A DNA stretch of 64,000 nucleotides from Frankiales bacterium (GTDB lineage Bacteria; Actinomycetota; Actinomycetes; S36-B12; CAIYMF01), in the NCBI GenBank assembly GCA_016125335.1, contig WGLY01000013.1, forward strand, positions 1-64,000, read 5' to 3'. The notes under the pieces were generated by a model. That model saw only the letters and a program-made list of their open reading frames with translations, had not been told where the DNA came from and did no database searches. Shown here one piece after another: positions 1 to 64,000 of the stretch (its first letter is position 1; every line of letters starts with the position of its first letter). The position numbers and the translations under genes were made by a program.

Positions 1-630
1 CAGACCGAGCTGCACGTCGTGATGGACCTCGACACCCTGCGCGGCGAGCGCGACGGCCTCGCTCTCCTGAACGGCACGCCGATCCCCGCACCCATCGCCC
101 GTGAGGTCGCCGCGGTCGCCGACTGGTGGCGGCGTCTGGTCGTGGACCCGGTGGACGGGCACCTGCTGGACTACGGGACCCGCCAGTACCTGCCGGCCGC
201 GCTGCGTGAGCACGTGCTGCACCGCGACCCCATCTGCCGGCGACCCGGTTGCACCCGCCACGCCCAGCAGATGGACCACGCCCTCCCGTACCCCGAGGGA
301 TCCAGCGACACCGCCAACTGCGGCGGGCTCTGCTCCCGCTGCCACCAGGTCAAGACAGCAGGACACGCCACCATCGAGGACAGCACCCCGGACGGGTCGG
401 GCACCTGGGTCACCCGCTGGCGACAACGCATTCGCATCCCCGCCCAGCCGGTCCTCGAACCACCGCCACGCCGCCGGCCACCCGGGCGACCCGTGGCCGA
501 GGAAGACGACGTCGGCCTCTCATGCCCCGGCCCCGGGCGTCCCGGAACCGAGGACCCCGGCCCCGAGCGCTGTGTCGACGACGAGCCCGGTGACGGCGGC
601 GCCGACCCTCCGGATCACCCGCCGTTCTGA
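1..630 (+). CDS. HNH endonuclease domain protein, DUF222/13E12 type (5' end outside window)
   Basis: The reading frame is open from the first base of the window, so this is the C-terminal ~209 residues of a longer protein. It carries the compact HNH nuclease module common at the C-terminus of actinobacterial DUF222 (13E12 repeat) proteins: a CRRPGC cysteine pair, a central DH (QQMDHALP) and a later CSRCH motif that would bind zinc. The region after about residue 150 is proline- and arginine-rich and low in complexity. These proteins are usually present in many copies per genome and their biological role is not established; nuclease activity is inferred from the motif. An in-frame ATG at base 22 is very probably internal. 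A tRNA-Gln gene lies about 100 bases downstream on the other strand. Confidence 0.75.
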   Translation, partial: QTELHVVMDLDTLRGERDGLALLNGTPIPAPIAREVAAVADWWRRLVVDPVDGHLLDYGTRQYLPAALREHVLHRDPICRRPGCTRHAQQMDHALPYPEGSSDTANCGGLCSRCHQVKTAGHATIEDSTPDGSGTWVTRWRQRIRIPAQPVLEPPPRRRPPGRPVAEEDDVGLSCPGPGRPGTEDPGPERCVDDEPGDGGADPPDHPPF

Positions 631-727
631 CCCGCCGGCCCGATCAAGCGACGGCTCTCGTCCTGCGTCGTGGGCCCGACCGACCCATCGCCCCCGAGGC
701 GGCCACCGGGCGTGTCTGGCTGCGGCC

Positions 728-807
728 TGGCTCCCGGGGCAGGAATCGAACCTGCGTCGTACCCGCATTCAAAGTGCGGTCGCCCCTGCCAGCAGAGCAA
801 CCCGGGA
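728..807 (-). tRNA. tRNA-Gln (anticodon TTG)
   Basis: Read on the minus strand, the acceptor stem is TCCCGGG/CCCGGGA with discriminator G and an encoded CCA (CCA at 728-730). The T arm is GCAGG-TTCGATT-CCTGC. The anticodon arm is CCGCA-CTTTGAA-TGCGG, giving anticodon TTG, which reads CAA (Gln); G73 agrees with glutamine tRNAs. The D arm can be folded as GCTC/GGGC with one G-U pair, and the variable loop is slightly long (7 nt). Those small deviations are why confidence is not higher. Confidence 0.8.
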
Positions 808-998
808 CCGTACGTGCCCAGGGTAGGCGCGCGGCGCCGGCACCCGGGCGACCCACGACGCCGGCCGAGCGATCCCGCGGGAGCGCGGCGGCGGGCACGT
901 CCGGGCCGGACGGCGCGGCGCGGCGCGGCCGAGGCGGCACCGCAGCCCGCTCGGCGCAGCTCCTGACCGAGCCGTGACCCGCTGGCCGGGCGTCGCGC

Positions 999-1063
999 TT
1001 GACACGGTTACCCGAGCGTAGGTTACGGTGCCGTAGCACCAGAACCTACGGTTGCGTAACCGT
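999..1063 (+). promoter_or_regulatory. Promoter and operator-like repeats upstream of the desaturase gene
   Basis: A consensus -35 (TTGACA, 999-1004) is followed by -10 candidates TAGGTT (1019-1024) and TACGGT (1024-1029). The same stretch is dense in related inverted repeats: CGTAGGTT (1017-1024) against AACCTACG (1043-1050), GGTTACG (1021-1027) against CGTAACC (1055-1061), and a 16-bp imperfect palindrome ACGGTTGCGTAACCGT (1048-1063). Overlap of the repeats with the promoter suggests repressor control. The TetR gene just downstream of the desaturase is the obvious candidate; that link is inferred. Confidence 0.6.
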
Positions 1064-1087
1064 AAGCCGAACCGCCCGAGGAGTGCG

Positions 1088-2125
1088 ATGACCGCGACGC
1101 CCGAGCTCGACCTGACCGCCGACGAGCTCGCGGAGGAGCAGTCCCTCACGGGTCACTCGTACGCCGCCGCGCGCGAGGACGGCAGCGCCCCGATGTTCAC
1201 CGGCTCGGACCGGCAGACCCTCGCCGAGCGCCTCACCGTCGGGCTCTTCGTCGCGGTGCCCCTGCTCGCGGTGCTCCTCGCCGTCCCGTTCGCGTGGGGC
1301 TGGGGGCTGGGCTGGAGCGACGTCGTGATCGGCGTCGTCATGTACGCGGTCGCCGCGCACGGCATCACGATCGGCTTCCACCGGGCCTTCACGCACGGCT
1401 CCTTCAAGCCGAACCGGCCGCTGAAGATCGCGCTGGCCATCGCCGGCAGCCTGGCCATCGAGGGCCCGGTCGCCCGCTGGGTGGCCGACCACCGCAAGCA
1501 CCACGCGTTCAGCGACGCCGAGGGCGACCCGCACTCCCCCTGGGCCTACGGCGAGTCCACCCGCGGCCTGATCAAGGGCTTCTTCTACGCGCACACCGGC
1601 TGGCTGTTCGACGTCGAGCAGACCCCGATGCAGCGCTACGCCCCGGACCTGCTCAAGGACAAGGACCTCGTCCGGGTCTCGCGCCTGTTCCCGCTGTGGG
1701 TCGCCGTCTCCCTCCTGGCGCCGGCCGTCATCGGCGGCCTGGTCACCTGGTCGTGGCACGGCGCCGTGACGGCGCTCTTCTGGGCCTCGATCGTCCGCGT
1801 CGGCCTCGTGCACCACGTGACCTGGTCGATCAACTCGGTGTGCCACCTCTGGGGCAAGCACCCGTTCAAGACCCGCGACCGCTCGGGCAACGTGGCCTGG
1901 CTCGCGCTGTTCTCCGGCGGCGAGTCCTGGCACAACATGCACCACTCCGACCCCACCTCGGCCCGGCACGGCGTCCTGCACGGCCAGGTCGACACCAGCG
2001 CCCGGATGATCGAGCTGTTCGAGCGCCGCGGCTGGGCGCAGGACGTCCGCTGGCCGCGCGCCGAGCGCCTGCGGGCCCGCATGGTCGACCCCGAGAGCAC
2101 GCGCCTGTCGCGCAAGGTCCGGTGA
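1088..2125 (+). CDS. Acyl-CoA / fatty-acid desaturase (membrane, di-iron)
   Basis: A 345-residue integral membrane desaturase that introduces a cis double bond into a saturated acyl chain (delta-9 type is likely), using a di-iron centre and reduced electron carrier. The three diagnostic histidine boxes are visible: HRAFTH (about 98-103), HRKHH (about 135-139) and HNMHH (about 282-286). Two pairs of hydrophobic segments lie between boxes, the usual topology. The start is set at the ATG at 1088 because GAGGAG sits 4 bases upstream; an in-frame upstream extension is possible but has no ribosome site. The TetR gene 50 bases downstream on the same strand and the repeat-rich promoter suggest lipid-responsive control, as in DesT- or FasR-like circuits (inference). 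Confidence 0.9.
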   Translation: MTATPELDLTADELAEEQSLTGHSYAAAREDGSAPMFTGSDRQTLAERLTVGLFVAVPLLAVLLAVPFAWGWGLGWSDVVIGVVMYAVAAHGITIGFHRAFTHGSFKPNRPLKIALAIAGSLAIEGPVARWVADHRKHHAFSDAEGDPHSPWAYGESTRGLIKGFFYAHTGWLFDVEQTPMQRYAPDLLKDKDLVRVSRLFPLWVAVSLLAPAVIGGLVTWSWHGAVTALFWASIVRVGLVHHVTWSINSVCHLWGKHPFKTRDRSGNVAWLALFSGGESWHNMHHSDPTSARHGVLHGQVDTSARMIELFERRGWAQDVRWPRAERLRARMVDPESTRLSRKVR

Positions 2126-2177
2126 AGCCCGGCCGACCCGGCCACGCCACGACCCGGCGGCGCGGCATCATGACCCC

Positions 2178-2876
2178 GTGACCGACGAGACCCCCGTGCC
2201 CGTGGACGTCGAGCCGGCGATCGAGCCGGCCCGTCGCGCGCGCACCGACCGAGCACGGCCCGAGCGCGTCCGGATGAGCGGACGGGAGCGGCGCGAGCAG
2301 CTCGTCGACGTGGGCCGCAAGCTCTTCGCCGAGAAGGGCTTCGAGGCGGTGACCATCGAGGAGATCGCCTCGAAGGCCGGCGTGTCGAAGCCGGTGGTCT
2401 ACGAGCACTTCGGCAGCAAGGACGGGCTCTACGCCGTCATCGTCGACCGCGAGATGAACACGCTGCTCGGCATGGTCACCGACTCGCTCACCGCCGACAA
2501 CCCCCGCGCGCTGCTCGAGCAGGCCGCCCGCGCCCTCTTCGACTACATCGAGGGCCGCAGCGACGGCTTCCGCGTGCTCGTGCGCGACAGCCCCGTGGCG
2601 CAGAACACCGGCAACTTCGCCTCGCTGCTGCGCGACGTCGCCGGCCAGGTCGAGGCACGCCTGGCCAAGGAGTTCGACCGCAAGGGCTTCCCGTCCAAGT
2701 TCGCGCCAATGTACGCCAACATGCTCGTCGGCATGGTCGCGCTCACCGGCCAGTGGTGGCTCGACGTCCGCAAGCCGAAGAAGGACGAGGTCGTGGCGCA
2801 CGTGGTCAACCTCGCCTGGAACGGGATCGTCGGCCTGGAGAAGAAGCCCCGCCTGGTCACCGATCGGCTCGGCTGA
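2178..2876 (+). CDS. TetR family transcriptional regulator
   Basis: A 232-residue TetR-type repressor. After a ~30-residue basic, proline-rich leader comes the helix-turn-helix domain (REQLVDVGRKLFAEKGFEAV, then VSKPVVYEHFGSKDGLY, about residues 35-90). The C-terminal half is a helical ligand and dimer domain of the kind found next to fatty-acid genes. It follows the desaturase gene with a 52-bp gap and is probably co-transcribed with it. The start used is GTG at 2178; the longer-than-usual leader means a start nearer the HTH domain cannot be excluded. The inferred role is lipid-responsive repression of the desaturase promoter. No ligand can be read from the sequence. Confidence 0.85.
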   Translation: MTDETPVPVDVEPAIEPARRARTDRARPERVRMSGRERREQLVDVGRKLFAEKGFEAVTIEEIASKAGVSKPVVYEHFGSKDGLYAVIVDREMNTLLGMVTDSLTADNPRALLEQAARALFDYIEGRSDGFRVLVRDSPVAQNTGNFASLLRDVAGQVEARLAKEFDRKGFPSKFAPMYANMLVGMVALTGQWWLDVRKPKKDEVVAHVVNLAWNGIVGLEKKPRLVTDRLG

Positions 2877-2895
2877 GGCACCGGCCGCCGCCCGA

Positions 2896-2917
2896 GGTAT
2901 CTCGACGTCGAGAGACC
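2896..2917. promoter_or_regulatory. Palindromic operator in the marR promoter
   Basis: TCTCGACGTCGAGA (2900-2913) is a perfect 14-bp palindrome, extended to GGT..ACC on the outer flanks with one mismatched pair. It lies just upstream of the -10-like TACCCT (2923-2928) of the following MarR gene, i.e. between the expected -35 and -10. Symmetric sites of this shape and position are typical of MarR autoregulation; the assignment to this regulator is inferred from adjacency. Confidence 0.65.
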
Positions 2918-2934
2918 ACGGGTACCCTGGGCGC

Positions 2935-3441
2935 ATGCAGCGGGAGCGCGCCGACGAGGTGGACGTGCTCGTCGACGCCTGGCGCCGGGAACGGCCCGAC
3001 CTCGACGTGGCTCCCCTCGAGGTGCTCTCCCGGGTGAGCCGCCTCGCCCGCCACCTCGACCTGGCCCGCCGCGAGGCCTTCGACACCCACGACCTCGAGC
3101 CCTGGGAGTTCGACGTCCTCGCCGCGCTGCGCCGGGCCGGGGCGCCCTACGCCCTCTCCCCCGGCCGCCTGCTCCAGGTCACCCTCGTCACCAGCGGCAC
3201 GATGACCAACCGCATCGATCGGCTGGCCGCCAAGGGGCTCGTGGAGCGCGTGCCGGACCCGAACGACGGGCGCGGCGTGCAGGTGGTGCTCACGGACGCC
3301 GGCCGCACGCGGGTCGACGACGCGCTGACCGACCTGCTCGCGCACGAGCGGGCGATCCTGGCCTCGCTGTCCGCCTCGGACCGCGACCGGCTCGCCGACC
3401 TGCTGCGCCGGCTCACCGTGCCGTTCGACAACGCGGGGTAG
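2935..3441 (+). CDS. MarR family transcriptional regulator
   Basis: A 168-residue winged-helix regulator. The MarR core is clear: LEPWEFDVLAALRRAG, a recognition region with SGTMTNRIDRLAAKGLVER, and the wing DPNDGRGVQVVLTDAG (about residues 55-130), flanked by dimerisation helices. The mRNA is probably leaderless: TACCCT ends 6 bases before the ATG. A perfect palindrome overlaps the promoter, so autorepression is likely. The effector and other targets are unknown; the convergent flavin monooxygenase gene downstream is a possible neighbour target but has its own distant promoter. Confidence 0.88.
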   Translation: MQRERADEVDVLVDAWRRERPDLDVAPLEVLSRVSRLARHLDLARREAFDTHDLEPWEFDVLAALRRAGAPYALSPGRLLQVTLVTSGTMTNRIDRLAAKGLVERVPDPNDGRGVQVVLTDAGRTRVDDALTDLLAHERAILASLSASDRDRLADLLRRLTVPFDNAG

Positions 3442-3473
3442 CGGCCCCCGCCGCGACCGCGTCGGCAGTCCGC

Positions 3474-4607
3474 TCAGGTGCCGGTGATCGCCGCCGCGAT
3501 GCGCTGCGACTCCAGCCCGATCTCGCGCAGCATCCCCGCGGGGGACACGAACTGCCCGCAGAAGTAGAGGCCGGGCAGGGCGGTCGCCCCGCCGGACACC
3601 CGCGGGCGTCCGGACTCGTCGCAGACGGCGCGCCACTCGGGCAGGAAGTCCGCGAGCCCCGGCTCGTAGCCGGTGGCGAGCACGACGGCCGCGACCTCGA
3701 GCCAGGTGCCGTCGTCGAGCACGACGCCGGCATGGGTGAAGCGCTCGATGTCGCCGTGCACCTCGATGCGCCCCGCACGGATGTGCGCCATCGTGCCGAT
3801 GTCGAGCAGCGGGATGTGCCGGTCGCGGCGGATCTGCGTGTTGGGCCCGTAGGGCAGCTTGCGCAGCCCGGTCGCGGTGATGTCGCCGACGGTGAGCCGC
3901 ACCAGCGGTGCCGCGAGCGCGTCCGCGAGTCCTGTCGGCACGTGGCGCATGGCGATGCCGAGCTGGAGCACCGGCACCACCCCGAGCATGTCGCGCGGGA
4001 TGACGTTGACCGGCGCGCGCACCGAGAGGTGGGGACGGGCGCCGCGCTCGACGAGGTCGATGGCCAGCTCGCACGCGGAGTTGCCGAAGCCGACCACCAG
4101 CACGTCGCGGCCGGCCCACGGGTCGCCGTTGCGGTACTCGCTGGAGTGCAGCAGGTCACCCTCGTACTCCGACATGCCCGGCCACGACGGGCGCACGGGA
4201 CGCCGGGCCGCGCCGGTCGCGACCACCACGTGCCGGGCGGTCCAGCGCTCGCCGCCGGCCACGTCGGCCACCCATCGTCCGTCGGCGCGATCCAGGCGCG
4301 TCACGCGCCGGCCGAAGCGCGGCCGCAGCCCGAAGCGCTCGGCGTAGGCCTCGAGGTAGGCGACCACCTGGTCGCGCGAGGGGTAGCGCGGGTAGTCGCG
4401 CGGCATCGGCATTCCCGGCAGCCCCGAGCTCGAGCGGGGGGTGTGCAGGTGGAGCCGGTCGTAGTGGTGGCGCCAGGGCATCGCGACGGCGTCGGTGGCC
4501 TCGAGGATCTCGAAGCGCAGCCCGGCCTGCTGCAGCGCTCGCGCGGTGGCGAGCCCGGCGGCGGAGCCGCCGACCACGAGGACGTCGGTCTCCTGCGTCT
4601 CCAGCAC
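3474..4607 (-). CDS. Flavin-containing monooxygenase-like NAD(P)/FAD oxidoreductase
   Basis: A 377-residue single-chain flavoprotein. The N-terminus has the FAD Rossmann motif VVGGSAAG (residues about 11-18), and a second dinucleotide fold VVGFGNSACELA near residue 170 for NADPH. The ATGYEPGLADFL stretch near the C-terminus matches the family ATGY motif, and a LLHSSEY region precedes the second fold where the FMO fingerprint is expected. These enzymes use NADPH and oxygen to hydroxylate or oxidise soft nucleophiles; the substrate cannot be told. The start is GTG at 4607, with TAGCCT 5 bases upstream suggesting a leaderless transcript. The gene is convergent with the MarR gene. Confidence 0.8.
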   Translation of the reverse strand: MLETQETDVLVVGGSAAGLATARALQQAGLRFEILEATDAVAMPWRHHYDRLHLHTPRSSSGLPGMPMPRDYPRYPSRDQVVAYLEAYAERFGLRPRFGRRVTRLDRADGRWVADVAGGERWTARHVVVATGAARRPVRPSWPGMSEYEGDLLHSSEYRNGDPWAGRDVLVVGFGNSACELAIDLVERGARPHLSVRAPVNVIPRDMLGVVPVLQLGIAMRHVPTGLADALAAPLVRLTVGDITATGLRKLPYGPNTQIRRDRHIPLLDIGTMAHIRAGRIEVHGDIERFTHAGVVLDDGTWLEVAAVVLATGYEPGLADFLPEWRAVCDESGRPRVSGGATALPGLYFCGQFVSPAGMLREIGLESQRIAAAITGT

Positions 4608-4653
4608 GGCTCAGGCTAACTCCCCAGGTCAGGCCCGCCACGCAGCCGGGTGG

Positions 4654-6516
4654 TCACTCGAGCCGCGCGGCGAGATCGAGCCACTCCTCCTCGAGCTGCT
4701 CGCGCTCGGCGAGCACCGCGCGCAGCTCGGCGTCGAGCGCGAGCACCCGCTCGTGGTCGGTCGAGGCGGCGGCCAGGGCGTCGTGCAGCCGCGCCTCCTC
4801 GTCGCGCAGCCGGTCGGTGCGCCGCTCGATGCGGGTGAGCTCCTTGCGCACCGCCCGCGCCTCCCCGCCCGAGAGGCTCGCGGGTGCCGGCCGGCTCTGC
4901 TCGACGGGTGCCGGCCCCGGCGACGCCGTGCCGCCGGCCGCCGCGCTCGCGCGGGCGGTGGGGCGCGGCTCGCGCCGTCGGTCGAGGTACTCCTCGACGC
5001 CGCCGGGCAGGTGGCGGATCGTGCCGTCGCCGAGCAGCGCGTAGAGCGTGTCGGTGGTGCGCTCGAGGAAGTAGCGGTCGTGGCTGACCACGACCAGCGT
5101 GCCCGGCCAGGTGTCGAGCAGGTCCTCGAGCACGGTGAGCATCTCGACGTCGAGGTCGTTGGTCGGCTCGTCGAGGAGCAGCACGTTGGGGCCGCCGACG
5201 AGCAGGCGCAGCAGCTGGAGCCGGCGCCGCTCGCCGCCGGACAGGTCGCCGAGCCGGGTGGCGAGCCGGTCGCCGGTGAACCCGAAGCTCTCGAGCAGCT
5301 GCTGGGCGGTCAGCGTCCGGCCACGGCCCAGGTCCACGTAGTGCGCTTCCTGCTGGAGTGCCGGCAGCACCCGCTGCTCCGGGTCGACGGCGGCGACGTC
5401 CTGCGACAGGTGCGCCACGTGCACGGTCGTGCCCACGCGCACGAGCCCCGCGCGCACGTCGGGCGCGGCGGCCGTGTCGAGCACGCCGTCGTGGGCGGCG
5501 TCGAGCAGCCGCAGCACGGTCGTCTTGCCGGCCCCGTTGGGGCCGAGCAGGCCCACCCGGTCGCCGGGGCCGAGGCGCCAGGTCTGGTCGACCAGCACCG
5601 GCTGCGCGCCCGGTGCGGGCGCGAGCGTGAGGTCCTCGAGGTCGTAGACCTGGCGGCCCAGCCGTGCCGTGGCGAAGCGCTCGAGGGCCAGCCGGTCGCG
5701 CGGCGGCGGCTCGTCCGCGATGAGCGCGTTGGCCGCCTCGACGCGGAAGCGCGGCTTGCTCGTGCGGGCCGGGGCGCCCCGCCGCAGCCACGCGAGCTCC
5801 TTGCGCAGCAGGTTCTGCCGCCGCTCCTCGCTCGCCCGGGCCTGGCGCGCCCGCTCGGCCTTGGCCAGCACGTAGGCCGCGTAGCCGCCGTCGTAGCGCT
5901 CGACCCGCCCGTCGACGACCTCCCAGGTCTCCGTGGCGACGGCGTCGAGGAACCAGCGGTCGTGGGTCACCGCGACCAGCGAGCCGCGCCGCGGCACGAG
6001 GTGCGCGGCCAGCCAGGCCACCGCCTCGACGTCGAGGTGGTTGGTCGGCTCGTCGAGCACGAGCAGGTCCGGGTCGTCCACCAGCAGGGCGGCGAGCGCG
6101 GCCCGGCGGCGCTCACCGCCGGACATCGTGCCCACCACGGTGGCCAGCCCCTCGCGGTAGGCGGGCGCGTCCACGCCGCCGAGCAGGCCGGCGAGGACGT
6201 CGCGAACGCGGGCGTCGCCGGCCCACTCGTGCTCGGCCCGCTCGCCCACCACCACGGCGCGCAGCGTCGCGGCGGGGTCGAGGTCGTCGCCCTGCGGGAG
6301 CAGCCCGATCCGCAGGCCGCCGGCCGTGACCACGCGGCCGGAGTCGACCGGCCGGCGACCGGTCAGCACGTTCACGAGGGTCGACTTGCCGCCGCCGTTG
6401 CGCCCCACCACCCCGATCCGCGCGCCCTCGGTGACACCGGCCGTCACGTGGTCGAGCAGCGTGCGCGTGCCGAGAGCGGTGACGACGTCCTCGAGCGCGA
6501 CGTGCGTGACCGGCAT
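4654..6516 (-). CDS. ABC-F family ATPase (ribosome-associated type)
   Basis: A 620-residue protein with two ABC ATPase domains and no membrane segments. Domain 1 has Walker A GRNGGGKST, signature MSGGERRR and Walker B DLLVLDEPTNHLD; domain 2 has GPNGAGKTT, LSGGERRR and VLLLDEPTNDLD. A charged linker joins them, and the last ~70 residues form a predicted coiled coil rich in Arg and Glu. This is the ABC-F layout, whose members act on the ribosome in translation or antibiotic protection. Its ATG overlaps the ispE stop codon by one base (TGATG), so it is translationally coupled to ispE. The same position after ispE is common in actinomycetes. Confidence 0.9.
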   Translation of the reverse strand: MPVTHVALEDVVTALGTRTLLDHVTAGVTEGARIGVVGRNGGGKSTLVNVLTGRRPVDSGRVVTAGGLRIGLLPQGDDLDPAATLRAVVVGERAEHEWAGDARVRDVLAGLLGGVDAPAYREGLATVVGTMSGGERRRAALAALLVDDPDLLVLDEPTNHLDVEAVAWLAAHLVPRRGSLVAVTHDRWFLDAVATETWEVVDGRVERYDGGYAAYVLAKAERARQARASEERRQNLLRKELAWLRRGAPARTSKPRFRVEAANALIADEPPPRDRLALERFATARLGRQVYDLEDLTLAPAPGAQPVLVDQTWRLGPGDRVGLLGPNGAGKTTVLRLLDAAHDGVLDTAAAPDVRAGLVRVGTTVHVAHLSQDVAAVDPEQRVLPALQQEAHYVDLGRGRTLTAQQLLESFGFTGDRLATRLGDLSGGERRRLQLLRLLVGGPNVLLLDEPTNDLDVEMLTVLEDLLDTWPGTLVVVSHDRYFLERTTDTLYALLGDGTIRHLPGGVEEYLDRRREPRPTARASAAAGGTASPGPAPVEQSRPAPASLSGGEARAVRKELTRIERRTDRLRDEEARLHDALAAASTDHERVLALDAELRAVLAEREQLEEEWLDLAARLE

Positions 6517-7439
6517 CAGGGCGCGGTCCGCTGGTCGACGACCCGGGCGCCGGCCACCGGGCCGACCGCCCGCTTCACCGTGCGGCACATGCCCGTGGCG
6601 GTGAAGGCGACGGCGAGGTCGACCGCGTGCTCGTCGTCGCGGGCCAGCAGCGCGACCGTCGGGCCGCTGCCCGACACCACACCGCCGAGCGCGCCGTACT
6701 CCTCGCCCATGCTCAGCACCTGGGCGAGGTGGGGGCGCAGCGACACAGCGGCGCCCTGGAGGTCGTTGTGCAGCGCACGGCCGAGCGCCTCGGCGTCGCC
6801 GGCCCGCAGCGCGGCCATGAGCGCGTCGGGCACCTCCGGCTCCGGCACCGGCCGCCCCGCGTGCAGCCGGTCGAACTCCTGGTACACCTGCGGGGTCGGC
6901 AGGCCCTGCTCGGCGAGCACGAACACCCAGTGGTAGCTGCCGCGCACCAGCGCGGTGGTGAGCCGGTCGCCGCGGTCCGCGCCGATGGCCGTGCCCCCGT
7001 GCAGGGCGAAGGGGACGTCGCTGCCCAGCGTGGCCGCGACGTCGTGCAGCACCTCGCGGCCGAGCCCGAGCTCGAACAGCGCGTCGACCGCGACCAGGGC
7101 GGCCGCGGCGTCGGCGCTGCCACCCGCCATGCCCCCGGCCACCGGGATGCCCTTGCGGATCACCACCGAGAGGTCGCGGCCTCCGCCGAGCCCGGTGAGC
7201 GCCTCCACGGCGCGCACGGCGAGGTTGCTGCCGTCGAGCGGCACCTGGTCGGCACCCTCGCCCTCCACCACGATCTGCACGCCGGACCCGGGGCTCAGGG
7301 GAGTCGCCACGAGGTCGTCGTAGAGGCCCACGGCGTGGAACACCGTGGCCAGGCCGTGGTAGCCGTCCTCGCGCGCGGGACCCACGCCGAGCGCGAGGTT
7401 GACCTTCGCGGGGGCGCGGACGGTGACGGACGAGAGCAC
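6516..7439 (-). CDS. ispE: 4-diphosphocytidyl-2-C-methyl-D-erythritol kinase
   Basis: A 307-residue GHMP kinase of the MEP isoprenoid pathway that phosphorylates CDP-ME with ATP. Visible markers are the N-terminal APAKVNLALGVG substrate region, the ATP-binding loop PVAGGMAGGSADAAAAL (about residues 95-111) and the C-terminal GGVVSGSGPTVALL motif. The start codon is GTG at 7439. It follows rsmA with a ~54-bp gap in the conserved order metG-tatD-rsmA-ispE and ends in a one-base overlap with the ABC-F gene. Confidence 0.95.
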   Translation of the reverse strand: MLSSVTVRAPAKVNLALGVGPAREDGYHGLATVFHAVGLYDDLVATPLSPGSGVQIVVEGEGADQVPLDGSNLAVRAVEALTGLGGGRDLSVVIRKGIPVAGGMAGGSADAAAALVAVDALFELGLGREVLHDVAATLGSDVPFALHGGTAIGADRGDRLTTALVRGSYHWVFVLAEQGLPTPQVYQEFDRLHAGRPVPEPEVPDALMAALRAGDAEALGRALHNDLQGAAVSLRPHLAQVLSMGEEYGALGGVVSGSGPTVALLARDDEHAVDLAVAFTATGMCRTVKRAVGPVAGARVVDQRTAP

Positions 7440-7493
7440 CCTCCGACCCTATGCGGACACCTGCCGGGTCACCGCCCGAGCCGGGACCGGCGC

Positions 7494-8354
7494 TCAGACG
7501 GGCTCGACGTCGCGCGCCGCCGCGATGCGCGCGAACTCCGCGACGGTGAGCTGCTCGCCGCGAGCAGTGGGGTCCACGCCGGCGCGCACCAGGACCTGCT
7601 CGGCACGCACCGGCGAGCCCGCCCACGAGGCGAGCGCGGCCCGCAGCGTCTTGCGCCGCTGGGCGAACGCGGCGTCGACCACGGCGAACACCTCCTCGCG
7701 CGTGGCCGTCGTGGCCGGCGGCGCGGTGCGCGTGAGGGACACCAGACTGCTGTCGACGTTGGGCGCCGGCCAGAACACCGTGCGCCCCACGACCCCGACC
7801 CGGGCGACCTCGCCGTACCACCGGGCCTTCACGCTGGGGACGCCGTAGACCTTCGACCCGGGCGCCGCGGCGAGCCGGTCGGCCACCTCGAGCTGCACCA
7901 TCACCAGCACGCGCCGGATGCTCGGGAAGGCCTCGAGCAGGGTCAGGATCACCGGCACCGACACGTTGTACGGCAGGTTGGCCACGAGCGCGGTCGGCGG
8001 GTCGCCGGGCAGCGCCCGCACGGTCAGCGCGTCCGCGTGCACCACGGCCAGGCGGTCGGCGAGGTCGGGGCGCCGCTCGGCGACGGTCTCCGGCAGGGCC
8101 TGCGCGAGGACGTCGTCGACCTCCACGGCCACCACGCGGCGCACCTCCGGCAGCAGCGCCAGGGTCAGCGACCCGAGGCCCGGCCCCACCTCCACCACGA
8201 CGTCGTCCTCGCGCAGCTCGGCCGCCCGCACGATGCGCCGCACGGTGTTGCCGTCGATCACGAAGTTCTGGCCGCGCTGCTTGGTGGGGCGCACGCCCAG
8301 CCGGTCGGCGAGCTCGCGCACCTCGGCCGCGCCAAGGAGCCCGTCGGCGCTCAC
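7494..8354 (-). CDS. rsmA: 16S rRNA (adenine1518-N6/adenine1519-N6) dimethyltransferase
   Basis: A 286-residue SAM-dependent methyltransferase (KsgA) that dimethylates two adjacent adenines near the 3' end of 16S rRNA during small-subunit assembly. Motifs in order: [11 protein letters not shown], the SAM loop [24 protein letters not shown], the catalytic [11 protein letters not shown], and the C-terminal [10 protein letters not shown]. The start is taken as GTG at 8354 (VSADGLLG); a GTG three codons upstream is equally possible. In many actinomycetes rpfB lies between tatD and rsmA; here that place is taken by an opposing gene. Confidence 0.95.
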
Positions 8355-8450
8355 GGCGCGCACCCGGCGGCGGGCGGGGTCCGAGGCGGCATGGGCACAC
8401 TCTCGCGCATCGCCGGCCGGGCCGGAGACCCGCTGTGCCACGATCGGCGC

Positions 8451-9164
8451 GTGCTGGACCGCGACGCGTACCTGACCTCGCTCGAACGCGACTCGGCGGC
8501 CTTCGCGGACCTGCTCGCCGAGGCCGACCTCGCCGCACCCGTGCCGCACTGCCCCGGGTGGACGGTGACCGACCTGGCGCTGCACCTGAGCGGGGTGCAC
8601 CGCTGGGCGCGCACCGCGGTCGTGACCGCTGCCCCGGGCGAGGAGCCGGTCGGCCCCTCGGACCGAGACGGGCTGGTGGCGTGGTGCCGCGCCGGATCGG
8701 CCGAGCTGCTCGAGACGCTGCGCACCACGGATCCCTCGACGCCGGTGTGGCACTTCGGCCCCAAGCCGCGGGTCGCCTCGTTCTGGGTGCGCCGGCAGGC
8801 GCACGAGACCGCGGTGCATCTCGGCGACCTGCGCCGTGCCGCGGGGCGCGACGCGCCGATGGATCCGGAGCTGGCCGCGGACGGCGTCGACGAGGTGGTG
8901 ACGGTCTTCTTCCCGCGCCAGGTGCGGCTCGGGCGCACGCCGCCGGTGGAGCTCGCGGTGGCCGTGACGCTCACCGACACGGGCGGCTCGTGGGTGGTGT
9001 CCGGCGACGGGCTGACGCCGGGGTCCGACCCGGTCGCCGGCGTCGAGGGCTCGGCGTACGACGTGCTGCACGCGCTGTGGCACCGGGCGGACGCAGATGC
9101 CCTGCGGATCGTCGGCGACGAGGCGGCCGCGCGCGCGGTGCTCGCCGCCGCGCTGGCCCCCTGA
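8451..9164 (+). CDS. Maleylpyruvate isomerase family mycothiol-dependent enzyme
   Basis: A 237-residue protein of the DinB-like MDMPI superfamily. The N-terminal helical bundle holds the family pattern [19 protein letters not shown], with histidines that bind a divalent metal, followed by [14 protein letters not shown], and a C-terminal SCP2-like domain with the [15 protein letters not shown] motif. Members use mycothiol, the actinobacterial thiol, or act in metal-dependent thiol chemistry; the substrate is unknown. The start chosen is GTG at 8451; an in-frame ATG at 8391 would add 20 residues that overlap the rsmA start region. It is the only plus-strand gene within the metG-to-ABC-F block and converges on tatD with a 4-bp gap. 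Confidence 0.75.
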
Positions 9165-9168
9165 GCCC

Positions 9169-10074
9169 TCACCAGGGGCCGAACACCCGCTGGGCGTTGT
9201 CCGCGAGGGCGCGCGCCATGGTGTCCTCGTCGACCCCGGCGCTCTCGGCCATCACGCGCACGGTGAGCGGCACGAGGTACGACGCGTTCGGGCGCCCGCG
9301 GTAGGGCGTGGGCGTCAGGTAGGGCGCGTCGGTCTCCACCAGCAGCCGGTCGAGCGGCGCCGCGAGCACGGACTCCCGCAGCGCCGCCGCGTTCTTGAAC
9401 GTGACCGTGCCCGCGAACGAGAGGTACCAGCCCCGCGCCGTGCAGTACCTGGCCATCGCGGCGTCGCCGGAGTAGCAGTGGAAGACCACGCGCTCCGGCG
9501 GGCCCTCGTCCTCGAGCACGCGGATGACGTCGTCGTGCGCGTCGCGGTCGTGGATGGTCAGCGCCTTGCCGAGCCGCTTGGCCAGGGCGATGTGCCGGCG
9601 GAACGACTCCTCCTGCACCTCGCGCCCCTCCACGCCCGTTCGGAAGTGGTCCAGGCCGGTCTCGCCGATGCCGCGCACCCGCGGGTGCTCGGCCAGCGCT
9701 GCGATCTCGTCGTACGCCGACTCCAGCGCGGCCCGGCCCTCGCGCTCGAGGATGCGCGGCGCCTCGTTGGGGTGCAGCGCCACGGTCGCCACGAGCGGGG
9801 GACGCCCCTCGAGCGCCTCGACGGACCACCGGGCGCTGGGCAGGTCGCAGCCCACCTGCACGATCCGGGTGACACCGGCCTCCGAGGCCCGCGCGATCGC
9901 GGCGTCGAGGTCGAGCCACTCGGCTCCGTCGTCGCCGTCGTGGATGTCGAGATGGCAGTGCGTGTCGGTCGTGGGCGTGCGCAGCGGCTCGGGCAGCGGC
10001 GGACGCTCGCGGTTGCGCGAGTGGCCGGACTCCTGCACGGCCGCGCGGGTGCGCACCGGCTCGTCGGGGCTCAT
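9169..10074 (-). CDS. tatD: TatD family metal-dependent DNase
   Basis: A 301-residue TIM-barrel hydrolase. Metal ligands are visible in DTHCHLDI (near residue 37), the conserved [30 protein letters not shown] and [12 protein letters not shown] ~35-residue charged leader precedes the barrel. The family has 3'-5' DNase and related metal-dependent hydrolase activity. It begins 13 bases after the metG stop codon and is surely in the same transcript. No good purine-rich ribosome site is visible in that short gap, so its translation may depend on the upstream gene. Confidence 0.9.
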
Positions 10075-10087
10075 CGGGAGGTGCCGG

Positions 10088-11686
10088 TCACTCGGCCGGC
10101 TCCTCCAGGCGCGGGAACAGGGCCGCGCCCTTGGTGACGGTCGAGCCCACCGGCAGCTGGCCCCAGCGGGCGGCGTCGGTGACGAGCTGCTCGCCGAGCG
10201 CGCCGAGGCCCTCGCGCGCGCCGAGCTGCTCCCACAGCGACTCGGTGGCCAGCGGCATCACGGCGTGGTGGAGCACCGCGACGGCCCGCAGGCACTCGCA
10301 CACCGTGTAGAGCACGGTGGCGAGCCGGCCGGCGTGCGCCGGGTCCTTGGCCAGCACCCAGGGCTCCTGCTCGGTGACGTAGAGGTTCACGGCGTCGACG
10401 AACGACTTCACCGCGCCGATGCCCGTCGAGAAGTCCAGCCGGAGCATGGCCTCGTCGGCCGCGGCCACCGTGCCCTCGAGGTGGCGCTGGAGCGCGAGCT
10501 CGGGCTCCGCGTACTCGCCGGGCGCGGGCAGCGACCCGTCGAAGTACCGGCCGACCATCGCGGCCGCCCGGGAGGCGAGGTTGCCCAGCCCGTTGGCGAG
10601 CTCGGAGGTGTAGCGCGCGCTCATGTCCTCCCAGGAGAACGATCCGTCCGAGCCGAACTGGATCGAGCGCAGGAAGTAGTAGCGGAACGCGTCGGACCCG
10701 AAGTGGTCGACGATCTGGGACGGCGCGATGCCGGTGAGCTTGGTCTTGCTCATCTTCTCGCCGCCGACGAGCAGCCAGCCGTGGGCGAACACCTGGCGCG
10801 GCAGGGGCAGCCCGGCGGCGAGCAGCATCGCGGGCCAGTAGACGGCGTGGAACCGCAGGATGTCCTTGCCCACCAGGTGCACGTCGGCCGGCCAGGTGGA
10901 CAGGAACTGGAGCGCGCCCGGCGTGCCGGCCTCGTCGCCGTAGCCGACGGCCGTCGCGTAGTTGAGCAGCGCGTCGAACCACACGTAGACGACCTGGTCC
11001 TCGTCCCACGGAAGCGGGATGCCCCACGACACCGAGGATCGCGACATCGAGATGTCCGTGAGCCCTTGCTTGATGAAGGAGACGACCTCGTTGTACGCCG
11101 ACTGGGGCTGCACGGCCTCGGGGTGCGCCTGGTAGTGCTCGAGGAGGAGGTCCTGGAAGGCGGAGAGCCGGAAGAACCAGTTGTTCTCGCGCAGCTGCTC
11201 GACCGGGCGGCCGTGGATGGCGCAGACCTTGACGCCCTCGTGCTCGCCCGTGCCGTCGACGAGGTCGCCGGGCAGCTTGAACTCCTCGCACGCGACGCAG
11301 TAGGGGCCCTCGTACGGGGCGGAGTAGACGTAGCCCGCCTCGCGGACGTGCTCCCAGAACCGCTGCACGCGCACGCGGTGCCGGTCCGACGTGGTGCGGA
11401 TGAAGTCGTCGTTGGCCGCGTCGACGGTGCGCAGCACGGGGAGCCAGGCCTCCTCCACGAGGCGGTCCACCCACTCCTGCGGCGTCACGCCGGCGGCGTC
11501 GGCCGCCCGCTGCACCTTCGTGCCGTGCTCGTCGACACCGGTGAGGTACCAGACGCGCTCACCGCGCTGACGGTGCCAGCGGGTGAGGACGTCACCGGCC
11601 GTCGTCGTGTACGCGTGCCCGATGTGGGGCGCGTCGTTGACGTAGTAGATCGGCGTGGTGACGTAGAAGGCCTTGGCGTCGGACAC
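10088..11686 (-). CDS. metG: Methionyl-tRNA synthetase
   Basis: A 532-residue class I aminoacyl-tRNA synthetase that charges tRNA-Met. The HIGH motif is at residues 21-24 and the KMSKT motif lies in GGEKMSKTKLTG near residue 310. The connective-peptide region has a YCVACEEF cysteine pair and a later CAIH, so only part of the double zinc site is present. The anticodon-binding helical domain follows. There is no C-terminal EMAP/Trbp111-like tRNA-binding extension, so this is the short form usual in actinomycetes. It heads the minus-strand operon with tatD. No T-box leader is seen upstream. Confidence 0.96.
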   Translation of the reverse strand: MSDAKAFYVTTPIYYVNDAPHIGHAYTTTAGDVLTRWHRQRGERVWYLTGVDEHGTKVQRAADAAGVTPQEWVDRLVEEAWLPVLRTVDAANDDFIRTTSDRHRVRVQRFWEHVREAGYVYSAPYEGPYCVACEEFKLPGDLVDGTGEHEGVKVCAIHGRPVEQLRENNWFFRLSAFQDLLLEHYQAHPEAVQPQSAYNEVVSFIKQGLTDISMSRSSVSWGIPLPWDEDQVVYVWFDALLNYATAVGYGDEAGTPGALQFLSTWPADVHLVGKDILRFHAVYWPAMLLAAGLPLPRQVFAHGWLLVGGEKMSKTKLTGIAPSQIVDHFGSDAFRYYFLRSIQFGSDGSFSWEDMSARYTSELANGLGNLASRAAAMVGRYFDGSLPAPGEYAEPELALQRHLEGTVAAADEAMLRLDFSTGIGAVKSFVDAVNLYVTEQEPWVLAKDPAHAGRLATVLYTVCECLRAVAVLHHAVMPLATESLWEQLGAREGLGALGEQLVTDAARWGQLPVGSTVTKGAALFPRLEEPAE

Positions 11687-11727
11687 GCGTCAATCCTAGG
11701 GGCGGCCGGGTGCACGCCCCGACGCCG

Positions 11728-12597
11728 TTATGCGCCGCCCTCGCCGGTCTCGCCGCGGGTGGCCCGCTTCGCGGCGACCACGGCGTCGTAGACGGCCTTG
11801 CGGTCGAGGCCGTACGCCGCCGCCACGGCCGCGAGGGCCGCCTTGCGCGGGTCGCCGCCCTCCGTCGTCGGCGCCGGCATCGAGCCGGCCGGCGCGCCCT
11901 CGACGACCACGGTGATCTCGCCGCGCACGCCTTCGGCGGCCCAGGCGGCCAGCTCGGCCAGCGGGCCCCGGCGCACCTCCTCGTAGGTCTTGGTCAGCTC
12001 GCGGCACACGGCCGCCCGGCGCTGCGCGCCGAAGGCCTCGGCCATCGCCTCCAGCGTGGCGGCGATGCGGTGCGGCGCCTCGAAGAACACGAGCGTGCGC
12101 GGGTCGGACGCCAGGGCCGCGAGGGTCCGGGCGCGCTCGCCCGCCTTGCGCGGCGGGAACCCCTCGAACGCGAACCGGTCCACCGGCAGCCCGGAGAGGG
12201 CGAGCGCCGTCAGCACCGCGCTCGGCCCGGGCACCGCGGTCACGGCGTAGCCCTCGGCGACCGCGGCCGCGACGAGGCGGTAGCCGGGGTCGCTCACGCT
12301 GGGCATGCCGGCGTCGGTGACGAGGACGACCCGCTCGCCGTCGGCGAGGGCGCGCAGGATCTCGGGCAGGCGGTCGCGCTCGACGGCGTCGTAGTACGAC
12401 ACGATCCGGCCACCGATCGACACACCGAGGTCGTGGGCGAGACGACGTGCGCGCCGGGTGTCCTCAGCCGCCACGACGTCGGCCGCGGCGAGCTCCTCGC
12501 GCAGGCGCGGCGAGGCGTCGGAGGGGTCGCCGATGGGCGTCCCGGCGAGGACGAGGACGCCGCCGACGCGCGGCTTCGCACTCCCGCGGGCGACCAC
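11728..12597 (-). CDS. rsmI: 16S rRNA (cytidine1402-2'-O)-methyltransferase
   Basis: A 289-residue SAM-dependent methyltransferase of the tetrapyrrole-methylase fold. Motifs in order: LAGTPIGDPSDASPRL, AAEDTRRARRLAHDLG, VTDAGMPSVSDPG and PGPSAVLTALALSG, all diagnostic for RsmI, which 2'-O-methylates C1402 in the decoding centre. The C-terminal ~45 residues form a helical extension (DPRKAALAAVAAAYGLDRKAVYD). The start is GTG at 12597. It is divergent from the protein O-mannosyltransferase gene with only 33 bp between them, a pairing conserved in actinomycetes. Confidence 0.94.
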   Translation of the reverse strand: MVARGSAKPRVGGVLVLAGTPIGDPSDASPRLREELAAADVVAAEDTRRARRLAHDLGVSIGGRIVSYYDAVERDRLPEILRALADGERVVLVTDAGMPSVSDPGYRLVAAAVAEGYAVTAVPGPSAVLTALALSGLPVDRFAFEGFPPRKAGERARTLAALASDPRTLVFFEAPHRIAATLEAMAEAFGAQRRAAVCRELTKTYEEVRRGPLAELAAWAAEGVRGEITVVVEGAPAGSMPAPTTEGGDPRKAALAAVAAAYGLDRKAVYDAVVAAKRATRGETGEGGA

Positions 12598-12630
12598 GGC
12601 GCCAGCCTGCCACGTCCGTATGCTGTCCGG

Positions 12631-14271
12631 GTGACGGCGACCCTCGAGCACCGCCCGCACGCGGCCGTGCCCCGGGGCGGCCCCCGCGAGTCCGAGCTCG
12701 CCGACAGGCTGTACCGCCCGATGCCCGCCGATCGCGGGACCTCCTGGCTGGTGACGATCGGGATCACCGTGTTCGGCGGCATCCTGCGGTTCTGGGACCT
12801 CGCGAGCCCGCACGCGGTCGTGTTCGACGAGACCTACTACATGAAGGACTCGTTCTCGCTGCTGCGCTGGGGCTACGAGCGGGAGTTCGTCGACAAAGCC
12901 AACGACGTCATCCTGGCCAGCGACGGCCACGACTGGCGCACCCTGGACGTCTTCAAGACCACGCCCGAGTTCGTGGTGCACCCGCCGGTGGGCAAGTGGA
13001 CGATCGGCATCGGCGAGTACGTCTTCGGGCTCAACCCGTTCGGCTGGCGCTTCATGGTCGCGCTGCTCGGCACGCTGGCCATCCTGCTCACCATCCGCAT
13101 CACGCGCCGCCTCACCCGCTCCACCCTCATCGGTGCGATCGCCGGCCTCCTGCTCGCCATCGACGGCATCGGCATCGTGCTGTCGCGCACCGGGCTGCTC
13201 GACAACTCCCTCATGTTCTGGGCCGTGGTCGCCTTCGGCTGCGTGCTCATGGACCGCGACCGCACCAGACGCCGGCTCGCCGACGTCGTGCGGCTCTACC
13301 CCGACGACCGCGCAGCCCTGCGCCGGCTCGGCGCGGGGATCGGGCCGTTCACCGGGCTGCGTCCGTGGCGGTGGGCCGCCGGCGTCGCGCTCGGCCTCGC
13401 CTGCGGGGTGAAGTGGTCCGGCGTCTGGTTCCTGCTCGCCTTCGGGCTCATGACCGTGTTCTGGGACATCGGGATGCGCCGCGTCATCGGCGTGCGCACC
13501 GCGCAGGCCTGGACCGGCGCCATCCTCGAGGGCCTGCTGGGAGCCGTCGCCATGGCCGGCACGGCGTTCGTGGTCTACCTCGTGACGTGGACCGGATGGT
13601 TCGTCACCGACGGCGGCTACGACCGCCTGTGGGCGGCCAGCCATCCGGCGGAACCGGGCTTCGGATGGGTACCCGACGCGTTCCGGTCGCTGTGGCACTA
13701 CCACGCGGAGATGCTCAACTTCCACGTGCACCTGACCGTCGAGACCTCGCCGCACGCCTACCAGAGCAACGCGTGGAGCTGGATGCTGCAGACGCGGCCG
13801 ACGAGCTTCTACTACGAGACGCGCGACCTCGGCCAGGACGGGTGCACCGTCGCCAAGTGCTCCACGGAGGTCCTCGCGCTGGGCAACCCGCTGGTGTGGT
13901 GGGGCGGCACAGCCGCGCTGGTCCACCAGGCGTGGCGGTGGGTCTCGGTGCGCGACTGGCGCGCGGGCGCCGTCGTCCTCGCCGTGCTCGCCGGCTGGAT
14001 CCCGTGGCTGGCCTTCCAGAACCGCACGATCTTCACGTTCTACGTGGTGGCCTTCGTGCCGTTCGTCTGCATGACGCTCGCGCTCACTCTGGGTGCGCTG
14101 CTGGGCAAGGCCGACGCCTCGCCCCGTCGCCGCACCGTGGGCGCGGCCGTCGTCGGCACCTTCCTGCTCTTCGCGGTCGCGCTGTCCGGCTTCTTCTACC
14201 CGGTGTGGTCCGCGGGCGTGATCCCGTACCACAGCTGGAGCATCCGGATGTGGTTCCCCACCTGGGTCTGA
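12631..14271 (+). CDS. pmt: Dolichyl-phosphate-mannose--protein mannosyltransferase (GT39 family)
   Basis: A 546-residue polytopic membrane protein. Like mycobacterial Rv1002c it should transfer mannose from polyprenyl phosphate mannose to Ser/Thr of proteins passing through the membrane. The catalytic acidic pair is in the first extracytoplasmic loop (HAVVFDETYY, Asp66-Glu67). About ten hydrophobic segments follow, with the PMT-type large loop LNFHVHLTVETSPHAYQSN and a C-terminal YHSWSIRMWFPTW. The GTG at 12631 is 6 bases after TATGCT, so the mRNA is probably leaderless. It is divergent from rsmI. Confidence 0.93.
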   Translation: MTATLEHRPHAAVPRGGPRESELADRLYRPMPADRGTSWLVTIGITVFGGILRFWDLASPHAVVFDETYYMKDSFSLLRWGYEREFVDKANDVILASDGHDWRTLDVFKTTPEFVVHPPVGKWTIGIGEYVFGLNPFGWRFMVALLGTLAILLTIRITRRLTRSTLIGAIAGLLLAIDGIGIVLSRTGLLDNSLMFWAVVAFGCVLMDRDRTRRRLADVVRLYPDDRAALRRLGAGIGPFTGLRPWRWAAGVALGLACGVKWSGVWFLLAFGLMTVFWDIGMRRVIGVRTAQAWTGAILEGLLGAVAMAGTAFVVYLVTWTGWFVTDGGYDRLWAASHPAEPGFGWVPDAFRSLWHYHAEMLNFHVHLTVETSPHAYQSNAWSWMLQTRPTSFYYETRDLGQDGCTVAKCSTEVLALGNPLVWWGGTAALVHQAWRWVSVRDWRAGAVVLAVLAGWIPWLAFQNRTIFTFYVVAFVPFVCMTLALTLGALLGKADASPRRRTVGAAVVGTFLLFAVALSGFFYPVWSAGVIPYHSWSIRMWFPTWV

Positions 14272-14286
14272 GCGCCGACCGCGCCC

Positions 14287-15309
14287 TCACGCACCGGAAG
14301 GGGCGCGCGCGGGGAGCGTGATCGAGAAGGTGCAGCCCGGGCCCTCGTTCGACACGGACACCGTGCCGCCGAGCGCGTCGACGAGGCCTCGCACGACCGC
14401 GAGCCCGAGCCCCGCGCCCGACTCCGCGCCGGGAGTGCGCGCGGCCGTGCCCCGCCAGCCCGCCTCGAACACCCGCGGCAGGTCCTCCGCCGGGATGCCG
14501 CCGCACCCGTCGGTGACCCGCACCGTGGTGCCCGACGCCGTGGCCGCCGCCTCGACGTGGACCGCGCCGTCGGGCGGCGTGTAGCGCACCGCGTTGACGA
14601 CGAGGTTGGTGAGCGCGCGGGTGAGGCCGGACTCGTCGACGTACGCCGTGACGTCCTCGGGGCAGGCGCCGGTGAGCCGCACACCGCGGCGCTCGGCGAG
14701 CACCGCCGTGCTCGCCAGCGTGTCGGACACGAGGTCGCGCAGACGCACCTCCTCGAGCTCGAGGGAGAGCTGGCCGGCCTGCAGCCGGGACACCGCCAGC
14801 AGGTCGTCGACCATCGCGGCGAGACGGTCCACCTCCTCGCGGATGCGGCGGTGGTAGGCGGCGGGGTCGGCGGCGACGTCGTCCTCGAGGGCCTCGGCCA
14901 TGGCCCGGATCCCGGCCAGCGGCGTGCGCAGGTCGTGCGAGACCCAGGCCACCATCTCGCGCCTGCGCGCCTCGACCTCGGCGTCGCGCCGGCGCTCCAT
15001 GGCCGCGCGCTCGGCGTCGCGCTGGAGGGTGCTCGTGCGCCGGGCCAGAAGGAGCCCGACGGCGAGCACCACGGGCACGGTGGCCACCAGCACGGTCCAG
15101 ACCACCTGGAGATCGGAGCCCTCGAGCGCCATCGTCCGCGCCCCCGCGACCACGCCGGCGGTCACGGCGAGCACCACCGTCACCGGGGTGAGCAGCGCCG
15201 CCACCGCCGGCGAGCGGCGTCCCACCACCGTGACGACCAGCGCGCCGAGGACGCCGACCACGGCGGCGGCGAGCGCCGCCTGGAAGGCGAGCGACCAGTC
15301 CATGCTCAC
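14287..15309 (-). CDS. Sensor histidine kinase
   Basis: A 340-residue membrane kinase. Three hydrophobic segments (about 10-28, 40-55 and 70-88) precede the catalytic part. The phosphoacceptor His125 is in [13 protein letters not shown], the N box is [12 protein letters not shown], and the ATP lid has TDGCGGIP and [12 protein letters not shown]. There is no large extracytoplasmic sensor domain, so it may sense within or near the membrane. GATAGT ends 6 bases before the GTG start, suggesting its own leaderless mRNA. It lies 36 bp downstream of the response regulator gene on the same strand and is its likely partner. Confidence 0.9.
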
Positions 15310-15345
15310 GTCCCGACTATCACAGGTCGCACGGGGCGGTGGGGC

Positions 15346-16086
15346 TCAGGACGCCGGGTCGCCGTAGGTCTGCACCAGCGCCTCGCCGGGCGAGGCTGGC
15401 GCCGGGTCCCACCGGTAGCCCACGCCCCACACGGTGACCAGCCGCACGGGCGAGGCGGGGTCGGCCTCGACCTTCTCCCGCAGGCGGCGCACGTGGACGG
15501 TGACGGTTGACTGGTCGCCGAACTCCCAGCCCCACACCTCCCGCATCAGCTCGTCGCGGCGCAGGGCCCGCCCCGGGCGGGCCATGAGGTGGGCCAGCAG
15601 GTCGAACTCGCGGGTCGTCAGCGCGAGCTCCGCGTCGCCGAGCCGGGCGCTGCGCGCCACGGTGTCCAGGCGCAGGTCGCCGTCGACGAGCACCGGCGCG
15701 GCGCCCCCGGCGGCCGGCTGCGGCTCGCTGCGGCGCAGCACGGAGCGCACGCGCAGGGCGAGCTCGCGCGGGCTGAACGGCTTGACGACGTAGTCGTCGG
15801 CCCCGACCTCGAGGCCGGCGATGCGGTCCTCCTCCTCGCCGCGCGCCGTGAGCATCACCACCGGGAGCCCCGGGTCGACCGCGCGCAGCCGACGGCACAC
15901 CTCGAGCCCGTCGATGCCGGGCAGCATGAGGTCGAGGACCACGAGGTCCGGCGGGGCGGCCGCCGCGATCGCCAGCGCCGAGAGCCCGTCGGCCGCGTGG
16001 GCCGCCTCGAAGCCGTCGCGGCGCAGGTAGCCGAGGACCACCTCGGCCACGGTGGGGTCGTCGTCGACGACGAGCACGCGGGCCAT
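15346..16086 (-). CDS. OmpR-family response regulator
   Basis: A 246-residue two-domain regulator. The receiver has the acidic pair VVDDD (8-10), the phosphoacceptor Asp52 in LVVLDLMLPG and the conserved Lys in YVVKPFSPRE. The C-terminal winged helix ends with VTVHVRRLREKVE and LVTVWGVGYRW. It should be phosphorylated by the adjacent histidine kinase. TAACCT ends 6 bases before the ATG, giving a leaderless promoter on the 112-bp divergent region shared with the molybdopterin oxidoreductase gene. That oxidoreductase is a possible target (inference). Confidence 0.92.
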   Translation of the reverse strand: MARVLVVDDDPTVAEVVLGYLRRDGFEAAHAADGLSALAIAAAAPPDLVVLDLMLPGIDGLEVCRRLRAVDPGLPVVMLTARGEEEDRIAGLEVGADDYVVKPFSPRELALRVRSVLRRSEPQPAAGGAAPVLVDGDLRLDTVARSARLGDAELALTTREFDLLAHLMARPGRALRRDELMREVWGWEFGDQSTVTVHVRRLREKVEADPASPVRLVTVWGVGYRWDPAPASPGEALVQTYGDPAS

Positions 16087-16198
16087 GGCACGAGGTTAGG
16101 CCGCGCGGCAGGTCGCGGTGCTCCCGCGGGCCCCGCCGTCAGGGGTTCGTAAGAGCCGGCCGGGATGCGGCCGAGCGGGGCGAACGTACGATCCGGAC

Positions 16199-17746
16199 GT
16201 GGCCACTGGTGAGCTCCCCGACGGCCGCGGCAGGGCGACGATCGCCGGCGCGGTCGCGGCGCTGGCCGGCCTCGCGGCCGCGGAGCTGTTCGGGCTCGTG
16301 CTCCCGGGACGTCCCAGCCCCGTGACCGCCGTGGCGGACCGGGTGATCTCCGCCATGCCCGACGGGCCGCGCGAGGCGTTGATCGGCGCGGTGGGCACGC
16401 TGGACAAGCCGCTGCTCGTCGTCGGCATCGTCGCCGTGGTGGTGGGCGGCGGCGCGCTGATCGGCCGCTGGTGCGCCCGCGTCCCCGGCCGGGCGCCCTG
16501 GCTCTTCGCGGCCGGCGCCGCGCTGGGCTGGCTCGTCGGCCTCGACGGCATCACCGAGGACGTGGTGGCGCTCGGGCTCGTGGTGGCCGTGGGCGCCACC
16601 GTGGCGTCCCTCGCGTGGATGCGGCTCGTGCCCGCGCCGGCGTGGTCGGACCGCGAGCCGGACGCCGGCCCGCAGGTGGACCGTCGCACGGTGCTGCGCG
16701 CGGCCGGGCTCATCGGCGTCGCCAGCGTGGTGGGGCTCGGCGTCGTGACGGTCGCCCGGCGCAGCGGCGCCGCCGCCGTCGACGCGGTTCGCACGGCGCT
16801 GCGGATCCCCGCGCCCACGCACCCGGCGCCGGCGCTGCCCACCGGCGTCACCCCCGACGTGCCGGGGCTCGCGCCGGCCGTCACCGCGAACGCGGACTTC
16901 TACCAGATCGATGTGTCGCTGACGCCGCCGACGGTCGACGTCGGGTCGTGGACGCTCACCATCGACGGCCGGGTCGACACCCCGCTCACCCTCACCTACG
17001 ACGACCTGCTGGCCATGCCCAGCATCGAGCGCTACGTGACGCTGACGTGCGTGAGCAACGAGGTGGGCGGCGACCTCGTGAGCAACGCCCGGTGGCAGGG
17101 GGTGCGCCTCACCGACCTGCTGGCCAAGGTGGGCGTCCACCCGGACGCGGACCTCGTGCTCGGCCGCGCGGTCGACGGGTTCAGCGTCGGCTTCCCGCGC
17201 GCGGTGCTCGACGACGGCCGCGACGCCATGGTCGTGTACGCGATGAACGGCGAGCCGCTGCCGGTGCGCCACGGCTTCCCCGTGCGCATGGTGGTGCCGG
17301 GGCTCTACGGCTACGTGTCGGCGACCAAGTGGCTCGAGCAGATCAAGCTGACGACGCTCGACGACGACGTGCCGTTCTGGTTCGCCCGCGGCTGGTCTAC
17401 CGACGGCCGCATCGAGGCGTCCTCACGGATCGACGTGCCCCGCGACGGCGACCAGGTGCGGGCCGGGACGGTCGCCGTGGGCGGCCGCGCCTGGCACCAG
17501 CACACCGGCGTCGGGTCGGTCGAGGTGAGCGTGGACGGCGGCCCCTGGCAGCCGGCCCGGCTGGCCGCCCCGATGGGCGTGGACACCTGGCGGCTCTGGT
17601 CGTTCGCCTGGTCGGCGTCCGCCGGCCGGCACACCCTGGCGGTGCGGATGCACGACCTCGACGGGACGGTGCAGTCGGCTCTGGTGCGGCCGGTGTTCCC
17701 GGGGGCGAGCAGCGGGCTGCACACCATCTCGGTCGACGTGCTCTGA
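16199..17746 (+). CDS. Membrane-anchored molybdopterin-dependent oxidoreductase (sulfite oxidase / MsrP-like fold)
   Basis: A 515-residue protein with four hydrophobic segments in the first ~145 residues, then a DRRTVLRAAG stretch resembling a Tat signal followed by another hydrophobic helix, and an extracytoplasmic catalytic domain. The molybdenum-ligating cysteine is probably Cys284 in LTCVSNEVGG. GFPVRMVVPGLYGYVSATKW is the conserved cofactor-pocket region, and the last ~100 residues form the Ig-like dimer domain of sulfite oxidases. It probably reduces or oxidises an S- or N-oxide outside the cell; the substrate is unknown. Cofactor genes moaC and moeA lie in the same window. GTG at 16199 is 6 bases after TACGAT (leaderless). 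Confidence 0.87.
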   Translation: MATGELPDGRGRATIAGAVAALAGLAAAELFGLVLPGRPSPVTAVADRVISAMPDGPREALIGAVGTLDKPLLVVGIVAVVVGGGALIGRWCARVPGRAPWLFAAGAALGWLVGLDGITEDVVALGLVVAVGATVASLAWMRLVPAPAWSDREPDAGPQVDRRTVLRAAGLIGVASVVGLGVVTVARRSGAAAVDAVRTALRIPAPTHPAPALPTGVTPDVPGLAPAVTANADFYQIDVSLTPPTVDVGSWTLTIDGRVDTPLTLTYDDLLAMPSIERYVTLTCVSNEVGGDLVSNARWQGVRLTDLLAKVGVHPDADLVLGRAVDGFSVGFPRAVLDDGRDAMVVYAMNGEPLPVRHGFPVRMVVPGLYGYVSATKWLEQIKLTTLDDDVPFWFARGWSTDGRIEASSRIDVPRDGDQVRAGTVAVGGRAWHQHTGVGSVEVSVDGGPWQPARLAAPMGVDTWRLWSFAWSASAGRHTLAVRMHDLDGTVQSALVRPVFPGASSGLHTISVDVL

Positions 17747-17750
17747 CCGC

Positions 17751-18563
17751 TCAGCGCGCCGCGGCCTCCCAGGTGCGGCGCAGCAGGGCGGCGACGCCCT
17801 TGGGCTCGGTCAGCTGCGGGCTGTGGGTGGAGTGCTCGAACACGACGCGCTCGGCTCCCGTGCCGGCGGCCACCTGGTCGGCCACGGCCGCGAACGCCTC
17901 GCCGCAGCGCGTCCCCTCCCCGGCCAGCTCGGCCGGCCAGCCACCGGTGGCGACCACCTGCGGCGCGGTGAGCGCCCGCAGCGCGGCGAGGTCGACCGGC
18001 GCGCGCATGGGCGGCTCCTCGCGCCGGCTGGCCTCCGCCGCGGCCCAGTCGGCGTCCGACCAGCCCGAGGTGAAGCGCTCGACGTCCTCGCGGGGCGTCC
18101 GCGTGAGGGTCCAGAAGAACCGGGTCGTGTACTCGCGGATGTCCAGGTGCGCGCCCTGGGCGCGCAGGTCGTCGAGGGCCGCCGTCAGCGCGACCGCCTC
18201 CGGGTGCCTGCTGATCGCGAACAGCGGCGGCTCGACGACGACCAGGGAGCGCACGAGATCCGGCCGCGCGCCGGCCACGAGCAGCGCCACCACGCCGCCG
18301 TAGGAGTGCCCGACGAGGTGCGCGCCGCCGAGCTCCTCGAGCAGCGCGGCGACGTCGTCCCGGTCGACCGGCCAGCCGGCCACGCCGGGCGCCGCGGCGG
18401 GCGACCCGCCGTAGCCACGGCGGTCGACGACGAGGAGCCGGTAGCGGTCGCGCAGGGGACGCAGCGCCGGAAAGGTGGCCGGGCCGGTGCTGAACGAGCC
18501 GTGCACGAGCACCACGGGCTCGCCGTCCTCGGGGCCCGAGGCGTGCAGGTGCAGACCGGTCAC
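17751..18563 (-). CDS. Alpha/beta hydrolase
   Basis: A 270-residue alpha/beta-fold hydrolase. The oxyanion region is VVLVHGSF, the nucleophile elbow is GHSYGGVV (Ser), and the catalytic His is likely in FEHSTHSPQL near the C-terminus. The natural substrate (ester, lactone or similar) is unknown. I place the start at GTG 18563 because GAGGAT lies 6 bases upstream in the pattern seen for other leaderless genes here; an in-frame GTG at 18581 would add six residues. It converges on the molybdopterin oxidoreductase gene with 4 bp between stop codons. Confidence 0.85.
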   Translation of the reverse strand: MTGLHLHASGPEDGEPVVLVHGSFSTGPATFPALRPLRDRYRLLVVDRRGYGGSPAAAPGVAGWPVDRDDVAALLEELGGAHLVGHSYGGVVALLVAGARPDLVRSLVVVEPPLFAISRHPEAVALTAALDDLRAQGAHLDIREYTTRFFWTLTRTPREDVERFTSGWSDADWAAAEASRREEPPMRAPVDLAALRALTAPQVVATGGWPAELAGEGTRCGEAFAAVADQVAAGTGAERVVFEHSTHSPQLTEPKGVAALLRRTWEAAAR

Positions 18564-18673
18564 CCCGCCATCCTCACCCACCGCGCCCCTTGCCGGTGGT
18601 GCGCGGCTACAGTCGCGCCACCGGCGGTGCGTCGACCCGGCGCACCGTCTCCCGCTCGACGAGAAGCGGTCGC

Positions 18674-20331
<1,658 letters not shown>

Positions 20332-20332
<1 letters not shown>

Positions 20333-21723
20333 TGGCCGGCGTCGAGGAGCTGCGGGCGCTCGCGCTCTTCGACGGCGTCTCCGACGTCCAGCTGGAGGCG
20401 CTCCTCGCCGCGGGCGAGGAGGTGCGCACCCACGCGGGCGACGTGCTGTTCCGCGCCGGGGACCCCGCCGACTCGTGGTGGGTCAACCTGGAGGGCACGC
20501 TCGACCTCCTGCGCCGCGTCGGCGGGGAGGACGTCGTCGTCGGCGGCTTCGCGGTGCCGGGCCGCTGGGCGGGCGGCTTCCGCGCGTGGGACGAGGGCGG
20601 CGTCTACCTGGCGACGGGCCGCGCGTCGAGCGAGGGCCGCGTGCTGCGCGTGCCCGCGACGGCGCTGGCCGGGCTGCTCGGCGAGCTGCCGCTGGTGCGC
20701 CACTTCATCGACGGGCTGTTCCGCACCGCCCGCACGATCGAGGAGGACGCGCGCCGGCGCGACGCCCTCGTCACCCTCGGCACCCTGGCGGCCGGCCTGG
20801 CCCACGAGCTCAACAACCCCGCTGCCGCGGCGGGTCGGGCGGTGGACCGGCTGCGCGGCGCGAGCGAGGAGATGCTCTCGGCCCTGGGGAACCTGGCCCT
20901 GGGCGGGATCAGCGCCGCCGACTTCCGGGCCCTCGACGAGCTGCGCCGCGAGGTCGAGCCGCCCTCGGGCCCCGTCGACGCCCTGGCCCGCTCGGACGCG
21001 GAGGAGGCGCTCGGCGACTGGCTGGACGCGCACGACGTGGGCCGCTCGTGGCTGCTCGCCCCTCCGCTCGCGGCAGCCGGGGTGGACGTCGCGTGGTGCG
21101 AGAAGGCCGCCGAGGTCCTCGCCGGGCACGCGCTGCAGGCCGGCCTCGAGTGGGTGTCCGCGACGATGTCGGTGAGCAGCCTGCTCGACGACGTGCAGGA
21201 GTCGACCCGGCGCATCTCCGAGCTGGTGACGGCGGTGAAGTCGTACTCCCAGATGGACCGCGCCTCGACCCAGGAGATCGACGTCACCGAGGGGCTCGAG
21301 TCGACCCTCGTGATGCTGGGCCACAAGCTGCGACAGGGGATCACCGTGGAGCGCGCGTACGCCGCCGACACCCCGACGATCGAGGCGCACCCCGGAGAGC
21401 TCAACCAGGTGTGGACGAACCTGGTCGACAACGCGATCGACGCCATGGACGGCTCCGGCACGCTCCGCCTCACGACGCGGGCCGACGGCGACGGGCTCGT
21501 CGTGGAGGTCGGCGACACCGGGCCCGGCATGCCTCCGGACGTCGCGGCGCGTGCCTTCGAGGCGTTCTTCACGACCAAGGACGTGGGCAAGGGCACCGGT
21601 CTCGGCCTCGACATCGCGCGTCGCATCGTGGTGGAACGTCACGGAGGCGACATCTCCATCACCTCCTCGGACCACGGGACCGTGATCCGGGTCCGCCTCC
21701 CCCGCCGCCCGCACGCCGGCTGA
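20332..21723 (+). CDS. Cyclic-nucleotide-binding-domain sensor histidine kinase
   Basis: A 463-residue soluble kinase. Residues 1-130 match a cyclic-nucleotide-binding-like domain (LFDGVSDVQLEALLAAGEE, VLFRAGDPADSWW). The likely phosphoacceptor is His158 in LAAGLAHELNNPAAAA. The catalytic domain has N box NLVDNAIDAMDG, DTGPGMPP and GKGTGLGLDIARRI. There are no membrane segments. Its ATG overlaps the stop of the receiver-flavoprotein gene by one base, so the two are made together, and the receiver domain upstream is the natural phosphotransfer partner. Together they form a cytosolic signalling module; the ligand is unknown. Confidence 0.9.
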
Positions 21724-21807
21724 CCCGGCCCCCGCCCCCGGTCCGCGTCGTCCGGCCACGGTTTGGGGCGACCACGGACCGCTTGCTACCCTGTGGCACC
21801 ACCGCAA

Positions 21808-21880
21808 GGGGCTGTAGCGCAGCTGGTAGCGCACCTCGTTCGCATCGAGGGGGTCAGGGGTTCGAGTCCCCTCAGCTCCA
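21808..21880 (+). tRNA. tRNA-Ala (anticodon CGC)
   Basis: The acceptor stem GGGGCTG/CAGCTCC contains the G3-U70 pair that defines alanine tRNAs, with discriminator A at 21880 and no encoded CCA. The anticodon arm CCTCG-TTCGCAT-CGAGG gives anticodon CGC (reads GCG). The T arm is AGGGG-TTCGAGT-CCCCT. The 3' end of this gene is repeated twice within the next 170 bases. Confidence 0.95.
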
Positions 21881-22055
21881 CGCATGAGTCTGGCGCCGGC
21901 CCCGCAGGGGTCGGCGCCAGACTCATGCTGGACCTGATGTGGACGTGGGCCCCCGCTGGCCGCTGACAAGACCGAGAGCCACACGCCACCGGAACAGCGG
22001 CCAGTAGGGGACCTCAGCTCCACGCATGGGAGAGCGTCAGCTCCACGCATGAGTC
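21872..22055 (+). repeat. Three copies of the tRNA-Ala 3' end
   Basis: TCAGCTCCACGCATG occurs at 21872-21886 (tRNA 3' end plus flank), 22014-22028 and 22037-22051. Copies 1 and 3 continue the match through GAGTC and, after one mismatch, GGCGCCGGC, about 30 bases in all. Between copies 1 and 2 lies an inverted repeat CTGGCCGCTG/CAGCGGCCAG (21956-21965, 21995-22004). Duplicated tRNA 3' ends are what integrase-mediated insertion leaves behind, but no integrase gene is present, so this is at most a scar. Confidence 0.7.
21882..21928 (+). terminator. Long hairpin directly after tRNA-Ala
   Basis: A 22-bp stem with one G-U pair and a 3-nt loop (GCA) starts two bases after the tRNA: GCATGAGTCTGGCGCC pairs with GGCGCCAGACTCATGC, with the inner arms GGCCCC/GGGGTC. 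No T-tract follows, which is common for GC-rich actinobacterial terminators. A terminator role is the simplest reading. It could also be part of a recombination scar, because its left arm is partly repeated at 22046-22065. Confidence 0.6.
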
Positions 22056-22068
22056 GGGCGCCGGCGTC

Positions 22069-23376
22069 TCAGTCCGAGCCGCTGCGCAGGGGCACCGACG
22101 GCTCGGGGCGGCCCAGGCGCCGGAAGGCTGCCTCCGCGCCGAACGACACCGCGACCATGAGCACGAGGACCCCCACGGCCGACGGCGTGCTGTACGCGAT
22201 GAGCGCGGCGAGTGCCGCGGCGCAGGCGAGCGCGGCGACGATCGCGACAGCACCGGAGGACCCCGCCGTGCGCGACCTGCGGGCCTCGGCGAGGTTCACG
22301 ATGCCGAAGATGATGAGGAACCCCGCGCTGCCCATCGTGGAGATGCTCTGCAGGTCCAGCACGTTCGCGAGCACGAGGGTGGCTGCGGCGGTGAGGAGCA
22401 GCCCCTCCAGCGGCCGGTTCCAGATGGGCCGCTCCAGCCCGGCGGGCAGCTCCCCCGACGTGGCGATCGTGTAGGTGAGCCGGGCCGAGCCGTAGAGCGT
22501 CGCGTTGATCGCGGACGCCGTCGAGAGCAGGGCGGCGACGGCGATGAGGACGAAGCCTGCCGACCCCAGCGCGGGGCGCGCGGCCACGGCCAGCGCGTAG
22601 TCGCGCGCGTCGACGAGCTGGTCGACCGGCACCGACCCGACGGCCACGACCGCCACCAGCACGTAGAGCACGATCACGAGGCCCACCGAGAGGTAGTACG
22701 CCCGGGTGAGCGTGCGACCCGGGTCGGCGACGTCCTCCGCCGCGTTGGCGATGAGCTCGAACCCCTCGTAGGCGAGGAAGATGATCATGCCGCCCGCGAC
22801 GAGCGACAGCGGCGGGCTCCACTGGTCGGGGGCGATGCGCGCCGTCGAGACGCCGGCGAACCCCACGACGACGAACAGGACGAGGATCGCGAGCTTCACC
22901 GCGACCACCGCGCCCTCGGCCCGGGCCACCGTCGAGGCGCCGGCGGCGTTCAGCGCCGTGATGAGCACGACGATCGCGCTGAGGAAGAGGTGCTGGGCCA
23001 GGCCGCGGCCCGGCTCGGGCACGAAGCTGGCGGCGTAGCTGCCGAACGCCTCGGCGTAGAGGGCGAGCATCACGATGTAGCTGAGCCACAGCAGGACGTT
23101 CACCCCGCCGGCGAACAGCCCGGGACCGAAGCTGCGGTTCACGAACGTCACCGTGCCGCCGCGGCTGGGGTAGGCGCGGGTGAGGCGGGCGTAGGAGCGC
23201 GCCGTGAGCAGGGCGACGACGCCGGCGAGCAGGAACGCGACGGGCGCACCGCCCCCGGCCACGAGCACCGAGAGCCCGAGCACGGCGAAGATCCCGCCGC
23301 CGACCATCCCGCCGATGCCGATCGAGACCGCGCCCCACAGCCCGACCCTGGGCTGCACGGGACGCCGGTCGGTCAC
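22069..23376 (-). CDS. APC family amino acid permease
   Basis: A 435-residue transporter with about twelve hydrophobic helices. The N-terminal GIGGMVGGGIFAVLG in helix 1 is the APC substrate-binding glycine motif, followed by SRGGTVTFVNRSFG and FLAYEGFELIANAAEDV. It should exchange or import amino acids or related amines by proton coupling; the substrate is not evident. The GTG start at 23376 has GGGGAGG about 6 bases upstream. The gene runs towards the tRNA-Ala repeat region and lies 38 bp downstream of a TetR gene on the same strand, so read-through from that promoter is possible. Confidence 0.88.
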   Translation of the reverse strand: MTDRRPVQPRVGLWGAVSIGIGGMVGGGIFAVLGLSVLVAGGGAPVAFLLAGVVALLTARSYARLTRAYPSRGGTVTFVNRSFGPGLFAGGVNVLLWLSYIVMLALYAEAFGSYAASFVPEPGRGLAQHLFLSAIVVLITALNAAGASTVARAEGAVVAVKLAILVLFVVVGFAGVSTARIAPDQWSPPLSLVAGGMIIFLAYEGFELIANAAEDVADPGRTLTRAYYLSVGLVIVLYVLVAVVAVGSVPVDQLVDARDYALAVAARPALGSAGFVLIAVAALLSTASAINATLYGSARLTYTIATSGELPAGLERPIWNRPLEGLLLTAAATLVLANVLDLQSISTMGSAGFLIIFGIVNLAEARRSRTAGSSGAVAIVAALACAAALAALIAYSTPSAVGVLVLMVAVSFGAEAAFRRLGRPEPSVPLRSGSD

Positions 23377-23414
23377 CGTCGCCTCCCCCTCGTCGCAGCC
23401 GCGCGCACAAACGG

Positions 23415-24008
23415 TCAGTGCGCGTCGAGGGGGCGCGTCCTCAGTCCGTCGAGGAGCACGGAGACCAGTCGTACGGCGCGGTCGGGGTGCTCCGGGTCGT
23501 CGGCCGACATGCAGATCGAGCCCATCGCCCGGGTGAGATCGTCGGCGTCGAGCACCGGCCGGATCGACCCGTCGGCGACGGCCGCGTCGAGCACGCGGGT
23601 GGCCGCGCGCCGGATGTTCTGCCGAGTCTCCGTGAACAGGTCGGGCTCTGCCGTCATCATGTCCTGCAGCGCTGCCGAGAGGCCGCGCTTGGTGGCGACG
23701 TACGACACGAAGTTGTGCATCCACGCGTCGAGCGCGTCGACCGGCGGTCGCGCGGCGAGCAGGCCGTCGACGGAGTCGCACAGCGCGGCCACCTCTCGAC
23801 GGTAGACCGCTTCGATCAGCGCGCCGCGCGTGGGGAAGTGCCGGTACAGCGTCCCGATCCCGACGCCGGCCTCGCGGGCGACGTCCTCGAGCGGGTAGTC
23901 GACCCCATGGGCGGTGAACAGCTTCTGCGCCGCGTCCAGGAGCAGGTCGCGGTTGCGTGTCGCGTCCTTGCGCAGGGGGCGGGCCGTCGCGTCGTTCACC
24001 TGGTCCAT
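23415..24008 (-). CDS. TetR family repressor (divergent from an MFS pump)
   Basis: A 197-residue TetR regulator. The HTH domain spans about residues 15-65 (RDLLLDAAQKLFTAHGVDYP, VGIGTLYRHFPTRGALIEAV). The helical C-terminal domain resembles the SbtR-like class. It is transcribed away from an MFS transporter gene, and the shared region carries two near-identical palindromes over the transporter promoter. Repression of the pump, relieved by a pump substrate, is the expected behaviour (inference from layout). Confidence 0.9.
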   Translation of the reverse strand: MDQVNDATARPLRKDATRNRDLLLDAAQKLFTAHGVDYPLEDVAREAGVGIGTLYRHFPTRGALIEAVYRREVAALCDSVDGLLAARPPVDALDAWMHNFVSYVATKRGLSAALQDMMTAEPDLFTETRQNIRRAATRVLDAAVADGSIRPVLDADDLTRAMGSICMSADDPEHPDRAVRLVSVLLDGLRTRPLDAH

Positions 24009-24039
24009 CTCCCTCCCGAGCCGCGTGCCGCATCACGAC

Positions 24040-24087
24040 TTGACGAAACGGAGGAACCCTCCGTATTGTTCCGGAGGAACCTTCCGT
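24040..24087 (+). promoter_or_regulatory. MFS promoter with two operator palindromes
   Basis: -35 TTGACG (24040-24045) and -10 TATTGT (24064-24069) are 18 bp apart. Palindrome 1, ACGGAGGAACCCTCCGT (24048-24064), fills the spacer. Palindrome 2, CCGGAGGAACCTTCCGT (24071-24087), begins just after the -10 and covers the start site. Centres are 23 bp apart, about two helical turns, as for paired TetR dimers. The divergent TetR gene is the likely source of the repressor. Confidence 0.8.
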
Positions 24088-24120
24088 TTCCTCCGGACAC
24101 GCTACTCGTGAGGAGCCCCC

Positions 24121-25590
24121 GTGTCGAACCTCTCCTCCCTCGCGCCCCAGCGGGTGCCGCAGCGTCGCGGCCTGCTGCTGGCGGTCATCCTCGTCGCTCA
24201 GCTGATGGTCGTCCTCGATGCCACGATCGTGAACGTCGCCCTGCCCGAGATCCAGGTCTCGCTGGGCTTCAGCACGTCGAGCCTGTCGTGGGTCATCAGC
24301 GCCTACGCCCTCGTCTTCGGCGGCCTGCTCCTCCTCGGCGCTCGCGCCGGCGACCTGCTGGGCCGGCGTACGACGTTCCTCGCCGGCATCGCCGTGTTCA
24401 CCGCGGGCTCGGTCGCGGGCGGGCTCGCCGGGTCGTCCGGCCTCCTGCTCGCCGCGCGGGCCGCCCAGGGTGCCGGCGCCGCGTTCGCGGCCCCCGCCGC
24501 CCTCGCGCTGCTCACCACCCTGTTCCCCGAGGGTCGGGAGCGGCTCCGTGCGATCGGCTACTACACCGCCGTGTCCATCGGCGGCAGCGCCGTCGGCCTC
24601 GTGGCCGGCGGGATGCTCGTGCAGTGGGCGTCGTGGCGGTGGGTCATGTTCGTCAACGCCCCGATCGGCATCGCTCTCCTGGCCGTCGCGGCGCTCACCC
24701 TCCCCTCCTCGGAGCGGGTGCGCGGCCACTTCGACCTCGCGGGTGCGATGACGTCCACGCTCGGCATGGCCGGCCTGGTCTACGGGCTCACCCAGGCGGG
24801 GACCCAGGGGTGGACCGACCCGACCACCGTCTCCTCGCTGGTGCTCGGAGCCGCACTGCTCGTCGGGTTCGTCGTCGTCGAGCGTCGGGCCGAGTCCCCC
24901 ATCACGCCGCTGCGCCTGTTCCGGCACCGCGACCGGCTCTTCGCCTATGTCGCCCGGCTGCTCCTGGTGGCTGCGATGTTCGGGATGTTCTTCTTCCTGA
25001 CGCAGTTCCTCCAGGACGTCCTGGGCTACAGCCCGTTCGCGTCGGGTCTGGCCTTCCTCCCGCTCACGGTCTGCCTGTTCCTGTCCTCGCAGACCAGCGC
25101 GCGCCTGGCCGGGCGCGTGCCGCAGCGCGCGCTGCTCGTCGCCGGGTTCACCTCGTCCGCCCTGGGGCTGCTCTGGATCAGCCACCTGTCCGCCGCGAGC
25201 GGCTACGCCTCGGTGCTCGGGCCGCTCGTCCTGGTGGGGCTGGGCAACGGCCTGGCGTTCGTGCCGCTCACGGCGCTCGCGCTCAGCGGTGTGGAGCCGC
25301 GGGACGCGGGTGCGGCGTCAGGGCTCGTCAACGTCACGCAGCAGGTGGGCTCGGCGCTCGGGCTCGCTGTGCTGGTCACGGTCTACGACGCCGTCGCCGG
25401 CACCGGAACGACCGCCGGCGCGGACACGTTCATCGCCGGGACCGACCGCGCGTTCCTCGTCTCCAGCCTGCTGCTCGTGGTGACGATCGTGATGTCCGCG
25501 ATCGTCCTGCGGACCCGCCGCGAGGTCGCGGCCGACGACCTCGACCTCGAGCTCGACCTGGAGCTCGCGGCGTCGGAGTCCGCGGTCTGA
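24121..25590 (+). CDS. MFS efflux transporter, DHA2 (14-helix) type
   Basis: A 489-residue drug:proton antiporter with about fourteen hydrophobic helices. Markers are LDATIVNVALPEIQVSLGFS in helix 1 (the DHA2 motif D1), WVISAYALVFGGLLLLGARAGDLLGRR (motif A) and the helix-5 region. Such pumps export drugs, dyes or secondary metabolites. GTG at 24121 has GAGGAG 8 bases upstream. A double operator lies over the promoter and a divergent TetR gene is adjacent, which is the classical regulated efflux arrangement. The acidic C-terminal tail (DDLDLELDLELAAS) is unusual but short. Confidence 0.92.
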   Translation: MSNLSSLAPQRVPQRRGLLLAVILVAQLMVVLDATIVNVALPEIQVSLGFSTSSLSWVISAYALVFGGLLLLGARAGDLLGRRTTFLAGIAVFTAGSVAGGLAGSSGLLLAARAAQGAGAAFAAPAALALLTTLFPEGRERLRAIGYYTAVSIGGSAVGLVAGGMLVQWASWRWVMFVNAPIGIALLAVAALTLPSSERVRGHFDLAGAMTSTLGMAGLVYGLTQAGTQGWTDPTTVSSLVLGAALLVGFVVVERRAESPITPLRLFRHRDRLFAYVARLLLVAAMFGMFFFLTQFLQDVLGYSPFASGLAFLPLTVCLFLSSQTSARLAGRVPQRALLVAGFTSSALGLLWISHLSAASGYASVLGPLVLVGLGNGLAFVPLTALALSGVEPRDAGAASGLVNVTQQVGSALGLAVLVTVYDAVAGTGTTAGADTFIAGTDRAFLVSSLLLVVTIVMSAIVLRTRREVAADDLDLELDLELAASESAV

Positions 25591-25623
25591 TCCGAGCTGC
25601 CGGGCACCGCCGACCTGGTGGCG

Positions 25624-26634
25624 TCAGCCGTTGGCTGCGCGCCGCCAGGTCGGTCCGTGCGTGCCGGTGCGCGGGTCGTCGAGGAGCGCGTCGAGGTCCT
25701 CAGAGTCGGCCAGGGCGCTCACCTCGACGTCGTCCTCGACGTAGCGGTCGGCGTACGTCGTGGGCTCCACGAGGACGCCGGCCCGCACGTGCGGGTCGCG
25801 CGGCACCGTGATCTCGAAGGTCTCCACGAGCATGCCGCCCTCGTCGACCGGGGCCGACGAGCGCGAGGAGCGCGCCTGCTCCACCATCGCCGCGCCGTTC
25901 CACGACCCGGGGGTGGTGAGGTCGATGACGCGCGGCATGCGCGTGGCGCGCGGAGCCGTGACGTAGGTGGGCAGCGTGGTGGGCACCGCGTTCCACGAGT
26001 CCTCGGCGTAGACGGCCGCCACCTCGACCTGCTCGGACCGCGCCGCAGGCTGCTCGTGGGCGGGGGCGGGTGCCACGACCCGGCCGCCGCGACGGGCCTG
26101 GCCCTCGGCGGCGCCGTATCGCGCCTCGGCCGCACGCGCGGCCTCGGCGAGGGTGGCCCGGTGGGCCTGCCGGCGGCGCAGGCCCGCGGCGCGCGACCCC
26201 TGGCGGCCGGCGACGACGAGGAAGCCGAGCAGCAGCGCCGCCGGAACCGCCAGGCTCCAGCGCGGGAGGCGCCCGCTGAGCAGGGTGACGACGGTCCAGA
26301 CCACGAGCAGGCCCGCCAGCACGGCGAGGACCACGCGGCGCCGGGCAGCGGCCGCGGCGGCCGGGGTGCGCTCGTGGTCGGAACCGGAGACCGTGACCTG
26401 GCGCTCGCGCGCGGCGGCCGGACGACCCGGCATCAGCACCTCGCGCGCGGTGGCCGATCGGGCACCCGAGGACGCGGTGTCGTCGCCGCGGCGCAGCGAG
26501 CCCATGGCCCGCGCGAACCGGTCGGCCGACCGCGTCTCCTGCGCCTCGTCGTGGCGCCGCAGCCACATGGGGACGAGGACGAGCGCCCACATTCCGATGA
26601 TCCCCGCGTAGAGGAAGACGGAAGGGTTCGACAC
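25624..26634 (-). CDS. glpR: GlpR/SepX-like membrane receptor of the gephyrin-like protein Glp
   Basis: A 336-residue membrane protein. One N-terminal helix (SVFLYAGIIGMWALVLVPMWL) is followed by the family signature RRHDEAQETRSADRFARAM, a long basic cytoplasmic part, two more hydrophobic segments near the middle (VVLAVLAGLLVVWTVVTLL and SLAVPAALLLGFLVVAG), and a disordered tail with a conserved DLTTPG..NG stretch. In Corynebacterium a protein of this type (GlpR) is the membrane partner of the MoeA-like Glp at the divisome; I believe the Streptomyces protein SepX is related. Here glp lies 1.2 kb away on the same strand. Start GTG 26634, 7 bases after TAGCCT (leaderless). Confidence 0.75.
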   Translation of the reverse strand: MSNPSVFLYAGIIGMWALVLVPMWLRRHDEAQETRSADRFARAMGSLRRGDDTASSGARSATAREVLMPGRPAAARERQVTVSGSDHERTPAAAAAARRRVVLAVLAGLLVVWTVVTLLSGRLPRWSLAVPAALLLGFLVVAGRQGSRAAGLRRRQAHRATLAEAARAAEARYGAAEGQARRGGRVVAPAPAHEQPAARSEQVEVAAVYAEDSWNAVPTTLPTYVTAPRATRMPRVIDLTTPGSWNGAAMVEQARSSRSSAPVDEGGMLVETFEITVPRDPHVRAGVLVEPTTYADRYVEDDVEVSALADSEDLDALLDDPRTGTHGPTWRRAANG

Positions 26635-26734
26635 GACACCGAGGCTAGGACCCGGTGACGGCAACCACGTGCATCACACGCGTCACACGCCGTGGGCGTG
26701 TCGCTCGTCACGCGCGACATCGGCGGCCGAGGCG

Positions 26735-27340
26735 CTAGGTCGCCGACGACCGCTGCTGCTCCCAGCGCGCGAGCAGCCCACCGGGCACCTCGCCCTCGGT
26801 GAGTGCGAAGGAGAGATGGTCGCGCCAGTCGCCGTCGATGTGCAGGTACGACGGGCGCAGCCCCTCGGCGCGGAAGCCGAGCTTCTCGACGACGCGGCGC
26901 GAGGCGAGGTTCTCCGGGCGGATGTTGATCTCGACGCGGTGCAGCCCGATCGCGAAGCAGTGGTCGGTGGCGAGCGCCACCGCGGTGGGCGTGATGCCGC
27001 GGCCGGCGAAGCGCTGGTCGATCCAGTAGCCGATGTAGGCCGAGCGCAGCGACCCCCAGGTGATCCCGCCCACGGTCAGCTGGCCGACGAGGACGTCGTC
27101 GTAGGTCACCACCAGGGGCCAGGTGCGGCCCTGGCGCGCCTCAGCGCGCAGCCGGCGGACCATCGCGGCGTACGACGGCGGCGTGTCGGCGGCGGGCTCG
27201 GGACTGGTGGCCTCCCAGGGGCGCAGCCACTCGGCGTTGCGGGTGCGCACCTCGCGCCACTCCCGCGCGTCGCGCAGGCGCAGCGGCCGCAGCCCGACGC
27301 GTCCCGCTGCGAGCGTGACCGGCCAGACCGTGGGACTCAT
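26735..27340 (-). CDS. rimJ: GNAT N-acetyltransferase, RimJ type
   Basis: A 201-residue GNAT-fold acetyltransferase. LRPLRLRDAREWREVR at the N-terminus and the acetyl-CoA motif GYWIDQRFAGRGITPTAVAL (Q/RxxGxG/A-like) with IRPENLASRRVVEKLGF near the end place it with RimJ/RimL protein N-acetyltransferases. The natural substrate need not be ribosomal protein S5 as in E. coli. It begins 16 bases after the moaC stop codon and belongs to the glp-moaC-rimJ operon; glpR follows 100 bp downstream with its own promoter. Confidence 0.85.
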   Translation of the reverse strand: MSPTVWPVTLAAGRVGLRPLRLRDAREWREVRTRNAEWLRPWEATSPEPAADTPPSYAAMVRRLRAEARQGRTWPLVVTYDDVLVGQLTVGGITWGSLRSAYIGYWIDQRFAGRGITPTAVALATDHCFAIGLHRVEINIRPENLASRRVVEKLGFRAEGLRPSYLHIDGDWRDHLSFALTEGEVPGGLLARWEQQRSSAT

Positions 27341-27356
27341 GACGGGGCGGTCCGTC

Positions 27357-27842
27357 TCATCCGACGCCGTCGCGGCGCCACAGCCCGGTCTTGCCGCCCG
27401 TCTTCTCCTCCACCCGCACGTCGGTGATCACGGCCGCGGGGTCGACCGCCTTCACCATGTCGACGAGCGCCAGCCCCGCGACGGCGACGCACGTGAGCGC
27501 CTCCATCTCGACGCCGGTGCGGTCCGCGGTGCGCACCTGCGCGCGCACGGCCACGTGGTCGTCGAGCACCTCGAGGTCGAGCGTGACGCCGTGGATCGCG
27601 ATGGGGTGGCACAGCGGCACCAGGTCCGGCGTCCGCTTGGCCGCCTGGATGCCGGCGATGCGCGCCACGGCCAGGGCGTCGCCCTTGGGGACGCCGCCCC
27701 CGCGCAGCAGCGCGACCACCTCCGCCGAGACGAGCACACGTCCGGTCGCCGTGGCGGTCCGCACGGTGACGTCCTTCTCGGTGACGTCGACCATGCGCGC
27801 CGCACCGGCGGCGTCGAGGTGGGTGAAGCCGGGATCGCTCAC
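27357..27842 (-). CDS. moaC: Cyclic pyranopterin monophosphate synthase
   Basis: A 161-residue enzyme of molybdenum cofactor synthesis that converts the MoaA product into cyclic pyranopterin monophosphate. Motifs: MVDVTEKDVTVRTATA, KGDALAVARIAGIQAAKRT, LVPLCHPIAIHGV and EMEALTCVAVAGLALVDMVKA with the catalytic Lys. It starts with GTG two bases after the moeA stop codon, so the two are one translational unit. moaA is not in this window. Confidence 0.95.
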   Translation of the reverse strand: MSDPGFTHLDAAGAARMVDVTEKDVTVRTATATGRVLVSAEVVALLRGGGVPKGDALAVARIAGIQAAKRTPDLVPLCHPIAIHGVTLDLEVLDDHVAVRAQVRTADRTGVEMEALTCVAVAGLALVDMVKAVDPAAVITDVRVEEKTGGKTGLWRRDGVG

Positions 27843-27844
27843 GT

Positions 27845-29062
27845 TCACTCCTCGTCGAGACGCAGGACGGCCACCGCCGTCCCCGGCCTGACCTCGGTGA
27901 CGTCCTCCGGCACGACCACGAGCGCGTTCGCGCGCGCGAGCGAGCCGAGCATGTGCGAGCCCTGTCCCCCCGCCGGCCGCACGACGTACCTGCCGTCCTC
28001 GACGGCGAGGTGCCCGCGCGCGAACTGCCGGCGCCCGGCGGGCGAGGGCAGCGGGTCGACCAGCACGGCGCGCACGACAGGACGGTAGATCCGATCGTGC
28101 CCCAGCATCCGGCGGATCACCGGACGCACGAACACCTCGAAGGACACGTACGCCGAGACCGGGTTGCCCGGCAGCGTGAAGATCGGCGTGCTGTCCGGGC
28201 CCAGGGTGCCGTGGCCCTGCGGCATCCCCGGCGTCATCGCCACGGTGGTGAACTCCACGGTGCCCAGCCGCGAGAGCACGCCCTTGACCGTGTCGTAGGC
28301 GCCGGCGCTCACCCCGCCGGTGGTCACGATGAGGTCGGCGCGCACGAGCTGGTCCTCGAGCGTGGCCAGCAGGGTCTGGGCGTCGTCGCGCAGCGGCCCC
28401 ACGCGGTAGGCGATGGCGCCCGCCTCCTGCACGGCGGCGGCGATGGTGACGCCGTTGGAGTCGGCCACCAGCCCCGGCGCCAAGGGCGCTCCCGGCTCCA
28501 CGAGCTCGCTGCCGATCGAGATGATGACCACGCGCGGTTGCGGGTGGACCGAGACGCGGCCCCGCCCCACCGCGGCGAGCAGCGCGATCTCGCGCGGGCC
28601 CACCACGGTGCCCTGACGGCACACCACCTCGCCGAGCGGAACGTCGTCGCCGCGGCGGCGCACGTGCTGACCGCGCACCACGCTGCGGACCACCTTCACC
28701 TCGGGCATCCCGCCGTCGGTCCAGTCCATGGGCACCACGGCCTCGGCGCCCTCGGGCAGCGGCGCACCGGTCATGATGCGGATCGCGCTGCCGTCGCGCA
28801 CCGGGAGGCTCGCCCGGTAGCCGGCGGGGACGTCGTCGATCACGCGGAGGGTGACGGGCTTGCCGTCGCTGGCCGCGAGCAGGTCGGCGGCCTTGACGGC
28901 GTAGCCGTCCACCTGGGCGTTGTCGAAGGCCGGCAGCGGCCACGGCGCGGTGACGTCCTCGGCGAGCACGCACCCGCGAGCGTCGACGAGCGTCACGTCG
29001 AGAGGCGCGAGCGACTCGACGCCCTCCAGCACGGACTGCAGGTGCTCCTCGACGCTGCGCAC
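27845..29062 (-). CDS. moeA: Molybdopterin molybdenumtransferase MoeA / gephyrin-like Glp
   Basis: A 405-residue MoeA protein that inserts molybdate into adenylated molybdopterin. Domains in order: N-terminal VEEHLQSVLEGV and PAFDNAQVDGYAVK, the beta-rich domain with RIMTGAPLPEGAEAVVPMD, the catalytic MogA-like domain with ISIGSELVEPG, SNGVTIAAAV, TTGGVSAGAYDTVK and LPGNPVSAYVSFEVF, and a C-terminal domain. In actinomycetes one MoeA paralogue (Glp) also binds the division apparatus through GlpR; the nearby glpR suggests this is that paralogue. TAGGGT lies 7 bases before the GTG start (leaderless). It is divergent from the 5-formyl-THF cyclo-ligase gene. Confidence 0.92.
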   Translation of the reverse strand: MRSVEEHLQSVLEGVESLAPLDVTLVDARGCVLAEDVTAPWPLPAFDNAQVDGYAVKAADLLAASDGKPVTLRVIDDVPAGYRASLPVRDGSAIRIMTGAPLPEGAEAVVPMDWTDGGMPEVKVVRSVVRGQHVRRRGDDVPLGEVVCRQGTVVGPREIALLAAVGRGRVSVHPQPRVVIISIGSELVEPGAPLAPGLVADSNGVTIAAAVQEAGAIAYRVGPLRDDAQTLLATLEDQLVRADLIVTTGGVSAGAYDTVKGVLSRLGTVEFTTVAMTPGMPQGHGTLGPDSTPIFTLPGNPVSAYVSFEVFVRPVIRRMLGHDRIYRPVVRAVLVDPLPSPAGRRQFARGHLAVEDGRYVVRPAGGQGSHMLGSLARANALVVVPEDVTEVRPGTAVAVLRLDEE

Positions 29063-29098
29063 GCACCCGACCCTACGGGGTCGCGTCATCATGGGTGC

Positions 29099-29791
29099 GT
29101 GACGCAGCCGCAGGACGCGCCCGACGACGTGCTCGAGGCCAAGCAGGCCCTGCGCGAGCAGCTCCGGGCGCGCCGTCGGGCCCGGACGCCGCAGGAGCGC
29201 GCGGAGGTGGCCGAGTCCCTGGCGGTCGCGGCGCGCGAGGTGCCCGTGCTCGGCGTGGTTCTCGCTCGCGCCGCCGACGACGGCCCGGCTCCGGGCGGCG
29301 TGCCGGCGGTGTGCGTCGCGGCCTACGCGTCGTTCGGCACCGAGCCGGGCACGGCACCCCTGCTGCGACTGCTCGCCGACGCGGGCGCGCGGGTGCTGCT
29401 GCCGGTGATCCACGACGACGGCTCGCTGGGGTGGGCGCCGTACGCCGACGACCTCGGGCCGGGGACGGTCTCCCCGGGGATCCCGGAGCCCACCGGGCCG
29501 GAGGTCGGGGTCGGCGCCGACGGGCTCGTGGCGCTGGGGTGCGCCGTGGTGCTCGTGCCCGCTCTCGGCGTGGACCACGCGGGCCGGCGGATCGGCAAGG
29601 CGGGCGGCTACTACGACCGGCTCCTGGCCGGCCTCGAGCGCCACGGCGCGGGCCGTCCGCTCACCGTCGCTGTGGTCCACGACGACGACGTCGTGGCCGC
29701 GGTGCCCACGCAGCCCCACGACCGGCGGGTCGACGGGATCCTCATGCCGTCGGGCTACCGGCGGGCGGAGTCGGCCACGGGCGACGGCTGA
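29099..29791 (+). CDS. 5-formyltetrahydrofolate cyclo-ligase
   Basis: A 230-residue enzyme that converts 5-formyl-THF to 5,10-methenyl-THF with ATP. Motifs: KQALREQLRARRRA at the N-terminus, AAYASFGTEPGTAPLL, VLVPALGVDHAGRRIGKAGGYYDRLL (the ATP/folate loop) and VPTQPHDRRVDGILMPSG at the end. The start is GTG at 29099; the promoter must lie within the 36-bp space to the divergent moeA start, with CATCAT 6 bases upstream as a weak -10. In many actinomycetes a UTP-glucose-1-phosphate uridylyltransferase gene (galU) sits between this gene and moeA; here it is absent. Confidence 0.93.
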   Translation: MTQPQDAPDDVLEAKQALREQLRARRRARTPQERAEVAESLAVAAREVPVLGVVLARAADDGPAPGGVPAVCVAAYASFGTEPGTAPLLRLLADAGARVLLPVIHDDGSLGWAPYADDLGPGTVSPGIPEPTGPEVGVGADGLVALGCAVVLVPALGVDHAGRRIGKAGGYYDRLLAGLERHGAGRPLTVAVVHDDDVVAAVPTQPHDRRVDGILMPSGYRRAESATGDG

Positions 29792-29800
29792 GGCACGGCC

Positions 29801-30448
29801 TCAGGGCCACACCCCGTCGCCGGGCGTCTTGTCCAGGCGACCGCCCTCCCGGCAGTCCGGGGAGCGGTAGTCGGGCGGCATGTCGGGAAACACCCGCAGC
29901 CAGTAGGTGGTCGCGAGCTGCCGGGCCTGGAGCGGGCTGGCCCCCAGCGCCTGCGCGGTGCGCGCGTCGCGCTGCATGGCGTCGCACTCCGCCACCGACT
30001 CGCTGCGCACCCCGGCGAGGTGGTAGCTCTCGTGCGAGAGCACGTGCACGGCCATGACCTCCTCGAGGCTCGGGCCGGACTTCTCCGACGCCGACGAGCG
30101 CCAGTACTGCGCGAGCGCCGTGCACGTCCCGTACGACAGCCACGCCGGCCCGGTGGGCACCCCGTCGGCGTCGTACTCGACGTGCCCGGCCTCGGCGCCG
30201 GCGTAGAGGAACGACTCGCCGATGCGCTGGCAGTGCACCCCCGGCGCCACCGGCTCGACCGTGCGCGCCACGGCTGAGAAGACGTTCTCCGCGCTCACCC
30301 ACTGCCGCTCCGTCCAGCCCAGCAGCACGAGCGGGACGGCCAGCACGGCGAGCCCCACCCACGGGACCCGGCGCCGCACGACACCGCGGAAGAGCAGCCA
30401 CCCCGCCCAGCCGGCGAGCGCCACCACCGCGATCGTGCGCAGTCCCAT
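29801..30448 (-). CDS. Membrane protein with an HExxH motif (putative metallopeptidase)
   Basis: A 215-residue protein with no family I can name. Two hydrophobic segments (about 5-22 and 30-45) are followed by an extracytoplasmic domain with four Cys. It contains VLSHESYHLAGVRSES near residue 140, an HExxH zinc-binding motif with an acidic SVAECDA about 10-13 residues later, where the third ligand of a gluzincin-like site could be. A cysteine pair (CQRIG.., GTCTAL..) could form a disulfide. A membrane-tethered zinc peptidase is inferred from the motif only; a chance HExxH is possible. It is convergent with the cyclo-ligase gene. Confidence 0.55.
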   Translation of the reverse strand: MGLRTIAVVALAGWAGWLLFRGVVRRRVPWVGLAVLAVPLVLLGWTERQWVSAENVFSAVARTVEPVAPGVHCQRIGESFLYAGAEAGHVEYDADGVPTGPAWLSYGTCTALAQYWRSSASEKSGPSLEEVMAVHVLSHESYHLAGVRSESVAECDAMQRDARTAQALGASPLQARQLATTYWLRVFPDMPPDYRSPDCREGGRLDKTPGDGVWP

Positions 30449-30510
30449 GCCTCAGGGATCGGCGCACGGCCCGCGGCGCTTGACGGCGCCGGGGCGGCGG
30501 GGGCGCCGGG

Positions 30511-33072
30511 TCAGGCCGGCTTGAGCGTGAGCGTGTCCCGGGTCGCGGCCTGCACCGCGGCCGGGCTGAACGGGAACGGGAAGGTCTGGCCGGTCTGCCA
30601 GGCGTCGAGCTGGTCGACGTAGTTGCGGTCGTAGACGTGGCCGCTGTTGCCGGTCAGGTTCACCCACGTGCTGCGGTCCAGGTCGCTGAAGTCCAGCACC
30701 ATGCGCATCGACGGGACCCAGTCGACCTGGTAGCCGTCGGGCGGGTTCCAGCCGGTCGCGTTGACGATCGAGCCGCCGCCCGAGGTCGTGATCGGGCCGC
30801 GGTTGAAGATCCGCTCGATGGGCCCGATGCCCGACACCCCGAGGGTCTGGTTCTGCACCGTGAGGGTGTGCAGCTCGCCCCACTTCCAGGAGGTCGGGTC
30901 CGACCCCAGACGGCTGGTGAGCTCGTCGTCGGCCTCGGTGAGGGCGCGCACGACGGCGTCGTCGCGCGTCTCCTTCGTGCCCGGGGTGGTGACGTCGTCC
31001 CACCACGGGTCGTCGGGGGTGTCCCAGAGGTTGCGGACCACGGTGAACCAGCGGTCGCCGCCGTCGATGTCGTCGGTGCGCACCTCGTCGCCGAACGTGT
31101 CCAGCAGCAGGTGGCGCCAGAAGGCGTTGAAGAACGCGGCCGGGGCGGAGTCCGCCGGCTGGGTGAAGTCCCACGAGTCGAACAGGGCCATGGCGGGCTT
31201 CACGGAGTCCGGCACCGCGGCGTCCTTGATCCGCGGCACGAGGAAGGCGGCGTTCTCGTTCCAGGTGTCGAACTGGATCGAGCGCATCGTGTCGGCCGTG
31301 ATCTTGGCGTTGCCCGACGTCGCCAGGCTCACGAGGTCGGTGATGCGCTGGCTGCGCGCGCCGTAGGACCAGTCGTCGGTGAGGAAGTAGGGGTAGCTCG
31401 TCCCGATCGCGGCGTTGTTCGCGGTGACGATCCAGCCGTCCGACGGGTTCGTCACGCTCGGCAGCGCCGAGAACGGGATGTAGCCCTTCCACGTCTGCTT
31501 CGGGTCCCATCCCTCCGCGGGGTAGGTGCCGTCGTAGCCGGTGCGGATGGGGATGCGGCCGGGGGTCTGGTAGCCGATCGTTCCGTCGGTCGAGGCGAAG
31601 ATGAGGTTCTGCGCCGGCACCTCGAACTCCGACGCCGCCTTGCGGAATTGGTCCCAGTTGGTCGCGAGGTCGATGTCGGTCAGCGCGTCCATGGTGCGGC
31701 CGGGGGTGAGCGCGGTCCACCGCAGCGCGACCGCGTACCCGTCGCCTCGGGCCGGCGCCCCACCGGTCGTCGGTGCCTTCTGCCCCACCTGGGTGAGCTC
31801 GTCGGAGGCGTCGGAGACGATCGGCCCGTGCTCCGTGGAGCGCACCGTGATGGTCACGTCGTCGCCGCCCGCGACCTTGATGGTCTCCTGGCGCGTGGTG
31901 ATCGGCTTCTGCGCCGAGCCCACCTGGTAGGTGTCGCCGGAGACCTTCTCGAGCACGAGGTCGGTGACGTCGGGCCCGAGGTTGGTGAAGCCCCAGCCGA
32001 TCGTGGCGTTGTGGCCGATGATCACGCCCGGCACGCCCGAGAAGGTGTAGCCCGCCATGTCGTAGGGGCAGGACGCCGACACCACGCGGCAGTGCAGACC
32101 CATCTGGTACCAGATGCTCGGCATCATCGGGGCGAGGTGCGGGTCGTTGGCCAGCAGGGGCTTGCCGGTGGCTGTGTGCGCGCCGCTGACCACCCACGAG
32201 TTCGAGCCGATCTCGCTGCTCCACGGCCCCAGGATGCTGTCGAGCGAGCCGAGCGCCGTGCTGGTGCGCTCCAGCGCCGGCCGCACCGCGGCAGGCAGCC
32301 GCGGCACCGTGGAGCCGACCACCGGCAGCGGGCCGGAGGTGGCGGTGGCGTTCTGGTCGAAGACGCCGTTCACCACCGCGCCCTGGTTCACGATCGGCCG
32401 GTGCCGGTCGTAGGGGTACGGCGGGTAGAGCTGCGCGGTGCGCTTCTCCCCCACGGCCGCCGACGCCAGGGCCCGGCCGATCTCCGCCTGCATGTTGCCG
32501 CGCAGGTCCCAGGCCATCGCCTTGAGCCAGGAGATCGAGTCGACCGGGGTCCACGGCTCGATGGTGTAGCCCGGGTTCTGCAGCCCGAGCACGGCGTACT
32601 CGAACGACACCGCCGCGCCGGAGTGGTCCGCGAGGTAGGCGTTCACCCCGCGGGTGTAGTCCTCGAGGATGCGCTTGGTCTGGTCGCTGAGCAGCGAGTA
32701 CTCCTGCTGCGCCACGCGGTACCAGCCGGAGATGCGCAGGAACTTGTCGGTGTCCACCTGGCTCTTGCCGAACATCTCCGAGAGGCGCCCCGACGTGATG
32801 TGCCGCCGGAAGTCCATCTCGTAGAAGCGGTCCTGGGCATGCACGTAGCCCTGGGCGAAGAACAGGTCGTCGGTGTTGTCGGCGTAGATGTTCGGGATGC
32901 CGCGGTCGTCGCGCAGGACGTCGACGGTGGCGGTGAGGCCCTGGAGGGTGATCTCGCCCGAGGTCTGCGGGAAGGACCGGCGCACCGTCCAGGCGCCGTA
33001 GGTCGTGACCGCGACGACGAGGAGGAGCAGGACGATGCCGATGATCCCGAGGACCTTGCCGAGTCTGCGCAC
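30511..33072 (-). CDS. Penicillin acylase family (Ntn-hydrolase) enzyme
   Basis: An 853-residue exported enzyme with an N-terminal membrane anchor or signal (residues about 6-26). The precursor should self-cleave before Ser290 in EIGSNSWVVSG, the family's new N-terminal nucleophile of the beta chain; VLRDDRGIPNIYADNTDDLFFAQG marks the alpha chain. Later conserved stretches include GVPGVIIGHNATIGWGFTN and the C-terminal GNSGHVYDRNYVDQL. Members hydrolyse amides such as beta-lactams, N-acyl-homoserine lactones or cyclic lipopeptides; which applies here is unknown. The upstream gap to crcB (33073-33102) is short. Confidence 0.9.
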   Translation of the reverse strand: MRRLGKVLGIIGIVLLLLVVAVTTYGAWTVRRSFPQTSGEITLQGLTATVDVLRDDRGIPNIYADNTDDLFFAQGYVHAQDRFYEMDFRRHITSGRLSEMFGKSQVDTDKFLRISGWYRVAQQEYSLLSDQTKRILEDYTRGVNAYLADHSGAAVSFEYAVLGLQNPGYTIEPWTPVDSISWLKAMAWDLRGNMQAEIGRALASAAVGEKRTAQLYPPYPYDRHRPIVNQGAVVNGVFDQNATATSGPLPVVGSTVPRLPAAVRPALERTSTALGSLDSILGPWSSEIGSNSWVVSGAHTATGKPLLANDPHLAPMMPSIWYQMGLHCRVVSASCPYDMAGYTFSGVPGVIIGHNATIGWGFTNLGPDVTDLVLEKVSGDTYQVGSAQKPITTRQETIKVAGGDDVTITVRSTEHGPIVSDASDELTQVGQKAPTTGGAPARGDGYAVALRWTALTPGRTMDALTDIDLATNWDQFRKAASEFEVPAQNLIFASTDGTIGYQTPGRIPIRTGYDGTYPAEGWDPKQTWKGYIPFSALPSVTNPSDGWIVTANNAAIGTSYPYFLTDDWSYGARSQRITDLVSLATSGNAKITADTMRSIQFDTWNENAAFLVPRIKDAAVPDSVKPAMALFDSWDFTQPADSAPAAFFNAFWRHLLLDTFGDEVRTDDIDGGDRWFTVVRNLWDTPDDPWWDDVTTPGTKETRDDAVVRALTEADDELTSRLGSDPTSWKWGELHTLTVQNQTLGVSGIGPIERIFNRGPITTSGGGSIVNATGWNPPDGYQVDWVPSMRMVLDFSDLDRSTWVNLTGNSGHVYDRNYVDQLDAWQTGQTFPFPFSPAAVQAATRDTLTLKPA

Positions 33073-33102
33073 GCCCGAACTCTACGGACTGCGCGAGGCG
33101 GA

Positions 33103-33501
33103 TCAGGTCACGAGAGCGCGGGTGAGCACGTAGGCGGCGGAGGCCACCGCGACGCACAGCACGATCGATATCGAGGCGTAACCCAGGGCCCGGGCCGAAC
33201 GGGCCGCCCGGGGCCGGCCGCCGCCGTTGACGGCGAGGTCGAGCACCTGCGCCGCGTAGCCGCCGAACGTCGTGACCGACCCGCAGAACCCGGTGCCCAC
33301 CAGCGCGGCCAGCACGGCCACGGACGCCGCATCGCGGCCGGCCGCCCAGGCCGCGAGCGCGCCGAGCACCGCCGAGCCCGCGACGTTCACCAGGAGGGTG
33401 CCCCACGGGTAGGCCGACGCCAGCCGCCGCTCGACGGCGAAGCGCAGCGGCGCCCCCACCGCCGCCCCGAGCGCGACCGCGAGCAGCTCGGCCGCCGTCA
33501 C
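33103..33501 (-). CDS. crcB: Fluoride exporter CrcB/Fluc, second subunit
   Basis: A 132-residue four-helix membrane protein of the Fluc fluoride channel family. AVGAPLRFAVERRL, YPWGTLLVNVAGSAVLGAL and VGTGFCGSVTTFGGYAAQV are the family motifs, including the Asn and the GxxGxxTTF segment of the pore. Its GTG overlaps the stop of the first crcB gene (GTGA). Two unequal paralogues side by side imply a heterodimeric channel, as in many Gram-positives. Confidence 0.92.
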   Translation of the reverse strand: MTAAELLAVALGAAVGAPLRFAVERRLASAYPWGTLLVNVAGSAVLGALAAWAAGRDAASVAVLAALVGTGFCGSVTTFGGYAAQVLDLAVNGGGRPRAARSARALGYASISIVLCVAVASAAYVLTRALVT

Positions 33502-33953
33502 AGCGCCTCGTCCTCGGCGAGGTCGACCGGAGCCGGGCCGAACACGGCGGCCCCCAGCTGCCGGCCCACGAGCACCAGGGCGACGCCGAGCGCCGCGCTC
33601 GACACCGCGTAGGCGACTCCGGCGAGCGGCTGGCCGTGCGAGAGGAGGCCGTAGGTCTCGACCGAGAACGTCGAGAACGTCGTGAAGCCGCCGAGCACCC
33701 CGCTGGCGAGCAGCGGCCGCGCGAGCCGGGCCCTCCGGGGATGGGTCACCAGCCAGGCCTCGTGGCGCGAGTCGACGGCGTCGAGCAGGACGCCGAGAAC
33801 CAGGCAGCCGAGGAGGTTCGCGGTGAAGGTGGCCCACGGCCATGAGGCCGGGTCGTGGTGCGGCACGGCGAGCGAGACGGACCAGCGGGCGAGCGCCCCC
33901 ACCATGCCGCCGACTGCCACGGCGGCGAGCTCGTCGGGGCGGGGGCTGCTCAC
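33498..33953 (-). CDS. crcB: Fluoride exporter CrcB/Fluc, first subunit
   Basis: A 151-residue Fluc channel subunit: GGMVGALARWSVSLAV, WPWATFTANLLGCLVLGVLL and ASGVLGGFTTFSTFSVETYGL hold the conserved pore residues. The C-terminal tail is acidic. TAGCCT stands 7 bases before the GTG start, suggesting a leaderless mRNA, so there is no room for a fluoride riboswitch leader, unlike many bacterial crcB operons. It is coupled to the second crcB by a 4-bp overlap. Confidence 0.92.
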   Translation of the reverse strand: MSSPRPDELAAVAVGGMVGALARWSVSLAVPHHDPASWPWATFTANLLGCLVLGVLLDAVDSRHEAWLVTHPRRARLARPLLASGVLGGFTTFSTFSVETYGLLSHGQPLAGVAYAVSSAALGVALVLVGRQLGAAVFGPAPVDLAEDEAL

Positions 33954-33984
33954 CCGCGCGAGGCTACCGAGCCGGTGCCGGCGC

Positions 33985-34782
33985 TCAGGCGTCGCGTCGC
34001 AGGAACGCCATGGCCTCGACGGCGAGCAGCGCGAGCACCCACGCCCCGAACACGCCGAGCGCCTGCCAGCCGACCGGCAGCTGGTCGATCCCCAGGGAGC
34101 CCGCAGCGCCGCCCGAGTCCGACGAGATCGGGTCGACGTCCCAGCGCGTCGCCGTGCTCCACGGCAGGATCCTCACCAGCCAGTCGGCCCGGTCGCGCAG
34201 CACCACGGCGAGCAGCTGCTCCACCACGAGGCCCGAGACGATCGGCACCGCGATCCCCAGCGCCGTCTGCCGGGTGATGCCGGCGATCGCGAAGGCCGAG
34301 AGCCCCCAGAGGACGACGAACACGGCGCCCAGCACCACGATGGAGTGCTCCGGCGCGAACGTGCCCTCCGGCGGCGTGGGGAAGCCGCGCAGCGTCACGC
34401 CGACCTCGCTGCCGAGGAACGACACGCCCGTGAACACGACCATCGCGCCGACGACGACGATCAGCTTCGCCCCGAGCACCTGGAGGCGCTGCGGGAACGC
34501 GGTGAGCGTGAGACGGATGAGGCCGAAGCGGTACTCCTGGCCGATGGACTGGGCCGCCGCCACGGACGCGAGGATGGTCGCGAGCGTCAGCGGGGCCGAG
34601 AACGCCTCGTACCAGGGCACGAACACCTGCACGTCCGCCGGGTCGACGCCGGGTCCGGCGTCCTGAGGGTTCGCGATCTCCCACGCCAGGAACGCCACGA
34701 GCCCGAACGTGAGCGCGAGCAGGATGTAGGTCGAGCGGATCGTGCGGATGCGGACCCACTCGTAGCGCAGCGAGGCGATCAC
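33985..34782 (-). CDS. ABC transporter permease (ABC-2 type)
   Basis: A 265-residue membrane protein with about six hydrophobic segments. SLRYEWVRIRTIRSTYILL at the N-terminus and AQSIGQEYRFGLIRLTLTAFPQRLQVLGAKLIVV in the middle are typical of ABC-2 permeases that pair with single-domain ATPases. Its GTG overlaps the stop of the ATPase gene (GTGA), so the two proteins are co-produced. The transported compound is unknown. Confidence 0.87.
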   Translation of the reverse strand: MIASLRYEWVRIRTIRSTYILLALTFGLVAFLAWEIANPQDAGPGVDPADVQVFVPWYEAFSAPLTLATILASVAAAQSIGQEYRFGLIRLTLTAFPQRLQVLGAKLIVVVGAMVVFTGVSFLGSEVGVTLRGFPTPPEGTFAPEHSIVVLGAVFVVLWGLSAFAIAGITRQTALGIAVPIVSGLVVEQLLAVVLRDRADWLVRILPWSTATRWDVDPISSDSGGAAGSLGIDQLPVGWQALGVFGAWVLALLAVEAMAFLRRDA

Positions 34783-35747
34783 GCGCCGCCCCCGTCCCGC
34801 GGCGCGTCGCCGTCCGACGTGGGCGTCGGGGGCGGAGGCGCCGTCCCGCCGACGGCGAACTGCTGGTCGCCGCTGGTGAGCTCGAGGAACGCGTCCTCCA
34901 GCGAGGCGGTGCGCCGCGTGAGCTCGCGCACGGCGATGCCGGCACGGAAGGCCAGGTACCCCACGCGGTCGGTGTCGGCCGTGGCCACGGCCAGGCCGTC
35001 CGGCCCGGCCGGCGAGCTCGCGAGCCCGTCGGCGCGCAGCGCCTCGGCGAGGGCGACGGGGTCGGCGCAGCGCACGAGGACGTCGTTGCGCGTGCTGCGG
35101 GCGACGAACGACTCGAGCGACTCGTCGGCCATCATCCGCCCCGCGGTGATCACCACGAGGTGCTCGGCCATCAGCTGCATCTCGGAGAGCAGGTGGCTGG
35201 AGACGAACACGACGTTGCCGCGCGAGGCGTAGTGGCGCAGGAAGTCGCGCAGCCACTGGATCGACTGCGGGTCGAGGCCGTTCGCCGGCTCGTCGAGGAG
35301 CAGGACACGGGGCTCGGCGAGGATCGCGCCGGCCAGCCCGAGCCGCTGCCCCATGCCGAGCGAGAACCCCGAGGGCCGCCGCCGGGCCACCGCGTCGAGG
35401 CCCACCAGCGAGATCACCTCGTCGATCCTCGACGCCGGCACGGAGGCCTCGGTGGCCAGCAGGCGCAGGTGGTTGCGGGCCGAGCGCGACGGGTGGAAGA
35501 ACTTCGCGTCGAGGTGCGCGCCGACCACCCGGGTGACGTGCTCGTGCTGCACGAGCGGCCGCCCGTCCCACAGCGTCGCGCCGTCGCCGCGGTCGAGGCC
35601 GAGCATGAGGCGCATCGTGGTGGACTTGCCGGCCCCGTTGGGGCCCAGGAACCCGGTGACGACGCCGGGCCGCAGGGTGAACGACAGCTCGTCGACGGCA
35701 CGGGTCCTGCCGTAGGTCTTGCCGAGCCCGATCGCCTCGACCGTCAT
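34779..35747 (-). CDS. ABC transporter ATP-binding protein
   Basis: A 322-residue ATPase: Walker A GPNGAGKST near residue 38, signature FSLGMGQRLGLAGA, Walker B RVLLLDEPANGLD and the switch His in VVFVSSHLLSEM. The C-terminal ~90 residues form the extra domain found in DrrA/CcmA-like exporters, ending in a proline-rich acidic tail. The ATG has GAGGAGG 7 bases upstream. It forms a two-gene exporter with the permease that overlaps its end; antibiotic or lipid export is typical of the class but not shown. Confidence 0.9.
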   Translation of the reverse strand: MTVEAIGLGKTYGRTRAVDELSFTLRPGVVTGFLGPNGAGKSTTMRLMLGLDRGDGATLWDGRPLVQHEHVTRVVGAHLDAKFFHPSRSARNHLRLLATEASVPASRIDEVISLVGLDAVARRRPSGFSLGMGQRLGLAGAILAEPRVLLLDEPANGLDPQSIQWLRDFLRHYASRGNVVFVSSHLLSEMQLMAEHLVVITAGRMMADESLESFVARSTRNDVLVRCADPVALAEALRADGLASSPAGPDGLAVATADTDRVGYLAFRAGIAVRELTRRTASLEDAFLELTSGDQQFAVGGTAPPPPTPTSDGDAPRDGGGA

Positions 35748-35831
35748 GGGGTTCCTCCTCGAGGGACCGACCCTAGGCGGTGGTCGGCTATCGGCACGGC
35801 AGGAACCCGTGCGTCGGCGCGGCTGCCGGCG

Positions 35832-35963
35832 TCAGGGGGCCTGGCGCGCGAACACGGCGTCGATCTCGTGTCGCTCGGCGGCGCTGGTGGCCTCCTCGCG
35901 CAGGCGGTCCCACAGCGCGTAGAGCTCGTCCACGCTGGAGACGGTGGTGTCGATGGCGGGCAT
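35832..35963 (-). CDS. Small hypothetical protein (43 residues)
   Basis: A short acidic protein beginning MPAIDTTVSSVDELYALWDR and ending in a charged helix. I do not recognise it. The case for translation is the strong ribosome site AGGAGGTGA 7 bases before the ATG and actinobacterial third-position GC bias. The longer in-frame reading upstream lacks both. The Leu/Trp-containing helix could mediate binding to another protein; that is speculation. It lies between the ABC ATPase gene and the CIRCE/fmdB region. Confidence 0.6.
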   Translation of the reverse strand: MPAIDTTVSSVDELYALWDRLREEATSAAERHEIDAVFARQAP

Positions 35964-36191
35964 GCCGGTCACCTCCTCGGGGTCACGGGGTCCGTCGTGC
36001 GGGGGTGCCCCGGCGCGGGACGGGTCGGCGTCCGCCCTGCGCCGGTCGTGCCCCTCCACGGTCGGCGGCCGAGGTCTCGGGACGGTTGTCGCGGCGTTGC
36101 CGGCAGGTGAACATCCCCGGGGCACGGCGCCGCGCTCACCCGCCCGGCGCAGCGGCGGCGGAGTTGGCGGGGCCGGGGCGGTTTGGCATCA

Positions 36192-36218
36192 TTGGCACTC
36201 GGCCGCCGGGAGTGCCAG
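36192..36218. promoter_or_regulatory. CIRCE-like element (HrcA operator)
   Basis: TTGGCACTC-N9-GAGTGCCAG, against the CIRCE consensus TTAGCACTC-N9-GAGTGCTAA. The nine-base spacer is exact and the arms differ from consensus only at position 3 (A to G), position 7 of the right arm (T to C) and the final base (A to G), which is the form expected in GC-rich genomes. A -10-like CATCAT (36187-36192) would place the transcript start inside the element, 60 bases before the fmdB-family GTG. Confidence 0.72.
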
Positions 36219-36258
36219 TTCGACCGCCGCCGGCGGCGTCGACCCGAGGAGAGCAACC

Positions 36259-36618
36259 GTGCCCACGTACCAGTACTCGTGCACCGCCTGCGGCGAGCCG
36301 CTCGAGGTCGTCCAGTCGTTCACCGACGACGCCCTCACCGAGTGCCCGGCCTGCGGGGGCCGGCTGCGCAAGCTCTACAACGCCGTCGGCATCGTGTTCA
36401 AGGGATCCGGGTTCTACCGCACCGACAGCCGCTCGGGCTCCACGGCCTCGGTGCCCGCCGGGTCGGACTCCTCCTCCAGCGCGTCCTCGTCCTCCGGCGG
36501 CGACTCGTCGTCGGGCTCGTCGGGCTCGTCGTCCTCGTCGGGCTCCACCGGCACCTCGACCCCGTCGTCGGGCTCCTCCTCGACCGGGTCGTCGGGCACC
36601 TCGGGCTCGGCCGCCTGA
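36259..36618 (+). CDS. FmdB family zinc-ribbon protein with serine-rich tail
   Basis: A 119-residue protein. The first ~55 residues are the FmdB/CxxC zinc ribbon: PTYQYSCTACGEPLEVVQSF, then TECPACGGRLRKLYNAVGIV, with two CxxC pairs for zinc, and the family end FKGSGFYRTD. The remaining ~60 residues are almost only Ser, Gly and Thr and are probably disordered. FmdB proteins are small regulators or assembly factors of uncertain role. GTG at 36259 has GAGGAGAG 4-11 bases upstream. A CIRCE-like element over its promoter suggests HrcA heat-shock control. Confidence 0.87.
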   Translation: MPTYQYSCTACGEPLEVVQSFTDDALTECPACGGRLRKLYNAVGIVFKGSGFYRTDSRSGSTASVPAGSDSSSSASSSSGGDSSSGSSGSSSSSGSTGTSTPSSGSSSTGSSGTSGSAA

Positions 36619-36669
36619 GCCTGTGGACGCCGGGCCGCGCCGGCCCCGGCGCGTCCCTACCGTGACCGG

Positions 36670-37386
36670 GTGCGCCTGCCCCTGACCACGCCCTCGCCGT
36701 CGCGGCGCGCCACCACCCGGGTGCCCGGCCGCCCGGCCCCCTGGGTGCGCCGCACCCGCCGCCACCGCCGCGTGCTGGCCGCGGGGCTCGCCGCGGTGGT
36801 CGTCTGGTCGCTCGCGGGCGCGCTGCGGCCACCGCCGGAGCCCTCGCGCACCGTGCTCGTCGCCGTGCGCGACCTCGCGGCCGGCTCGGTCGTCCGCGCC
36901 GACGACGTCGCCCCGGCCGCGCGGCCCGTGCCCGCGCTGGGCCCGGACCCGGTCACCGACACCGCCGACGTGGTGGGCCGGGTGCTCGTGACGCCGGTGC
37001 TGGCCGCGGAGGCGCTGCGGCGGCGCGACGTGCTGACCGCCTCTGCCCTCGACGCCGGCGGGGCGGGCACGGTCGCCGCGCCGCTGCGCGTGGCCGACCC
37101 CGGCGTGGCGGCCCTGCTGCGCACCGGCGACACCGTGGACGTCCTCGCCGCCACGGCGGACGCCGACGGTCGTGCCGTGGCGTCGGTCGTGGCCACCCGG
37201 GTCCGCGTCCTCGCCGTCCCCGGTGCCGCCGGCACCCCCGCCGGGGGCCTGCTGGGCGGCGGTGGCGCCGTCACGTCCGGTGACGGCTCGCTCGTGGTCG
37301 TCGCAGCCACTCCCGGCCAGGCGCTCGAGCTGGCCCGGGCCGCTCTGCGCGGCCGGATCTCGCTGTCGCTGCACGTGGACGGCTGA
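36670..37386 (+). CDS. SAF domain protein, Flp pilus CpaB/RcpC-like
   Basis: A 238-residue protein with a basic N-terminus, one membrane helix (about 37-53) and an extracytoplasmic SAF domain (VLVAVRDLAAGSVVRADDVAP), followed by the RcpC/CpaB-type region with GDTVDVLAA and the C-terminal VVVAATPGQALELARAALRGRISLSL. Such proteins assist assembly of Flp/Tad pili. The TadE and TadG pilin-like genes lie 5 kb away, so a dispersed Tad system is plausible, but no TadA ATPase is in view. TACCGT ends 6 bases before the GTG (leaderless). Confidence 0.78.
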   Translation: MRLPLTTPSPSRRATTRVPGRPAPWVRRTRRHRRVLAAGLAAVVVWSLAGALRPPPEPSRTVLVAVRDLAAGSVVRADDVAPAARPVPALGPDPVTDTADVVGRVLVTPVLAAEALRRRDVLTASALDAGGAGTVAAPLRVADPGVAALLRTGDTVDVLAATADADGRAVASVVATRVRVLAVPGAAGTPAGGLLGGGGAVTSGDGSLVVVAATPGQALELARAALRGRISLSLHVDG

Positions 37387-37533
37387 CTCGTCGCCGGCGC
37401 CGGCCACCGCGAGGAGCGTCGCGCATCCGTGGCCGGGCGGCGCGAGCCTCGCTACAGTGCGTGAGCGCATGGGTGGCGCACCGCCGGGGCAGCGCCGTGG
37501 TCAGCCCGCGCCAGCGACCTCCGGGAGGGTCTC

Positions 37534-37917
37534 GTGCTCAAGGGATTCCGCGACTTCATCATGCGCGGCAACGTCGTCGACCTCGCGGTCGCGGTCGTCA
37601 TCGGCGCCGCCTTCGGTGCCGTCGTGAAGGGCTTCACCGACGGCCTGCTCAACCCGCTGATCGCCGCGATCTTCGGCAAGCCCAACCTCGACAGCGTCGG
37701 CACCTTCACGATCAACGGGGCCGACTTCAGCATCGGGCTCGTGCTGACCCCGCTCATCACGTTCGTGCTCGTCGCCGCGGTCATCTACTTCCTGGTCGTG
37801 GTGCCGATGAACGCGCTGCGCGCCCGCTCCGCCGAGGCGCAGGGCGCCGCACCCGAGCCGGATCCCGAGGAGATCGTGCTCCTGCGCCAGATCCGCGACT
37901 CCCTCGCGCGCGACTGA
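37534..37917 (+). CDS. mscL: Large-conductance mechanosensitive channel
   Basis: A 127-residue two-helix channel that opens under membrane tension to release solutes on osmotic downshock. LKGFRDFIMRGNVVDLAVAVVIGAAFGAVVKGFTDGL is the family N-terminus and first pore helix, and LVLTPLITFVLVAAVIYFLVVVPMN the second; the tail ends with a charged bundle helix (EEIVLLRQIRDSLARD). GTG at 37534 has GGGAGGG 5 bases upstream. TACAGT near 37451 could be its -10, leaving a leader of about 75 bases. Confidence 0.95.
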   Translation: MLKGFRDFIMRGNVVDLAVAVVIGAAFGAVVKGFTDGLLNPLIAAIFGKPNLDSVGTFTINGADFSIGLVLTPLITFVLVAAVIYFLVVVPMNALRARSAEAQGAAPEPDPEEIVLLRQIRDSLARD

Positions 37918-37960
37918 CCGGCGACCCACGTCGTCGGGCGCCCGGCGGCGCGTCAGTCGC
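37910..37960. terminator. Inverted repeat spanning the stop codons of mscL and the next gene
   Basis: GCGACTGAC (37910-37918) and GTCAGTCGC (37952-37960) form a 9-bp perfect stem around a GC-rich 33-nt loop. Each arm contains one of the two convergent stop codons. It may act as a bidirectional terminator. The loop is long, so confidence is modest. Confidence 0.35.
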
Positions 37961-38177
37961 CGTGGTGCGGCGGGGTCTCGTCGAGGTAGCGGCGCAGCAC
38001 GGCCGCCGGGTCGCGGTCGCCCGCGGCCGAGGCGCCCCAGCCGTCGTCGGTGTCGTCGCGCGTCTGCTCGGGCACGAGGTCGACGTCGTCGAGCCGCAGC
38101 GGGCGCGCACCCGAGGGCGGCCGCGGGCCGGGCTCCGGCTCTGGCCGATCGCCGGTCGCGTCCTGCTCGGGGGTCAC
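37953..38177 (-). CDS. Small conserved-looking hypothetical protein (74 residues)
   Basis: A 74-residue acidic, proline-rich protein ending in GDRDPAAVLRRYLDETPPH. I cannot name a family, although short proteins with this kind of C-terminus occur widely in actinomycetes. GTG at 38177 is preceded by CACGAT-N6, matching the leaderless promoters of neighbouring genes. No membrane segment or cysteine. It converges on mscL. Confidence 0.55.
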   Translation of the reverse strand: MTPEQDATGDRPEPEPGPRPPSGARPLRLDDVDLVPEQTRDDTDDGWGASAAGDRDPAAVLRRYLDETPPHHGD

Positions 38178-38335
38178 CCGCCCATCGTGCCCCACGCCGC
38201 GCCGGCGGACCCGAGCCCGGCGAGCGCGCCGACCGGCGGCCGCATGCGGGAGGATGGGCGGGGCACTGCCCGGCACCGCGGGGACCAGGCCGCGGAGCTG
38301 AACGACTGGTCAGGATCCGACCCCCGAGGAGCTCG

Positions 38336-38983
38336 ATGACCTCTCGCTCGACCCTCGCCGCGAAGGCCCCCGAGGAGCGCCGCCGACGCATCCTCGCCGC
38401 CGCCGTCGAGGTGCTCAAGGACAAGGGCTTCGCCGGCGCCCGCATCGCCGACATCGCCGCCGTGGCCGGCACCTCCCCGGCGCTGGTCGTCTACCACTTC
38501 AAGACCCTCGACGGCGCGCTCGCCGAGGCGCTCGCCTCGGTGGAGGACGACTTCTACACCGACCTCGCCCAGGCGATCCCGCCCCGGGCGACCGCGGTCG
38601 AGCGGCTGCGCATCCTCGGCGAGCTCGGCTGCGACACCGGCCCGGCGGTCGGCAACTGGGCGCTGTGGATGGAGGTCTGGGTGCGCGCGCTGCGCGACGG
38701 TCAGGCCCGCGCGCTGCGACGGGCGCTCGACGCGCGCTGGCGCCAGACACTGCGCGAGGTGATCGACGCCGGCCTCGCCGAGGGCTCGTTCACCTGCGCC
38801 GACCCCGACGCCGCCGCGGTGCGGCTGGCCGCCCTGATGGACGGCCTGGCCGTCCAGGCGGCGCTGCGCGACCCGGACGTGCCGGAGGAGCGGATGAGCG
38901 AGCTGTGGCTCCAGTCCGCGGCCGCCGAGCTCGGCGTCCCGCTGCGCCGGCTCGTGCGCGCGCGGCGCCCGCAGGTCCGCTGA
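38336..38983 (+). CDS. TetR family regulator, BetI-like
   Basis: A 215-residue TetR regulator. The HTH is RRILAAAVEVLKDKGFAGAR then TSPALVVYHFKTLDGALAEA (about 18-65); the C-terminal domain (WALWMEVWVRALRDGQARAL) resembles the BetI class. GAGGAG lies 4 bases before the ATG. It is followed on the same strand by an aminotransferase gene whose promoter holds two near-identical palindromes; control of that gene is the likely role. The inducer could be an amine or amino acid substrate (inference). Confidence 0.9.
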   Translation: MTSRSTLAAKAPEERRRRILAAAVEVLKDKGFAGARIADIAAVAGTSPALVVYHFKTLDGALAEALASVEDDFYTDLAQAIPPRATAVERLRILGELGCDTGPAVGNWALWMEVWVRALRDGQARALRRALDARWRQTLREVIDAGLAEGSFTCADPDAAAVRLAALMDGLAVQAALRDPDVPEERMSELWLQSAAAELGVPLRRLVRARRPQVR

Positions 38984-39021
38984 GCCGCGTCCGGCCACCC
39001 GCCGAGGACCCCCGCACGGGC

Positions 39022-39102
39022 TTGACAGCCCCCCGACGGCCCGGCGTAGTGTCAGGTACATCCTGAACGACCGTTCAGGACTACCTGAACCACCGTTCAG
39101 GT
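39022..39102 (+). promoter_or_regulatory. Aminotransferase promoter with two TetR-type operators
   Basis: A consensus -35 TTGACA (39022-39027) is paired with TAGTGT (39047-39052) as -10, 19 bp apart. Operator 1, TCCTGAACGACCGTTCAGGA (39061-39080), has perfect 9-bp arms around AC. Operator 2, ACCTGAACCACCGTTCAGGT (39083-39102), has the same arms with one mismatch. The centres are 22 bp apart, two helical turns, and both cover the predicted start of transcription. Confidence 0.82.
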
Positions 39103-39127
39103 CCGGCGATGGATGCGAGGACTGGCC

Positions 39128-40615
39128 ATGGCGGCCACGCACACCACCGGAGCCCCTTCCGCGGGGACCGTCCCTGGCGCGAGCGCGCCCGGCGCCGGCT
39201 CCCCGGCGGCCCGCCGACGCGAGACCGTCGGCGCAGCGCGTCGCGACCCGGCGCGCCTGAAGCGGGACCTCCGCGACCACCTGCTGCTCAACTTCACCGA
39301 CATGTCGCGCGACCTGCCGGTCGTCGTCGCGGGCGACGGCTGCTACGTCGTCGACGCCGACGGCCGACGCTTCGTCGACGGCCTGTCCGGGCTCTTCTGC
39401 ACCAACCTCGGGCACTCCTACGGTGCCGAGGTCGGCGCGGCCGCGGCCCGCCAGCTCTCCGAGCTGGTCTTCACCCCCACCTGGACCCTCGGGCACCCGG
39501 CGGCGATCGAGCTCGCCGAGCGCATCGCCTCGTACGCACCGGAGGGCATGGAGCACGTCTTCTTCACCAACTCCGGCAGCGAGGCCGTGGAGTCGGCGTG
39601 GAAGCTCGCCCGCCAGTGGCACGCCGAGCGCGGTCAGCCGCAGCGGCGCAAGGCGATCTCGCGCCGGTTCGCCTACCACGGCACCACGCTGGGGGCCCTG
39701 AGCTTCACCGGCTACGCCGCCGCCCGGGCCCCGTTCGAGCCGCTCGCGGTGCCCACGCACCACGTGTCGCCGACCTACGCCTACCGCCACCCCCTCGGCC
39801 ACGACGAGGCGGCGTTCTGCGCCGCCCTGCTGGCGGAGGTGGAGGCGGCCATCGAGTTCGAGGGCGCCGACACCGTGGCGATGCTCATCGCCGAGCCCGT
39901 GCAGAACTCGGGCGGCTCGTTCATGCCACCGGCCGGCTACTGGACCGGCCTGCGCGAGATCTGCGACCGGCACGGCATCCTGTTGGTCGCCGACGAGGTC
40001 ATCACCGGCTTCGGCCGCGTGGGGCACTGGTTCGCCTCGGAGCGGTTCGGCGTCGTGCCGGACATGATCACCTTCGCCAAGGGGGTGACGGCCGGGCACG
40101 CGCCCCTGGGCGGCGTGGTGCTGCACGGGCGGGTCGCCGAGCCCTTCGTCTCCGGGCGCACGTCGTTCGCCCACGGCCTCACGTGGGGCGGGCACCCGCT
40201 CTCGGCGGCTGTCGCCCTCAGCGTGCTGGACATCGTCGAGCGTGAGGACGTGCTCGCCAACGTCCGCGCGAACGAGCCGCTGCTGCAGGCCGGCCTGGAC
40301 GAGCTGCGGGCGCTCCCCCTCGTGGGCGACGTCCGGGGCGCGGGCCACTTCTGGGCGCTCGAGCTGGTGAAGGACAAGGCGACCAAGGAGACGTTCACCG
40401 ACGCCGAGGCCGACTGGCTGCTGCGCGACGCGCTCTCCGGCCAGATGTGGGAGCGCGGCCTGCTCTGCCGGCTCGACGACCGGGGCGAGCCGGTGATCCA
40501 GCTCTCGCCGCCGCTCGTGGCCGATCCCGCCCTGCTCCACCGGATGCTTGGAATCGTCGGGGAGGCGCTCGAGCACGTAGGCGCCCTCGTGGAGCGGGGT
40601 CGGCCCGCCGCCTGA
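39128..40615 (+). CDS. Class III PLP-dependent aminotransferase
   Basis: A 495-residue fold-type I aminotransferase. FVDGLSGLFCTNLGHSYG opens the domain, FFTNSGSEAVESAWKLARQWH is the PLP phosphate region, YHGTTLGALSFTG the substrate loop, VADEVITGFGRVG contains the Asp that binds the pyridine nitrogen, and the Schiff-base lysine is in ITFAKGVTAGHAPLGG. The overall pattern is nearest to omega-amino acid or diamine:pyruvate aminotransferases; the amine is unknown. I prefer ATG 39128, with GAGG 7 bases upstream, over the in-frame ATG at 39113. A double operator precedes it and a TetR gene lies upstream. Confidence 0.9.
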   Translation: MAATHTTGAPSAGTVPGASAPGAGSPAARRRETVGAARRDPARLKRDLRDHLLLNFTDMSRDLPVVVAGDGCYVVDADGRRFVDGLSGLFCTNLGHSYGAEVGAAAARQLSELVFTPTWTLGHPAAIELAERIASYAPEGMEHVFFTNSGSEAVESAWKLARQWHAERGQPQRRKAISRRFAYHGTTLGALSFTGYAAARAPFEPLAVPTHHVSPTYAYRHPLGHDEAAFCAALLAEVEAAIEFEGADTVAMLIAEPVQNSGGSFMPPAGYWTGLREICDRHGILLVADEVITGFGRVGHWFASERFGVVPDMITFAKGVTAGHAPLGGVVLHGRVAEPFVSGRTSFAHGLTWGGHPLSAAVALSVLDIVEREDVLANVRANEPLLQAGLDELRALPLVGDVRGAGHFWALELVKDKATKETFTDAEADWLLRDALSGQMWERGLLCRLDDRGEPVIQLSPPLVADPALLHRMLGIVGEALEHVGALVERGRPAA

Positions 40616-40648
40616 TACGCGACGCCGCCGTCCGGCGACAATGGGCGG

Positions 40649-41590
40649 GTGAGCCCGGGACTCTCCCCCACCACGCCGGACGGTGCCGTCGTGCAGGTGC
40701 TGGACGAGGCCGCGTGGCTGGAGCGGTCGCGGGTGCATGCGGCCCGTGTGGACGCCTGGACCCGCGACCGGCTCGACCGGGCCGCGCGGGGCCGGCGGCA
40801 CCCCGTCGACGACTTCCTCTTCGACTACTACCCCACCCGTCCGGCGCAGCTGCGCCGCTGGCACCCCGGGGTCGGCGTCGCGCTCGCCGGGCCCAGCCCG
40901 TGGCGCGACGACCCGGCCTACCGCTCGCTCGTGGTGGGCGGGCGGCAGGTGGTCACCGCCGACCCCGCGCGACTGCTCGCGCGCCGCGACGGCCTGGCCT
41001 GGGTGGAGGGCCTCGTGCGCACCACGCTGGACCGGCCCGCGCGCTACGGCTGCTTCGGCCTGCACGAGTGGGCGATGGTCTACGGGCTCGAGCAGGGGCA
41101 GGTGCGGCACGAGTCGTGGCCGCTGCGGCTCGAGCCGGACCGGATCCGCGCCGTCGTCGACGAGCAGGGCCTGCACTGCACGCACTACGACGCCTACCGC
41201 TTCTTCACCCCCGAGGCCGCGCCGCGCAACGAGCGCGCCCTCGACCGCGCCTCGCAGCCCGACCTCGAGCAGCCCGGCTGCCTGCACGCCACGATGGACC
41301 TCTACAAGTGGTCGGCGAAGTACGTGCTGCTCGTGGGCAGCGACCTCGTGGCCGACGCCTTGGAGCTCGCGCGCGACGCACGGCGGCTCGACATGGAGGC
41401 CGCGCCCTACGACCTCGGCGCGCTGGGCTACTCGCCGGTGGCGGTCGAGACGCCCGCGGGGCGCACCGAGTACGCGCGCCGGCAGCGGGCGCTGGCCGGT
41501 CGCGCCGAACCCCTGCGCCGCCGCCTCGCCGACGCGCTGGCCCGGGCCCTAGCCGCCGTCGACGACGCCGCGCAGGCCGACGCCGGGTGA
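40649..41590 (+). CDS. Conserved actinobacterial protein, often labelled 3-methyladenine DNA glycosylase
   Basis: A 313-residue protein with conserved-looking stretches HPVDDFLFDYYPTRPAQLRR, YGCFGLHEWAMVYGLEQG, HYDAYRFFTPEA, LEQPGCLHATMDLYKW and LDMEAAPYDL. I recall similar actinobacterial proteins carrying the label 3-methyladenine DNA glycosylase, but I do not see the helix-hairpin-helix or AAG-fold motifs that would establish that chemistry, so the function should be treated as unknown. The many conserved His, Asp, Cys and Trp residues suggest an enzyme. GACAAT ends 6 bases before the GTG start (leaderless). Confidence 0.7.
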   Translation: MSPGLSPTTPDGAVVQVLDEAAWLERSRVHAARVDAWTRDRLDRAARGRRHPVDDFLFDYYPTRPAQLRRWHPGVGVALAGPSPWRDDPAYRSLVVGGRQVVTADPARLLARRDGLAWVEGLVRTTLDRPARYGCFGLHEWAMVYGLEQGQVRHESWPLRLEPDRIRAVVDEQGLHCTHYDAYRFFTPEAAPRNERALDRASQPDLEQPGCLHATMDLYKWSAKYVLLVGSDLVADALELARDARRLDMEAAPYDLGALGYSPVAVETPAGRTEYARRQRALAGRAEPLRRRLADALARALAAVDDAAQADAG

Positions 41591-41633
41591 GCGCCCGGCG
41601 GCCCGGCGCCGTCGACTCTGGTTGGATCGCGCC

Positions 41634-42113
41634 ATGGCCGAACCCGCACCTGCCGTGCTGGCCGCGCTCGCGGACGCCGGGCTGCCCTACCGAGTGATCG
41701 TCCACGAGCAGCCCGTGCACTCCCTCCAGGAGGCGGCGGCGGCCCGCGGGGTCGAGGTGGTCGACGTCGTCAAGACCCTCGTGGTGCGTCGCGGCGACGA
41801 CGACTACCTGTTCGTCCTCGTGCCCGGGGGTCGCCAGATCTCCTGGCCCAAGCTGCGCGCCCTGCTCGGGGTCTCGCGCATGTCGATGCCGCCCGCGGAC
41901 GAGGCCTTCACCGCCACCGGGATGCGGCGCGGCACCATCACCCCGCTGGGGTCGCTGCGCCCGTGGCCGGTCGTCGCCGACGCCGTCCTGGCCACGCGGA
42001 GCGAGGTCACGCTGGGCTCCGGTGCGCACGACGTCGCCATCGGCGTCGACGCCGCGGCGCTGCTGGAGGCGACGGCGGCGACGGTCGCCGACGTCACCGA
42101 GCCCGAGGGCTGA
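41634..42113 (+). CDS. YbaK/EbsC family aminoacyl-tRNA deacylase
   Basis: A 159-residue trans-editing domain of the YbaK/ProX superfamily, which hydrolyses mischarged tRNA such as Cys-tRNA(Pro). Features: LADAGLPYRVIVHEQPVHSL, VVKTLVVRRGDDDYLFVLVPGG with the conserved Lys, and GSGAHDVAIGVDA with the GxxxH/D loop; TGMRRGTITPLG matches the family G-x-x-P region. The exact tRNA is not predictable. ATG at 41634 follows TTGGAT by 6 bases (leaderless). Confidence 0.85.
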   Translation: MAEPAPAVLAALADAGLPYRVIVHEQPVHSLQEAAAARGVEVVDVVKTLVVRRGDDDYLFVLVPGGRQISWPKLRALLGVSRMSMPPADEAFTATGMRRGTITPLGSLRPWPVVADAVLATRSEVTLGSGAHDVAIGVDAAALLEATAATVADVTEPEG

Positions 42114-42146
42114 GCCACCGGACGGCGCCGGCCGGGACCGCGGCGG

Positions 42147-43349
42147 TCAGTTGATGAGCTGCGTGACGCGGGGACTGTCCTCGCAGATCACCGACGGGTT
42201 GCCGGTGAGGCCGCAGTAGGAGGACAGCTCGCCGATCGGGATGAACCGGTCGACGCGCACCTGGAAGGCGTTGACGTTCGAGCCGTTGCTGGTGGGCAGC
42301 GCGACGTTGGGGTTGCTGCTGTCGTAGCACGACGGCAGGTTGTAGAACGTGTTCGCGCCGGTGCCGCTCTGGTTGCCGATCTTCCAGCCGCACAGCCGCA
42401 GCCCGATGAAGCCGACCACGCGGTAGGTGGAGTTCGACCCGCTGCCGCTCACGACGTCGAATACCGGCAGCACGCTCGGGCGGTCGAGGATGTCGTTGAG
42501 CGCGCCGGCCAGCTTCACCGTCTGCACGCAGCCGTCGGTGGTGGTGCACTGGCCGCCGTTGGCGGAGGGGAAGCCGGGGTCGCCGGCGAAGAAGATCTGC
42601 AGCGTCGAGCCGAGGTCGATCGACAGGTTGTAGCCGACGTCGGTCCACAGCGTGGTGTCGCCGGCGGGGTTGGACCCGCCGTCGAAGTCGAGCGTCCCCC
42701 AGTTGCCCGGCGCCGAGCCGCACGGCGTCGCCACCGACGTCGAGCCCTGGAACACCTTGTTCAGGTCGATGAGCTGGGCGTCGCCGGGGTGCGACGCGTC
42801 GTAGGCGAGCAGCTGGTCGACGGCGGCGCTGCACACGGCGAAGGGCCGTAGCCCGGTGACGGCGGTGGCCGGCCCCATGGCCGCGGTGGCGTCGCGGCTG
42901 AGCTGGTAGTCCGAGACGCCGAAGATGCCGCCGAACACCGACGGGCTCGAGCCCACCTCCTGCACGCGCACCTCGGCGTTGCCGGTGGGGTTGCAGCGGA
43001 TCGCCACGCCGGCGTCGCCGCTCCAGCCCGACGGCGCGGGGCCGGTGGCCAGCGTCGCGTCGGCCGGAGCGTTGGCCGCGGCGTAGGCCACGGCCGACGC
43101 ACGCGCCGACGTCATGGCCGTGCTCACGACCGTGGCGCAGCTCAGGCCCGGCGTCGCGGCGTCCGCGAGGGTCTTGGCCGCGGCGAGGGCAGCGCCGTCC
43201 GACGCGGTCTGAAGCTGGCGCTTGCGCGCGTAGGCGAGACCGAAGTCGGTCGCGAACGCGGCCATGCCGGCCAGCAGCATCACGAGGATCGCGACGACGA
43301 CGGCCACGGCGCCGTCGTCGGCCGGTCCACGGCTGCGGCGCAGCCTCAC
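42147..43349 (-). CDS. TadG-like Flp pilus assembly / pseudopilin-type protein
   Basis: A 400-residue protein with the Tad pilin-like start: a short basic leader, DDGAVAVVVAILVMLLAGMAAFATDFGLAYARKRQLQTASDGAALAAA, which is the TadG/Flp_N membrane helix and following conserved motif. The long extracytoplasmic part is rich in Gly, Ser, Thr, Asn and has about a dozen Cys, suggesting disulfides. Its GTG overlaps the tadE-like stop (GTGA), so the two are coupled. Surface or cell-envelope location is inferred from the helix and composition. Confidence 0.82.
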   Translation of the reverse strand: MRLRRSRGPADDGAVAVVVAILVMLLAGMAAFATDFGLAYARKRQLQTASDGAALAAAKTLADAATPGLSCATVVSTAMTSARASAVAYAAANAPADATLATGPAPSGWSGDAGVAIRCNPTGNAEVRVQEVGSSPSVFGGIFGVSDYQLSRDATAAMGPATAVTGLRPFAVCSAAVDQLLAYDASHPGDAQLIDLNKVFQGSTSVATPCGSAPGNWGTLDFDGGSNPAGDTTLWTDVGYNLSIDLGSTLQIFFAGDPGFPSANGGQCTTTDGCVQTVKLAGALNDILDRPSVLPVFDVVSGSGSNSTYRVVGFIGLRLCGWKIGNQSGTGANTFYNLPSCYDSSNPNVALPTSNGSNVNAFQVRVDRFIPIGELSSYCGLTGNPSVICEDSPRVTQLIN

Positions 43350-43876
43350 GAGTACTCGCACCGGAACACCCCCGTCCCCGTGACCGTGACGCTCGGCGAG
43401 CCCCACAGCGGGATCGCGAGCCGGCTGTCGAACGTGGCGGCGACCGACAGCTGGTCGGCCCCGCCGCTCACGCTGCCGGTGCACGGCGGCTTCGCGAGAG
43501 CCGGAGTGTTGGCCGACGCCGGCAGCGGGCTGCCCGCCGCCACGGAGCACACGGTGGTGCCGGACAGCGAGACCGTGACGCCGACCTTGGCCGGGTCCAG
43601 CCCGATCGCGACCGCCGCGGCACGCGTGCGGCTCAGCGCCTCCCAGCAGGTGCGGGTCGGCGAGCCGTCGATCTGGCGCACCACCGACGCGCGGGCCGCC
43701 TCGCGGGCGGCGTTGTTGAGCGACAGGTTCTGGGCGAACACGATCCCGAAGGCGATGATCCCGAAGACCAGCAGCACGAGGATCGGCACGATCAGGGCGA
43801 ACTCCACCGCGGCCGCGCCGTCGTCGCGGCGCAGACCTGCCCGAGCGCCCGCCCGTGTGGCGCGATGGTTCTGCAC
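43346..43876 (-). CDS. TadE-like pilus protein
   Basis: A 176-residue minor pseudopilin: basic leader, then RDDGAAAVEFALIVPILVLLVFGIIAFGIVFAQNLSLNNAAREAARAS, the diagnostic TadE helix with the AAVEFALI start and NNAAREAAR end. The remaining domain has four Cys. Works with TadG in Flp/Tad pilus biogenesis. GTG at 43876; no clear ribosome site or -10 is seen directly upstream, so the start is less certain. Confidence 0.87.
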   Translation of the reverse strand: MQNHRATRAGARAGLRRDDGAAAVEFALIVPILVLLVFGIIAFGIVFAQNLSLNNAAREAARASVVRQIDGSPTRTCWEALSRTRAAAVAIGLDPAKVGVTVSLSGTTVCSVAAGSPLPASANTPALAKPPCTGSVSGGADQLSVAATFDSRLAIPLWGSPSVTVTGTGVFRCEYS

Positions 43877-44191
43877 GCGTGCGGAACGTGGCCCGATGAC
43901 GCTCTGTTACGCGGCGGCGCCAAGGCGAGCCTTCGGTGGGAGCCGACGTCCTCCGCAGGTCCTAGGACCCTCCGGCGTGTCGCCACGGTGAGCGCCAGCA
44001 AGGTCACCCTGCGTGCCGGGACCCCCCGCTCCCGCACGCGCGTACCGCGGTGAGGCGAGGCTCACCACATCGCTGAGAAAACGCTCAGGATCACCATTCC
44101 TTTCCTTTACCGGATCGCCGCGACTGGCCCTGCCGCGCGGGGCGACGGTTCGGGTGTGGTCGTCACCGGACGACCGGACGAGGGAGGCGTC
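43877..44191. other. 315-bp intergenic region between tadE and the cytochrome b module
   Basis: No convincing open frame. It holds a perfect palindrome GGTCCTAGGACC (43958-43969) near the tadE side, a small hairpin CTGAG-AAAACG-CTCAG, and an AT-richer pyrimidine tract (ATTCCTTTCCTTTACC) near 44094-44111, about 80 bases before the small membrane protein gene. The AT-richer tract is a likely promoter for the plus-strand cytochrome module. No riboswitch that I recognise. Confidence 0.5.
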
Positions 44192-44353
44192 ATGGACGTC
44201 CTGGGCGTGGACCTGAGCGGTCCCGCGAGCTACTGGCAGGTCTGGCAGTGGGTGTCGGTGTCGATCCCGAACCTGATCATGATCATCGTGATGCTGCTGC
44301 TCTTCGTGGGCGCGCTGGTCCTGCCGTTCCCGTCGGGCGGTGATCACTCGTGA
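44192..44353 (+). CDS. Small single-helix membrane protein of the cytochrome b module
   Basis: A 53-residue protein with one hydrophobic helix (SIPNLIMIIVMLLLFVGALVL, about 26-46), an N-terminal aromatic stretch (SYWQVWQWV) and the tail PFPSGGDHS. GAGGGAGG lies 5-12 bases before the ATG. Its stop overlaps the GTG of the cytochrome b gene (GTGA), so it is translated with it. Small single-pass subunits often stabilise cytochrome complexes; that role is inferred from position and size. Confidence 0.78.
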   Translation: MDVLGVDLSGPASYWQVWQWVSVSIPNLIMIIVMLLLFVGALVLPFPSGGDHS

Positions 44354-45039
44354 GCCTCGACACCGACCCGGCACCGGCCCCGGCACCGGCCGCGGCCGAG
44401 GCCGCACCCACCACCTGGACCGGAGCGGTCCGTCAGCGCTGGATGCGCACGCTCCCGCCGGACAAGATGCTGCCGGAGACGCAGCCGGCGTACGTGGCCT
44501 CGTGGATCTACGTCTTCGGGATGCTCACCCTCGTCGCCCTCGGCCTCGTGCTGGTGTCCGGCGCGATCCTCACCCTCGGCGGCGTGCAGTGGTTCCACAC
44601 GTCCTCGCTCGGGCGCTTCGTGAACAGCCTGCACTTCTGGGGGGTGCAGCTGTTCTTCCTCTTCATGATCGTCCACCTCTGGGGCAAGTTCTGGATGGCC
44701 GCCTGGCGCGGCAAGCGCGCGCTCACCTGGATGACCGGGGCCGTGGCGTTCCTCGGCTCGGTGGCGGTGGCCTTCACCGGCTACGTCATCACCACCAACT
44801 TCAACGCCCAGTGGATCGCCTTCGAGTCCAAGGACGTGCTCAACGCCGTCGGCATCGGCGCGGTCTTCAACGTCACCGACCTCGGCCAGATGGTGCTGCT
44901 GCACGTGGCCCTGCTGCCGGCGATCCTCGGCGTCATCGTCGTGCTGCACGTGCTCCTGGTGCGCAAGCACGGCGTCGTGCCCCCGCTGGAGGCCGTGGTT
45001 CCCGACGAGGGCGCCGAGGCGACGGAGGCCCGGTCATGA
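44350..45039 (+). CDS. Cytochrome b, N-terminal (b6-type) domain protein
   Basis: A 229-residue four-helix haem protein. The two bis-histidine pairs are visible: His95 and His109 in SLHFWGVQLFFLFMIVHLWG (H-x13-H, helix B), and two in LLHVALLPAILGVIVVLHVL (H-x14-H, helix D). An x13/x14 spacing is that of cytochrome b6-type rather than mitochondrial-type cytochrome b. The C-terminal quinone-site half (PEWY motif) is absent. No Rieske or cytochrome c gene is adjacent. It is coupled by 4-bp overlaps to the genes on both sides. A quinone- or membrane-linked electron transfer role is inferred. Confidence 0.87.
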   Translation: MSLDTDPAPAPAPAAAEAAPTTWTGAVRQRWMRTLPPDKMLPETQPAYVASWIYVFGMLTLVALGLVLVSGAILTLGGVQWFHTSSLGRFVNSLHFWGVQLFFLFMIVHLWGKFWMAAWRGKRALTWMTGAVAFLGSVAVAFTGYVITTNFNAQWIAFESKDVLNAVGIGAVFNVTDLGQMVLLHVALLPAILGVIVVLHVLLVRKHGVVPPLEAVVPDEGAEATEARS

Positions 45040-46016
45040 CGACGACCACCGCACGGCGCGCCTTCGAGGCCCGTCCCTGGACCGGGCCCACCCGGCACTA
45101 CGACATCCTCAAGGAGGGCGCGATCGCGCTCGTGGTCGTGACGCTGCTCGTCGTCGGCCTCGCCGCGCTGTTCTCCTCCCCCGACGACCCGGCGCTCACG
45201 TTCAAGGGCTGGGCCACCGACTCGCCCGACACCCTCTACGCCACGACGGTGTCCGAGCTCGCCGGCACCAGCGAGACCGCGGGGTACGGGCCGCCGTACA
45301 ACACCAACAGCGACGGGCTGTCGGTGGGCCCGCTGTTCCTGCAGAAGCTCGGCGGCGTCACCCACCCGATCGACACCGCGCAGGACTTCGTCGTCACCCC
45401 GCTCCAGTCGACCATCGAGCCGGCGGACGTGACCCAGGCCCTCGGCACGTGGACCGCGGCCGGCGCCGACCAGCAGCAGGCGTGGGCCACGGCGTACGAC
45501 GACGCCGTGCAGGCCACGGCCGACGACAACGGCGACCTGCACCTCGACGCCGTCGCGGCGGGCGACTACGGCCCGGTGCCCACGCTGGCGCAGGCGGTGG
45601 TCGACCTCGCGAAGACCGGCGGCTACGACAACGCCCTCACGGGGCAGGGCTCGTTCTTCCAGACCGACCAGACCAAGCAGCTGATGCTCATGGGCGACGG
45701 CGGCTACATGGAGGACCGCGCGGTCTCCTACAACCTGGGTGGCGACACCTGGGGGATGATGAACGAGGCGGGCAGCTGGCCGGGCCAGATCTGGCTCGCG
45801 TTCGCCTCGGTGTGGTACCAGCCGCCGGCGTTCAACACCGACGGGACGACGCTCACCGACAACGCGGACGCGATCATCTTCATGATCCTGCTGCTGCTGT
45901 GCGCGGTGTTCATCCTGACGCCGTTCATCCCGGGGCTGCGCTCGCTGCCCCGCTGGATCCCGCTGCACCGGCTGGTGTGGAAGGACTACTACCGGCGGTA
46001 CGGCCGCGCGGCGTAG
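45036..46016 (+). CDS. Cytochrome-b-associated membrane protein, unknown family
   Basis: A 326-residue protein with a membrane helix near the N-terminus (AIALVVVTLLVVGLAALF, about 29-46) and another near the C-terminus (AIIFMILLLLCAVFILTPFI), the latter followed by RWIPLHRLVWKDYYRRYG. The ~220 residues between should be extracytoplasmic; they contain GYGPPYNTNSDG and WPGQIWLAFASVWYQPPAFN. No haem (CxxCH), iron-sulfur or copper motif is seen. I do not recognise the family. Its ATG overlaps the cytochrome b stop (ATGA), so it is almost certainly a subunit or partner of that cytochrome, perhaps in place of the C-terminal cytochrome b half. Confidence 0.78.
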   Translation: MTTTTARRAFEARPWTGPTRHYDILKEGAIALVVVTLLVVGLAALFSSPDDPALTFKGWATDSPDTLYATTVSELAGTSETAGYGPPYNTNSDGLSVGPLFLQKLGGVTHPIDTAQDFVVTPLQSTIEPADVTQALGTWTAAGADQQQAWATAYDDAVQATADDNGDLHLDAVAAGDYGPVPTLAQAVVDLAKTGGYDNALTGQGSFFQTDQTKQLMLMGDGGYMEDRAVSYNLGGDTWGMMNEAGSWPGQIWLAFASVWYQPPAFNTDGTTLTDNADAIIFMILLLLCAVFILTPFIPGLRSLPRWIPLHRLVWKDYYRRYGRAA

Positions 46017-46035
46017 CCCGCGTCCACGACGGAGG

Positions 46036-46067
46036 AGGGCCGGCGAGCGCACCCGCTCCCGGCCCTT
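46036..46067. terminator. Hairpin between convergent cytochrome module and pirin gene
   Basis: AGGGCCGGCGAGC and GCTCCCGGCCCTT form a stem of about 12 bp with a small mismatch and a short loop, ending in a short T-containing run (CTTCG). It lies 20 bp after the cytochrome-module stop codon and 19 bp from the pirin stop, so it can serve both strands. Confidence 0.65.
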
Positions 46068-46085
46068 CGCCGTGCCCGGCGCGGG

Positions 46086-47036
46086 TCAGCCCGGGTTCGC
46101 CGTGGGCGGGTTGACGCGAGGCCGCAGCGTGACGTGCGGCAGCTCGGGTGCGGGCAGCCGCACGGGATCGCCGACGTACCCCTCGACGCTGCCGTAGCGC
46201 GCCGATCCCGACTGCCACGCGAGCCGCATCGCGGCGATCTCGTCGTGCGTGCGCCCGACGAAGTTCCACCACATCACGATCTGCTCGTCGAGCGGCTCGC
46301 CGCCCAGCAGCAGCATCCGCGCGCCCGCTCCCCCGACGTCCTCCACGACGAGTTGGCTCACCCCCGTGCCCACGTAGCCGATCCGGCCGGGGGCGACCGG
46401 GACGCCGGCGAGCGCGACCTGCCCCTGGTCGACGAGCAGCCCGTGCTCGTGCGCCTCGTCGACGTAGAGCGTGAGCCGGGCACCGGGCGAGAGCACCAGC
46501 TCGGCTCCGAGCACCGGCGAGAACGTGCGGACCGGCGAGGTGACGCCGCCGACCGTGCCGAGCAGCACGCGCAGCTGTGCGCCGCCGAGGTCGACCGCCT
46601 CGGTCTCGTGCCGCTCGAAGGAGCGCCCGACGTCGCGGGCCGAGTCCGGCAGCGCGATCCAGAGCTGCACGCCGTGCAGCACGCGGGTCTGCGGCGTGGA
46701 CACCTCGGAGTGGCAGATGCCCGACCCGGCCGTCATGAGGTTCACGACGCCGGGGCGCACCACGGCGTGGGCGCCGCTGCTGTCGCGGTGCTCGATCTCG
46801 CCGGAGAACAGCCAGCTCACGGTCTGCAGCCCGGAGTGCGGGTGCGGCGGCACGAGCATGCCGCCCGTGCGCTCGACCTCGTCGGGGCCGTAGTGGTCGA
46901 CGAAGCACCACGCGCCGATGAGCGACCGGCTGCGCTGCGGCAGGGTGCGGCGCACGGTCATCGACCGCACGCCCCCGAGGGGGACCTCGCGCGGCTCGAT
47001 CACCTCGACGTGCACGACGCCGTCCTGACTGCCCAC
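46086..47036 (-). CDS. Pirin family protein
   Basis: A 316-residue bicupin. The N-terminal cupin has the iron-binding pattern VPPHPHSGLQTVSWLFSGEIEHRDS (His-x-His...His) and the pirin-typical GAWCFVDHYGPDEV; LMTAGSGICHSEVS holds the Glu/His of the site. The C-terminal cupin is less conserved and ends EQIVMWWNFVGRTHDEI, another pirin motif. Bacterial pirins act as quercetinases or bind partner enzymes; this one's role is open. GTG at 47036 is preceded by CACGCT-N6 (leaderless). Confidence 0.9.
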   Translation of the reverse strand: MGSQDGVVHVEVIEPREVPLGGVRSMTVRRTLPQRSRSLIGAWCFVDHYGPDEVERTGGMLVPPHPHSGLQTVSWLFSGEIEHRDSSGAHAVVRPGVVNLMTAGSGICHSEVSTPQTRVLHGVQLWIALPDSARDVGRSFERHETEAVDLGGAQLRVLLGTVGGVTSPVRTFSPVLGAELVLSPGARLTLYVDEAHEHGLLVDQGQVALAGVPVAPGRIGYVGTGVSQLVVEDVGGAGARMLLLGGEPLDEQIVMWWNFVGRTHDEIAAMRLAWQSGSARYGSVEGYVGDPVRLPAPELPHVTLRPRVNPPTANPG

Positions 47037-47140
47037 GCGCCCAGCGTGCCACGCCGCGGCCCTCCCGACGCGGTCGCGCAGCGGGCACGCATCCTGCCGT
47101 CCCGGGGACACCCGCGCCGGCCGTGCGCCACGCTGACCCC

Positions 47141-48616
47141 ATGGGTGAGGACGTCGGCCCCCGGACGTTCACGCGGGAGGACCGCGCGCGCTACCGCGCG
47201 AAGGTGCACCGCTGCCTCGACGCGTTCGTCCGCATGCTCGCCGAGTCGCAGTTCGACTTCGACCGGCCGAGCACCGGCATGGAGGTCGAGCTCAACCTCG
47301 TCGACTCCGACGGGCGCCCCTCCCTCCGCAACGCCGAGGTGCTCGAGCGCATCGGCAACCCGGCGTTCGTGACCGAGCTCGGCCGCTTCAACCTCGAGAT
47401 CAACGTGCCGCCGCGCGGCCTCACCGGCGACGGCGCGGCGCGCTACGAGCAGGACGTGCGCCTCGCCCTCAACACGGCCGAGGCCCGCGCCCGCGACATC
47501 GGCGCGCACATGGTGATGGTCGGCATCCTCCCGACGCTGTTCCCCGAGCACATGACGCCGGAGTCGCTGAGCAGCAACCCCCGCTACACACTGCTCGACG
47601 AGCAGCTGCTGCTCGCCCGGGGGGAGGACATCCACCTCGACATCCGCGGGGCCGAGACCCTCGAGACGACGTCGGACTCGATCATCCCCGAGGCCGCCTG
47701 CACGAGCGTGCAGTTCCACCTCCAGGTGGGCCCCGACGACTTCGCCCGCAGCTGGAACGCCGCGCAGTGCCTCGCCGCGGCGCAGGTGGGCCTCGGCGCC
47801 AACTCGCCGTTCTTCCTCGGCCGCCGGCTGTGGCACGAGACCCGCATCGCGCTGTTCATGCAGGCCACCGACACCCGGCCGGCCGAGCTCAAGGCGCAGG
47901 GCGTGCGGCCGCGGGTGTGGTTCGGCGAGCGGTGGATCACCAGCGTGTTCGACCTGTTCGAGGAGAACACCTCCTACTTCCCGGCGATCCTCCCGGTGAT
48001 CGACGACGAGGACCCCTTCGAGGTGCTCGACGCCGGCGGCGTGCCTGCGCTGCACGAGCTGCGGCTGCACAACGGCACGGTCTGGCGCTGGAACCGCCCG
48101 GTGTACGACGTCCACGACGACGCGCCCCACCTCCGCGTGGAGAACCGCGTGCTCCCCGCCGGTCCGACCGTCGTCGACATCCTCGCCAACGGGGCGTTCT
48201 ACTTCGGCGCGCTGCGCGCCCTCGTGGACCAGGAGCGGCCGATCTGGTCGCAGATGGCGTTCTCGACGGCGGAGCAGAACTTCGAGGCGGCCGCGCAGCA
48301 CGGCATCGACGCGCTGGTGTACTGGCCGGGCTCGGGCGAGCTGCCGGTGAGCGAGCTCACCCTGCGGCGTCTGCTGCCGCTCGCCCATGAGGGGCTGCGC
48401 TCGTGGGGCGTCGACGACACGATCCGCGAGCGGCTCCTCGGGGTGATCGAGGGCCGGTGCACCACCGGGCGCAACGGCGCCACGTGGCAGGTCGAGACGG
48501 TGCGCCGGTTCGAGGCGGCGGGGATGGATCGCCGCGAGGCCCTGCGCCGTATGACGCAGGAGTACGTCGACCGCATGCACACCAACGAGCCGGTGCACAC
48601 CTGGTCGTCGGTCTGA
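47141..48616 (+). CDS. Glutamate-cysteine ligase family (GCS2-like) carboxylate-amine ligase
   Basis: A 491-residue ATP-dependent ligase. TGMEVELNLVDSDGRPS holds the catalytic Glu of the GCS2 superfamily, ELGRFNLEINVPPR the substrate-binding region, and LDIRGAETLETTSDSIIPEAACTSVQFHLQVG the central sheet. It should join glutamate or a similar acid to an amine; gamma-glutamylcysteine synthesis (for example for ergothioneine, as EgtA) is one possibility, but actinomycetes mostly lack glutathione, so I leave the product open. ATG at 47141 is preceded by CACGCT-N6 (leaderless); it is divergent from the pirin gene. Confidence 0.82.
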   Translation: MGEDVGPRTFTREDRARYRAKVHRCLDAFVRMLAESQFDFDRPSTGMEVELNLVDSDGRPSLRNAEVLERIGNPAFVTELGRFNLEINVPPRGLTGDGAARYEQDVRLALNTAEARARDIGAHMVMVGILPTLFPEHMTPESLSSNPRYTLLDEQLLLARGEDIHLDIRGAETLETTSDSIIPEAACTSVQFHLQVGPDDFARSWNAAQCLAAAQVGLGANSPFFLGRRLWHETRIALFMQATDTRPAELKAQGVRPRVWFGERWITSVFDLFEENTSYFPAILPVIDDEDPFEVLDAGGVPALHELRLHNGTVWRWNRPVYDVHDDAPHLRVENRVLPAGPTVVDILANGAFYFGALRALVDQERPIWSQMAFSTAEQNFEAAAQHGIDALVYWPGSGELPVSELTLRRLLPLAHEGLRSWGVDDTIRERLLGVIEGRCTTGRNGATWQVETVRRFEAAGMDRREALRRMTQEYVDRMHTNEPVHTWSSV

Positions 48617-48625
48617 ACGGCGTCC

Positions 48626-49852
48626 TCAGCGCGAGAGCGCGCGCAGCGCGTCGACCGCGGCGGTCGCCAGCACGCTGGCGCCGCACCGGATCGCGCGCTC
48701 GTCGACGTCGAAAGTGCTCGCGTGCAGGTCCAGGCGAGGCTTGCCGGACTCCGGGTCGTGGACGCCGAGCCGCGCGTAGGAGCCGGGCACCCGCTCGAGG
48801 TACCACGCGAACGAGTCGCCGCCCCACGACTGGTCGGTGCCCACCAGCCCGTCGTCGCCGAGCGCGTCGCGCACGGCGGCGTCGAGCACCGCGGTCATGC
48901 CGGGGTCGTTGACCACGGGGGGCACCCCGCGGCGGTGGGCGATGTCCCACTCCGCGCCGGAACCGTCGAGAAGCTCGCCGACCGCGGCCCGCAGCAGTGC
49001 CGGGGTGTCCCGCCACACCTCGGGGTGCGGCGTGCGCAGCGTCCCGCGCAGCACGCCCGACGACGGGATCACGTTCGCGGCGTCGCCGGCGTGCACCGCT
49101 CCGAACACGACCCGCAGCGCACCCGGCGAGCCGGTCCGCGCGTCGACGGCCGGCTGGACGCCGGTGAGCAGCCGCCCGAGCAGCGCGGCGAGGTCGACGG
49201 TGCGGTCGGGACGGGCCGTGTGGCCGCCGGGACCGCGGACGCTGATCTCGACCATGTCCGCCGCGGACGACAGCGGGCCGACCCGGGTGCCGACCCGGCC
49301 GACGTCGACCCGCGGGTCGCAGTGCACCCCGAAGATGGCGCCGACGCCGTCGAGGTGGCCCTCGCGCAGCACGTCGACCGCGCCGCCGGGCACGGACTCC
49401 TCCGAGGGCTCGAAGACCAGCCGGACGGTGCCGGTGACGCCGGCGTCGCGGCCGACGGCGTGCAGCGCGCGGGCCGCGCCGAGGACCGCGGTGGTGTGGA
49501 CGTCGTGCCCGCACGCGTGCGCGACCCCCGGTGCCTGCGACCGGTAGCCGACGTCCTTCTCGTCGGGCATCGCGAGCGCGTCGATGTCCGCGCGGAGCGC
49601 GACGACCGGGGACCCCGGGCCGGGCGAGCCCAGGGGCAGGTCGCACACCAGCCCCGTGCCGACCGCCAGGCGGACCGGCGCGAGCCCGAGGTCGCGCAGG
49701 TGCTGCTCGATCCACAGCGTGGTCGACGTCTCGTGACCGCTCAGCTCCGGATGCATGTGCAGGTCGCGACGCATCTCGACGAGCAGGTCGGCGTCGGCGT
49801 CGAGCGCGGCGTCGAGGCGCAGGCGCAGCGGCCGTTCCGACGTCGACGTCAC
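48626..49852 (-). CDS. M20 family amidohydrolase / peptidase
   Basis: A 408-residue zinc hydrolase of the M20D amidohydrolase type (hippurate/aminoacylase-like). DLHMHPELSGHE opens the domain, ALRADIDALAMPDE and HACGHDVHTTAVLGAARAL carry metal ligands, VFEPSEESVPGGA holds the catalytic glutamate, and GPGGHTARPDRTVD the dimerisation-lid start. The C-terminal LDLHASTFDVDE supplies another ligand. The N-acyl or amide substrate is unknown. I place the start at GTG 49852, 7 bases after TAGGGT; an in-frame GTG at 49861 overlaps the -10. Confidence 0.88.
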   Translation of the reverse strand: MTSTSERPLRLRLDAALDADADLLVEMRRDLHMHPELSGHETSTTLWIEQHLRDLGLAPVRLAVGTGLVCDLPLGSPGPGSPVVALRADIDALAMPDEKDVGYRSQAPGVAHACGHDVHTTAVLGAARALHAVGRDAGVTGTVRLVFEPSEESVPGGAVDVLREGHLDGVGAIFGVHCDPRVDVGRVGTRVGPLSSAADMVEISVRGPGGHTARPDRTVDLAALLGRLLTGVQPAVDARTGSPGALRVVFGAVHAGDAANVIPSSGVLRGTLRTPHPEVWRDTPALLRAAVGELLDGSGAEWDIAHRRGVPPVVNDPGMTAVLDAAVRDALGDDGLVGTDQSWGGDSFAWYLERVPGSYARLGVHDPESGKPRLDLHASTFDVDERAIRCGASVLATAAVDALRALSR

Positions 49853-49877
49853 GGCCGTCACCCTACGAGGTGGGTGG

Positions 49878-50780
49878 TCAGCCGCGCGTCGCCATCCACG
49901 CCGCGCGCTGCGTCGAGTCCGGCCGCACGACCATCACCGGGCAGCCGCCCTCGTGCACGGCCGACGCGCACACCGAGCCCATCGTCATGCCGGCGAAGGC
50001 ACCGCGCCCGTGCGAGCCCAGGACGAGCAGCTGTGCGCGGTGCGACACCTCCATGGCCGCGATGGCCGGGTGCTGCGGCGTCACGAGCGGCTCGACGGTG
50101 ACCTCGGGGTACTTCTCGGACCAGCCGACGAGCGCCTCGCGCACGAGGTGGTCGGCCGCGCTGCGCAGCTCGTACTCGATCTCCGGCGAGACCGCCCACA
50201 TCCCGTACCAGGACGGCACCGGCTCCTGCCACGCGTGGAACACGACCAGGCCGGTGCCGCGCAGGCGGGCCTCCTCGAAGGCCACCTGGAGCGCCAGGCG
50301 CGCGGTGTCCGAGTCGTCGATGCCGACCGCGACCGGGGCGTCCGGCTCGACCGGCGTGCCCCGCACGACGACGGTCGGGCTCGCGGCGAGCGTGACGACG
50401 TGCTGGCTCACCGACCCGAGCAGGAGGCGTCCGACGAAGGACCTGCCGTGCGCACCGACCACCACGAGGTCGGCCTGGTGGCTGGCCCGCACGAGCGTGT
50501 AGGCGGCGTCGCCCGGGACCGCCCGGACGGCGACCTCGACGTCCGGCTGACGGGCCACCACCCGCTCGCGGGCCTCCTCCGGGAAGCCGAGCGGGCCGGC
50601 GTCGAGGTCGACGCCCATGCCCGGCTGCGCGGCCAGGGTCACCCAGTTCGTGGAGTGGCCGTACAGCAACTGCAGGCGCGACCCGCGCAGGTGCGCCTCG
50701 TCGGCCGCCCAGTCGACCGCGGCCAGGCTGCCCGCGGACCCGTCGATCCCCACGACGATGGTGCTCGGTGAAGTCGTCAT
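49878..50780 (-). CDS. Universal stress protein, tandem UspA domains
   Basis: A 300-residue protein of two UspA domains. Each starts with the expected strand (IVVGIDGSAGSLAAVDWA; PVAVGIDDSDTARLALQVA) and ends with the ATP-binding loop G-x2-G-x9-G-S (GAHGRSFVGRLLLGSVSQ; GSHGRGAFAGMTMGSVCAS). ATP binding and a part in stress or dormancy are typical. The ATG follows a GTGCGATGACG context with GGAGG 7 bases upstream. Confidence 0.93.
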   Translation of the reverse strand: MTTSPSTIVVGIDGSAGSLAAVDWAADEAHLRGSRLQLLYGHSTNWVTLAAQPGMGVDLDAGPLGFPEEARERVVARQPDVEVAVRAVPGDAAYTLVRASHQADLVVVGAHGRSFVGRLLLGSVSQHVVTLAASPTVVVRGTPVEPDAPVAVGIDDSDTARLALQVAFEEARLRGTGLVVFHAWQEPVPSWYGMWAVSPEIEYELRSAADHLVREALVGWSEKYPEVTVEPLVTPQHPAIAAMEVSHRAQLLVLGSHGRGAFAGMTMGSVCASAVHEGGCPVMVVRPDSTQRAAWMATRG

Positions 50781-50912
50781 CGCACACCTCCACGGGAGGC
50801 TGCGGCACGCCGGGCCACGGTCGGAGCCGACTCTCGTGCCGAGCTCCCGCGACCAGTGTCGCGCCGCCGGGGTGCGCGTTGCGCGCCGCGGGCGTGCTCC
50901 CCGCGGGTGGGG

Positions 50913-52088
50913 TCACTCGCAGTCGACGCCGTCGCCGTCGGCGTCGCGGTACCACGCGTACTCCGGGTCGCGGCCGCGCACGTAGGGGCCGTAACCGGCG
51001 GCCTTGGCCGCGGCGCACGTCGCGAAGCGGGGGTCGAGGCCTGCGCCGCCCGGGCTCCCGGCAGCCGGGGCCGACGTCGTCGGCGCCGTGGCGGGGACGT
51101 CGCTCGGCAGGACGAGGGGCCCGGGCGGCAGGGCCCGCATGTCGGGGCAGGCGCCGAGCACGCGGAGGATCGCCGCCTTCTCCGCGGCAGTGACCCACAG
51201 GCCGTACTTCGCCTTCACCGCCGTCTGCCGCGCGACGTACGCGCAGCGGAAGGACCGGGCGGGCGGCAGCCAGGTGGCCGCGTCGCCGTCGCCCTTGCGC
51301 TCGTTGTTGGGACCGTCGACGGCCAGCAGGTCGAGCGGGTCGTTGGCCAGCGCCTCGCGCTTCGCCGCCGACCACGACTGCGCGCCCTTCTGCCAGGCGT
51401 CGCCCAGCGCCACCACGTGGTCGATCTGCACGCGCGAGGAGGTTCCCACGCCGCGGACGAAGGCGATGGTGGAGCCGTCGTAGGGGTCGCGCAGCGTGCC
51501 GCGCAGCACCACGCACGCGTCGCGCATCGTGAGGCCGGTCAGGTCGCGGCGCAGCACGTCGTTGCGGGTGTCGCACCCGTTGCCGTCCACATCGGCCCAC
51601 GCCGGGCCGAACATCGCCCGGCTGTATCCGGTCATGGGGGCGCGGCCCTTCACCCGCAGCGTCTCGGCCAGCGCGAGGGCGGTGCCGGCCGCGGGCGGCG
51701 TGGACGGGCGGGCCGACGTCGAGGGCGCCGCCGCGGGCGCGGACGTCGCGGGTGCTGTCGCTGCGGTGGGGGACGCCGACGCGGCTGGTGCGGTGGAGCC
51801 GGCCGGGGTGGAACCGACCGAGGCCGGGGCGAGGGCCGCGGGCGGGCCGCCGCTCGGCGCGGACGGGGGGACCGCCGCGGAGGCGGCCCCCAGGATGGCG
51901 ACGCCGCCCACGGTGGCGGCGGTGAGGGCGGCCTTGACCCGGGCCGAGCCGGGGCGCAGCCACAGGAGCACGAGACCGGGCACGACGCAGAGCACGAGCC
52001 CGGCCACCACGGCCGGCCACGACTGCCACCACGGCACCGCGGCCCGGGCACGCCGGGACCCGTCAGGTGGCGGACCCGTCCCCGACAT
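50913..52088 (-). CDS. Exported/membrane-anchored HNH-type nuclease (DUF1524/GmrSD C-terminal) with excalibur domain
   Basis: A 391-residue protein. Two hydrophobic segments (about 21-45 and 52-72) lead into a long Ala/Pro/Ser/Thr-rich linker (to ~135). The nuclease domain follows: IDHVVALGDAWQKGAQSW carries the DH of the beta-beta-alpha metal site and NNERKGDGDAATWLPP the later Asn and Lys, the pattern of the GmrSD C-terminal (DUF1524) family. The last ~40 residues form an excalibur calcium-binding motif (YRDADGDGVDCE). A surface-exposed DNase used for nutrition or competition is likely. Upstream, TAGTCT (52122-52127) may be the -10. Confidence 0.85.
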   Translation of the reverse strand: MSGTGPPPDGSRRARAAVPWWQSWPAVVAGLVLCVVPGLVLLWLRPGSARVKAALTAATVGGVAILGAASAAVPPSAPSGGPPAALAPASVGSTPAGSTAPAASASPTAATAPATSAPAAAPSTSARPSTPPAAGTALALAETLRVKGRAPMTGYSRAMFGPAWADVDGNGCDTRNDVLRRDLTGLTMRDACVVLRGTLRDPYDGSTIAFVRGVGTSSRVQIDHVVALGDAWQKGAQSWSAAKREALANDPLDLLAVDGPNNERKGDGDAATWLPPARSFRCAYVARQTAVKAKYGLWVTAAEKAAILRVLGACPDMRALPPGPLVLPSDVPATAPTTSAPAAGSPGGAGLDPRFATCAAAKAAGYGPYVRGRDPEYAWYRDADGDGVDCE

Positions 52089-52400
52089 CGCGACCTCGCC
52101 CCCGTGCCCCCGGATGCCTCGAGACTAGGGCCGACCGGGCGCCGCAGCGGTCAGCCGGACGGCCCGCGCCGCACGCCGGCCGGTGGCCCGGAGGTCGTCC
52201 GTGCCACCGGCCGGGGCGCCGGCCCGGTCAACCCGCACCGGGCGCATCGGGCGCGGCGAGGTCGTGCCGAGCGCGCGCGGGCCGTCGGGAGTGCGATGAC
52301 GCAGGGTCGACGGTCGCCGCGCGGGGTGGTCGGCCCGGGCCGGGGGTCCGGGTGCCCGCACCGAGCACCAGGGGGTCCCGCCCGGGACGGCGGTCCGCCG
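52089..52400. other. 312-bp region between the nuclease gene and the peptide gene
   Basis: Apart from the nuclease promoter at its left end (TAGTCT on the minus strand, 52122-52127) I see no supported feature. Open frames crossing it are Arg/Pro/Gly-rich, have no ribosome sites and look like chance frames of GC-rich DNA. Confidence 0.4.
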
Positions 52401-52529
52401 TCAGCAGCACCACGTGGGGCCGGCGACGGCGTGGGTCTCGCTCGCGCTGGCCACCGACGTCGGCAGCGCCAGGGCGGCACCGAGGACGAAGGTGGCGAGG
52501 ACGACGACGATCTTGGACGTGCGGTTCAT
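52401..52529 (-). CDS. Small secreted peptide precursor (42 residues)
   Basis: A 42-residue peptide precursor not recognisable as any named family. It starts MNRTSKIVVVLATFVLG, a textbook signal peptide (two basic residues, a ~16-residue hydrophobic core), followed by a signal-peptidase site VASA|S after residue 29. Cleavage would release a 13-residue peptide, SETHAVAGPTWCC, ending in two adjacent cysteines. Support for translation is a strong ribosome site GGAGG 8 bases before the ATG and third codon positions that are G or C in all but one or two codons. It is divergent from an XRE-TPR regulator with 189 bp between starts, the layout of peptide-sensing circuits. Confidence 0.68.
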   Translation of the reverse strand: MNRTSKIVVVLATFVLGAALALPTSVASASETHAVAGPTWCC

Positions 52530-52718
52530 GAGGGTTACCTCCATGCCCTGAGCGGCGGTGCCGATCACCACCGCTTGTCAGCACAGAGTCACGGATAGTC
52601 ATAGGTTCTGTCATGCCCCTGTTCGGCCAGCGTCGGTCGTCCAGACGGCGCGTCGGTGAATCCTGAACAACCGTTTACGTTCGTGGTTGACTGCGCCCAT
52701 GACTGACGGGCGCACCGC
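52530..52718. promoter_or_regulatory. Divergent promoter region of peptide and XRE-TPR genes
   Basis: A 189-bp region, AT-richer than its surroundings. On the minus strand (peptide side) TGAC repeats run TGAC-N8-TGACT then TGACT again (52591-52613), close to the spacing of the 26-bp motif found at 54.4-55.7 kb but lacking its final GTCA. On the plus strand (regulator side) lie TTTACG and TTGACT as -35-like hexamers (near 52674 and 52687) and an imperfect inverted repeat AACAACCG/CGTGGTTG. Binding by the adjacent regulator is inferred, not shown. Confidence 0.5.
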
Positions 52719-54185
52719 GTGACCGCGCGCGCCGGCGTACGGCCGGGCGCGACCAGCTCCGAGGCGGAGACCTTCGGCGACCGGCTGCGCCGGCTGCGCG
52801 AGGAGGCCGGGCTCACCCAGTCCGCGCTGGCCGGCGACCGGCTGCACCCCAGCTACGTGAGCCTGCTCGAGGCGGGCCGGCGCTCCCCCACCCGCGAGTC
52901 CGTCGAGGTGCTCGCCCAGCGTCTGGGCATCACGCCGGCCCAGCTGCTCGGCGAGGTGGACGCCGCGTGGGAGACGCCGCTGGCGCTGGCCGAGGCTGCG
53001 CTGGGCCTGGGCAAGACCGGCGACGCCCTGGACCTGCTCGAGCCGCACGTGAGTGCCGTGACGGTCGGGTCCGTCGCCGGGGGCGGCCTGTACCACCGCC
53101 TGGGGCTTGCCTACGCCACCGCGCTGGAGCGGTCGGGGCGTCCGGGCGATGCCGTCCCTGTGCTGGAGACACTCGCTGCCGGGATCGAGGCCGCCCACGG
53201 GGCGCTGCCCTGGCTGCCGACCACGGTCGCGCTGGTCCGCTGCTACCGCGACTCCGGCGACCTGGCCCGCGCGATCGACGTCGGCGAGGCGGCGCGCGCC
53301 CGGTGCGCGGGCGTCCTCGCGGCCGACCACCAGGGGCACGCGGCGCTGGTCTCGACCCTGGCCAGCGCGTACGGCGAGCGCGGCGACCTGCTGCGCGCCC
53401 AGATCCTGCTCGACGAGCTGCTCGAGCGACCCGCGGCCGGCACGGACCTCGACGAGCATGCCTGTGCGCTGTGGAACCGCTCCATCGTGGCGGCGGAACG
53501 AGGCGACGCGGTGGCCGCTCTGGACTTGTCGGAGCAGGCGTCCACGCTGCTCGGCCTCGGCAACAACCTGCGGGCGCGCGCCCTTCTCCAGGTGTCGAGA
53601 GCGTGGATCCAGCTCGCCCAGCGGCCGCCGCAGGCGGAGGAGGCGCGCGACGCGCTGCGCGAGGCGATGCCCCACGTCCGCCAGCACGCCGGCGCCATGG
53701 GGATCGCGAGTGCAGAGACCGAGCTGGCCCGCGCCGAGCTGCTGCTCGGCCGGCCCGAGGTGGCGCGCCGCCACGCGACGAGCGCGCTCACCCGCCTCGG
53801 CGACGACTACCCCATCGAGCGGGCGCGGGCCCTCGTGGCGCTCGGCGCCGCGGTGCTCGAGCTCACCGACCGGACCGAAGGGACCGACCTGCTGGAGGAG
53901 GCCGCCGGCCTGCTGCGGGCGGCGCGCGCCGGCCGGCAGTGCGCCGTGGTGTGGCGCCAGCTCTGCGAGGTCTACCGGTCCCTCGGCGACTTCGAGCGCG
54001 CGATGGCGGCCAGCGACCGCGCCCTGGACTGCGCGGGCCTGGCCCGCGAGGCCGTCGTGGACGTGACGGCGTCGGCGGCCCGCACGGGGCACCGGCGCCG
54101 CTCCTCCACCGGCTCGCCGACGGGCGCCGTCGGTGGCCGCCCGGGCACGCGGGCCCGCACGGCCGACGCCGTGCTCGCCCGCTGA
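52719..54185 (+). CDS. XRE-family regulator with TPR-like C-terminal domain
   Basis: A 488-residue cytosolic regulator. Residues ~19-80 are a cro/C1-type helix-turn-helix (FGDRLRRLREEAGLTQSALA, LHPSYVSLLEAGRRSPTRES, VEVLAQRLGI). From ~90 to ~440 the chain is all-helical with repeating 35-40-residue units of tetratricopeptide type (for example ALAEAALGLGKTGDALDLLE, LASAYGERGDLLRAQILLDEL, VYRSLGDFERAMAASDRALD). The tail is a basic, disordered stretch. An XRE domain on a TPR superhelix is the architecture of RRNPP peptide sensors, though XRE-TPR proteins also have other roles. The divergent secreted peptide gene is the natural ligand candidate. Start: GTG 52719. Confidence 0.85.
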   Translation: MTARAGVRPGATSSEAETFGDRLRRLREEAGLTQSALAGDRLHPSYVSLLEAGRRSPTRESVEVLAQRLGITPAQLLGEVDAAWETPLALAEAALGLGKTGDALDLLEPHVSAVTVGSVAGGGLYHRLGLAYATALERSGRPGDAVPVLETLAAGIEAAHGALPWLPTTVALVRCYRDSGDLARAIDVGEAARARCAGVLAADHQGHAALVSTLASAYGERGDLLRAQILLDELLERPAAGTDLDEHACALWNRSIVAAERGDAVAALDLSEQASTLLGLGNNLRARALLQVSRAWIQLAQRPPQAEEARDALREAMPHVRQHAGAMGIASAETELARAELLLGRPEVARRHATSALTRLGDDYPIERARALVALGAAVLELTDRTEGTDLLEEAAGLLRAARAGRQCAVVWRQLCEVYRSLGDFERAMAASDRALDCAGLAREAVVDVTASAARTGHRRRSSTGSPTGAVGGRPGTRARTADAVLAR

Positions 54186-54766
54186 TCCGCTGACCGCAGC
54201 CGCACCGCGCAGGCCCGCCCCGGCGACCGGCGGCGCGGCCGCGCCCACGGCAGACGTCGTCCTCGCATCCCCCGGACCTGCTCGCGGGCATCCCGAGCGC
54301 CCCGGGGCCGACCGGGGCCTTCCCGACCCGGCGATCCCGCGCCGACGGCGTCCGCGACCGCCGTCCGACACGCCGGTCACCAGGGGAGCGCTCCCATCGT
54401 CCGCTCGTCACGACTCGCGCTTGACTTCAGTCACTACAGTTGTCAAACCCCTGCTAGCCTGCGGCTGCGGACCTCCAGGGATGCCCCTGGTGCCGTCGGA
54501 CCGGCCGCCGCACACCCCAGTCCGCGGCCGGGCCGAGCGGGGCCCTTCGCGTCCGATTCAGGGGCACGACGGGCCCCGCACCGCATTCCCGGGGCAGGCC
54601 GTCGCGCCGCCATCGCCGCGAGCGACGTCCTCTCGCCTCGCCCACACCTGTGCCGGATCGGCTGACACCACGGGCTCGGCTCGCTACCGTCCCGCCTGGG
54701 TCCTCGCCTGCTCCTGAATCGCAGGCGAGGGCCCGCTGCCGCCGCAAGGCGTGCGGCGCGGGGTGC
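54186..54766. other. 581-bp gene-poor region with a promoter-like signal
   Basis: One open frame, 54481-54717 on the plus strand (78 residues from ATG, starting MPLVPSDRPP), is possible but has no good ribosome site and a Pro/Arg/Ser-rich composition typical of chance frames, so I do not call it a gene. A -10-like TAGCCT (54455-54460) follows the first copy of the 26-bp motif (54422-54447), and CCAGGGATGCCCCTGG (54475-54490) can form a small hairpin. An unannotated transcript or small RNA starting near 54467 is possible. Confidence 0.4.
54422..54447 (-). promoter_or_regulatory. 26-bp compound motif, copy 1
   Basis: Minus strand: TTTGAC, 7 bases, GTGACT, 3 bases, GTCA. The right part contains GTGA-N6-TCA(A), resembling a CRP-family site, with an extra TGAC placed 12 bp before it. 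It lies just upstream of a plus-strand -10-like TAGCCT. Two further copies are at 55316 and 55672. Confidence 0.5.
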
Positions 54767-55192
54767 TCAGAACCGGAACGGCTTGGGCGGGGCGGCCAGC
54801 TCGGCCCGCGGGCAGGTGGCGAGATCGAGCCCGCCGAAGCCCAGCGCCTCGTTCGACAGCGACGCGACGGTCCAGCCCAGCGCCGCGCCGGTGTGGGTCA
54901 CCGTGACCCGGTAGATGGTGATCTCGTAGCGCGACGGCGTGCCGTAGGCGACCTCGATCGAGCCGATCTGCTGCGCCGAGCCGGGCGCGGCGGGGCCGGC
55001 CCACGGCGCGGTCCAGCGGGTCCACCGCCGCGGGTCCGAGGTCCACAGGCCGCCGCGCGAGGCGTCGTTGAGCGTCAGCTCCACCAGGATCGCCCGCGCG
55101 GACTCCTCGGTCACGATCGCCGCCGGCCGGATCACCTCGGTGACGGCGACGTCGTCGTAGACCTCGGAGGCGAAGATCTCGGTGTCGTCCAC
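54767..55192 (-). CDS. Hypothetical protein (141 residues)
   Basis: An unrecognised soluble protein beginning VDDTEIFASEVYDDVAVTEV and containing TNDASRGG-like, RRWTRWTAPWAG and ITIYRVTVTHTGAALGWTV stretches, predicted to be mixed alpha/beta with a strand-rich C-terminal half. No signal peptide, membrane helix or catalytic motif is seen; one Cys near the end. I use GTG 55192, with GGAAGGA about 12 bases upstream; in-frame starts at 55237 and 55252 would add 15-20 residues. The codon bias supports a real gene. The second copy of the 26-bp motif lies upstream of it. Confidence 0.55.
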   Translation of the reverse strand: MDDTEIFASEVYDDVAVTEVIRPAAIVTEESARAILVELTLNDASRGGLWTSDPRRWTRWTAPWAGPAAPGSAQQIGSIEVAYGTPSRYEITIYRVTVTHTGAALGWTVASLSNEALGFGGLDLATCPRAELAAPPKPFRF

Positions 55193-55315
55193 GGGGCAGC
55201 ACGGTCCTTCCGAACGCCGGGGGGTGCGTTCCGGCATCCGCCGGTACCCCATCCTTCGGCGCGCCCGGCGCGGACTTCAGGGCTCGCCGCCGGCCACCGC
55301 GCGTCGTTACCTACT

Positions 55316-55341
55316 TGTGACCTTGATCGTGACTGGAGTCA
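55316..55341 (+). promoter_or_regulatory. 26-bp compound motif, copy 2
   Basis: Plus strand: TGTGAC, 7 bases, GTGACT, 3 bases, GTCA. The inner part TGACTGGAGTCA is a near-perfect inverted repeat. It sits between the divergent 141-residue hypothetical gene (minus) and the small membrane/secreted protein gene at 55450 (plus), so it could control either. Confidence 0.5.
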
Positions 55342-55449
55342 TGCGCCGACCTGACCGATCGGGCGAGCCCCGGGCTCGCGGCCTCAACCCGGGCGCGCGA
55401 GCGCCGATACGACCTCTGGACTGGGGAGTCCCGCGTGGAAGGCTGCCCC

Positions 55450-55629
55450 GTGACCGTCGACCGACAGCTCCTGCGAGCCGTCGTCCCGCCCGTGCTCGCC
55501 CTGGGCCTCGTGGCGCTGCTGACCCGCCCGCTGCCCGCGACGGACGCCCCGGTCGTCCCTGCGCACCCCTGCGCGTCCCCGTGCGTGCCCGGCGCACCGC
55601 CGGCGCCCCCGTCGGGCCGCACCCCCTGA
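55450..55629 (+). CDS. Possible small exported protein (59 residues)
   Basis: A short frame beginning VTVDRQLLRAVVPPVLALGL with one hydrophobic segment that could be a signal or anchor, then a proline-rich tail with two Cys (CASPC). There is no strong ribosome site before the GTG and the tail is low in complexity, so this may be a chance frame. It is listed because it lies behind the second copy of the 26-bp motif. Confidence 0.3.
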   Translation: MTVDRQLLRAVVPPVLALGLVALLTRPLPATDAPVVPAHPCASPCVPGAPPAPPSGRTP

Positions 55630-55671
55630 CCCGGCGTCGCACGCCTCCCACCAGCAGGCTTTACCATTTCG

Positions 55672-55697
55672 TGACACGAGTCACGTCAAGAGTCACA
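55672..55697 (-). promoter_or_regulatory. 26-bp compound motif, copy 3
   Basis: Minus strand: TGTGAC, 7 bases, GTGACT, 3 bases, GTCA. Its inner part CGTGACACGAGTCACG is a perfect-arm palindrome and fits the CRP-family pattern GTGA-N6-TCAC. No gene starts nearby on either strand (the 310 bp from 55630 to 55938 hold only this site, a CTTCCGGAAG palindrome near 55772, and the terminator at 55905). Confidence 0.5.
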
Positions 55698-55904
55698 CGG
55701 GCGCACCGAGAACCCTGGTACAACAACGCCAGGAGATCGGGCCACCCAGACAGTCCCCTCGGCCAGGTCTTCCTTCCGGAAGAAAGGTCCGCCCGGACCG
55801 TCCGCACCCTCGGGTGCGGGCACCGGCGGTGCACAGTGACGGCGGCCAGGACGGTGATGGCATCCCCCTGCGGCCCGTGACACGTCGCCGTCACCACGGC
55901 GGGG

Positions 55905-55933
55905 CCCCGCTGCTCATTCAGGGAGCAGCGGGG
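55905..55933. terminator. Terminator hairpin downstream of the LAL regulator gene
   Basis: CCCCGCTGCTC (55905-55915) pairs perfectly with GAGCAGCGGGG (55923-55933): an 11-bp stem with a 7-nt loop, 6 bp beyond the stop codon of the minus-strand LuxR-type gene. No T-run follows. Confidence 0.75.
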
Positions 55934-55938
55934 CTTCG

Positions 55939-58662
55939 TCATGCCGGCGCCGTGGCGTCCCCGCCGAGCAGGCCCTCGCGCCGCAGCGCCACCGCGAGGC
56001 CGCCTCGCGACCGCACCGCGAGCTTCCGGAAGACGTTGCCCAGGTGGTACTCCACCGTCTTGACCGACACGAACAGGGCCGCAGCCACCTCGGCGTTGGT
56101 GCCCCCCTCGGTGACGGCGAGGGCGACGCGCAGCTCCTGAGGGGTGAGGACCCGGTCGCGGGAGGGACCGTCCCGCCCCGCTGCGCCGGCCGCCGGCCGA
56201 CCACCGGCCGCCGCCAGCTCGCGCCGGGCCCGCTCGACCCACGGCTGGGTGCGCGTCCGCTCGAACCCCTCGAGCGCCCGGCGCAGCGGGTCACGCGCGC
56301 GGGACGGCCGCTGCGTGCGGCGCAGGTGCTCGCCGAGGAGCAGCTCGGTCCGCGCCGTCTCGAAGACCTCCTGCGTCTCGGCGAAGCGCTCGAGCGCCTG
56401 CGCGTACTCCGTGTCGGCGTCGCCCAGACCGGACACTGCGCGGGCCCGGTGCACGAGGGCGGTCCCCTGCGGGTCGTGGACGCCGTGGAGCCGTCGGGCC
56501 AGGTCCTCCGCGGCCTGCCGTGCCTCGGCGACGCGCCCGAGCGCAGCGCGCACCTCGGCGAGGTCGGCGAGCCCGAGCGCCACCGCGTCGCGCGCCCCGC
56601 GCCCGACGTAGGGCCGGGTCGCCAACGGCGCGAGCAGCTCGGCGGCCTCCTCGAGGCGGCCGAGGCCGAGCGCGAGCACACCGCGCGCCTCGGACACCCA
56701 GTCCTGCTGCCAGGGGGAGGCGCCGCGCCGGGCGAAGTCGTCGCGGGCGGCCTCGACGGCCTGCTCGACCCGCACCTCGTGGCCCTGGCACGCCAGCAGG
56801 CTGGCCAGGCGAGACCACTCGACGCCGCTCGGCTCGCCCGTGGCGGTGCGCAGCTCGATCGCCTCGGCCAGCATGGCCTCCGCGCGCGCCCAGTCCCCCT
56901 CCCTGCGGTCGCGCTCGGCGGAGAAGAACGCCGCCACGGCCACGAGCTCGGGCTGTCCGGACGCGCGCAGGGCGCGGTCGAGGCTGCGCATCCGCCGGTC
57001 GTGCTCCGCGTCGTCCCCCAGCCAGCCGGCCACCGTGGCCCAGTCGACCGCGCGCTCGGGCGGCAGGGACGCGGGATCCACGTCGGCGGACCGGGCCTGC
57101 GCCTCGCGCAGCAGCGGGACCCCGCGGTGGTGACGGCCGAGGAAGGTGAACGCCATCCCCAGGGCGGCGGTCGCCAGCCACGACGAGCCGCCGAGCCGCT
57201 CGGCCTCGGCACCGACGGCCAGCTCCTCGAGCCTGGCCACGTCCGAGGCGTGGATCGCCGCCCACACCGACGCGACGCTGCTGCGCAGCGCCAGGGGCTC
57301 CGGCAGGTCGAGGTGGTCGAGCTGGCGGGTGAGCTCGACGAGCTGCGCCGGGTCGGCCCGCTCGTCGGCGTCCACCCGCACCATCACGCAGCGGGCCAGC
57401 AGCACGGGCTCCTGTGTGGAGGCCTGCACCTGCTCGGCGAGCTCGACGGCGCGCAGGCCCACGGAGCACTCGGCCGCCAGCACCCGCAGCCGGTCCCGCT
57501 GCGCCGGGCCGGAGGCGAGGCGCGCGCCGGCGAGCGCGAGCGCCGCAGCCGACGGGCCCGGGCGCTCGGCCGCCGCGACCTCGGCGAGGCGGACGAGCGC
57601 CTCGGCGAGGTGCTCGTCCGGACCGGTCGCGGCCAGCGCGAGGTGCCGCACCGCGAGCTCCTCCTCGTCGCGCGCACGCAGCACTTCGCCGAGCGCGGCG
57701 TGCGCGGCGCGCCGTTGCGCCGGGTCCGCGGCGGAGTGCACCGAGGCCCGCGCCAACGGGTGCACGAACTGCGGCACCGCACCCAGCCGCACCAGGCCGG
57801 TGCTCTCGGCGCGCTCCCACAGCCCGGCGCCCAGCCCGAGCCGCTCGCGGGCCTCGGACACCAGCGTCGGGTCCGTGCCGTCGTCGGCCGCGAGCAGCAC
57901 CAGCAGCCGGCGGGCTGGCTCCTCCAGCGAGGCGAAGCCTTGCGCGTAGCGACTCTGCACCGCGTCGCTCACAGGCAGTGGCTCGGGCAGCGGGTCGCGG
58001 CCGAGCAGCTCGTCCTCGGTGAGCAGCCGCCCCACCTCCACCAGCGGCAGCGGCACGTGCCCCAGCGCGTCGGCCACCTCGTCCGCGCGGGTGGTCGTCA
58101 TCGCCGGGAACCGCGCGCGCAGCAGCTCGCGGCTCGCCTCCCGGTCGAGCGGGGGCACCTCGGTCGCTGGGAACGCCTCGAGGCTACCGAGGTCGCCGGG
58201 ACGCGACGACAGCACCATCGCCACCGGGTCGGCGAGCAGCCGGCGGGCCGCGAAGCCGAGCGCCTGCCGGGTCGCGACGTCGAGCCACTGGGCGTCGTCG
58301 ACCGTGACCAGGAGCGGCTGTTCGCGGCTGGCGGCCACGAGCGCATCGAGCACCGCGTGCACCGCGGTGTCGGCGGGATCGGCGTCGAGCAGGCGCAGCA
58401 GCAGGCCTGTCCCGGCGGCGGTGATCGCCGACTCGGCCTCAACCGCGACCAGGCGGACGACGCGCATCCCCGCCGCGACCGCCTGCTCGGCGGCCCAGTC
58501 CAGGAGCGCGGTCTTGCCCAGCCCGGGCTCGCCCACCAGCAGGAGGGAGGCCGACCGGCCCGTGCGGGCCCACGCCAGCACGGCGTCCAGCGCTGCGCAC
58601 TGAGGCGCACGACCCACGAGCACACCCGGATGGTGGCACGGCTCGAGAACCTGGGGATTCAC
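55939..58662 (-). CDS. Large ATP-binding LuxR-family (LAL/MalT-like) regulator
   Basis: A 907-residue regulator. The N-terminal AAA/STAND ATPase has Walker A VGEPGLGKTALLDWA near residue 45 and Walker B LLVTVDDAQWLD near 120. A long helical-repeat region, probably TPR-like, occupies ~330-830. The C-terminal LuxR helix-turn-helix is LTPQELRVALAVTEGGTNAEVAAALFVSVKTVEYHLGNVFRKL. LAL proteins activate transcription after binding ATP and an inducer, often in secondary metabolism or sugar use. The gene is divergent from a secreted protein gene with a palindrome between; activation of that gene is possible. The start (GTG 58662) lacks a clear ribosome site. Confidence 0.92.
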   Translation of the reverse strand: MNPQVLEPCHHPGVLVGRAPQCAALDAVLAWARTGRSASLLLVGEPGLGKTALLDWAAEQAVAAGMRVVRLVAVEAESAITAAGTGLLLRLLDADPADTAVHAVLDALVAASREQPLLVTVDDAQWLDVATRQALGFAARRLLADPVAMVLSSRPGDLGSLEAFPATEVPPLDREASRELLRARFPAMTTTRADEVADALGHVPLPLVEVGRLLTEDELLGRDPLPEPLPVSDAVQSRYAQGFASLEEPARRLLVLLAADDGTDPTLVSEARERLGLGAGLWERAESTGLVRLGAVPQFVHPLARASVHSAADPAQRRAAHAALGEVLRARDEEELAVRHLALAATGPDEHLAEALVRLAEVAAAERPGPSAAALALAGARLASGPAQRDRLRVLAAECSVGLRAVELAEQVQASTQEPVLLARCVMVRVDADERADPAQLVELTRQLDHLDLPEPLALRSSVASVWAAIHASDVARLEELAVGAEAERLGGSSWLATAALGMAFTFLGRHHRGVPLLREAQARSADVDPASLPPERAVDWATVAGWLGDDAEHDRRMRSLDRALRASGQPELVAVAAFFSAERDRREGDWARAEAMLAEAIELRTATGEPSGVEWSRLASLLACQGHEVRVEQAVEAARDDFARRGASPWQQDWVSEARGVLALGLGRLEEAAELLAPLATRPYVGRGARDAVALGLADLAEVRAALGRVAEARQAAEDLARRLHGVHDPQGTALVHRARAVSGLGDADTEYAQALERFAETQEVFETARTELLLGEHLRRTQRPSRARDPLRRALEGFERTRTQPWVERARRELAAAGGRPAAGAAGRDGPSRDRVLTPQELRVALAVTEGGTNAEVAAALFVSVKTVEYHLGNVFRKLAVRSRGGLAVALRREGLLGGDATAPA

Positions 58663-58684
58663 CCGAGGAGGGGATGTGCGTTCG

Positions 58685-58701
58685 GCTCCCAGTCTGGGAG
58701 C
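58685..58701. promoter_or_regulatory. 17-bp palindrome between LAL gene and secreted protein gene
   Basis: GCTCCCAG-T-CTGGGAGC: perfect 8-bp arms around one base, in the 80-bp divergent space. It is too tight for a hairpin loop and so looks like a protein-binding site. The LAL regulator itself is the nearest candidate. Confidence 0.5.
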
Positions 58702-58742
58702 AGTCCCGGCCGACCGGCCGGACCGTCCGCAAGGAGAAGGCC

Positions 58743-59267
58743 ATGCACCGCACCCGCGCCCTCGTCACCGCCGCCGTCGCCACCCTTGTGGTGGCCGGCA
58801 CCGTCGTCGCCGCCGACGCCGCCAGCGCCAGCGACCATGACTCCGACGGCCGCTCCGGCTGCCGCTACGGCGCCGGCCCCGTCGGCACCTGGAACGAGAC
58901 GGTCGACCCGGTCGGGCCGCCTCCCCCGTTCGTGTCCCTCGTGCAGTTCCACTCCGACGGCACGATGGTGGACGCCGTCTCCTCGACACCCCTCAACCCG
59001 GCGCTCGCCCCGCTGCACCCGGACGGCGCGACGAGCGGCCTGGGCAGCTGGACCCGCGACGGCGACTCGTTCCGCTTCGCGTTCGAGCGGTTCATCACCT
59101 CGGGCGGGGTCAACGTCATCGACCAGCGCATCGAGGGCACGATGACGGTCGCCTCGGACTGCATGTCGACGCAGGGTACGGCCCACGTGACCTTCACCCG
59201 CGCCTCCGACCACAGCGTGCTCGCGCAGGCCGACGTCGTCACCGGGGGGACCCGCCTCATGCCGTGA
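58743..59267 (+). CDS. Secreted protein of unknown function
   Basis: A 174-residue exported protein. A signal peptide (MHRTRALVTAAVATLVVAG, cleavage near AASAS after ~30) is followed by a beta-rich domain: GTWNETVDPVGPPPPFVSLV, FHSDGTMVDAVSS, SGLGSWTRDGDSFRFAFERF and MTVASDCMSTQGTAHVTF. The WNE..FHSDGT..GSW..DG pattern resembles lipocalin/avidin-like small barrels that measure a sample against a baseline, but I cannot name a family. AAGGAG lies 7 bases before the ATG. A strong terminator follows. Probably regulated by the divergent LAL protein. Confidence 0.75.
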   Translation: MHRTRALVTAAVATLVVAGTVVAADAASASDHDSDGRSGCRYGAGPVGTWNETVDPVGPPPPFVSLVQFHSDGTMVDAVSSTPLNPALAPLHPDGATSGLGSWTRDGDSFRFAFERFITSGGVNVIDQRIEGTMTVASDCMSTQGTAHVTFTRASDHSVLAQADVVTGGTRLMP

Positions 59268-59275
59268 CCGGGCGC

Positions 59276-59324
59276 GGACACGGGGACGGGGCGGGTCACG
59301 TGCGACCCGCCCCGTTCCGTGTCC
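59276..59324 (+). terminator. Strong terminator hairpin after the secreted protein gene
   Basis: GGACACGGGGACGGGGCGG..TC (59276-59297) pairs with GACCCGCCCCGTTCCGTGTCC (59304-59324, written here in two arms GACCCGCCCCG and TTCCGTGTCC): about 20 bp with one bulge and a 6-nt loop, 8 bp after the stop codon. Confidence 0.8.
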
Positions 59325-59412
59325 CCTGGGTCTGCCCCACGGCCGCTCGCGGCTCGGCCCGCCGGCTCGGCACGGCGCGCCTCGGCATCGGGCACCGGCC
59401 TACCGTGGAGTC

Positions 59413-60015
59413 GTGAGGACGGGCCGTGGCTCCCGTTCCGCCGCGATCGCCGCGACGGCGGTGGCGTTCAGCCTCCTGGCGCTCGGCTGCTCCACGACGT
59501 CGGAACCGCCGGCCGGCCCGTCGGGATCCCCGTCCGCCTCCCCCAGCGCGACGTCGGCGAGCCCGACCACGTCCTACTCCACGGACCCCGTGGAGCGGCC
59601 GCCGGGCCAGGCGGGCTTCGCGCTGCTGACGGCCGTGCGGCTCGCCGGTCACGTCGGCTACGACCGGTTCGTCGTCGAGTTCGATGATCACGTGCCGGGC
59701 TACCGCGTCGAGTACGCGAGCAAGCCCGTCATCGCCGACCCGTCCGGTGAGACGGTCGCCGTGGCCGGCGACCACGTGATCCTCGTGCGCCTCGAGCCGG
59801 CCGGGACCTTCGACACGGCAGGCTCCGGGACGCAGGGCTACGACGGACCGCGCCGCGTCTCGGCCGACACGTCGGTGGTCACCGAGGCGGTGCAGACCGG
59901 TGACTTCGAGAGCGTGCTGGCCTGGGTGCTCGGCGTCGACGGCATGGCGCCCTTCGCCGTGAGCACGCTGCAGGACCCGGCCCGCCTGGTCATCGACGTC
60001 CAGGCTGCCGGCTGA
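59413..60015 (+). CDS. AMIN-like domain lipoprotein
   Basis: A 200-residue lipoprotein. The lipobox LLALGC places the acylated Cys at about residue 26; a Ser/Pro/Thr-rich linker follows. The globular part has LTAVRLAGHVGYDRFVVEFDDHVPGYRVEY and ends DPARLVIDVQ, the pattern of actinobacterial AMIN-like domains, which are thought to bind the cell wall. TACCGT ends 6 bases before the GTG (leaderless). The gene is followed by 257 bp without any feature I can support. Confidence 0.8.
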   Translation: MRTGRGSRSAAIAATAVAFSLLALGCSTTSEPPAGPSGSPSASPSATSASPTTSYSTDPVERPPGQAGFALLTAVRLAGHVGYDRFVVEFDDHVPGYRVEYASKPVIADPSGETVAVAGDHVILVRLEPAGTFDTAGSGTQGYDGPRRVSADTSVVTEAVQTGDFESVLAWVLGVDGMAPFAVSTLQDPARLVIDVQAAG

Positions 60016-60272
60016 CCTGGGCGCGGTTCGGGGCGACAGGGTCGGTCGGGACCACGTTGCGAGGTGTCTCCGCTCGTGGACGCCGAGCCACGTGGCCGGC
60101 AGCCCGTATCTCATGACCGGCCACCGCGACGGCCCCGGACCACGCGGAGCGATCCGCGGACGTCCGCACCACGGTTGGCCAGGCGGCGCACATTCCAGCC
60201 GTCCGCCTGCCAGGGTCGTGCACGGGCAGCGGCACGGTGGTCGGGCTGGCCAGACGTCTCCCGGGAGGCCGT

Positions 60273-61499
60273 ATGACGCAGTGGAACTGGGCGCACAACC
60301 ACGCCTACGCCCATGAGCGATGGGCCGAACCGGCCGACGTCGACGAGCTGGCCGGGCTGGTGACCAGCGCGACAAGGGTCCGGGCCGTCGGCTCGCGACA
60401 CTCCTTCAACGAGCTGTGCGACAGCGACGACCTCGTCGTCGACCTCGCTCGCCTGCGGCAGCCGCCCGCCGTCGACCCGGAGCGCCGGGTCGTCACCGTC
60501 AGCCCCGGAGTGCGGTTCGGCGACGTCGCCCGCGCCGTGGCCGAGCACGGCCTCGCGCTGCGCAACCTCGGCTCGCTGCCGCACATCTCGGTGGTCGGGG
60601 CGACCGCCACCGGCACCCACGGATCAGGGATCGCGAACCCGGTCCTGGCCACCGCCGTCTCGAGGGTGCGGCTGGTCCGCGCGGACGGCTCGACCAGCGA
60701 GCACCGCCGCGGCGACGCCGGCTTCCCGGCCACGGTGCTGTCGCTCGGCGCGGCCGGGATCGCCGTGGACATGGACCTCGACCTCGTGCCGGAGTTCTGG
60801 ATCCGGCAGACGCGAGAGCCGGTGTCCTTGCCCGACCTGCTCGACGACGCCGAGCACATCCTGAGCGAGGGGTACAGCGTCAGCATCTTCACCCGGTGGG
60901 CTGCCACCGAGCAGTCCGAGGTGCTCCGCAAGACCGCCGTCGACCCGGGCTCGCCTGGTCCACTGCCGGCGGCGTCGGTGCCGAGCCTGCTGCTCGGCGA
61001 CGGCGACAACCTCACCCCGACCGACGAGCCACTGCTCTGGCACGACGGCCTGCCGCACTTCCGGCTCGACCATCAGCCCAGCTTCGGCGCCGAGATCCAG
61101 TCCGAGTGGTTCGTCCCACGCGAGCGCACAGCGGCGAGCCTGCACGCCGTGGCTCAGCTCGCGCCCGAGCTGGCACCGCACCTGCTCGTCAGCGAGATCC
61201 GCTCGATCGCGGCCGACGAGCTCTGGCTCTCGCCGGCCCAGGGCCGCGACAGCACCTGCCTGCACTTCACCTGGAAGCAGCACCCCGAGGCCGTCGCCCG
61301 GTTGGTCCGTCAGGTGGGGACGCTCCTCGAGCCGCACTCTGCCCGCCCGCACTGGGGCAAGGTCTTCACCGCGGACCAGCCCGACTGGGCCAGCCTGTAC
61401 CCGCACCTCCCGGACTTCGTCCACGTGGTCGAGGAGCTCGACCCCGCAGGCACGTTCAGGAACAGGTTCTTGAACCAAGTGCTGGGGACCGAGGCATGA
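60273..61499 (+). CDS. FAD-linked alditol / xylitol oxidase-like enzyme
   Basis: A 408-residue flavoprotein of the VAO (PCMH) family, close in pattern to AldO and D-arabinono-1,4-lactone oxidase. VRAVGSRHSFNELCDSDD includes the His expected to hold FAD covalently, followed by VSPGVRFGDVARAV, GSLPHISVVGATATGTHGSG and the C-terminal ALO region with HLHFTWKQ-like LHFTWKQHPEAV and PHWGKVFTAD. It should oxidise a polyol terminal carbon with release of hydrogen peroxide. ATG 60273 has GGGAGG 5 bases upstream. It converges on tRNA-Arg. Confidence 0.88.
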   Translation: MTQWNWAHNHAYAHERWAEPADVDELAGLVTSATRVRAVGSRHSFNELCDSDDLVVDLARLRQPPAVDPERRVVTVSPGVRFGDVARAVAEHGLALRNLGSLPHISVVGATATGTHGSGIANPVLATAVSRVRLVRADGSTSEHRRGDAGFPATVLSLGAAGIAVDMDLDLVPEFWIRQTREPVSLPDLLDDAEHILSEGYSVSIFTRWAATEQSEVLRKTAVDPGSPGPLPAASVPSLLLGDGDNLTPTDEPLLWHDGLPHFRLDHQPSFGAEIQSEWFVPRERTAASLHAVAQLAPELAPHLLVSEIRSIAADELWLSPAQGRDSTCLHFTWKQHPEAVARLVRQVGTLLEPHSARPHWGKVFTADQPDWASLYPHLPDFVHVVEELDPAGTFRNRFLNQVLGTEA

Positions 61500-61537
61500 C
61501 CCCACGAGGGATCGGCGCTCCGATGTCCCCGATCCGG

Positions 61538-61610
61538 TGCCCCCGAGAGGATTCGAACCTCCGACACACGGTTTAGGAAACCGTTGCTCTATCCCCTGAG
61601 CTACGAGGGC
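61538..61610 (-). tRNA. tRNA-Arg (anticodon CCT)
   Basis: Minus strand: acceptor GCCCTCG/CGGGGGC (one T-G pair), discriminator A, no encoded CCA (CCG follows). D arm GCTC-AGGGGATA-GAGC, anticodon arm ACGGT-TTCCTAA-ACCGT giving CCT (reads AGG, Arg), T arm GGAGG-TTCGAAT-CCTCT. I found no duplicated 3' end nearby, so no sign of element insertion. Confidence 0.95.
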
Positions 61611-61750
61611 GGGGCCAGACACTGACCCACGTCCTGGGTCGTGGGGGCGTCGCGCCCCGCACCGGCTGGATTCAGGCTGGCAGCACAGCCTAGATCACGG
61701 GCACGCCGCCCAGAGCCTTGGCTCGGGCAGCGCAGCGTTCTCGGCGGACG

Positions 61751-64000
61751 TCAGGCCCGCATGCGGGTGCCGCCGGGATCGTAGGCCGGGTCGAGCGTCG
61801 CGACCGCAGGGAACCGCTCAGCGGCGACCTCCACCTCGAACGCGTCCACCAGCCCGCCGTGCCGCGGGTCCTCGCCCGGCTCCAGAGTCACGTAGCCGAG
61901 GCCCATGCTCCGATCGAGGCTGTGCCCGTATGCCCCCGACGTGATCCGCCCTACCGCCACCCCATCGCGCAGGATCGGCTCGTTGTGGTGGAGCAACGGG
62001 GCGTCCGACGCCAGCTGGAACTGGAGCAGGTGCCGGCGTACCCCTCGAGCGCTCGCGGCGGACAGCTGGTCCCGCCCGATGAAGCCCCCAGGCTTGTCCC
62101 AGGCGACAGCGAAGCCGAGGCCGGCCTCGAGCGGTGTGTCGTCGGTGCCGATGTCGTGCCCCCAGCTCCGGAACGCCTTCTCCACCCGGAGGGAGTTCAG
62201 TGCGTTGTACCCCACCAACGCCGCGGTCCCGTCCGCGTCCCTCACCTGGTCGAGAACGTGCACCGCATACTCGGTCGGGATGTAGAGCTCCCAGCCCAGC
62301 TCCCCCGTGTAGCTGACCCGGCTGGCTCGGACCCGCGCATAGCCGATCTCGACCGTGCGGGAGCCGCCGAACGGGAATGCCGCGGTCGAGAAGTCGTCGA
62401 TGGAGGCGCGGGAGAGCACCGCCCGGGATCCAGGACCGAAGACGCCGAGGACCGCATAGGCCGACGTGACATCGAAGGCCGTGCAGCCGGCCTCCTCGCC
62501 GAGCTGCCGCTCGAGCCACGCGAAGTCCCGCCGCTGAGTGGCCGCAGCGGTGACGACGAGGAAGCTGTTCTCAGACTCCCGGGTCACGGTGACGTCCGCC
62601 TCGACGGTCCCTCTGTCGTTGAGCCACTGCGTGTAGACGATGCGCCCGACAGCGACGTCGACCTCGTTGGCGCAGATCCGGTTGAGCGCCCGGCACGCCC
62701 CGGGGCCCTTGACGACGAACTTCCCGAAGGAGGACAGGTCGATCAGCCCGACCGCGTTGCGTACGGCGAGGTGCTCGGAACGTGCGTGCGGGAACCAGCC
62801 CTCCCGGCCGTAGCTGTAGTCGTACCGCGGTTCGCGACCGGGTCCCGCGTACCAGTTGGCCCGCTCCCACCCGGCGACCTCACCGAAGAAGGCCCCCTCA
62901 GAAGCGAGCTGCGCGTGGAACGGCGTGCGACGCACGTCGCGTGCTGTCTCGTACTGACGGCTCGGCCAGTGCATGGCGTACAGGAGCCCGAGCGACTCCG
63001 TCGTGCGATCACGGAGGTAGTGGCTGGTGCCTTGGAAGGGCATCATCCGCCGGACGTCGACGTCCCACAGGTCCATGGGCGGATACCCGTCCACGATCCA
63101 GTCGGCGAGGACACTGCCGGCGCCGCCGGCGGACTGGATCCCGATCGAGTTGAACCCACAGGCCAGGAACAGCCCGTCCACTTCTGGGGTGGGCCCCAGC
63201 AGGTAGCGGTCGTCCGGCGTGAACGATTCAGGGCCGTTGAAGAACAGCTGGATGCCGGCGTCCCCCAGGACCGGGACGCGACGCACCGCCTGCTCCATCA
63301 GCGGCGCGATGTGGTCGAGGTCCGGCGGCAGCGTGCCGAAGGCGAACCCGTCCGGGATGGCGGGCACACCACGGACCTTCTGCACCGCCCAGGGCTTGGC
63401 CACCGGCTCGAACCAGCCCACGAGCAGCTTGCCCGCGTCCTCCTTGAAGTAGGAGCAGCCGTCGGGATCCCGGAGCACGGGCATGCCAGGAGGCAGACCC
63501 GGCACCGGCTCCGTCACCACGTAGAAGTGCTCGGCAGCATGCAGCGGGACGTCCACCCCGAGCGGATGCATCAGCTCGCGCGCCCACATCCCGGCAGCAT
63601 TGACGACCGTCGAACAGCTGATCTCGCGGTCCACGCCGTCCAGGTGGTAGCGGACTCCTCGGACCCGGCCGCTCTCCACCACGACCGAGGTCGCTGCAGC
63701 GTGCTCGACGACCGTCGCGCCCCGCGCCTTGGCCCCGAGAGCGAAAGCTCGCGTGGTGTCGACGGGGTTGGTGGACCCGTCGCCCGGGAGGAACACTCCT
63801 CCGACCACGTCCTCCAGCTCAGCGATCGGCACCAGCTGCTCGATCTCGCGTGGACCGAGCCGGTGCGCCTCGAGGCCGAACAGGCGAGCCGCCGACACGT
63901 TCCGGAGGAGCTCGTGCATGCGCTCGCCCGAGGTTGCGACGCTCACCGAGCCGCGTTGCTGGAACCCGGTGGCCTGACCTGTCTCCCGCTCCAGGTCCGG
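61751..64000 (-). CDS. Dimethylglycine/sarcosine dehydrogenase-like flavoprotein (5' end outside window)
   Basis: The last ~749 residues of a large flavoenzyme; the frame stays open to the window edge (LERETGQATGFQQRGSVSVA precedes the apparent GTG at 63946), so the N-terminal FAD-binding motif is off the edge. Present are the rest of the DAO-type FAD domain (VVNAAGMWARELMHPLG, FFNGPESFTPDDRYLLGPTP, LACGFNSIGIQSAGGAGSVLADW), an FAO_M linker (MPFQGTSHYLRDRTTE), and a C-terminal GcvT-like folate domain (GLIDLSSFGKFVVKGPGA, GYNALNSLRVEKAFRSWG). It should demethylate dimethylglycine or sarcosine and pass the one-carbon unit to tetrahydrofolate. Confidence 0.92.
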   Translation of the reverse strand, partial: PDLERETGQATGFQQRGSVSVATSGERMHELLRNVSAARLFGLEAHRLGPREIEQLVPIAELEDVVGGVFLPGDGSTNPVDTTRAFALGAKARGATVVEHAAATSVVVESGRVRGVRYHLDGVDREISCSTVVNAAGMWARELMHPLGVDVPLHAAEHFYVVTEPVPGLPPGMPVLRDPDGCSYFKEDAGKLLVGWFEPVAKPWAVQKVRGVPAIPDGFAFGTLPPDLDHIAPLMEQAVRRVPVLGDAGIQLFFNGPESFTPDDRYLLGPTPEVDGLFLACGFNSIGIQSAGGAGSVLADWIVDGYPPMDLWDVDVRRMMPFQGTSHYLRDRTTESLGLLYAMHWPSRQYETARDVRRTPFHAQLASEGAFFGEVAGWERANWYAGPGREPRYDYSYGREGWFPHARSEHLAVRNAVGLIDLSSFGKFVVKGPGACRALNRICANEVDVAVGRIVYTQWLNDRGTVEADVTVTRESENSFLVVTAAATQRRDFAWLERQLGEEAGCTAFDVTSAYAVLGVFGPGSRAVLSRASIDDFSTAAFPFGGSRTVEIGYARVRASRVSYTGELGWELYIPTEYAVHVLDQVRDADGTAALVGYNALNSLRVEKAFRSWGHDIGTDDTPLEAGLGFAVAWDKPGGFIGRDQLSAASARGVRRHLLQFQLASDAPLLHHNEPILRDGVAVGRITSGAYGHSLDRSMGLGYVTLEPGEDPRHGGLVDAFEVEVAAERFPAVATLDPAYDPGGTRMRA

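Follow-up and report, generated by a model that had tools for sequence, protein, structure and literature searches.

A short Cys-Cys propeptide gene beside an XRE-TPR regulator gene recurs across actinobacteria and probably forms an RRNPP-like peptide-signalling pair

In the PlcR-PapR system of the Bacillus cereus group, a receptor consisting of an HTH and a TPR domain is paired with a secreted propeptide, the C-terminal end of which is the signal. ComR-ComS/XIP and Rgg-SHP of the streptococci likewise combine an XRE HTH + TPR receptor with an adjacent short propeptide, the XIP peptides having double-Trp ends, and Rap proteins have no HTH. In the available parts of the sources, re-imported pheromones with TPR receptors are described for Bacillota (PMC9765709, PMC10075063), Actinomycetota are credited with small-molecule signals (PMC10075063), and gamma-butyrolactones are given as signals of Streptomyces (PMC13220807). 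The actinobacterial pair reported here was not described among the matches listed in our literature search, the scope of which stopped short of subscription papers and preprints.

In this study, a locus in a window of 64,000 nucleotides (the whole stretch of DNA that was analysed) was compared with these systems. The source genome comprises 3.93 Mb in 41 contigs. The locus has the following features.

52401-52529, minus strand: gene for a 42-residue, presumably secreted propeptide, MNRTSKIVVVLATFVLGAALALPTSVASASETHAVAGPTWCC, a signal-like frame in translation, with ATG start and stop codon at 52401-52403
52443-52529, minus strand: predicted signal peptide, 29 residues, cleavage after ASA, from the sequence layout
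52404-52442, minus strand: predicted mature peptide SETHAVAGPTWCC, 13 residues, from the translation
52404-52409, minus strand: terminal Cys-Cys codons, a recurring element of the peptides of class Actinomycetes
52538-52542, minus strand: ribosome-binding site GGAGG of the propeptide gene
52577-52707: operator-like region with seven GTCA/TGAC half-sites, at 52577, 52588, 52598, 52610, 52688, 52700 and 52704
52597-52613: left arm of an imperfect inverted repeat, 17 nt, 76% complementary
52688-52704: right arm of this repeat, 74 nt from the left arm
52719-54185, plus strand: XRE-TPR regulator, 488 residues, GTG start, proposed cytoplasmic pheromone receptor (translation, Pfam, AlphaFold2, profiles)
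52773-52943, plus strand: Cro/C1-type HTH, residues 19-75 (Pfam HTH_31, 2.2e-11)
52956-54044, plus strand: TPR superhelix, residues 80-442, proposed peptide-binding groove (AlphaFold2 model, structure comparison)

The short gene had been read from the DNA alone as having a strong ribosome site and a signal peptide, and both were found again: GGAGG lies eight bases before the ATG, and the N-terminus follows the basic, hydrophobic and ASA order of signal peptides, as judged from its layout. The tail is of the GPxxCC type common to the same-genus loci L005, L008 and L009. No curated family names the window peptide in a scan of Pfam and NCBIfam, and no Pfam family names seven other peptides of the family in a scan of Pfam. 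A lipoprotein reading was rejected; the Cys pair is C-terminal and does not occupy the position after a lipobox. A simple consensus scan of the window locus returned no sigma-70 or terminator sites.

The 488-residue protein is, as had been proposed, a cro/C1 HTH joined to a TPR-like superhelix. Besides HTH_31, Pfam gave a TPR_12 match (1.9e-11), and the AlphaFold2 model is all helical (mean pLDDT 87.4), with residues 80-442 aligning with TPR superhelices in structure comparison. The joining of TPR domain to XRE HTH, as in most RRNPP receptors, was seen by Pfam for the window protein and by AlphaFold2 for the window and Kineosporia models. Matches of the regulator in Pfam were to generic HTH and TPR families only, and those in NCBIfam were all below cut-off. 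The NsdA family (NCBIfam NF053720) scored 15.6 to 34.7 bits to six relatives scanned and 12.7 bits to the window protein, far under its curated cut-off of 75 bits. The listed Pfam and NCBIfam matches of the regulators included neither an RNPP nor an Rgg C-terminal family.

In profile comparison, PlcR (2qfc) matched profile A3 at 2.1e-14, collinear over the HTH and the first TPRs, with generic TPR proteins scoring close; among natural PDB proteins it ranked first, with four designed TPR proteins placed above it. With profile A2, PlcR scored 6.3e-10 and kinesin light chains scored higher. ComR was also a PDB match to the regulator profiles, the listed matches covering the HTH only. By fold, the window model shares the TPR superhelix with the receptors of Rap-Phr and NprR-NprX: Rap made up seven of the first eight matches (Z 25.1 to 26.4), and APC/C (25.1), LGN (24.2) and NprR (22.8) were also found. 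For the Kineosporia model, LGN/Pins filled the first eleven places (up to 25.8) and Rap reached 23.4, not above these unrelated TPR proteins. The fold thus points to a peptide-binding type of TPR superhelix and does not single out RRNPP receptors.

The pair is like PlcR-PapR in that an HTH + TPR receptor is coupled with a short propeptide. It differs in phylum, in receptor length (293 residues in the PlcR chain, mostly about 430-490 in the actinobacterial regulators), and in gene arrangement, the actinobacterial peptide gene being usually divergent or convergent. PapR7 is ADLPFEF in the part of the source available, whereas the actinobacterial peptides have a terminal CC or a W-P core. The Trp-Trp ends of the ComR-ComS/XIP system and the Cys-Cys ends here form a formal parallel.

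A sample of 394 genomes from across the class contained relatives of the regulator in 85, and named records gave 35 loci with such relatives, four of which were short HTH-only matches in proteobacteria. Within the window's genus, a divergent signal-like frame with a Cys-Cys end lies about as far from the regulator in L005, L008 and L009 as it does in the window, and the more distant L007 (named twin L033) has one ending in NWPKCC. No such frame accompanies the paralogues L002, L003 and L006 of this genus, L002 (G000:C6:28044-29429) being an XRE-TPR protein of the window's own genome, 56% identical to the window regulator, with no recognisable peptide gene nearby. L137 of this genus also has no recognisable peptide beside the regulator, and locus L004 ends at a contig boundary.

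The Cys-Cys end was first noticed in the window's genus and afterwards tested outside it. A strict filter was applied to distinct regulators with a profile score of at least 100, scores under 100 being left out; it required a signal-like frame, identified by a hydropathy rule, with CC within the last ten residues and no more than 600 bases upstream or 900 bases downstream. Such a frame stood beside 62 of the 109 regulators. When each genus was represented by a single regulator, 24 of 45 passed. It had been expected that the small frame would be kept where relatives keep the regulator; this held in most lineages and for every locus of a fresh sample (27/27, see below), but 47 of the 109 regulators failed the strict filter. 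Among the families, the strict counts were, for example, f25 (19/21), f32 (9/12), f19 (5/5), f31 (4/4), f1 (4/7), f22 (4/17), Streptomycetaceae (4/16), Cellulomonas (0/2), f24 (0/2) and f40 (0/2). In a check whether f25 resembles Frankia, nifH was over the cut-off in 0 of 12, and the best match to one Micromonospora genome was 27% identical (E 4.8e-10), so that neither comparison assigned the family. Relaxed filters added nine regulators (L016, L018, L019, L020, L022, L025, L026, L134 and L136); under these rules loci of Streptomyces, Kitasatospora and Streptacidiphilus qualified through downstream peptides with tails of the kind DIPLCC. Culturable strains with the pair include Kineosporia sp. 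and Streptomyces goshikiensis. The regulators with no recognisable peptide beside them include those of Streptomyces loci L017, L023, L030 and L038 and of a second f22 paralogue clade.

The divergent arrangement of the window recurred in 47 of the strict frames; the others were adjacent in other ways, 19 being convergent and 1 upstream on the same strand. Including same-strand genes downstream of the regulator, the place of the peptide gene varies, and in a quick tree it moved several times while CC was retained; the tree was made by a fast method and has long branches, so that only its broad picture counts.

Signal-like frames near the regulator were compared with those far from it at the same loci. 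The last two residues were CC in 57 of 121 near frames and in 2 of 170 far frames, and CC lay within the last ten residues in 67 of 121 and 4 of 170, respectively; Fisher's p is nominal here because the loci are related. The next commonest ending of near frames after CC was seen 3 times. As for far CC frames, that of L095 looks like a displaced member of the family, that of L032 adjoins another regulator of its locus, that of L028 may adjoin another regulator, and that of L133 is probably due to chance.

A fresh sample was drawn from the order holding f22, where a strong receptor was present in 133 of 200 genomes. The best 30 loci by score were taken, a non-random choice, and 27 of them came from genomes new to the analysis; 15 of these 27 belong to nine genera not met earlier. 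Frames were listed whether they ended in CC or otherwise, and all 27 fresh loci had a divergent signal-like frame ending in CC, the peptide sequence being identical with that of the earlier locus L092 at two of them. The finding of an adjacent signal-peptide frame in many relatives that keep the regulator supports the two-gene pheromone and receptor proposed in the sequence-only reading. The terminal Cys-Cys, which had been called unusual for RRNPP peptides, is no local oddity, being a hallmark of the family in class Actinomycetes.

Other tails were found in other lineages. The wider profile A3 matched in 39 of 396 genomes of a sample of the phylum, the window's class included. Twenty loci from other classes were inspected with longer flanks, and at 12 of them a propeptide 26-35 residues long is encoded divergently, its end region containing [FWY]P or CC; the tails are FPWGGT, GYPWPK, SFPGP, GFPWPK, KWPWG, NWPHVP, NWPHH, NWPKH, TWPHC, APWPPCC, APWPHCC and APFPGCCG. 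At L223, L224 and L225 of family f86, a short hydrophobic frame with (W/M)SDG near its end lies downstream on the same strand, possibly a third type of signal, and nothing was recognised at 5 of the 20 loci. At the other-class loci, [FWY]P or CC occurred within the last nine residues of 13 of 20 near frames (one spurious, L221) and of 0 of 21 far frames, a descriptive count since the motif was picked after viewing the sequences. Within class Actinomycetes, the divergent peptides of four f22 regulators lack CC and terminate in GWGWPG, GWNHPG, AWNGPW and PWQWPI.

Tandem cores were present in three precursors of the class adjoining distant XRE-TPR relatives, namely DIEWP twice (L119), DISWP three times (L120) and TGNWPDP twice (L123); the filter used for these was loose, requiring W-P or CC but not a ribosome site. 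Similarly, Rap-Phr systems can have several pheromones in one precursor, according to the part of the source available (PMC11343458).

Variation was followed in genus g75, in which the regulator was present in 12 of 12 genomes and the peptide at 12 of 12 loci read; the peptides were located through their CC stop, and the telling point is that all 12 loci had one. Over the whole frame, pN/pS (all pairs of 12 sequences, uncorrected) was 0.52; the signal peptide by itself gave 0.48 and the mature body 0.73. The corresponding values in g100, from four sequences of equal length, were 0.24, 0.21 and 0.36. The propeptide frame is thus under modest purifying selection and its body is diverse. It had been predicted that the mature part would be the most constrained; the body values, higher than those of the signal peptide in both sets, contradict this. 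The Cys pair is the sole part of the mature peptide kept throughout g75, its codons showing 22 synonymous and 0 non-synonymous pair differences. Over 61 distinct CC peptides of the class, entropy was 2.9 to 3.7 bits at positions -3 to -12, and it was zero at the last two positions because frames had been chosen for their CC end. A fixed end with a variable body is the pattern expected for pheromones that differ between species.

At g75 loci L080, L081, L084 and L124, a second signal-like frame ending in CC (tails such as GGSDFCC) lies downstream in convergent orientation; the divergent and convergent frames are candidates for two signals of one receptor.

GTCA/TGAC, the half-site of the operator-like region, was the top enriched tetramer in the 120 bases upstream of the peptide genes, divergent and convergent. 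For these counts, 18 f25 loci had been dropped beforehand. Divergent peptide promoters contained 90 half-sites against about 43 expected (32 regions), and convergent ones 37 against 15 (15 regions); three or more were present in 20 of the 32 and 7 of the 15 regions, L024 and L037 being among the peptide promoters with one half-site or none. The density per kb was 24.2 in divergent, 21.3 in convergent and 10.4 in 93 control promoter gaps, the last also mildly enriched (111 vs 78 expected), an effect that a -35 box would produce. Inverted pairs of half-sites numbered 31 against 3.6 expected in divergent regions (in 15 of the 32), 4 against 0.9 in convergent regions and 8 against 4.2 in the controls. 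The enrichment persisted when the bases near the regulator start were left out, which retained 20 of the 32 divergent regions; densities were then 34-37 per kb in these and 24-25 per kb in convergent regions. Upstream of regulators without a peptide, 69 half-sites were seen against 39 expected (44 regions); the density, about 13 per kb, is little above the control and therefore neither supports nor excludes autoregulation there. Of 8 g75 genomes, 7 have the palindrome CTGTCATGACAG at the locus, and two of them contain one more copy; the palindrome is weak as evidence of an operator because it overlaps the regulator start codon in g75.

The pair is surrounded in the window by genes for an M20 peptidase, a universal stress protein, a GmrSD_C/Excalibur protein and a LuxR-type AAA regulator. 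The GmrSD_C + Excalibur protein (50913-52088, minus strand) is next to the peptide gene; the 907-residue AAA + LuxR-type regulator (55939-58662, minus strand), near the pair, has a weak TPR match. The earlier remark that no importer gene is adjacent agrees with a scan of seven neighbouring frames at the window locus, none of which encodes one. Clustering of 57 loci revealed no importer or protease gene conserved beside the pair and no conserved third gene: regulator aside, genes of at least 100 residues clustered in at most 14 of the 57 loci, the largest such cluster being an ABC ATPase at varying places (14/57). The window's own genome has five SBP_bac_5 (oligopeptide-binding) genes over cut-off, which fits an oligopeptide importer being available in the cell, none of them linked to the locus; the family is generic, being also present in 11 of 14 control genomes. 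Three SBP_bac_5 genes at G000:C13:67731-88700, on the window's contig beyond the window, are candidate importer genes.

The pair most likely works like an RRNPP system, and we consider it probable that the two genes form a self-contained module in which a secreted and re-imported peptide is sensed by the XRE-TPR protein. Its linkage across actinobacteria suggests an undescribed peptide-signalling system outside Bacillota. The steps from export and maturation to import and binding, as well as the DNA target, the sign of regulation and the dependence on cell density, are inferred along the following lines. The propeptide would be exported by the Sec route, cut after the signal peptide and perhaps trimmed further, so that a short peptide ending in Cys-Cys would accumulate outside the cell. 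Uptake would be via an oligopeptide ABC transporter encoded elsewhere, after which the peptide would bind in the concave groove of the divergently encoded XRE-TPR protein. This protein would bind the GTCA/TGAC half-sites in the shared promoter region and thereby control the propeptide gene at the least, and probably its own gene too. Specificity may be set by the variable residues ahead of CC (in other lineages, those flanking W-P), with CC serving as a fixed anchor or chemical handle.

A broader proposal is more tentative, and we hold it somewhat doubtful: that the peptides are an undescribed pheromone class of the whole phylum with its own XRE-TPR receptors, in which the vicinal thiols are put to chemical use and report redox or metal state. 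The thiols could form a disulfide or engage a metal or a receptor thiol, possibly the Cys at position 175, which is common to 86 of 105 receptors.

A vicinal Cys pair is also a plausible metal or redox group by itself, and this favours a different reading, in which the CC peptide acts as a small secreted effector that binds metal or thiols or is antimicrobial; it would be an output controlled by the XRE-TPR protein and not the signal, the protein itself sensing another ligand. Half-sites at the peptide promoter fit a plain target gene, and some regulators have no peptide nearby. We nevertheless regard an effector as unlikely: Cys is dispensable elsewhere (tails NWPHH, FPWPK and GWGWPG), the peptide body changes faster than the signal peptide in g75 and g100, three precursors have tandem W-P cores, and recurrent pairing with one receptor family is the pattern of a pheromone. 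Far less probable is action inside the producing cell, with the peptide as a membrane-tethered or intracellular antagonist of the regulator in a cell-autonomous feedback; by eye, a hydrophilic tail comes after an Ala-rich AxA-like stretch of the signal peptide in many precursors of class Actinomycetes, although some of those from other classes, with 26-30 residues, are hydrophobic almost up to the tail. Short leaders with Cys codons occur in actinobacteria, and the frame might accordingly be an attenuator leader, its Cys codons sensing cysteine supply during translation; this was rejected as highly improbable, since frames of several families share the signal-like N-terminus, some tails have W-P and no Cys, most copies of the gene lie divergent from, convergent to or downstream of the regulator and not directly upstream, and no common gene of at least 100 residues follows the frame in the 57 loci clustered. 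A chance frame in GC-rich DNA, where open reading frames are abundant in the window, was rejected as having next to no probability in view of the near/far contrast (57/121 vs 2/170), the 27 of 27 fresh loci and the pN/pS below 1.

If the pheromone and receptor reading is true, one phylum, that of the main antibiotic producers, gains a common peptide language readable from genomes, and the predicted signals can be synthesised and tested. It would provide a candidate ligand class for actinomycete oligopeptide importers such as BldK, for which we know of no identified signals, and a Cys-Cys signal chemistry, of which we know no case among RRNPP peptides.

Matches were also found in mobile elements. 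In IMG/VR there were 18, of HTH length or little more. The unannotated phage record MT836207.1 (L156, Bacteriophage sp., human faeces) has a truncated regulator relative, H7, at its end, with no CC frame upstream in the stretch read; the record may be bacterial DNA. Plasmid matches were in six Streptomyces records. The annotation of the S. goshikiensis plasmid gives the CC peptide as a hypothetical protein, and another small signal-like hypothetical protein (L157:5932-6144) is encoded directly after the CC peptide gene.
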